Shown here: positions 1-24,706 of the stretch, in pieces
How positions within the stretch are numbered: position 1 is the first letter of the stretch
Layout of the letters: each line of letters starts with the position of its first letter
Source of the DNA: a virus
DNA length: 24,706 nt
Direction: 5' to 3' (one strand)
IMG/VR virus record: IMGVR_UViG_3300025543_000201
Location: 1 to 24,706 of that record
Made by a program: the position numbers and the translations under genes
The notes under the pieces: model-generated
What the model saw: the letters and a program-made list of their open reading frames with translations, nothing else
Told to the model about the DNA's origin: nothing
Databases searched by the model: none

Positions 1-39
1 CATATGGCCGAGAAAAAGGAGCAAGACGATGAGCAGTAA
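1..39 (+). CDS. C-terminal end of an upstream gene (partial)
   Basis: Reading from base 1, frame 1 is open and ends at TAA (37-39), giving a very hydrophilic acidic tail, HMAEKKEQDDEQ. The stop overlaps the start of the nuclease gene by 11 nt, which is normal spacing for this tightly packed left block. The charged tail would suit a DNA-binding or replication protein, but only 12 residues are visible, so no function is assigned. The Shine-Dalgarno sequence of the next gene (AAGGAG, 16-21) lies inside this tail. The reading rests on frame and spacing only. Confidence 0.4.
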   Translation, partial: HMAEKKEQDDEQ

Positions 40-700
40 GACACCAGCATGGTCGTTCAGCCGGATCAAGGCGTTCGACACCTGCCCGAAACAGTTCTAC
101 CACACGTCGGTCCTCAAGGAGTTCCCATACGTCGAGACCGATGCGATGCGGTACGGCACAGAGTTCCACAAGGCGGCCGAGGACTTTATTGCTGACGGCA
201 CTCCTGTGCCGGAGCGGTTCGCATTCACGCAGCCTGTGCTCGATGCACTGGCAGCCAAGCCCGGCGATAAGCTGTGCGAATACAAGTTCGGCCTGACCGC
301 CGCGTTGGAGCCGTGTGACTTCTTCGCCAAGGATGTTTGGTTCCGTGGCATTGTCGATCTGATTATCATCGACGGGGATACCGCGACGATCGTGGATTAC
401 AAGACAGGCAAGTCGGCACGCTACGCCGAAAAAGGTCAGCTGGAGCTGATGGCCTTGGCCATGTTCAAGCACTTCCCTGACCTGAAAGTGGTGCGTGGCG
501 GGCTCGTGTTCGTCATTGCAAATGAAGCTGTGAAGGCGAAGTACGACCGCGACGGTGAAAGTGGGCTTTGGAAAAAGTGGCTTTCGGAGTATGCTAAGAT
601 GGAGAAAGCGTTCGAGGTGGATGTGTGGAACCCCCGCCCGAGCGGCCTCTGCAAACGACACTGCCCAGTAACGGAGTGTCCCCATAACGGACAAAATTGA
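29..700 (+). CDS. Cas4/RecB-like PD-(D/E)XK nuclease with probable Fe-S cluster
   Basis: Predicted DNA nuclease of the PD-(D/E)XK superfamily (PDDEXK_1; Cas4, AddB and RecB C-terminal nuclease relatives), 223 aa. Visible motifs in order are an N-terminal Cys (C19, in DTCPKQF), GTEFH with H47, E84, D110 in GIVDLIII, the D-Y-K core (D123, K125 in IVDYKTGK) and Q137 in QLELMALAMF. Three C-terminal cysteines (C208, C212, C217) together with C19 match the one-plus-three Cys layout that holds a 4Fe-4S cluster in Cas4 and AddB. The start is ATG 29, with AAGGAG 7 nt upstream. It lies just before an HNH-like gene and an SNF2 helicase, so a role in phage recombination, end processing or host DNA degradation is likely. 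There are no cas1 or cas2 neighbours, so it is not called a CRISPR Cas4. Family confidence is high; exact role is inferred. Confidence 0.85.
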   Translation: MSSKTPAWSFSRIKAFDTCPKQFYHTSVLKEFPYVETDAMRYGTEFHKAAEDFIADGTPVPERFAFTQPVLDALAAKPGDKLCEYKFGLTAALEPCDFFAKDVWFRGIVDLIIIDGDTATIVDYKTGKSARYAEKGQLELMALAMFKHFPDLKVVRGGLVFVIANEAVKAKYDRDGESGLWKKWLSEYAKMEKAFEVDVWNPRPSGLCKRHCPVTECPHNGQN

Positions 701-966
701 TGCCATACGTGAACAAACCACGACCCTATGCGAAAGAGTACCAGCAGCAAAAGGCGCGGGGCGAAGGTGCCGCGCGCCTTGAGCGGCAACGCGCCCGAGC
801 AGCCTTCGACAAGAAGAACGGTAAGGCCGCACGTGCGGGAAAAGACATTGGCCACAAGAAACCGCTGGCGCGCGGTGGGTCGAACAGCGACGGATACCGC
901 GTCGAGAACCGGAGCAATAACCGTGCAAAGGGTGGCGCACTAAGTAAACCACCCAAGAAAAAGTAA
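700..966 (+). CDS. Small basic HNH-like (His-Me finger-like) protein
   Basis: An 88-aa, very basic protein. The N-terminal half is Lys/Arg/Ala-rich and probably helical. The C-terminal half contains DIGHKKPLARGGSNSDGYRV followed by ENRSNNRAKGG. That spacing (D-x-x-H-x-x-P-L-x-x-G-G, then N and a second N-R) follows the core of phage HNH endonucleases, where the motif His and the later Asn/His bind metal and DNA. The paired zinc-binding cysteines of many HNH proteins are absent, so it may be a minimal nuclease or a non-catalytic DNA-binding relative. ATG 700 is preferred over the in-frame TTG at 697, because TGATG couples it directly to the stop of the nuclease gene. It sits between a PD-(D/E)XK nuclease and an SNF2 helicase. 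The coding call is good; nuclease activity is inferred. Confidence 0.65.
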   Translation: MPYVNKPRPYAKEYQQQKARGEGAARLERQRARAAFDKKNGKAARAGKDIGHKKPLARGGSNSDGYRVENRSNNRAKGGALSKPPKKK

Positions 967-983
967 TTATGCCCCGCGCATAA
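967..983 (+). other. Short hairpin before the SNF2 helicase gene
   Basis: TTATGC (967-972) and GCATAA (978-983) form a perfect 6-bp inverted repeat around the loop CCCGC. It sits immediately after the TAA of the HNH-like gene and 1 nt before the AGGAGA ribosome-binding site (985-990) of the GTG-started helicase. There is no T run, so it is not an intrinsic terminator. It could modulate initiation or protect the mRNA; this is inference. Confidence 0.4.
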
Positions 984-995
984 CAGGAGACACCC

Positions 996-2531
996 GTGCA
1001 GATTATTGACAATAAAGCCCTGCAGTACAAACTGCGGAACCCCGCCCCTATCCTTGCAGCCATCCCAGAGAGTCGACTTATCGACGATAACACTGTCTTG
1101 GTTAAGTGGGACTTGCCACAGGTGCAGACCCTGCGCGCCCTCAACTACCCTGCCCCGTCGCCGATCATCGGCCGATATAAGTGGCCGGGCAAGTACAAAC
1201 CGTTCGATCACCAGCGCACCACGGCAGAGTTTTTGACGCTGAACAAGCGTGCGTTCTGCTTTAACGAACAAGGGACGGGGAAAACGGGCAGTGCCATTTG
1301 GGCCGCGGACTTCCTCATGCAACGTGGGCTTGTGAAACGCGCGCTTGTCGTATGCCCGGTGTCGATCATGGACGCCGCATGGCGTGCCGACCTGTTTAAC
1401 TTCGCGATGCACCGCAAGGTTGACATCGCCCATGGTGCGGCGGCAAAGCGACGCAAGATTATTGCGAGCGACGCCGAGTTCGTCATCATCAACTTCGACG
1501 GCCTGAAAGTGGTAGAGAAAGAGATCGCCGAGGGCGGGTTCGACCTTATCATCATCGACGAGGCCAGTGCATACCAGAACTCTCAGACGGCACGGTGGAA
1601 GACGTTACACCGATTGGTCACAGATGACACGTGGTTGTGGATGATGACCGGAACACCGGCAGCACAGGGGCCCGAGAACGCATTCGGCCTCGCCAAGCTG
1701 GTAAACCCCACAGGGGTACCGAAATTCTTCGGTAAGTTCCGCGACGAGGTCATGGTAAAAATCACGCCCTTCAAGTGGGCCCCGAAGAAGACTGCCACGG
1801 AGACAGTGCATCGCGTACTGCAACCGGCCATACGCTTCACTAAGGACGAGTGTCTCGACCTACCAGATCTTGTGTACGTTAAGCGACATGTTGAGCTGAC
1901 CAAGCAGCAGCAGGCATTCTACGACCGCATCCGCAAGGACCGCACAATGCGGGCGGCTGGAGAAGATGTAACGGCAGTCAACGCTGCGGTGCTGATGACA
2001 AAGCTCCTGCAGGTATCGTGTGGCGCGGCATATACGGACGACAGCAACACCCTGCAGTTTGACATCTCGTCACGATACAAAGTCCTCAAGGAGGTCATCG
2101 ACGAGACACCGAACAAAGTGCTGGTGTTTGTGCCATTCCAGAACACAATCGAGAGCCTGACAGCCAAACTGGTTGGCGACGGCATCACCGCCGAGATCAT
2201 CAGCGGCAGCGTCAAGGTCGGCGACCGCACCGATATCTTCCGCAGGTTTCAGACGGCAACGGACCCCAAGGTTCTGGTGATCCAACCCCAAGCTGCGGCG
2301 CACGGTGTGACGCTGACAGCGGCCGATACTATTGTCTGGTGGGGCCCGACATCTTCACTTGAGACATACGCGCAGGCGAACGCGCGCATCCACAGATCAG
2401 GGCAAGTCAACAAATGCACGGTTGTGCAGCTTGAAGGTTCCCCTGTGGAGCGACGCTTTTACCAGCTTTTGGATGACAAGATCGACGTGCACTCAAAAAT
2501 GATCGACTTGTACAATGGAACACTTGACTAG
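996..2531 (+). CDS. SNF2-family DNA helicase/translocase
   Basis: A 511-aa superfamily 2, SNF2-type ATP-dependent DNA translocase. Motifs in order are a Q-like motif FDHQ (70-73), Walker A GTGKT (93-97), motif II DEAS (188-191), motif III TGTP (218-221), then a second RecA-like lobe with motif V around AAAHGVTLTAAD (433-444) and motif VI ARIHRSGQ (463-470), whose two arginines complete the ATPase site. The length fits the compact phage SNF2 helicases; no extra nuclease or bromo-type domain is visible. The GTG start at 996 is supported by AGGAGA (985-990), 5 nt upstream. Phage members are usually found among replication or recombination genes, as here beside a PD-(D/E)XK nuclease and before an SSB-like protein and primase. 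It probably remodels or unwinds DNA at replication forks or recombination intermediates. The family call is very secure; the substrate is not. Confidence 0.93.
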   Translation: MQIIDNKALQYKLRNPAPILAAIPESRLIDDNTVLVKWDLPQVQTLRALNYPAPSPIIGRYKWPGKYKPFDHQRTTAEFLTLNKRAFCFNEQGTGKTGSAIWAADFLMQRGLVKRALVVCPVSIMDAAWRADLFNFAMHRKVDIAHGAAAKRRKIIASDAEFVIINFDGLKVVEKEIAEGGFDLIIIDEASAYQNSQTARWKTLHRLVTDDTWLWMMTGTPAAQGPENAFGLAKLVNPTGVPKFFGKFRDEVMVKITPFKWAPKKTATETVHRVLQPAIRFTKDECLDLPDLVYVKRHVELTKQQQAFYDRIRKDRTMRAAGEDVTAVNAAVLMTKLLQVSCGAAYTDDSNTLQFDISSRYKVLKEVIDETPNKVLVFVPFQNTIESLTAKLVGDGITAEIISGSVKVGDRTDIFRRFQTATDPKVLVIQPQAAAHGVTLTAADTIVWWGPTSSLETYAQANARIHRSGQVNKCTVVQLEGSPVERRFYQLLDDKIDVHSKMIDLYNGTLD

Positions 2532-2581
2532 GTGTTCGAAACACGGTACTAACGCCGAAACAACACAAAACGGAGAGAGAC

Positions 2582-2983
2582 ATGACTGATACAGTAGACA
2601 CATCTGTGGACCGCTTGACACGCATCTACATTAAGATCCGCGACGCGAAGGCCGCAGTGTCGGCCGAGTTCAAGGAGAAGGACAAGAAGTTGACCGACCA
2701 GATGAACGCGGTCAAGGCTCAACTCTTGGACTACTGCAAAGAGCAGAACGTCGAGAGCGTCCGCACATCCGAGGGGATGTTTTACCGCACAGTAAAGACG
2801 CGGTACTGGACGAGCGACTGGGCCGCAATGCACCAATTCGTTGTCGAGCACAGCATGCCAGAGTTCTTGGAGAAGCGTCTGAACCAGACTGCAGTCAAAG
2901 AGTTTCTGGAAGAAAACCCTGAAACCGTACCGCCGGGCCTGAATGTGGACTCGGAGTACATGATATCTGTGAGGAAAAAATGA
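2582..2983 (+). CDS. Coiled-coil small phage protein (Gp157/Gam-like layout)
   Basis: A 133-aa conserved-type phage protein. Residues about 8-52 are charged, heptad-like helix (a predicted coiled coil, with AKAAVSAEFKEKDKKLTDQM). The C-terminal half carries VESVRTSEGMFYRTVKTRYW, then an aromatic DWxxMHQFV segment, EKRLNQTAVKEFLEE, and an ending of PPGLNVDSEYMISVRKK. This coil-plus-beta layout recalls small replication-block proteins described as Siphovirus Gp157 or Gam-like (host nuclease inhibitors), but I cannot place it firmly in either family. ATG 2582 is preceded by GGAGAG (2572-2577). Its stop overlaps the start of the HTH gene as ATGA, so the two are translationally coupled. Nuclease inhibition or DNA binding would fit the neighbours but is only a hypothesis. 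Confidence 0.7.
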   Translation: MTDTVDTSVDRLTRIYIKIRDAKAAVSAEFKEKDKKLTDQMNAVKAQLLDYCKEQNVESVRTSEGMFYRTVKTRYWTSDWAAMHQFVVEHSMPEFLEKRLNQTAVKEFLEENPETVPPGLNVDSEYMISVRKK

Positions 2984-3255
2984 CAGGTAGTGACAAGTAC
3001 GTTACAACAGCGGCTCTGGCAGCGCACTTCGGTGTATCGCCAGCGACGATTATCACCATGGTACGGGCGGGTGACATCCCTGCCGGAACTTACACGCGCA
3101 TGGGCCGAGTGTTTCGCTTCGACCTAGCTCGCGTGGAAGCTGCACTCCTTGAGCGCGAGGAGAGCAAACCTGCCGACGCGCAGATGGAGTTTGACTTTAA
3201 CCCCGACTCAGACGATGAATCTGAGCACTTTAAAATGGAGAATGACAATGAGTGA
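2980..3255 (+). CDS. Small winged helix-turn-helix DNA-binding protein
   Basis: A 91-aa protein of the MerR/excisionase-like HTH_17 type. Residues 7-30 (YVTTAALAAHFGVSPATIIT then MVRAG) form the helix-turn-helix. Residues 33-47 (IPAGTYTRMGRVFRF) look like the wing, and DLARVEAALLERE is the closing helix. The tail (66-91) is strongly acidic and contains QMEFDF (68-73), which resembles a hexapeptide sliding-clamp binding motif. The start is ATG 2980, with GAGGA (2971-2975) upstream and ATGA overlap with the previous gene. The end overlaps the next gene by 8 nt. It could be a transcription regulator or a replication accessory (an origin or recombination-directionality factor). No integrase is nearby, so a classic Xis role is unsupported. 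The HTH call is firm; the function is open. Confidence 0.75.
   Translation: MTGSDKYVTTAALAAHFGVSPATIITMVRAGDIPAGTYTRMGRVFRFDLARVEAALLEREESKPADAQMEFDFNPDSDDESEHFKMENDNE
3237..3240 (+). promoter_or_regulatory. Ribosome-binding site fixing the SSB-like gene start
   Basis: GGAG at 3237-3240 is 7 nt before ATG 3248. It selects this start over upstream in-frame codons (ATG 3149 and ATG 3242), which either overlap the HTH gene deeply or sit too close to the site. Confidence 0.6.
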
Positions 3256-4156
3256 CCTAGACATCTTTAAGGGCAACAGCCTTGTAAGTGGTGACTTGTT
3301 CAAGTCCTTGATGGACGACAACAAGAAAATGGCAGGTGGGAGCGGCGCTTCCGGCCGCCGGATCAGTATTCGCGGTAGCCGTTTCCGCATGGTTGTCGAT
3401 GGCGAGCAGGTGTCTGTCAGCAAGAACAGCACGCTGAACATGGTGATCGTGGATGCTGCGTCTATTGGGCGTACGTACTACGAGGGTGCGTTCGACGCTG
3501 AAAACCCGTCTGCCCCTGTGTGCTGGTCTGGTGACACCCGCAAGCCAAGCGACGACGTGCCCGAAGACCAGCGCAAGGCTGCCACTTGCGGCGAGTGCCC
3601 GATGAACGTCAAAGGCTCCGGCCAAGGCGAGAGCCGTGCGTGCCGCTTCTCTCAGCGTCTCGCGGTTATGTTGGAAGGCGAGAACGATCAGGTATATCAG
3701 TTGCAGTTGCCCGCCACGTCTATTTTCGGTTCTGCCGAGGGCGCTGACATGGGACTGCAGGCTTACATCAAGTACCTCTCTGCCCACAACACTCCTGCCA
3801 TTGCGGTCATGACCGAGATGCGCTTCGACGATGATGCGACAGCACCCAAGCTGTATTTCCGCCCTGTGCGCGCACTGGACGAAGAAGAGCTGAAGGCTGC
3901 CATCGCACTGCGTGACAGCGACGAGGCCAAGAAGGCCATCGAGTTCACCGTGGCCCAGACAGACGGCGTGCAGAAGAAGCCCGCTACCAAGAAGGAAGAT
4001 CCCAAGGCAGAGAAGAAGCCAGCTGCCAAGAAGGAAGAGTCCGAGCAGGACGAGGTTGGTGAGCCGACCAAGGTCACGAAAGCCCCGAAGAAGGCTGAAC
4101 CTGAGACCAAGTCGGCCGATGCCTTGGCGGATGTCCTTGCAGAATGGGACGACTGA
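3248..4156 (+). CDS. Putative single-stranded DNA-binding-like replication protein with Cys knuckle
   Basis: A 302-aa protein encoded between the HTH gene and the primase. Residues 38-75 and 140-210 are beta-rich (ISIRGSRFRMVV, LNMVIVDAAS, QVYQLQLPATSIFG, KLYFRPVRAL), compatible with an OB-like core. Four cysteines (C92, C114, C117, C132, in VCWSGD, TCGECP and ACRFSQ) make a likely zinc knuckle. From about residue 243 the chain becomes a Lys/Glu/Ala/Pro linker and ends in an acidic aromatic tip, LADVLAEWDD. A flexible linker plus an acidic-aromatic tip is the hallmark of phage and bacterial SSBs (T7 gp2.5, SSB), where the tip recruits partner proteins. I do not recognise a named family; the SSB-like role is inferred from layout and position. 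A longer in-frame start at 3149 is rejected because it would lie within the HTH gene. The gene overlaps its upstream neighbour by 8 nt. Confidence 0.7.
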   Translation: MSDLDIFKGNSLVSGDLFKSLMDDNKKMAGGSGASGRRISIRGSRFRMVVDGEQVSVSKNSTLNMVIVDAASIGRTYYEGAFDAENPSAPVCWSGDTRKPSDDVPEDQRKAATCGECPMNVKGSGQGESRACRFSQRLAVMLEGENDQVYQLQLPATSIFGSAEGADMGLQAYIKYLSAHNTPAIAVMTEMRFDDDATAPKLYFRPVRALDEEELKAAIALRDSDEAKKAIEFTVAQTDGVQKKPATKKEDPKAEKKPAAKKEESEQDEVGEPTKVTKAPKKAEPETKSADALADVLAEWDD

Positions 4157-4170
4157 TCGCCTGAAAAAGC

Positions 4171-4194
4171 CGGCCACGGGGCGACCCGTGGCCG
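4171..4194 (+). other. GNRA-capped 10-bp hairpin between SSB-like gene and primase
   Basis: CGGCCACGGG (4171-4180), loop GCGA, CCCGTGGCCG (4185-4194) form a perfect 10-bp stem with a GNRA-class tetraloop. It occupies most of the 63-nt gap, the widest in the left block. On the + strand no T run follows, so it should not stop + transcripts and may act as an mRNA stability or processing element. On the - strand it is followed by GCTTTTTC (complement of 4162-4170), so it has the form of an intrinsic terminator for antisense RNA. Confidence 0.6.
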
Positions 4195-4219
4195 ACCACA
4201 ATAACAACAGGCGGCGACA

Positions 4220-7108
4220 ATGGACACACAAGATTTTTTACAAGCTGTCCTTGGGGACAGCGGCCACTACTGCCTACTCAGCATATCCAGCGAGAGCCGG
4301 AAGTTCCGTAAGCAGAAGTTTTACCCGACAATCGCCCGTCTCATAGACGCGGCGTATATGGCAGATCAGAACGAGCACGATGTGTATTTCGGGCTCGCGA
4401 CGTTCAAAGACCCGAGCATCGAAAAGCCCCGCAGCGCGGTAAACACACTGCAGCTGCGTGCTATGTTCATGGACCTCGACTGCGGGCCCGGCAAAGAGTT
4501 TGCCGATCAGCCTACGGCCATCGCCGAGCTGCGAGGCTTCTGCAAGGCGGCAGGTCTGCGCAAGCCTTATATGGTCAACAGCGGCCGCGGCGTCCACGTC
4601 TACTGGCCCCTGTCGGAGCCAGTGCCTACCGCGGAGTGGCGCCCTGTGGCAGAGGCTCTCAAGCGTGCCTGCGCTGTGCACGGACTTGAGGCAGACCCGA
4701 CATGTACAAGTGACGCATCACGCATCTTGCGGGTACCGCTTACCCACAACTACAAGGGCAACCCCCCACTGCCCGTCAAGGTCATGCAGGGTGGCACGGT
4801 CACGCCGTACACCCTCGGAGAGTTTTCGGCGGCACTGACTGCGTTCGCCCCAGAGGCAGCGCCCAAGGCGTCCGTTGCACCGCTCCCGTTCTCTACGTTG
4901 ATGACCGCTGACGAAGACCCGATGATGCAGCGCATGATGCGTAACAGGGTTACGAAGTTCAAAACTATCCTGACCAAGTCGGTCGAGGGACGAGGTTGCG
5001 CGCAGATCAAGCACGCGTTCGAGAACCAAGAAGACCTGAGTGAGCCGTTGTGGCGCGGTGCGCTGTCGATTTGTATGCCCTGCGAAGATGCGGCGCAGGG
5101 TGCGCATGCGATGTCGCGCAATCACCCAGAGTATTCCCGTGAGGACACCGTCGAGAAGATGGAGGGTATTGTCGGGCCACATAAGTGCAGCACGTTTGAA
5201 AGCCTGAACCCTGAAGGGTGTGAAGGCTGCCCCCTCAAGGGTAAGATCACGTCTCCGGTGCAAATCGGTGCCGAGATCGAAGCGGCCCCAGAAGATGAAC
5301 CGGTGATCGTCGAGGAGATTTCGGTGGGTAGCGGGGCGCTGCAGGAGTATGCGATACCGCCATACCCTAAGCCTTATTTCCGCGGCAATCAGGGCGGAGT
5401 ATACGTCAAAGACGTTGATGAGGCGGGCGATCCCGTCGACATGCCGGTGTATGAAAACGACTTATATTATGTGAGCCGGATCAGGGACCGCAGCTTGGGT
5501 GAGTGCATTGTCGGTCGCGTGCACCTGCCGATGGATGGCGTGAGGGAGTTTGTAATCCCCCTCGTAAACGCCACATCAAAGGAAGACCTACGGAAGGCGC
5601 TGTCGACACACGGCGTCTCTGCAATCGGAAGAGGATGGGATAGACTTATGGCCTACACAAATACATGGATACAAAACCTACAGACCACGACTGTTGCCGA
5701 CGAGGCGCACTCGCAGTTCGGGTGGACGGACGACGAATTTACGTCGTTTGTCATCGGCGACCGCGAGATCACTGGAGACGATATCGGGTACAACCCGCCG
5801 TCGAGCGAGACCGCATGGGCATTCCCCGCGTTCGAGCCCGCGGGCACGCTTGAGGGTTGGGTTGAGGATGCGAACTTCTACGCACGCGACGGGCTCGAGC
5901 CCTACCAGTACATGATCTGCATGGCGCTCGCGTCACCACTCATGCGCTTTATGCCGGCTCACGCTGCGATCTTTGACATGTACAGTGACGGTTCCGGCCA
6001 CGGCAAGACCACGACGCAGAAGGTCGCACTGTCGATCTTCGGTGATCCGGGTGAACTGCTCATCACGGCAAAGGACACGATGAACCACCGCTTGAACCGA
6101 TTGGAGAATATGAAGGACATCGCTGTCCAGTTCGACGAGTTTACGGAGTTCCCCACAGACCAGATGTCGGACCTCATCTATCAGATCCACGGCGGTAGGC
6201 AGAAGGGGCGCATGTCATCTGGCGCGAACGCCGAGCGGTATCGTGGCGAGCCTTGGCACCTGACTGTTGGCACATCGTCAAACGCGAGCATGTTGTCAAA
6301 AGTGCGCACGATAAAAAGCGCACCCGACGCTGAGACACAGCGCGTCTTGGAGTACCACGTGCAGCCGCACAACTTCACGACCAAGGCCGAAACCGACGAG
6401 TTCGCGACCCGTATCGGCAAGAACCGCGGCCATGCGGTTGTCCCGTTCGTGCAGTATATCATTAACAATCGCGACACTGTCCGCGAGTTGCTGACCAGCG
6501 TGCAGCGTAAACTGGACAGCGAGCTTAACCTGATGGCGCAGAACCGCTTCTGGTCAATCAGTGCCACGGTCACGATCACCGCACTTATCATTGCGCGCGA
6601 GCTAGGCTTGTTGGACTACGACATCCCAAAGCTGCACAAGTTTGCGGTAGACCTGATCGACAGCAACCGCAGGGCGGCCGTCGAGGCTACGGCGACGATC
6701 GAGACCAACGTAAACAACTATGTGAACGACAACTACGGCAGCATCCTCTGGATCAAGAGCACCGAAGACAATCGCGGCATGAACAGCGGTCTGGGCAACA
6801 ATGGCAATGGTCTGGACTCTCTTGTTGTGCCGGAACAGCAGCCCAAGGTCCGGTTTGTTGCCCGCTACGAGACAGACACCAAGTATCTATTCCTCGTGCC
6901 GAAACCGTTGCGTGCGTGGTGTGCGAAGAACCGGATCAACTACGACTCCTTTGTGAAAGAGGGCATGGCAAAGTTGAACGGCCGCAAGGCCAAGGTGCGC
7001 CTCAGCAAGGGTACCAAGATGAACCTGCCACCGACAGATGTCATTATCCTTGAGTGTGCGCAGATGGAACTCCCAGAGGGCCCTGAAGATGGCGGTTCTG
7101 AAACTTGA
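4220..7108 (+). CDS. Primase-helicase: AEP-type primase, Cys cluster and DUF927-like ATPase
   Basis: A 962-aa replicative fusion. Residues about 15-200 form an archaeo-eukaryotic primase/PrimPol-type domain: the metal-binding D-x-D in MFMDLDCG (D85, D87), the SGRGVHVYW motif with H126, and SDASRILRVP with R168. Residues about 255-350 resemble a primase C-terminal (PriCT-like) segment with a Cys cluster (C285, C288, C323, C334, C337, ending CEGCPLKGK) that could hold zinc or Fe-S. Residues about 380-760 look like a DUF927/phage helicase domain: Walker A GSGHGKTT (591-598) and a Walker B-like IAVQFDEF (D639, E640), followed by GRMSSGANAERYRG. The C-terminal 100 residues include a flexible Asn/Gly stretch and a basic, possibly wHTH, end. 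It would synthesise primers and unwind DNA at the phage fork. The start ATG 4220 has only a weak upstream AGGCGG. It overlaps the next gene by 20 nt. The domain order is secure; details of the metal site are inferred. Confidence 0.88.
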   Translation: MDTQDFLQAVLGDSGHYCLLSISSESRKFRKQKFYPTIARLIDAAYMADQNEHDVYFGLATFKDPSIEKPRSAVNTLQLRAMFMDLDCGPGKEFADQPTAIAELRGFCKAAGLRKPYMVNSGRGVHVYWPLSEPVPTAEWRPVAEALKRACAVHGLEADPTCTSDASRILRVPLTHNYKGNPPLPVKVMQGGTVTPYTLGEFSAALTAFAPEAAPKASVAPLPFSTLMTADEDPMMQRMMRNRVTKFKTILTKSVEGRGCAQIKHAFENQEDLSEPLWRGALSICMPCEDAAQGAHAMSRNHPEYSREDTVEKMEGIVGPHKCSTFESLNPEGCEGCPLKGKITSPVQIGAEIEAAPEDEPVIVEEISVGSGALQEYAIPPYPKPYFRGNQGGVYVKDVDEAGDPVDMPVYENDLYYVSRIRDRSLGECIVGRVHLPMDGVREFVIPLVNATSKEDLRKALSTHGVSAIGRGWDRLMAYTNTWIQNLQTTTVADEAHSQFGWTDDEFTSFVIGDREITGDDIGYNPPSSETAWAFPAFEPAGTLEGWVEDANFYARDGLEPYQYMICMALASPLMRFMPAHAAIFDMYSDGSGHGKTTTQKVALSIFGDPGELLITAKDTMNHRLNRLENMKDIAVQFDEFTEFPTDQMSDLIYQIHGGRQKGRMSSGANAERYRGEPWHLTVGTSSNASMLSKVRTIKSAPDAETQRVLEYHVQPHNFTTKAETDEFATRIGKNRGHAVVPFVQYIINNRDTVRELLTSVQRKLDSELNLMAQNRFWSISATVTITALIIARELGLLDYDIPKLHKFAVDLIDSNRRAAVEATATIETNVNNYVNDNYGSILWIKSTEDNRGMNSGLGNNGNGLDSLVVPEQQPKVRFVARYETDTKYLFLVPKPLRAWCAKNRINYDSFVKEGMAKLNGRKAKVRLSKGTKMNLPPTDVIILECAQMELPEGPEDGGSET

Positions 7109-7310
7109 CGACCTCGACCCCGACGGCGTCCCGATCTTTATTGATTGGGACGCGATGCGGGTTTCTGCTTCGGTATTCATCCCCTGCATGAATACCAGTT
7201 CTGCCATTAAGCAATGTGGCAGGGTATTTGCGCGGCGCGGGTGGCAAATGCGGGTTGTTATATGCGAGGAACGCAACATTTTGGGGGTTCGCATCTGGCG
7301 AACCGCATGA
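7089..7310 (+). CDS. Small conserved-type phage protein closing the replication block
   Basis: A 73-aa ORF beginning MAVLKLDDLDPDGVPIFIDW and ending in GVRIWRTA. A middle stretch, VSASVFIPCMNTSSAIKQ, then a Gly/Trp turn and a last beta strand suggest a compact alpha/beta fold. Small proteins with this FxPC...N/T...GVRxWR pattern recur in podophages, but I cannot name the family or function. GAGGG (7076-7080) lies 8 nt before ATG 7089, and the gene starts 20 nt inside the primase gene, so it is translated from the same mRNA. A start further upstream (7038) would give a deeper overlap and is less likely. The last codons fold into a perfect 7-bp hairpin (7286-7304), just before the operon terminator. 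Confidence 0.6.
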   Translation: MAVLKLDDLDPDGVPIFIDWDAMRVSASVFIPCMNTSSAIKQCGRVFARRGWQMRVVICEERNILGVRIWRTA

Positions 7311-7349
7311 TATAGACGGAGCCGACAGGGTGTCTACTGTCTTTCTCCG
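7286..7349 (+). other. Two hairpins upstream of the operon terminator
   Basis: The first hairpin is GGTTCGC (7286-7292), loop ATCTG, GCGAACC (7298-7304); it overlaps the final codons of the 73-aa gene. The second is CGGAG/CTCCG (7317-7321 with 7345-7349) stacked on GACAG/CTGTC (7324-7328 with 7337-7341), with a small internal bulge. Together with the terminator they give three consecutive stem-loops at the mRNA 3' end. A transcript-stabilising or processing role is possible but inferred. Nothing else is seen in 7311-7356. Confidence 0.45.
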
Positions 7350-7356
7350 CCAAACT

Positions 7357-7384
7357 GGCCCCCACTTCGGTGGGGGCCTTTTTT
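7357..7384 (+). terminator. Intrinsic terminator of the left (+) operon
   Basis: GGCCCCCAC (7357-7365), UUCG tetraloop closed by C-G, GTGGGGGCC (7370-7378), then six T (7379-7384). A 9-bp GC-rich stem with a UUCG cap and T run is a textbook rho-independent terminator for + strand transcripts. The T run overlaps the stop codon of the converging - strand giant gene. Read from the - strand there is no T run after the stem, so it is predicted to act mainly on the + strand. Confidence 0.93.
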
Positions 7385-10300
7385 ATTCCCAGATGGTTGC
7401 TGGTCCGTATTGGCTCGCAAGCTCCATGGTGCGACGGATGTTCTGGTCGCTGAGGTTGACGCCGTGGTGCATACGATCCGTTGTCTTCATGTTGGCTGTT
7501 AGCGACGCTTCTTTGGTCTTGGGAGTGATCTCCGCATCGCCGGGGTGACGCCGGTTAAACTCTGCGATCTCCTGCTCGACCTCGCGGAACGTGGTCCTGT
7601 CCCCCGAACTGAACGCCTGATACCGCATGGACAGCAACTTTGAGCGCTCTTGGCGGATCGCGTTGTCGATGCGTGACAGGGCAGCGTTCTGGTCCAGCTG
7701 ACGGGCGTATGCTGCAGGCATAAAACCAACGGCCTGAGCGAGGACACTTGCAGGACTTATGTCGTCAATGATGAGGTCGCCGCGCCGGGTGCGGATACCC
7801 TCTTGGCTGTACCGTGCTGCACGGAACAAGTTGGCGACCGCCGACGGCATGAGCGCCTCAGTGCCGCGCTGGATGTCACCTGCGGCAAACAGCTCTGGGA
7901 CGCGCGTCATGTACTTGTTGGTCAGGCCAACAACGGGGCCACCTACACCCTCGATCAAGCGCCATAGCGGTGGTTGGCCTTCCGAGTTCAAACCTGCACG
8001 GTAGAACGGCGCACCGAGGCCGATCCGTTCAGACACACGCACGCCCGAGAGGTAATCAAGCAGGCCATAGGCGCCGTATTCGCCGATGGCGGTCCGCGTC
8101 ATTGTCTTGAAGTCTTCTTCATCGTCGTCTGCGAACGCGTCATAGATCCAGCCCAGCTGCTGCACGAGGGGTAGACCGAGAGCACCCGACAACGTAGCAA
8201 GCACACCCATCATGCCACCTAGCTGCAGGCGCGCGATACGGACGTCCTCGCGGGCTGCGGCGCGCTCCGACTCTGGCATGGCTGCAATCTGCGCTTTGGT
8301 TGGCAAGGAGCGCGTCATCGTCTGATACAGCAGGTTGTACATGGACAGGGAGTGGCGCTTATAGAGCATCAAGATATTACCGAGGTCCGACTGGGCCGCT
8401 TGGGTCGACGCGGCTGCATACATTGGGCCGTTTGTCTTCTCTGCCACGTTCATGGCTTCCTTGGCAGCCTCTTGGTACTGGGCGTCTGTGAACCGCAGTG
8501 AACCGTCTTCGAGTTTCTTGGCGACCTGCTTGAGAGAGAAGTCCCCCATATTGTTGTCTTTTGCGAGTTTCTGCAGTGCCAGATGGTACTTCGCAATACC
8601 TGTGACCTCGCGTGTTCCCCGCTCCAACGTGCTCTGCATAACGCCGGACGCTGCGATCACTTTCTTGGCAGTCGCGAAGCGGCCGGTCACGTTCTCACCG
8701 GCGGTGAGGTCTTGAAGGAGGGACCGACCAAACAAGCCGTTTATGCGGCCTGCGTCTTGGAACGCCTTCATATATCCGAACTTGCTGTTGGGGTCGCTCG
8801 TGTCGAGGTTGTCCACGCTTATATCGAAGAAGAAGCCCTTCTTCTGAAAGCCCTCTGTTTGCCCTTCGGACGTGATACGTTCTGCGCTCAGCATGGTGCC
8901 GGAACCCATGAGCATACGGCCCGCATGACCAAGCGCCTGCATGGTAGACTTCACGCCGTGGATGGGCGCCATGTTGGTGAACGCATAGATCGGCAGCGAC
9001 GTCAACACGAGGAGCGCTGACGACACGTTTGCGGCAAGAGTCATGGCCCACGCACCTGTGGTTAGCGTCTGCGCAAGCTCGCCTTGCCTACGGAACGCCG
9101 ATGACGCGTAGCTCGTGAGCGCATCATAGTAGACCCGCGCCTCTTCCACGTCCTGACCGCGTTTTATCGGGTCGGTCCATGCGGCCCCAGCGAAGTCCTG
9201 ATACTCTTTTGTCAGCTCTTGCTTGGCCTTGGCGAATTTAGCGCCATATTCGATGTCCACGATATTGCCTGCGAGGCGCAGGGTGTTGTCACGGATGTTT
9301 GCGAGTGTGTCGCCGGGAGTGAGCTCCTGCTCCAACGGCGTGATGTCCCCGACGAAACCTCGAGTACCCTTCCGTGCGCGGAACATCTGCATGAACGACG
9401 ACTCAGGTGCGGTGTCGAGAACCATCTCGATGATGGAGTCGCGAACGGAGCTGTCCAACCCTGCAGCATCAATAGAAGAGAGGAGGCGACCCACCATCTG
9501 ATCCGACATCTTCTCACGCTTGCGGGCATCTGCCTGCTGGTAGGGCGTGATGGTTTTCAGGTCGATCTGAAACGCGGGAGGCTGGCTCTGCAGGAGGCGG
9601 ATGGCGATGTCTCGTTGGCGAGACGTCTGGAAGGAGTGTGTGAAATACTGCACGTCAGGTTTCGGCCCGATCAGATCCCCATCCTCGTCGAGTTGGACCT
9701 TCTTGGGGTCCGCACCGTAATAAGACAGCGCATAGTCACCGGTCCGGCTCAGGGTCTGGTATGGCGTGACACCTGTGCCGTTGAACACCTTGTCGTAGAT
9801 CTTGCCATAGATACGTTCTTGGAGTGCGCGGTCCTGCGGTAGCAACGCTTCGAGGCGCGACTTCAGGGCCACCGCAAGGTTCTTTGTCAACGCCTCGGGA
9901 ATCGCGAATAGCGTGTCCATGGCCTTGCGCCCTGCGGGACCGAGGCTGTTATACCCGCGCATGACTTCATCGAATGCGTTGAGCTGGTCCGGGTCTTGGG
10001 CAAAGTCTACGGATGCTTCGGAGTGGCCGGGGATGCCTGCACGATCATGCTGCCGCATAGCGGCGTTTAACTCGTCGCGGGTCTTGTATCGAGACGATAC
10101 TTCTGTGACCACCTCGCCCGATGCAGGGTCGATGCGGTCGTACTTGTACGAAAAACCTTCGTAGTCGGAGCGCTTCTTGCGCGGGTCCGCACCGAAACGT
10201 GTCGCCGTAAAGCGCACATCGTTGAAGGTGTCAATCTTCTCGAGATTTGTCTTGATCCACTCGTTCACAGGCGCAAGGGAGTCCACCACTTTGTCGAGGA

Positions 10301-13300
10301 TGTTGCGCTTGGCCGTTTTGTGCTCATTGACAAGTTCCGGTATGGTGCGTGCAGTGTCTGGGAAGTACCGCTTTGCCGCATCGCCGATATAATCGAGCGG
10401 CATGGAGAGCCAGATCATGTTCTCTTTGAACTTGGAGTTTACGCGGCGGTCACGGAGGACGTTGCGCACCTCCTGCATGTCTGCAGGTGTGGCTTCCTTC
10501 ACGCGGTCCTTGAACTCGTTCAATATCTTGCGTGCGCCCAGAGGGCGGAATGAAGACCCCATAATGTCGCCCGCGCCACGATCGGCGGGGTTCGCTGCGA
10601 TGACGGTGTCCAGCGCACGGTCGATAACGTCGGTGGCCGAACCGAGCGGTTTGGAGTCCATGCCGAGAAGACGACGTAAGAAGTTTTTGATGCGGTTTGT
10701 GAACATCTCCCATGCGGAGAACTTGGCGCCGTCGGGGTTGAGGCGGGACATCTCGCGACGGAACTCGGGGTTGGTAAGCCCCTCGGCGATGAACTCCTGC
10801 AGGTTCTCGGCACCGTTGAAGCCCGGCGGGGTGTGCGGCACGATCTTTGACATCAACGTCATGAGCTGACGCGTCAGCGGGTGGGACGGGTTGCGTGTAA
10901 CGCGATCAAGAACTGCGTGGGAAGCCTCATGCAGCAGGGTCGTCGCGTCGAGCCCAGAGGTCTCGTTGAGGAGGACCGAGCCGCCGTATTGCTGCGCTAT
11001 ATCTATGGCCTCGTCGCGGCCTTGGCGACGCGCATCGGCGATAGCTTCTGGCGTCATCGTCGGGATGTAGACGCCCATCGCGGCACCGCGTGGGTCTGGC
11101 GTGCGGCCCGGTCGCATAGCTGCTTCGATCCGTGCCATCGTGGCTTCTGGTACGAGCTGAACTTCTGTATCGCCCAGCATACTACGCATCTTGTCCGCGA
11201 GGCGACCCGCGTACTTGTCCGATGCGGTGATCCGCAGGTTGCGCAGTGCACCCATCAGGTTGCCTTCGCGCAGGTACTGTACGACGCGAGGGTGCAGGGG
11301 TGGGCCATTCTCGGCGCGTGCGCGAAAATCGCCCATGCTGTCGTCGATATAGCTGAGGTCTTCCTGCGCTAAGCCGAAATCTGCCGCAAAGTCGTCGTCA
11401 TAGATAGACTCACCCGGGTCGGTGATTGACTCGCGGTACGCGCGCTCGGCTTCTCGTTGTGCCTTGCGTTTCTTTTCCTTCTCGTCGGCCTTAGCAAGGG
11501 CGGCGGCGTAGTCCCGTGGGCGGTGCAGCTTTGTTGCGTCGTTCATGGCCACAATGGTCTCTGGGCTCAGGTTTCTCCCTGCCCATGCGGCAGCTCGCTT
11601 CGCTGGCTCTGTACCAGTGTCGGTGTAGACCTCGAGGTCTACCTTTAACTGCTTACTCATGAGTTCGCCGCCGAGGATGGATTCGGCGCTTCTGAATTTG
11701 GGTACCGAGCTCTCGCCGAGTGCTGCCAGATCGCTCGCGATCGCATGCAGGGCTGTGCCAACGTCAGGGTAATTCTTGAAGTAGGCGTAGGCGTAGTATT
11801 GGTTGGACACCTTACCTTTTGTTTTCTTCGGGGGGTTCTCGAGCAGCTTTAGGACGGCGGTCTTATCTTTGGCCGTCGTCGGCATGGTCTCGGCAGTGTC
11901 CGTCAGCGACTGCGTTTGTGCACGCAGCTCGGGCGAAGCGGTAGCCGTGAACCGCTCAGCAATGCGGTTTTCCAGCGCGCGGTTTACTGCGGGGTCTTCG
12001 GGTACACGTGCGACTGCTCGCCGAGTGGGTTGTGGTGTTGGGCGCACAGCGGGCGCAACCGGTGCAGGGATGGTCTGCCCTGCAGTTCCGAGTTCTGCGC
12101 CGGGGGTTGCGCCCGCCATCTGCGGCGTCGGTGCAGTAGGAGGAGTTGCCGTAGTGTCCCGTAGTGTCTCGCGGCGCTGAGCGATTTCAGCGTCTTCGAC
12201 GAGCACCGAGGCAGGGGTGGAGATGCCCCGTTCGTACGCATTGCGCACTGTGGCGGCATAATCCTGATCGCTTGTCGGTGGTTTGGGCGCCGCCTCTGAC
12301 GCTGCCTCAAACTCAAATTCTGGTTGAGTCGGAGACGCTGCAGTCGCCTCCGACTCCACTGTCGCGGCGGGAGGGGAGGGCTCCTTTGGCGACGGTGTTG
12401 GTTGTGTGGCAGGCTCTGCGGGCTGCTGACCAACCCAAGGACCGTTTTCTTCGGGCTGTACATCTACAACTGTTACTGACCCATCGGGATTGTCAACGAC
12501 GAGTTGGCGCGAGTCAGCTTTTGCTGCGTCGATAGCTTCCTTACGAGTGTATGTAGGGGGTTTCCCTTGCCTCAAGAGGTCGGCAACACGTTGGAGTGAG
12601 GCCTCCCGTACACCACTGCCCAAAAGGCTAAAGGCACTTTCTACATCTCGAGCTGACCTCGATGATATACTCTCAGGTGCGGGCTCCGCTACCGCATCTT
12701 CTTCAACTACTGCATCTGGGTCGGCGACGGGGCCAAGGTCAATCTCACCCTGTGCCGCGCCTTTGGCTGCGTCGGCTTTGGCCGCGGGAGTGGCTCCGGC
12801 GCGTTCTGCTGCTTCCGCTGCACGCGCCGCATCAGCCTCAGCAGCAGCAAGTTCAAATGCGTCGGCCTCAGATAGCGTCGGTTCTTGTGCCGGTATGGGT
12901 GCAGGTTGCGACTCAGCCTTCCGCAGTTCCCCAATAAACTGTCGCGTACGTTGCGACGCAGCCCGAAGGTCAGGGCGACCGTCAAAGTCTGCGGCATCGA
13001 CAAATGACTGCAGTTGCTTGATTGCGTCAGCACGTGAAAGAGCCCCCTCCGCAAACCGCCGGTACGTACGTGCGGCTTCGGGGATACCGAGAGCCTTTAG
13101 CGTTTCCGTGGTAATCGGCTGCGCAGGGTCAGGTAGTGGACCAAGGTCTACGGGGTCGGCGACAACCTCCGCATCTTCTACGCTGTCAGGGTCAAACGGC
13201 GGTTTTGGTGCCGGCGGTGGAGGTGTGCGCCCCTGTGCCGACGCTCGGTATGCATTTACGGCCGCGTCGATTTCTGCCTGCGTGGCGTCGCCGGGCAAGA

Positions 13301-14366
13301 TTATCTTTTTCCCGTCGCTGAGGCTAACCTGCGTTTCGTTTAGGCCGCGGCTGGTGATCCGCGTGGTGCCGACTATTGTGGCATTGCCTGCGTCTGGGCC
13401 GGGTCGCTGCCCCACAGGATCATCGTCAAACTGACCGCTTTCGGCTTCGGATGGCGGGGGGAGCTGCAGCTGCTCGTCTTCTTCTGCCGTACGGCGTCGG
13501 CTTCCAAGTGCGCCGACCCCACCAAATACGCCACCCAATGTACCGCCGGCAACGCCAGCGTCGAGGTATTCGCGATAGGCATCTTCGGAGTCGAGGTCGA
13601 GCCCTGCCTGCCTGCGTTCGAGCACCTGCTGCCCCACCTCAGTGGCGGCTTCCGCAGGGATGTTCGTGAGCAGCGCACGGCCAAGACCTTTACCCGCCTG
13701 CCCCACAAGCAACACGTTGGACGCGGCTTCAAGTGCGGTTTGACCGATCGCAGTGAGTGCGGCCTCTGGGACGTCCACAGCGGCGAGATTGCCGGCAGCG
13801 ACTTCACCTTCTTGTCGCTGGATGTTGGAACCAAACAACTGCGGGTAGGAAACTAATATCGTACCGAGACCTGCGGCCACGGGGGCAGACGCCCCAGCCA
13901 ACATACCTGCGCCGGTCGCGGCAACGGTGCCGCTAATCAGCGGCAGTTGCTCACCGATCAGCTCGCCGACATAGGTCAGACCGGAAGATAGTCCGCGCAC
14001 GTCGCGGAAGTCTGAGGACTCCATAACACTTGGGTTAGTGGCGAGAGTGGCTCGTTGGCGGTCGCGGGCGGCATCTTTTAGGTAGTCGCTGACACCCTCA
14101 AGCCCGGCAGCGCCGGCAGCGCTCCCTAATGCAGACTGAAACTGTGGGATGCCGCGCTCGAGACCGCGACCAATAGCGGTGCCGGCCTCCGGGTCATAGG
14201 GGATTTGCATCCCTGTTGTACCCTCAAACTCCTGCTTGTACGCCATCTCGTCGCGCTGCAGAATACCCTGCATACGCTGCATCTCTGTGGGCGACGGCTG
14301 GTCCCCAGCGATCGTGAAGCGGTAATTCTTACCGCTGAGAAATCCGGGGATCGTATATTCGCCCAT
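7383..14366 (-). CDS. Giant polyvalent internal virion/ejection protein with zincin motif (PLxRFG/LPD38-like)
   Basis: 2327 aa. Residues 128-290 are Gly/Ala-rich and hydrophobic (for example LISGTVAATGAGMLAGASAP). Residues about 290-830 are a Pro/Ala/Glu-rich, low-complexity stretch. A zinc-metallopeptidase-like segment follows: GLDATTLLHEASHAVLDRV, with H1146, E1147 and H1150 as HExxH, and ENLQEFIAE (E1191, E1195) supplying a likely third ligand. Around 1530-1545, TPYQTLSRTGDYAL resembles the PLxRFG motif of phage polyvalent proteins. Hydrophobic helices at 1772-1802 and 2049-2078 (LGGMMGVLATLSGALGLPLV) fit the LPD38-type C-terminal region. Such proteins are packaged in the capsid and thought to be ejected with the DNA, forming or crossing the envelope channel, as T7 gp16 does. 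The start ATG 14366 has GAGG upstream (complement of 14372-14375), 15 nt after the previous stop. It is the last gene of the virion block. The family call comes from memory of motifs; protease activity is unproven. Confidence 0.82.
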   Translation of the reverse strand: MGEYTIPGFLSGKNYRFTIAGDQPSPTEMQRMQGILQRDEMAYKQEFEGTTGMQIPYDPEAGTAIGRGLERGIPQFQSALGSAAGAAGLEGVSDYLKDAARDRQRATLATNPSVMESSDFRDVRGLSSGLTYVGELIGEQLPLISGTVAATGAGMLAGASAPVAAGLGTILVSYPQLFGSNIQRQEGEVAAGNLAAVDVPEAALTAIGQTALEAASNVLLVGQAGKGLGRALLTNIPAEAATEVGQQVLERRQAGLDLDSEDAYREYLDAGVAGGTLGGVFGGVGALGSRRRTAEEDEQLQLPPPSEAESGQFDDDPVGQRPGPDAGNATIVGTTRITSRGLNETQVSLSDGKKIILPGDATQAEIDAAVNAYRASAQGRTPPPPAPKPPFDPDSVEDAEVVADPVDLGPLPDPAQPITTETLKALGIPEAARTYRRFAEGALSRADAIKQLQSFVDAADFDGRPDLRAASQRTRQFIGELRKAESQPAPIPAQEPTLSEADAFELAAAEADAARAAEAAERAGATPAAKADAAKGAAQGEIDLGPVADPDAVVEEDAVAEPAPESISSRSARDVESAFSLLGSGVREASLQRVADLLRQGKPPTYTRKEAIDAAKADSRQLVVDNPDGSVTVVDVQPEENGPWVGQQPAEPATQPTPSPKEPSPPAATVESEATAASPTQPEFEFEAASEAAPKPPTSDQDYAATVRNAYERGISTPASVLVEDAEIAQRRETLRDTTATPPTAPTPQMAGATPGAELGTAGQTIPAPVAPAVRPTPQPTRRAVARVPEDPAVNRALENRIAERFTATASPELRAQTQSLTDTAETMPTTAKDKTAVLKLLENPPKKTKGKVSNQYYAYAYFKNYPDVGTALHAIASDLAALGESSVPKFRSAESILGGELMSKQLKVDLEVYTDTGTEPAKRAAAWAGRNLSPETIVAMNDATKLHRPRDYAAALAKADEKEKKRKAQREAERAYRESITDPGESIYDDDFAADFGLAQEDLSYIDDSMGDFRARAENGPPLHPRVVQYLREGNLMGALRNLRITASDKYAGRLADKMRSMLGDTEVQLVPEATMARIEAAMRPGRTPDPRGAAMGVYIPTMTPEAIADARRQGRDEAIDIAQQYGGSVLLNETSGLDATTLLHEASHAVLDRVTRNPSHPLTRQLMTLMSKIVPHTPPGFNGAENLQEFIAEGLTNPEFRREMSRLNPDGAKFSAWEMFTNRIKNFLRRLLGMDSKPLGSATDVIDRALDTVIAANPADRGAGDIMGSSFRPLGARKILNEFKDRVKEATPADMQEVRNVLRDRRVNSKFKENMIWLSMPLDYIGDAAKRYFPDTARTIPELVNEHKTAKRNILDKVVDSLAPVNEWIKTNLEKIDTFNDVRFTATRFGADPRKKRSDYEGFSYKYDRIDPASGEVVTEVSSRYKTRDELNAAMRQHDRAGIPGHSEASVDFAQDPDQLNAFDEVMRGYNSLGPAGRKAMDTLFAIPEALTKNLAVALKSRLEALLPQDRALQERIYGKIYDKVFNGTGVTPYQTLSRTGDYALSYYGADPKKVQLDEDGDLIGPKPDVQYFTHSFQTSRQRDIAIRLLQSQPPAFQIDLKTITPYQQADARKREKMSDQMVGRLLSSIDAAGLDSSVRDSIIEMVLDTAPESSFMQMFRARKGTRGFVGDITPLEQELTPGDTLANIRDNTLRLAGNIVDIEYGAKFAKAKQELTKEYQDFAGAAWTDPIKRGQDVEEARVYYDALTSYASSAFRRQGELAQTLTTGAWAMTLAANVSSALLVLTSLPIYAFTNMAPIHGVKSTMQALGHAGRMLMGSGTMLSAERITSEGQTEGFQKKGFFFDISVDNLDTSDPNSKFGYMKAFQDAGRINGLFGRSLLQDLTAGENVTGRFATAKKVIAASGVMQSTLERGTREVTGIAKYHLALQKLAKDNNMGDFSLKQVAKKLEDGSLRFTDAQYQEAAKEAMNVAEKTNGPMYAAASTQAAQSDLGNILMLYKRHSLSMYNLLYQTMTRSLPTKAQIAAMPESERAAAREDVRIARLQLGGMMGVLATLSGALGLPLVQQLGWIYDAFADDDEEDFKTMTRTAIGEYGAYGLLDYLSGVRVSERIGLGAPFYRAGLNSEGQPPLWRLIEGVGGPVVGLTNKYMTRVPELFAAGDIQRGTEALMPSAVANLFRAARYSQEGIRTRRGDLIIDDISPASVLAQAVGFMPAAYARQLDQNAALSRIDNAIRQERSKLLSMRYQAFSSGDRTTFREVEQEIAEFNRRHPGDAEITPKTKEASLTANMKTTDRMHHGVNLSDQNIRRTMELASQYGPATIWE

Positions 14367-14381
14367 GGTGGCCTCTATATG

Positions 14382-16562
14382 TTAGTCGCTGACATCATAC
14401 CCGACGTTGCCACCACCCGCAACAACTCCGCCCGTGGCCGGTAAGCCCGCCCCGAAGCGCACGATGTTGTCGCGCTGCAGCTTTAGTGTCGCGAGTTTGT
14501 CGCGGATTGTGTTTGCTGCCCCGACTAAGTTCTCGTCAGGGGAACCGAACCACGGCTCAGAGGCCGCGGCGTCATCCTCGGCGTTCAGCAGCGCCTGCTC
14601 GAGCCGCGAAATGTCGTCGTTCAGTGGGTCCAGAGCACGCGCCTGCGCGGCAGACAGGCCAAACCTCGGAGCAGCTTCTGCGGCTGCGCCACCACGTCCA
14701 GCAGTTCGTGCGGCCAGCGTGGCGCGGGCCAAGGCCATCTTGTCAGCGGCTTCCTTTCGACCGAGGAAATCTTGGCGTGCTTGACTTAGCGCGTCGAGGC
14801 CGACCTGCCCAGCTTCACCGACTGCTTGCCCAAATGTAGGGGCCCGCGATGATGCCAAGGCCGCACCGAAGCGCGCCAGTGCAAGCCACTTATCCTGCTG
14901 CAGCATGCGATCTTCGTTTGTCTGCGGTGGAGGTACAGGCATTCCGCCAACTGTCGCGCCGCTTGTGGTACTGCCCGCAGGGCCTGTTGGTGCCTGCGGT
15001 GTGAGAACTTCTGGGGCGGGCGGTGCAGGTAGCAGCTCTTCGGGTGTCATGGTACCGAGGTCTTCAGCAGGTACGAGTGTAGCCATTTCTGGCGGTTCGG
15101 CCGTGCCGTAGTTCTCCGGATACTCATATCCCGCTATAGTCGGAGGGCCCGAAGTTAAAGCCTCTATGGCTCGATCTATAAACGCCGGACGGGGCCCTTG
15201 ATATCCCACCCTCGGGTCGATGTACCCGTAGTTCGGGTCAGCGGGGGGTACTTGCGGTTGGTCTCCACCCATACGGCGGTCCATGGCCATATCTGCAACA
15301 CGTTCGGTGCGCGGGCGAAGCCCTTCGGTAAGGTCCCCCATCGGCAGGGAGCTGAGGAATTGATCTAGGGGTGCCGCAGACATACCATCGCTGACGTCGA
15401 TAACATCGCCCCGTTCCGGGGCTGCTTGCTCTGGTGGTCCGCGACGCGCTCCGATCTCGGCAGCGCGCTCCGCTGCCCGGACCCGCGCGGCCGCATCTGC
15501 GATGCCTGTAATCCCCGCAGGTGTTTCTGGGCGCGGCGTAAAGTCAGATGCGCCGGCACCACGCTGCCCCTGCAAAAGTCGGTCAGGGACGTTAAACTCT
15601 ACGGGACCAACACCGAGGGCACGTCCGGCCATCGGGCCTTCGATCATCTGGTCCATCGTCTGTGGACCAAGCTCAGGCGGGGCCTCGGGGTCTCCATTCA
15701 AGATCGCTTGAATAAACGCGTCCGTCTCCATGCCGGCACTTCGCGCTTGGCGGTCCAGCAGAGTGAGGTCTTCTGGCGTGGCACGCCCCTCGATAGCTTT
15801 TGCAGCGTAAAATTCAGTAAGGTCGCGCTCTGGGGGCGTATACTGCGCATCAGAGCCCATCCGGCGGTCCATAGCCATATCGCGAGCGGCGCCACTATAG
15901 TAATCGCTCACATTCCGACTGATACCTGCTAGGCCGCCGTTTCTAAAGTTAATTAGCCCTTTTGAGCGGTCTCTCGCATAAGTTTCTGCGTCCTCTACGG
16001 TGTCAAACAACGGGAAGGTTTCACCTGTGATTGGATCAACAGGGCCATTCTTTTGCACGTAATCAAAGACCTCATCTTCAGAAAGGACGTTACCGGATTC
16101 ATCCACAGATGGGAAAGTGAGCCACTTACCGTCGAACGGAAATGTGACGGTTTTCTCAGAATAATACGAGCCGTCTGGATTCGCATAGAGCGGGCGTCCT
16201 ACCCGTGAAGTGAGGCCGCCCTCCTGCATGGTCTGCACGGGTGCAGCACCTTGCGTGGCGACGCCCGCTTGTGGTGTCATCATGCCGGTGTTCTGTGTCA
16301 TATCTGTCTGCGGCGCCAAGCTGCGAGCCATATCGGCGATGCCGCCTTGGGGCACACCTGCAGCATTAACTGTGTCTTGGGCAACAGTGCTTGTGGGCGG
16401 ACCTTTGTCGAGCGCAGCCGCATTCTCCATACGCGTACGTCGCTGCAGCTCGGTCATCACCAGAAATGGCGGCGCACTGCCCGACGGAGATTGCATCTCG
16501 CTAAGCAGTTGATCCTTGGAGAAGTCCTTGAGCTGCTCCTGCAGCTGAAATAAGTTCATCAT
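14382..16562 (-). CDS. Putative internal virion (ejection) protein, 726 aa
   Basis: Begins MMNLFQLQEQLKDFSKDQLL, then EMQSPSGSAPPFLVMTELQR, an opening I associate with internal core proteins of aquatic podophages. Residues about 130-205 (SYYSEKTVTFPFDGKWLTFP ... FDTVEDAETYARDRSKG) form a small domain related in pattern to the phage YRSEYS...IPTLVP...HARxRI module. The rest is Pro/Gly/Ala-rich. The nonapeptide DMAMDRRMG occurs twice (228-236 and 424-432), suggesting a repeated unit or a processing/assembly signal. The C-terminal part (about 560-680) is Ala-rich helix (WLALARFGAALASSRAPTFG). The first ATG (16560-16562) overlaps the preceding gene's stop as ATGA; a second ATG follows at once. 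AAGGA lies directly upstream, so M2 could also be used. Its place between two other likely ejection proteins supports a T7 gp14/15/16-like core role. Function is inferred. Confidence 0.72.
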   Translation of the reverse strand: MMNLFQLQEQLKDFSKDQLLSEMQSPSGSAPPFLVMTELQRRTRMENAAALDKGPPTSTVAQDTVNAAGVPQGGIADMARSLAPQTDMTQNTGMMTPQAGVATQGAAPVQTMQEGGLTSRVGRPLYANPDGSYYSEKTVTFPFDGKWLTFPSVDESGNVLSEDEVFDYVQKNGPVDPITGETFPLFDTVEDAETYARDRSKGLINFRNGGLAGISRNVSDYYSGAARDMAMDRRMGSDAQYTPPERDLTEFYAAKAIEGRATPEDLTLLDRQARSAGMETDAFIQAILNGDPEAPPELGPQTMDQMIEGPMAGRALGVGPVEFNVPDRLLQGQRGAGASDFTPRPETPAGITGIADAAARVRAAERAAEIGARRGPPEQAAPERGDVIDVSDGMSAAPLDQFLSSLPMGDLTEGLRPRTERVADMAMDRRMGGDQPQVPPADPNYGYIDPRVGYQGPRPAFIDRAIEALTSGPPTIAGYEYPENYGTAEPPEMATLVPAEDLGTMTPEELLPAPPAPEVLTPQAPTGPAGSTTSGATVGGMPVPPPQTNEDRMLQQDKWLALARFGAALASSRAPTFGQAVGEAGQVGLDALSQARQDFLGRKEAADKMALARATLAARTAGRGGAAAEAAPRFGLSAAQARALDPLNDDISRLEQALLNAEDDAAASEPWFGSPDENLVGAANTIRDKLATLKLQRDNIVRFGAGLPATGGVVAGGGNVGYDVSD

Positions 16563-17653
16563 CCTTGCAACCCCTTATACGCGCCGATTGCCTGTAGGCC
16601 CGTCCCGAGAATTTCACGTCCGGTATTTGCCGGAGCGTATGTGGTCTGTGTCTGCGAAGTTTCGATCGGCACACCCTGTAGGATAGAAGACATGCCCTGT
16701 AGCTGCTGCATCGGGAACGCCTGCTGCCGCAAAAAGTCTTGATACCCGATATCGAGCCCCGCCTGCCTGCGCGCTTCGTCGGTCTGGCCGAGAGCTTCTA
16801 GCATCTGCGCACCCTGAATATCGGCGCCACGTGCGGCCTCCCCGAGCCCCACCATCTGCATGGCTTGGTCGCTACTGAACCCAAGGGCTGCCAGCCGATC
16901 CTGCATAGCGCGTGCGTCTTCGGCTGCTTGCGCACCCTGCACTCGCCCTGCTTCGGAAGCGCCAAGTTCTTGGGCCCGGGCCCGCTCTGCAAGCTGTGCT
17001 TCTTCGCGCCCCATCTGCGCGGCGCGGTCTGCACCAAACATAGACTGGGCATCAGTATAAGCACTCTGCATGCCGCCGGCGTAGGTGTCACCCATTTGGC
17101 GCTGCAGCGCTTCTTCGGCCATGGCCTGTTCTACGCCTGACCGTGATCCGCCGAACGCCCCAGCTTGGACTGCCTGCGTATCTCTTGCACCTTGTCCGAT
17201 GTCGAACTGACGTCGCTGTTCGGCCATCTGCCGACTCAGCACGTTCTGGATATAGGGAGACATATATTGTTGTGCCGCTTGCGGTGTAAACATCTGCGCG
17301 TCGCTCAACTGACCGCCGCTCGTATCCACTCCGGAGAACTGATATGGTTGCTGCTCTGCGGCCACCTGCTGCCCTGCAGCGATGTTACCCCTCGACACAT
17401 CCATAGCTTCGCCGAGTCCGGCAATGCCAGATCCGGCTATACCGCGCGCCATGTCGGCAGATCGCAATTGATCCGCACCGGCTTCAGCGATTCGCTGCCC
17501 GCCGTAACCCTCATACGCGGCCATCGGGTTATAGATAGCCTCGGCATCTTTCAGGAGTCGACCGTAGTATGGTTTTGACTGCCCTGTAATGCGTGTGCTT
17601 GTGACTGTTTGGTCTACCGGTTCGGTAGGTGCACTGCTTCCGCCGCCCATCAT
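16559..17653 (-). CDS. Putative internal virion/DNA-transfer protein, 364 aa
   Basis: A 364-aa Ala/Gln/Gly-rich protein. Its most recognisable part, about residues 125-200, reads YMSPYIQNVLSRQMAEQRRQ, then AVQAGAFGGSRSGVEQAMAE and MGDTYAGGMQSAYTDAQSMF. This pattern (YMSPY.Q.V...GAFGGSR...) recurs in phage proteins annotated as DNA-transfer or internal virion proteins. The central region is long amphipathic helix without cysteines; the ends are Gly/Ser/Thr-rich. The start ATG 17651-17653 overlaps the upstream stop by 4 nt, with GGAG 8 nt before it; a second ATG follows at 17648-17650. The protein probably forms part of the internal core or the ejected channel with the 726-aa and 2327-aa products. 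It is not certain whether it corresponds to T7 gp14 or gp15. Confidence 0.72.
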   Translation of the reverse strand: MMGGGSSAPTEPVDQTVTSTRITGQSKPYYGRLLKDAEAIYNPMAAYEGYGGQRIAEAGADQLRSADMARGIAGSGIAGLGEAMDVSRGNIAAGQQVAAEQQPYQFSGVDTSGGQLSDAQMFTPQAAQQYMSPYIQNVLSRQMAEQRRQFDIGQGARDTQAVQAGAFGGSRSGVEQAMAEEALQRQMGDTYAGGMQSAYTDAQSMFGADRAAQMGREEAQLAERARAQELGASEAGRVQGAQAAEDARAMQDRLAALGFSSDQAMQMVGLGEAARGADIQGAQMLEALGQTDEARRQAGLDIGYQDFLRQQAFPMQQLQGMSSILQGVPIETSQTQTTYAPANTGREILGTGLQAIGAYKGLQG

Positions 17654-18120
17654 AGCGTGGACTCCCTATATTCATCCAAGGATTCGTGCAGGAAGAACTC
17701 TCGCACCGCCAAGCTGACCGACCGCATATAATCCCGCCCGCGCACCAACTGAATGGAGTGTAGCAGAATTTCGAGCGTGAGGTCTCGCAGTACGTAGGCC
17801 CGACTTACCTGAGTATCGGTACCTTTTTCTAGTTGGTTTGCATCCAACCACGCATTTATAGCAACTGACATGATTGGCACAAGCTCGCTCTTGAACCGCG
17901 CGAAAAACGGGTTTACGTGCATGTCTATCAGTAATTTGTACATCATACCGACGATCCACTCGTCAGAGATGGGTTTGTCTTTGTCGATCAGATCGTCAAA
18001 AAACTCGCTCGCCTCGCCGATCATCTGTACATACTGCACAGCATAAGCATCGCCGAGCCACGCCATTAACTGCGCGTCCCGAGCCTGACGCCATGGTTGG
18101 CTGTCGAACGCATGCGTCAT
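17650..18120 (-). CDS. Conserved-type structural-block protein, 156 aa (unknown role)
   Basis: A 156-aa mostly helical, acidic protein beginning MTHAFDSQPWRQARDAQLMA. A central segment, ASEFFDDLIDKDKPISDEWI, is followed by KLLIDMHVNPFFARFKSELV and IMSVAINAWLDANQLEKG. The NPFF...L.P...AI..W..A pattern is familiar from small proteins in the same cassette as LPD38-type giant proteins, but I know no assigned function. No signal peptide or membrane segment is visible. Both ends overlap neighbours by 4 nt (ATGA at 18117-18120 and at 17650-17653), so it is translationally coupled into the ejection-protein cassette. It could be a minor virion protein, scaffold or chaperone for its neighbours. Confidence 0.65.
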   Translation of the reverse strand: MTHAFDSQPWRQARDAQLMAWLGDAYAVQYVQMIGEASEFFDDLIDKDKPISDEWIVGMMYKLLIDMHVNPFFARFKSELVPIMSVAINAWLDANQLEKGTDTQVSRAYVLRDLTLEILLHSIQLVRGRDYMRSVSLAVREFFLHESLDEYRESTL

Positions 18121-19289
18121 GCTGGCACCATTCCGCCCGCTGCAACTGCGGCAGGCTGCTCTGTTTTACCGGTACGTGCCTCACGGACACGACCCATCAT
18201 ACGGTCAAGTTCTGCAGCGCCAGCGTCAGTCGAGCCGTTGCCGAGCCCACTTACGACATCTGCAGGGATGACAAACTCCCCATCACTGAGAAGAACGTCT
18301 GAGCTGCCGTCGTCCATGCGAGCCGGGATCATGTCTGACATACCGTCGCCGGGGCCGCGTACTGGACCTTCGCCGCCTTGAGGCGCGCGACCTGACTGCA
18401 CATCATCAACTAGCTTGCGGAGTGCTTCTTCACCGTAGGCCTGCACGAATGCTGCAAGGATCGGAGCCGCTTGTTCTTCTGGAATCTTACCCTGCACGGC
18501 TGCGATTGTACCTTCGACGATCGCTTTCTCGTTCATTGGTGGGGCTGCCTGTGGCGCGGATGCAGCGGCAATATCCGCCAGACCGCCACCTTGCATGGCT
18601 ATTGGGGCTTGCCCTGTCGGTGTAAATGACACCATGCCGCCGTTGGCCATCTTAGCGGGGCCAAAATACTGGAACTCGGCGTCGTATCCCGGACGATATC
18701 CCTCTGGGGGCGTGTATCGCTCACGCTGCATAGGGGCAGATCTCGGGATGTATTCGTCTTCTTCTTCCGCAGCGAAGGGTATTCTAGGTTGGCTTGCGGC
18801 TGCACCATACGCGGCCCCCATACCGGCACCTGATAGGGCGCCTTTGTTGAGTCCTGCGCGAATCATTTCGCTAATGGGTACACCTGTTGGCGCAGTGCCC
18901 ACAGACCCCATCCCGCTCGGGATGTTTTGGAGCATGCCGGATATTCCACCTGCAGCTGGAGTAGCGGCCGCTGCCCCGGGCAGCATCTGAGCGCCGGTCA
19001 TGCCTGCTAGAGGGTTCGCACCCGCAGCGGTTGTCATACCTGTGGCCGAAGCGCCACCTTGACCTAACAGACCCTGCGCGGCTTCCCCGCCACCGAGAAA
19101 CTTACCGGCGAGCCCGCCAGTAATCCCGGATAGAACACCTGCCTTGAGGCCCTTTTCGAGGTCTCCTGTCTGGATAGCAGTGCCGATACCTGAACCGAGC
19201 GCACCTGCAATGAGGGGGCTCATACCGCCGAGGATACCTGCACCGGCAGCTCCAGATCCAAGAAGGCTGAGAATGATGGGTAATACCAT
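18117..19289 (-). CDS. Putative virion protein with N-terminal hydrophobic region and GPG...SDGEFVIPADVV domain
   Basis: 390 aa from the preferred start. Residues 1-66 are strongly hydrophobic and Gly-rich (MVLPIILSLLGSGAAGAGIL ...), suggesting membrane interaction after ejection. The middle is Ala/Gly/Pro-rich with one acidic patch (EEEDEY). The C-terminal segment, about 308-375, carries GPGDGMSDMIPARMDDGSSD and VLLSDGEFVIPADVVSGLGN, a module widely repeated in phage structural proteins near tail and internal virion genes. A longer in-frame start at 19406 would run into the fibre gene. ATG 19287-19289 has AAAGGA 7 nt upstream and a promoter before it, so it is chosen. The stop overlaps the next gene's ATG by 4 nt. 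Likely an internal virion or tail-associated protein; exact role unknown. Confidence 0.72.
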   Translation of the reverse strand: MVLPIILSLLGSGAAGAGILGGMSPLIAGALGSGIGTAIQTGDLEKGLKAGVLSGITGGLAGKFLGGGEAAQGLLGQGGASATGMTTAAGANPLAGMTGAQMLPGAAAATPAAGGISGMLQNIPSGMGSVGTAPTGVPISEMIRAGLNKGALSGAGMGAAYGAAASQPRIPFAAEEEDEYIPRSAPMQRERYTPPEGYRPGYDAEFQYFGPAKMANGGMVSFTPTGQAPIAMQGGGLADIAAASAPQAAPPMNEKAIVEGTIAAVQGKIPEEQAAPILAAFVQAYGEEALRKLVDDVQSGRAPQGGEGPVRGPGDGMSDMIPARMDDGSSDVLLSDGEFVIPADVVSGLGNGSTDAGAAELDRMMGRVREARTGKTEQPAAVAAGGMVPA

Positions 19290-19296
19290 GGCGATT

Positions 19297-19302
19297 TCCT
19301 TT
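19297..19302 (-). promoter_or_regulatory. Ribosome-binding site fixing the 390-aa virion gene start
   Basis: AAAGGA on the - strand (complement of 19297-19302) is 7 nt before ATG 19287-19289 and downstream of the promoter at 19317-19345. It excludes the longer in-frame start at 19406. Confidence 0.6.
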
Positions 19303-19316
19303 GTCGTGTTCCGCGG

Positions 19317-19345
19317 ATTATAGCACGGGTATGTTGCGTTGTAAC
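19317..19345 (-). promoter_or_regulatory. Sigma-70-like promoter for the ejection-protein cassette
   Basis: On the - strand, TATAAT (complement of 19317-19322) is a perfect -10 box. GTTACA (complement of 19340-19345) lies 17 nt upstream and matches 4 of 6 bases of the -35 consensus. The site fills the 64-nt gap between the C1q-like fibre gene and the 390-aa virion gene, the only sizeable gap seen in the right block. Transcription would start near 19310, about 20 nt before the start codon. It would drive the five downstream genes separately from the tail genes. Confidence 0.6.
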
Positions 19346-19353
19346 CCCGTAGG

Positions 19354-20454
19354 TTAAAGTTGGATTTGCGCCACTGATAGCAGCACCGCTGGCACGTCTG
19401 GGGCAAAAGCCAGTCCGGTTGTAGCTGTGAGGTTCACCGCGGTGTCAGTAGCGGCCCATTTGAGTTCGAAGTAGTCTCCCGCCAAAAGAGGCAAGAGGTA
19501 GGTTGCGGACAGGTTTCGCTGGTCGCCGTTTGCTTTTATGGTATAAACCCGTGTCGTATTCGTTACGTCTGTGCCGTTCTTGGATATCCAAAAGTACAGC
19601 GTTTTTGCCGACGCGCTAGACGACGTGAACTGCACCGACATATCTATTTGGTAGAAGCCTGCCTGCGTTACGCTAATCCGCGATGTCGGCGTGCCGATCG
19701 AGATACCGTTTGCCAAGAGTGTGCCTTGCAGTGTGATTGGTGTTGCCGTGTTTGCAGTGGCCAAAGTCTGGCTCGTCGTGGAGTCGAACGCGCCGTAGTC
19801 CAACCCGATAGGGATTGTTGGGCGTACCATGATTTCGCCTTCGGTAGCGTCCACCACGAGAACTGCAGCGACGACGATGACAGCCTGCGGAGCAGTCGGG
19901 CGTACTTTGGTAAATGCACCTGCGGTGCTGGGCGATGCGTAGATGATGTCCCCTGCGAGCCATGTCTCTCCGACGTCGGTCCCTGTCGTGTCGATATTTC
20001 GCACCTTGCCGTATATTGTGACTGGACCGGTGGCGCCATCGACCATCTCGAATGTCGTAACCCCAACGAAGTAAACCTCGAGCACGGAGCCGTCTGCGAT
20101 GTACGGCGAAACCGTAATCTCGCCATTGACGCCGGCAAAGCCGACGACCGTGCCGTTCGGGATTGTGGACCCAGTGTCGTTCGTAACCCGCATGAAGGTT
20201 TCGAATCCAATCTGCTGTGTGACGCCGTTGAGATGCGTGAGGTCGATCGTGTCTTCGGCGCTGTTGTATGACAGCTGTCCTGTGTCGACGTTGTTGGCAC
20301 TCGTGGTGAGCGTCAGAGACGTAGCCCTTTCGGGGCCCGGCACGCGAGACTGCTGCGCAAATAGCGAGAACGCCCGCGTCACTTCGGCGAGATACTGCTG
20401 CGAGTATTGCCCCGGCGGCGTTGGAAAGTACGGGATGTTGAGGTTCTGTGCCAT
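19354..20454 (-). CDS. Tail fibre/spike-like protein with C1q-like C-terminal domain
   Basis: 366 aa. The N-terminus, IPYFPTPPGQYSQQYLAEVT then RAFSLFAQQSRVPGP (7-41), resembles the short helical anchor of phage fibres in aquatic podophages. Residues about 60-215 form beta-rich repeats of Val/Thr strands (LSYNSAEDTIDLTHLNGVTQ, GTVVGFAGVNGEITV, GDIIYASPSTAGAF, IMVRPTIPIGLDYG). Residues about 221-366 (ISVTQAGFYQIDMSVQF, TLYFWISKNG, LLPLLAGDYFELKWA) follow the strand order of a C1q/TNF-like jelly roll, a common trimeric receptor-binding fold. A strong GGAGGT Shine-Dalgarno sequence sits 5 nt before ATG 20454, inside the end of the upstream gene; the gap is 3 nt. It is probably a trimeric appendage on the tail or head. 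The C1q assignment is by pattern only. Confidence 0.72.
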   Translation of the reverse strand: MAQNLNIPYFPTPPGQYSQQYLAEVTRAFSLFAQQSRVPGPERATSLTLTTSANNVDTGQLSYNSAEDTIDLTHLNGVTQQIGFETFMRVTNDTGSTIPNGTVVGFAGVNGEITVSPYIADGSVLEVYFVGVTTFEMVDGATGPVTIYGKVRNIDTTGTDVGETWLAGDIIYASPSTAGAFTKVRPTAPQAVIVVAAVLVVDATEGEIMVRPTIPIGLDYGAFDSTTSQTLATANTATPITLQGTLLANGISIGTPTSRISVTQAGFYQIDMSVQFTSSSASAKTLYFWISKNGTDVTNTTRVYTIKANGDQRNLSATYLLPLLAGDYFELKWAATDTAVNLTATTGLAFAPDVPAVLLSVAQIQL

Positions 20455-20457
20455 AGT

Positions 20458-22317
20458 CTACCTCCGACCATCGGTGCGGATGTCGAGTCGCGGCACGCCG
20501 AGGCGCCAAGCCGTATTTGTCTGGTCCGACTCAACCCGCAACGCCATAGCCCGCCCGCGGATGCGGACAAACGTCTGCGTCGTAAACTGCTCGATCGGCA
20601 CAGTAGCAGATCGTACTGTCGTCGTCGCATCATCGCCGAACAGCGCGCCACCCGGGAAGTTCTTGGCTTTCAGAGTAAACGTCGCAAGCGGTGTGCCTGT
20701 GGACTTACGGAATGTGATATCTGGCAACAACCGGCTGGCAAACATGAACTGATCGCCCTCGGCGATGTCGACAGCACTCGACTCTATAAATGCGTTGATG
20801 GCGATCGGGGGGTTAATACTGCCATCATTGAGGCCGAACTCATGGTAGAAGATGCAGCCTGTCGGGCATGTAGCCAGAGGATACGCGTAGGTGCCGCGAT
20901 CAATCCATGCAGTGCGCGAGAGGCTGCCGTAATACCAGATATTCTGGGCGTAGTTGTACACTACATAGCGGTTGTTTTCGGCGCTGTCGGCTGATGGGTA
21001 GAACCACCAGACCTCGGAGAACGCAGCGTTGTGCCCAGCGGCAACTTTCTCAAGCTGTGCGATATTTATGTCAGAAAACACATAGTCTTTGACGAGGCAG
21101 TCCATCTGCTGCACTTGGCCGGCGTAGGCGTAGAACTCGCCCTTGCCCATCCAGAACACATTGTCGCCAGCAGCTACCGCAGCGTTTGGCCCGGCAATCG
21201 ACACGTTGGTCGATATTTCGCTCAAGCCAAAGGTAAACGGCGCGCCGATAAACTGCATGGTGTGGGCAGAGATATCAGTCAGCACGAGGATCTGCTGCTT
21301 GGTCTGTACGGCCGTGACGATGCCACTGCCTGTGCCGATGCGCAGCTCGCCCGCTGTCGTCGTTTCCCGCGCGCGCCACTCCAGCACGTTCTCTTGGTCC
21401 GAGAAGCGGATGACCAGCGGGTCCTGCACTCCGGGGTCGAACTCGGGATCGCACCCGAAGGCAATAGTGTGCCGGTCGCGTTCGGAGACGAGAACGCGTC
21501 GCGCGACCGTAGGCGCAGCTTGTGACCCCCCGAGGTCCACGATGTTCACGCCACGGGACGAAGTGCCCAGCGAGGCGTCCCAGTAAAAGATACCACCGTC
21601 CCGCGCGCAGAAGATTAGGTTCTCGCCGAAGTTATCCTGCGACCAGATGCGTAGCTGCCCCGTCGTCACCGAGGTGTCTGAGCTCGAACCCCATGTGCCG
21701 CGCGACCATGGACCAGTTCCCCAGCCGGTACCGAACGTCACTGTGTCGAGGCCCGGGTTGATCTGGTACGCCGCAACCGTCAGGGTGCCGCCGTCGCCTG
21801 TGTCGGAGGCCGTGGCTGCAACGCCCACGTCGATCTCATACGAGTTCGTATCTATAACACGTGTGATCTGGTGCTCGGCGTTCAGGACATCGGCGGTAAT
21901 ATCGCCACCAAGACTAACTGCATCTGAGAACGTGATGAATGCGCTAAGACGTGCCCCGTGCAGCGTGTGGGACACCGCGATCGTCGTGGACCCCGTCGTG
22001 GCGGCAAAGGTCGTCGTACCTGCAGCGGTCGTCAGCCGGATCGGCGTGATATCTAGGGGCTGCCCGCCCTCGGCGATGTAGTATTTCAGGTTTGTCCCGA
22101 GGCTCAGCAGTTGTTTGCCTGTGAGCGTCACCCAAGGGTGCAAGGAGCGCGCCGTACCGAGGAACGTCTGGCTATTAAAACTCGACCACCCCCCGATAGT
22201 TTCGGGGTACGTCTCACGGAAACGGATCTTGTCGCCGTCCACCCAGCCGCCCTCGTTCGCGAACGGAGTGATCTCGCGATTGATGCCGGGACGGAACTTA
22301 AGTGGTGTGAGTGTCAT
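20458..22317 (-). CDS. Tail nozzle/tubular-like protein (T7 gp12 or P22 gp10 analogue)
   Basis: A 619-aa beta-rich protein. The opening LKFRPGINREITPFANEGGW then VDGDKIRFRE...PETIGGW (6-44) matches the start of phage tail tubular/stabilisation proteins, which commonly read PGI.R......GRW.D.D.VRFR.G.P.KIGGW. Repeated blade-like strands follow (WVTLTGKQLLSLGTNLKYYI, LIFCARDGGIFYWD, DRHTIAFGCDPEFDPGVQDP, ILVLTDISAHTMQFIG, VFWMGKGEFYAYAGQVQQMD), suggesting a beta-propeller such as those of T7 gp12 and P22 gp10. An insertion at about 95-185 has Thr/Ala/Gly-rich strands and may be an Ig-like or decoration domain. The start ATG 22315-22317 has GGAG upstream, with a 4-nt gap after the chaperone gene. 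It would form the lower tail tube. Confidence 0.78.
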   Translation of the reverse strand: MTLTPLKFRPGINREITPFANEGGWVDGDKIRFRETYPETIGGWSSFNSQTFLGTARSLHPWVTLTGKQLLSLGTNLKYYIAEGGQPLDITPIRLTTAAGTTTFAATTGSTTIAVSHTLHGARLSAFITFSDAVSLGGDITADVLNAEHQITRVIDTNSYEIDVGVAATASDTGDGGTLTVAAYQINPGLDTVTFGTGWGTGPWSRGTWGSSSDTSVTTGQLRIWSQDNFGENLIFCARDGGIFYWDASLGTSSRGVNIVDLGGSQAAPTVARRVLVSERDRHTIAFGCDPEFDPGVQDPLVIRFSDQENVLEWRARETTTAGELRIGTGSGIVTAVQTKQQILVLTDISAHTMQFIGAPFTFGLSEISTNVSIAGPNAAVAAGDNVFWMGKGEFYAYAGQVQQMDCLVKDYVFSDINIAQLEKVAAGHNAAFSEVWWFYPSADSAENNRYVVYNYAQNIWYYGSLSRTAWIDRGTYAYPLATCPTGCIFYHEFGLNDGSINPPIAINAFIESSAVDIAEGDQFMFASRLLPDITFRKSTGTPLATFTLKAKNFPGGALFGDDATTTVRSATVPIEQFTTQTFVRIRGRAMALRVESDQTNTAWRLGVPRLDIRTDGRR

Positions 22318-22321
22318 GATG

Positions 22322-22753
22322 CTACTCCGGCGCTACGGGCCAGTTAATGTCCATGGGGAAACCCGCTTGGCTTGGCACATCCCGCAAAGCCTGCCGATAG
22401 GTGGCCCATGCAGCTTGGTCTACAGGCGCGTCTGCTATTTGCGTCCAGTCGGACTGGCTTAGGAGGGCGTCGCGTTTGGTGCGAGCTTGGGTGGCTAACT
22501 CGGTGGGAGTTTTATCGCCTATAGTCCAACCCCAAACATAAGTCCCATCACCTTGAACTGTAGGCTGCTCGTCACGCTTGGCAACTTGTCCTTCGTTGAC
22601 GTTCGGTTTTTCCGTTTGGGTCACGGGAAACACGCCCAGTGCGGCCAAGGTCGAAGGGCTTGGCTCTTTCGGGAAAGAGGTGTTTGGGTTGTCTTTACGA
22701 AGTTGGCGGAACGTATAACGCTCGGCATTACCGTCTGCAATTTTAATGTACAT
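22322..22753 (-). CDS. Phage tail-assembly chaperone-like protein (Phage_tail_APC type)
   Basis: 143 aa. The C-terminal half, RDALLSQSDWTQIADAPVDQ then AAWATYRQALRDVPSQAGFP (94-133), is the conserved core of the Phage_tail_APC family, found beside fibre genes and thought to assist fibre folding or assembly. The N-terminal 1-40 (MYIKIADGNAERYTFRQLRK DNPNTSFPKE) and the YVWGWT strand fit the same family. ATG 22753 has AAAGGA about 10 nt upstream, overlapping the stop region of the upstream gene; the tail nozzle gene follows after 4 nt. The partner is likely one of the adjacent fibre or virion proteins (23400-24542 or 22760-23398). Confidence 0.85.
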   Translation of the reverse strand: MYIKIADGNAERYTFRQLRKDNPNTSFPKEPSPSTLAALGVFPVTQTEKPNVNEGQVAKRDEQPTVQGDGTYVWGWTIGDKTPTELATQARTKRDALLSQSDWTQIADAPVDQAAWATYRQALRDVPSQAGFPMDINWPVAPE

Positions 22754-22759
22754 CAGCAG

Positions 22760-23398
22760 TTATCCTTTTTCAACTTCACAGCACCAGACCAATCGAGTGA
22801 TAGTGCCTGTGTACGATATGTGAGTACCTTGCGAGAAACTTGACAGCGCATGGTCCTCTTTGTAAGCCAACCCCGAAAGATCAATCCAATCATCAAACGG
22901 CCCAGACACACCGTCTACGTTTCGATTTTGAATACCATAGTGACCACCCACAAGCGCGTTCCCGTTTCCTGCTGTAAGGCCAGAGAGCGCTGGGAATACT
23001 GGGTCTGCCGTTCCAGTCTGAGACGTGTCAACTTTCACAGAAGAATTTGGTACACTTACAGCGTTTCTCAAAATTAACCCTTCGCCGTAGTCAAGGGCGG
23101 TACTGAAGCTGAGGTGGGATATTACGTTGTACGTGTCAATATAATACTGCAACCGAAAGCACCTATCAAAAGAACTACCGTATGGGGAGTCGAAAGTACC
23201 GGTTATGATGTTTGTAAACCCAGAAAGTAGAGCAGGCACACTTTTGCTGTTATCCCCCAAAACCACTAAGAGCATGTCCCCCGCGTTGTGCGCTGGGACT
23301 GACATCGTTCCTGACCTAGACGTTGACGTCATCTGATTTATCACCCGCACCGGGGCGGAGGTACTTGCTGCCCCTACTCCTTTATGTCGAGTTGCCAT
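22760..23398 (-). CDS. Unrecognised virion-block protein, possible receptor-binding or decoration protein
   Basis: A 212-aa protein from ATG 23396-23398 (MATRHKGVGAASTSAPV); an upstream in-frame ATG at 23408-23410 would add four residues but has its AGGGG directly adjacent. The chosen start follows the preceding stop after 1 nt (TAGTATG), so coupling is likely. Segments AHNAGDMLLVVLGDNS and FDRCFRLQYYIDTYN suggest beta strands, and an open Gly/Asn/Ser-rich middle (LTAGNGNALVGGHYGIQN) precedes VDGVSGPFDDWIDLSGL. Four cysteines are present or nearly so, including a C-terminal WCCEVEKG. There is no coiled coil. I do not recognise a family. Its place between a repeat-rich fibre and a tail-assembly chaperone suggests a variable appendage or head decoration protein. 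Confidence 0.6.
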   Translation of the reverse strand: MATRHKGVGAASTSAPVRVINQMTSTSRSGTMSVPAHNAGDMLLVVLGDNSKSVPALLSGFTNIITGTFDSPYGSSFDRCFRLQYYIDTYNVISHLSFSTALDYGEGLILRNAVSVPNSSVKVDTSQTGTADPVFPALSGLTAGNGNALVGGHYGIQNRNVDGVSGPFDDWIDLSGLAYKEDHALSSFSQGTHISYTGTITRLVWCCEVEKG

Positions 23399-23399
23399 A

Positions 23400-24542
23400 C
23401 TAACCGCCATCCCCTGTGCGACGACCGTAGAGCGTCGAGCCTACTTTCTGGACCAACACAGGTGTGACAGTTGTCAAGTTTAACGTGGGTGCGGACGCAT
23501 CATCGGTCAACCAAGTGATCGTAGGCCAAATGATCGTGTAATCCGTGCCGTCTTGGATCAACAACTCGACAAACTCACCGTCAGCAAGACTATCAGTAGG
23601 GCTTGAATCACCACTCAGTGTCCACTCTTGGACTGTACCGTTTACTGGATTAATCGCAGGTGTCGTGCCTGTTGGCATTGTTCCTGTCTGCTCTGTGATG
23701 CTCCCAGTAAAAACAGGGGATGCGGACGACGCCTTAGCGTTAAGTTGCGTCTGAATTGCTGAGGTTACACCATCGACGTAGCTTAGGTCCGTCGTGAGCG
23801 GTACCCCATCCAGCAAATTCAGCTCCGCGGTTGAGGCCGTGATGCCGTCCAGCACAGCCAGCTCGGCGGCAGTCACGGCGCTCGCCGCTACTGCGCCGGA
23901 CTCATCAGACACAAGCGCGCGGTCTGTCGTTACGTTAATGGTCGCTTGCTTAGCGTCGAGTTGTATCTGTAGGGGGCCGCTCACGCCAACGAGGTGGTTT
24001 ATCTCATCAGTCGATGCAGTGACGCCGTCCAAGATGTTAAGGTCGTCTACAGTAGCTGTGATGCCGACGAGAGTGTTTAGCTCTGACGCAGATGCTGTGA
24101 CGCCCGCCTGCGTCAGCGAGACGGTAAACGTAGCCGTCAGGTCTGCGACCGCTGCACCGATGCCTGCGCCGTTGGCGTAGACGATAGCGCCCGCGCCCGC
24201 AGGGATCGTGACGTCGCCGCCCGAGCCTTGGGTCATGATGACCGACTCGGCAGTCGTGTTGCGGATGAAGAAAATCTTTTCGGAATCGTTCGGCACGAAC
24301 GTGACCGTGTTTGTGCCCGAGGGAGACCCACCGAAAACAACGAGCCCGTACTGCCCGTCAGACAAAACACCGTTGGCCGTAATGAGATCGTGCGTGGTTC
24401 CGGTCAGAGACACAGCGCCGACGCCGTTGGTCAGGCGGTCGACAATCTGCATGTTGAGGTTGACCACGTCACCCCAGACGCCGTCTTTCTCGCCGTCGTC
24501 CGGCAGCTCGATCCCGCCATTGTTCGTGAATGTACTTGGCAT
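23400..24542 (-). CDS. Tail fibre protein with 13-residue ELN/LDG repeats
   Basis: 380 aa. The N-terminal NNGGIELPDDGEKDGVWGDV then VNLNMQIVDRL (7-37) matches the attachment end seen in many phage fibres (GxWGDxxNxN). Residues about 60-140 form a small beta domain (IFFIRNTTAESVIMTQGSGG). The shaft holds repeats of about 13 residues: GVTASASELNTLV, GITATVDDLNILD and GVTASTDEINHLV (147-185), then LDGITASTAELNLLDGV and a degenerate copy (231-258). QTQLNAKASSASPVFTG marks the classical shaft-to-tip linker. The tip (290-380) is beta-rich and ends RRTGDGG. The ATG start 24540-24542 has AAGGA upstream (GTAAGGACGAATC). The next virion gene begins at or within its stop. It probably trimerises and contributes to host binding. 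Confidence 0.85.
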   Translation of the reverse strand: MPSTFTNNGGIELPDDGEKDGVWGDVVNLNMQIVDRLTNGVGAVSLTGTTHDLITANGVLSDGQYGLVVFGGSPSGTNTVTFVPNDSEKIFFIRNTTAESVIMTQGSGGDVTIPAGAGAIVYANGAGIGAAVADLTATFTVSLTQAGVTASASELNTLVGITATVDDLNILDGVTASTDEINHLVGVSGPLQIQLDAKQATINVTTDRALVSDESGAVAASAVTAAELAVLDGITASTAELNLLDGVPLTTDLSYVDGVTSAIQTQLNAKASSASPVFTGSITEQTGTMPTGTTPAINPVNGTVQEWTLSGDSSPTDSLADGEFVELLIQDGTDYTIIWPTITWLTDDASAPTLNLTTVTPVLVQKVGSTLYGRRTGDGG

Positions 24543-24551
24543 GATTCGTCC

Positions 24552-24706
24552 TTACGCTGCGATGGGAGTCCAGATGTCACCCGCGCCGGGGTTCACCTCA
24601 GTCCAGTCTGTTATATCAGGAGTATCGACGTCCGTCCAGTCGTTGCCGGGATCGGGTTTGATCGGCCCCCACACGATAACTTGGCCGGTGCGGCCTGTGG
24701 CGGATA
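24552..24706 (-). CDS. C-terminal end of a structural protein (partial, runs off window)
   Basis: The - strand frame is open from the window end to TAA (complement of 24552-24554), giving 50 residues that end TEVNPGAGDIWTPIAA. Trp-rich turn repeats (VIVWGPIKPDPGNDW, TDVDTPDITDWTEV, IWTPI) are typical of the short C-terminal tail of phage fibre or tail proteins upstream of fibre genes. Its stop lies 9 nt before the fibre start at 24542, inside the region of that gene's Shine-Dalgarno sequence. The full product and its identity cannot be determined here. Confidence 0.6.
   Translation of the reverse strand, partial: SATGRTGQVIVWGPIKPDPGNDWTDVDTPDITDWTEVNPGAGDIWTPIAA

Follow-up and report, generated by a model that had tools for sequence, protein, structure and literature searches.

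Zincin metallopeptidase domains in polyvalent phage proteins, including the virion RNA polymerase (vRNAP) of N4, were described in 2017 by Iyer et al. (PMC5512222), with a three-strand core and an HExxH helix followed by a helix that carries a glutamate. Three options have been published for these domains, namely self-processing before packaging, processing after entry and attack on host proteins (PMC5512222). The N4 vRNAP is packaged unprocessed (PMC5512222), and preparations of the purified protein were full length and showed no degradation (PMC12633501). In phage PhiM1, ejection protein gp48 is present as one 1263-aa chain in the virion structure; its residues 268–528 were described as an endolysin/exotransglycosidase-like domain for which peptidoglycan digestion was proposed, with no mention of a protease, and a lysozyme-like domain was placed in the other ejection protein of this phage (PMC11440229).

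The window analyzed here is the whole of a 24,706-base IMG/VR virus record. Its giant open reading frame, for a polyvalent/ejection-type protein, lies on the minus strand (14366..7383), starts with ATG and encodes 2327 aa; the plus strand across 7383–14366 has stops throughout. Residues 1144–1156, LLHEASHAVLDRV, hold H1146, E1147 and H1150 of an HExxH motif (HEASH, residues 1146–1150; 10917..10931, minus strand). Further on, ENLQEFIAE (residues 1187–1195) contains two candidates for a distal glutamate, E1191, which is 41 residues past H1150, and E1195 (E1191-F-I-A-E1195, 10782..10796, minus strand). In 20,000 composition-preserving shuffles of the giant protein, the chance expectation for HExxH was 0.009 per protein, and none of the shuffles had HExxH followed by N..EF[IVLM] 30–90 residues on.

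Close relatives of the giant protein among viral contigs were few (L001, 94% identity; L002, 89%; L003, 98% over residues 1–558). The zincin domain is under strong purifying selection, with identities of 100% to L001 and 94% to L002 and a dN/dS of 0.06 against L002. Comparison of the domain with phages by tblastn gave only matches with E of 0.02–1, which became convincing only after alignment and profile searches. Six phage proteins, each representing one group of tblastn matches, were inspected; all were giant, 1421–3545 aa, and stood in virion or virion-like settings; they include N4-type vRNAPs, Cellulophaga phi14:2 g065 and proteins of a Limnohabitans T7-like phage, a Rhizobium phage and a Vibrio phage. 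The phi14:2 protein, annotated from virion MS/MS, carries the same domain, and the Limnohabitans giant occupies the internal-virion-protein position. The aligned distant domains were 19–27% identical to that of the window, and only seven of their columns were invariant, among them those of H1146, E1147, H1150, E1191 and F1192. E1191 was invariant in all seven compared lineages, and E1195 was kept only within the close family.

Because this seven-domain alignment was too diverged for a collection search, DNA patterns were used instead. Many of the 54 rows of the resulting alignment were found with a pattern that contains HExxH, so that its ligands were preselected (HExxH in 54/54). For this reason, conservation was assessed in a separate set of 80 viral loci chosen by the C-terminal half alone (alignment of residues 1455–2320), 66 of which had an ORF extending far enough to judge. 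The zincin was found in the same place in 65 of the 66, and HExxH, located 250–330 residues ahead of the aligned C-terminal block, was intact in 65/65. The E1191 column held Glu in 64 and Asp in one, and the E1195 column held Glu in 65/65, at a median pairwise identity of the domain of about 40%. The sole exception, L222, has a different HExxH. Distances between zincin domains correlated with those between C-terminal blocks (Mantel r 0.74; 0/999 permutations as high), indicating that the zincin was inherited together with the block in this group. The zincin is thus a fixed component of a phage protein with an LPD39 and PLxRFG C-terminal half. A plasmid search for the protein gave no match, and a search of a bacterial genome collection gave, among the matches listed, one contig with the C-terminal block (L240 1524-3641, an 8.9-kb Verrucomicrobiales MAG contig that is probably viral).

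This conservation is far stronger evidence for a zincin than the HExxH motif alone. The original prediction had reported a zinc-protease motif with a complete ligand set of two histidines and a distal glutamate in the 2327-aa protein; the motif is real by the minus-strand ORF, the shuffle test and its conservation, and the ligand set is strictly conserved, with the His and Glu residues kept in close and distant homologues alike. In zincins, the glutamate of HExxH activates water and does not bind zinc. E1147 varies no more than the zinc ligands do, and this argues for catalysis and not mere metal binding. The same observation bears on a reading in which the zincin fold would serve packing or folding and catalysis would be of secondary importance or lacking. 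The N4 region that contains the zincin is needed for encapsidation (PMC5512222), in line with such a role. However, the catalytic Glu and the ligands do not vary even though identity elsewhere in the domain falls to about 40%, and there would be little reason for a fold with a structural role alone to retain a general base; we therefore consider a structural or encapsidation module improbable.

The AlphaFold2 model of residues 1023–1289, built with 54 alignment rows, had a pLDDT of 88.2 and a pTM of 0.81. Its predicted elements run in the order strand, helix, strand, two helices, strand, HExxH helix, helix and Glu helix, which fits the zincin core described for polyvalent proteins (PMC5512222). 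H1146, E1147 and H1150 lie on model helix 1141–1156 and E1191 lies on helix 1189–1198, where it would serve as the third zinc ligand. A Foldseek search of this model against the PDB returned nothing at E < 0.001; near the top were PPEP-3 and anthrax lethal factor (M34-type zincins), at non-significant values (E 0.5–1.5, probability 0.14–0.57). Against predicted viral structures, the best matches had E of 2e-10 to 8e-4, with names including large polyvalent protein, virion RNA polymerase and internal protein D. The structure prediction that had been suggested as a check thus gave the zincin order of elements in a confident model, and the accompanying fold search of the PDB gave no significant match.

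No Pfam model was meaningful for the zincin or for any part of the window protein, and the window's zincin clade is reported by no Pfam-A model. The 54-row profile matched solved ejection proteins: 9sfn_G, 'Internal virion protein', at E 5.1e-22; PhiM1 gp48 (8vb2) at E 2.4e-16; and 23sg gp10 at E 8e-13. Its best match outside phages was lethal factor, an M34-type zincin (E 2.5e-5). A smaller profile matched the N4 vRNAP at E 8e-6 to 6e-5. From conservation in relatives, the AlphaFold model and the profile matches taken together, residues ~1066–1245 (10632..11171, minus strand) are almost certainly a zincin metallopeptidase domain with HExxH and a distal Glu on a following helix. An accidental HExxH in a helical stretch with no relation to zincins, for which only the shortness of the motif speaks, was rejected: the unbiased conservation test refutes it, the model, the profile matches, the viral Foldseek matches and the shuffles speak against it, and its probability is close to nil.

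A zincin in an ejected giant protein is of a kind known since 2017, and the window protein adds a member. With the polyvalent metallopeptidases (MPTases) of Iyer et al. (PMC5512222) it shares the HExxH and Glu helices, the three-strand core, a place within a giant chain for which delivery alongside the DNA is predicted, and neighboring LPD domains. Unlike those polyvalent proteins, it has no vRNAP, methylase-helicase, ArdC or other recognized enzyme; the zincin is its only recognized enzymatic domain. The C1 domain of N4-type vRNAPs (Schitoviridae; PDB 11gp, 9pnr and others) is likewise a homologous zincin in an ejected giant (profile E ~5e-5), and the profile matched the vRNAPs of Klebsiella P184 and Presley at E 3e-20 and 2.5e-24, respectively. 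Unlike the N4 vRNAP, the window protein lacks an RNA polymerase domain: no RNA polymerase match was found in it outside the zincin region, and its C-terminal half had no vRNAP match.

PhiM1 gp48, a tetrameric ejection protein (PDB 8vb2), and 9sfn_G carry the same zincin as the window, in chains of 1263 and 1337 aa; the window's LPD39-PLxRFG half differs in having no PDB match. In 8vb2 chain A, residues 379–536 matched the zincin profile at E 2.4e-16 and contain HEAAH and EFI, which suggests that the 'endolysin-like' domain of gp48 belongs to the same zincin family as the window's domain. No earlier statement of a zincin reading for this gp48 domain was found in the open-access literature. The label given by the PhiM1 authors, together with their proposal of peptidoglycan digestion (PMC11440229), is also what would support a role in envelope opening, in which the zincin hydrolyzes peptidoglycan cross-links or an envelope protein for the conduit, replacing the transglycosylase of T7 gp16. 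Against this, the other ejection protein of PhiM1 already has a lysozyme-like domain, a transglycosylase is also present in some of the giants, and what the profile matches is the M34-type zincins and not any known family of peptidoglycan endopeptidases; envelope opening is therefore very improbable.

The genes around the giant ORF were examined for its setting. Upstream on the minus strand are genes including a 619-aa phrog_3287 virion protein, a 364-aa protein of a 'DNA ejection protein' family (16559..17653; phrog_4287, E 3.1e-9) and a 726-aa neighbor in the same operon (14382..16562), followed by the giant, which is the largest and last gene of this ejection-protein operon (364 aa - 726 aa - 2327 aa). 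A Gly-rich, hydrophobic 429-aa ORF (18117..19406, minus strand; 390 aa from an inner ATG) is ejection-protein-like by appearance and has a short match to a DSL-LC04 virion-operon protein. Plus-strand genes for a nuclease-like ORF, an SNF2 helicase and a primase-helicase converge on the giant. The gene order recurs in three diverged viral contigs of about 60 kb (L171, L191 and L194; 59–66 kb), as an ejection protein or equivalent, a 626–735-aa protein syntenic with the 726-aa neighbor, the giant, a convergent 938–956-aa primase, and proteins of ~300, ~130–150 and 511 aa; the syntenic genes of L191 and L194 match phrog_4287 too. In L191, the gene syntenic with the 726-aa neighbor (746-2785) matched 'endolysin' family phrog_26675 over residues 177–296 (E 2.4e-15), and the window's own 726-aa protein was below threshold for this family. 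Based on gene context and homology, the giant is very probably a virion/ejection protein, as originally proposed; the operon, the synteny, a phrog_6958 match and the homology to solved ejection proteins all support this.

A Gly/Ala-rich hydrophobic region at residues 58–308 (13443..14195, minus strand), kept in L119, has its hydropathy peak at residues 154–172, and residues 58–229 match the virion structural protein family phrog_6958 (E 3.4e-5); by composition and hydropathy it is a possible membrane-active part. Residues 309–1000 (11367..13442, minus strand) form a low-complexity, fast-evolving linker or variable region, Ala/Pro-rich and with no Pfam domain, in which identity drops: against L001, it was 75% in residues 815–1022 versus 100% in the zincin. 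The hydrophobic, low-complexity N-terminal part of the earlier description is thus real and Ala/Pro-rich. A protein of L003 (10001-12379) was 98% identical to window residues 1–719 over the first 558 and then 52% over 656–719, a break inside the linker that looks recombination-like. Almost no cargo enzymes were found in the N-terminal regions of relatives, with one FtsK-gamma in 39.

On the C-terminal side, residues ~1306–1460 (9987..10451, minus strand) correspond to LPD39, judged from where it lies in relative L194. LPD39 (PF18858), a domain regarded as 'potentially enzymatic' (PMC5512222), was matched by 44 of the 46 members of the C-terminal alignment, with the window's own sequence below threshold. 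Residues 1966–2309 (7440..8471, minus strand) form a PLxRFG or 'tail-700' domain, the DarB-type C-terminus (NCBIfam NF032893, E 1.3e-65; phrog_10089, E 1.3e-32). Hydrophobic stretches lie ahead of this domain (1775–1802) and inside it (2047–2068). The PLxRFG assignment of the original prediction therefore holds, but its LPD38 label was rejected, since LPD38 was not matched by the window even at a cutoff of E 10, nor by the 46 rows at E 0.001, and 44 of the 46 C-terminal halves match LPD39. The metallopeptidase is thus embedded with LPD-type domains, PLxRFG in the window and LPD39 in 44/46 members of the C-terminal alignment. A model of residues 1246–2327 (pLDDT 80, pTM 0.76) had no PDB match at E < 0.001, leaving similarity to T7 gp16 in this half unsupported; a T7-type transglycosylase identity for the giant was rejected.

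To see what precedes this C-terminal block elsewhere, nine cultured phages with the same block were surveyed for HExxH or HExxxH shortly upstream of it. A motif was present within about 270 residues in 8 of the 9; Atu_ph08 had neither HExxH nor HExxxH in this slot. In RHph_TM3_14A the slot holds the window's zincin clade. In Parlo, POI1126, Skulduggery and ZX1 it holds a different zincin clade, with HE(A/L)FH and EE(L/F)xAYAxE, that is related to the window's at the profile level (hhalign 81%), and in Rollin, Pavtok and Vibrio douglas it holds divergent motifs, recognized as motif matches alone. The DarB-type PLxRFG giants (Pseudomonas Rollin, Klebsiella ZX1, Serratia Parlo and others) thus share the C-terminal block and, in most, HExxH or HExxxH at the same slot, but differ from the window in holding another zincin clade or a divergent motif there. 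By these comparisons, the position before the LPD39-PLxRFG block appears usually to be a metallopeptidase place that different clades fill. What is new here is that the zincin keeps one fixed slot even where another zincin clade replaces it. Serratia phage Parlo (L245 2023-13317) has two zincin-type domains of different clades in one chain, at residues 1065–1323 and around 2557, and the former is of the window's clade and lies outside the slot. In Pseudomonas phage Rollin (OR577172.1; L239 53-6607), the 2184-aa giant with an LPD39/PLxRFG-type C-terminal block and HEMGH in the slot is annotated as oligopeptide ABC transporter OppA.

A slot fixed at the junction of a variable N-terminal part and a constant C-terminal part favors processing in or near the chain. 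In the mechanism that we propose, the giant would be a protein of the head that leaves it together with the DNA, as the gp16-like member of the ejection set, and the zincin would then refold in the host envelope or cytoplasm and cut a protein there. The likeliest substrate would be that very chain after ejection, or else other copies of it and neighboring proteins, with a cut at the junction of the membrane- or cargo-bearing N-terminal part and the LPD39-PLxRFG part, so that cargo would be separated from its anchor once delivery is complete. An in-chain processing step after ejection is our leading guess, held tentatively; for the explanation as a whole, we estimate a probability of roughly 45%. 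No cleavage site was identified, which counts against the in-chain step, and packing against LPD39 is another possible reason for the fixed slot. The intact N4 and PhiM1 chains make constitutive self-cleavage unlikely in those relatives. All three functions suggested originally, on the envelope, on host defense proteins or on the chain itself, are hypothetical, and the last two correspond to options already published (PMC5512222).

These intact chains also bear on two other uses of a protease. They argue for a non-self target, as would be expected of an injected effector that cuts one or more host proteins (e.g., a defense, transcription or envelope factor) right after entry. An effector role is a published option for polyvalent zincins (PMC5512222), and the closest profile match outside phages is an M34-type zincin, from a family of secreted proteases whose substrates are other proteins. 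However, the slot beside the LPD39-PLxRFG block is identical across very different giants; a free effector could sit anywhere and would need no fixed slot, which counts for an in-chain role, and we regard the effector as possible but rather unlikely. The other use is maturation during assembly, in which the giant or its partners would be cut in the procapsid before packaging is complete; in P1, cleavage of DdrB, likewise a protein with a polyvalent zincin, precedes packaging (PMC5512222). Since the vRNAP of N4 enters the particle uncut and that of PhiM1, the ejection protein gp48, is a single chain there, the probability of a maturation protease is low.

It is conceivable, although we would sooner doubt it than assume it, that a single zincin family belongs to the regular working equipment of DNA ejection in N4-like phages, PhiM1-type podoviruses, crAss-like phi14:2 and uncultured phages of about 60 kb, acting as a proteolytic switch after ejection and not as accidental cargo. 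If so, the 'endolysin-like' domain of the PhiM1 ejectosome would be a metalloprotease. One strictly conserved predicted protease ties together solved ejection-protein structures, the N4 vRNAP and many uncultured phages. What ejected phage proteases do has been asked since the 2017 proposal, and could be tested by mutating just one catalytic residue in a relative that can be grown.

Rhizobium phage RHph_TM3_14A is such a cultured phage with a comparable protein. Its 2307-aa protein (L007 5770-12693) has the same zincin (E 1.8e-32), the same C-terminal block (E 8e-62) and a similar length to that of the window, but differs in an inorganic pyrophosphatase domain (InPase, PF18823; E 2e-48) immediately before the zincin. 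The phage also has a homologue of the window's primase-helicase (L007 14842-17925; E 2e-48), which is annotated 'putative integrase protein'.
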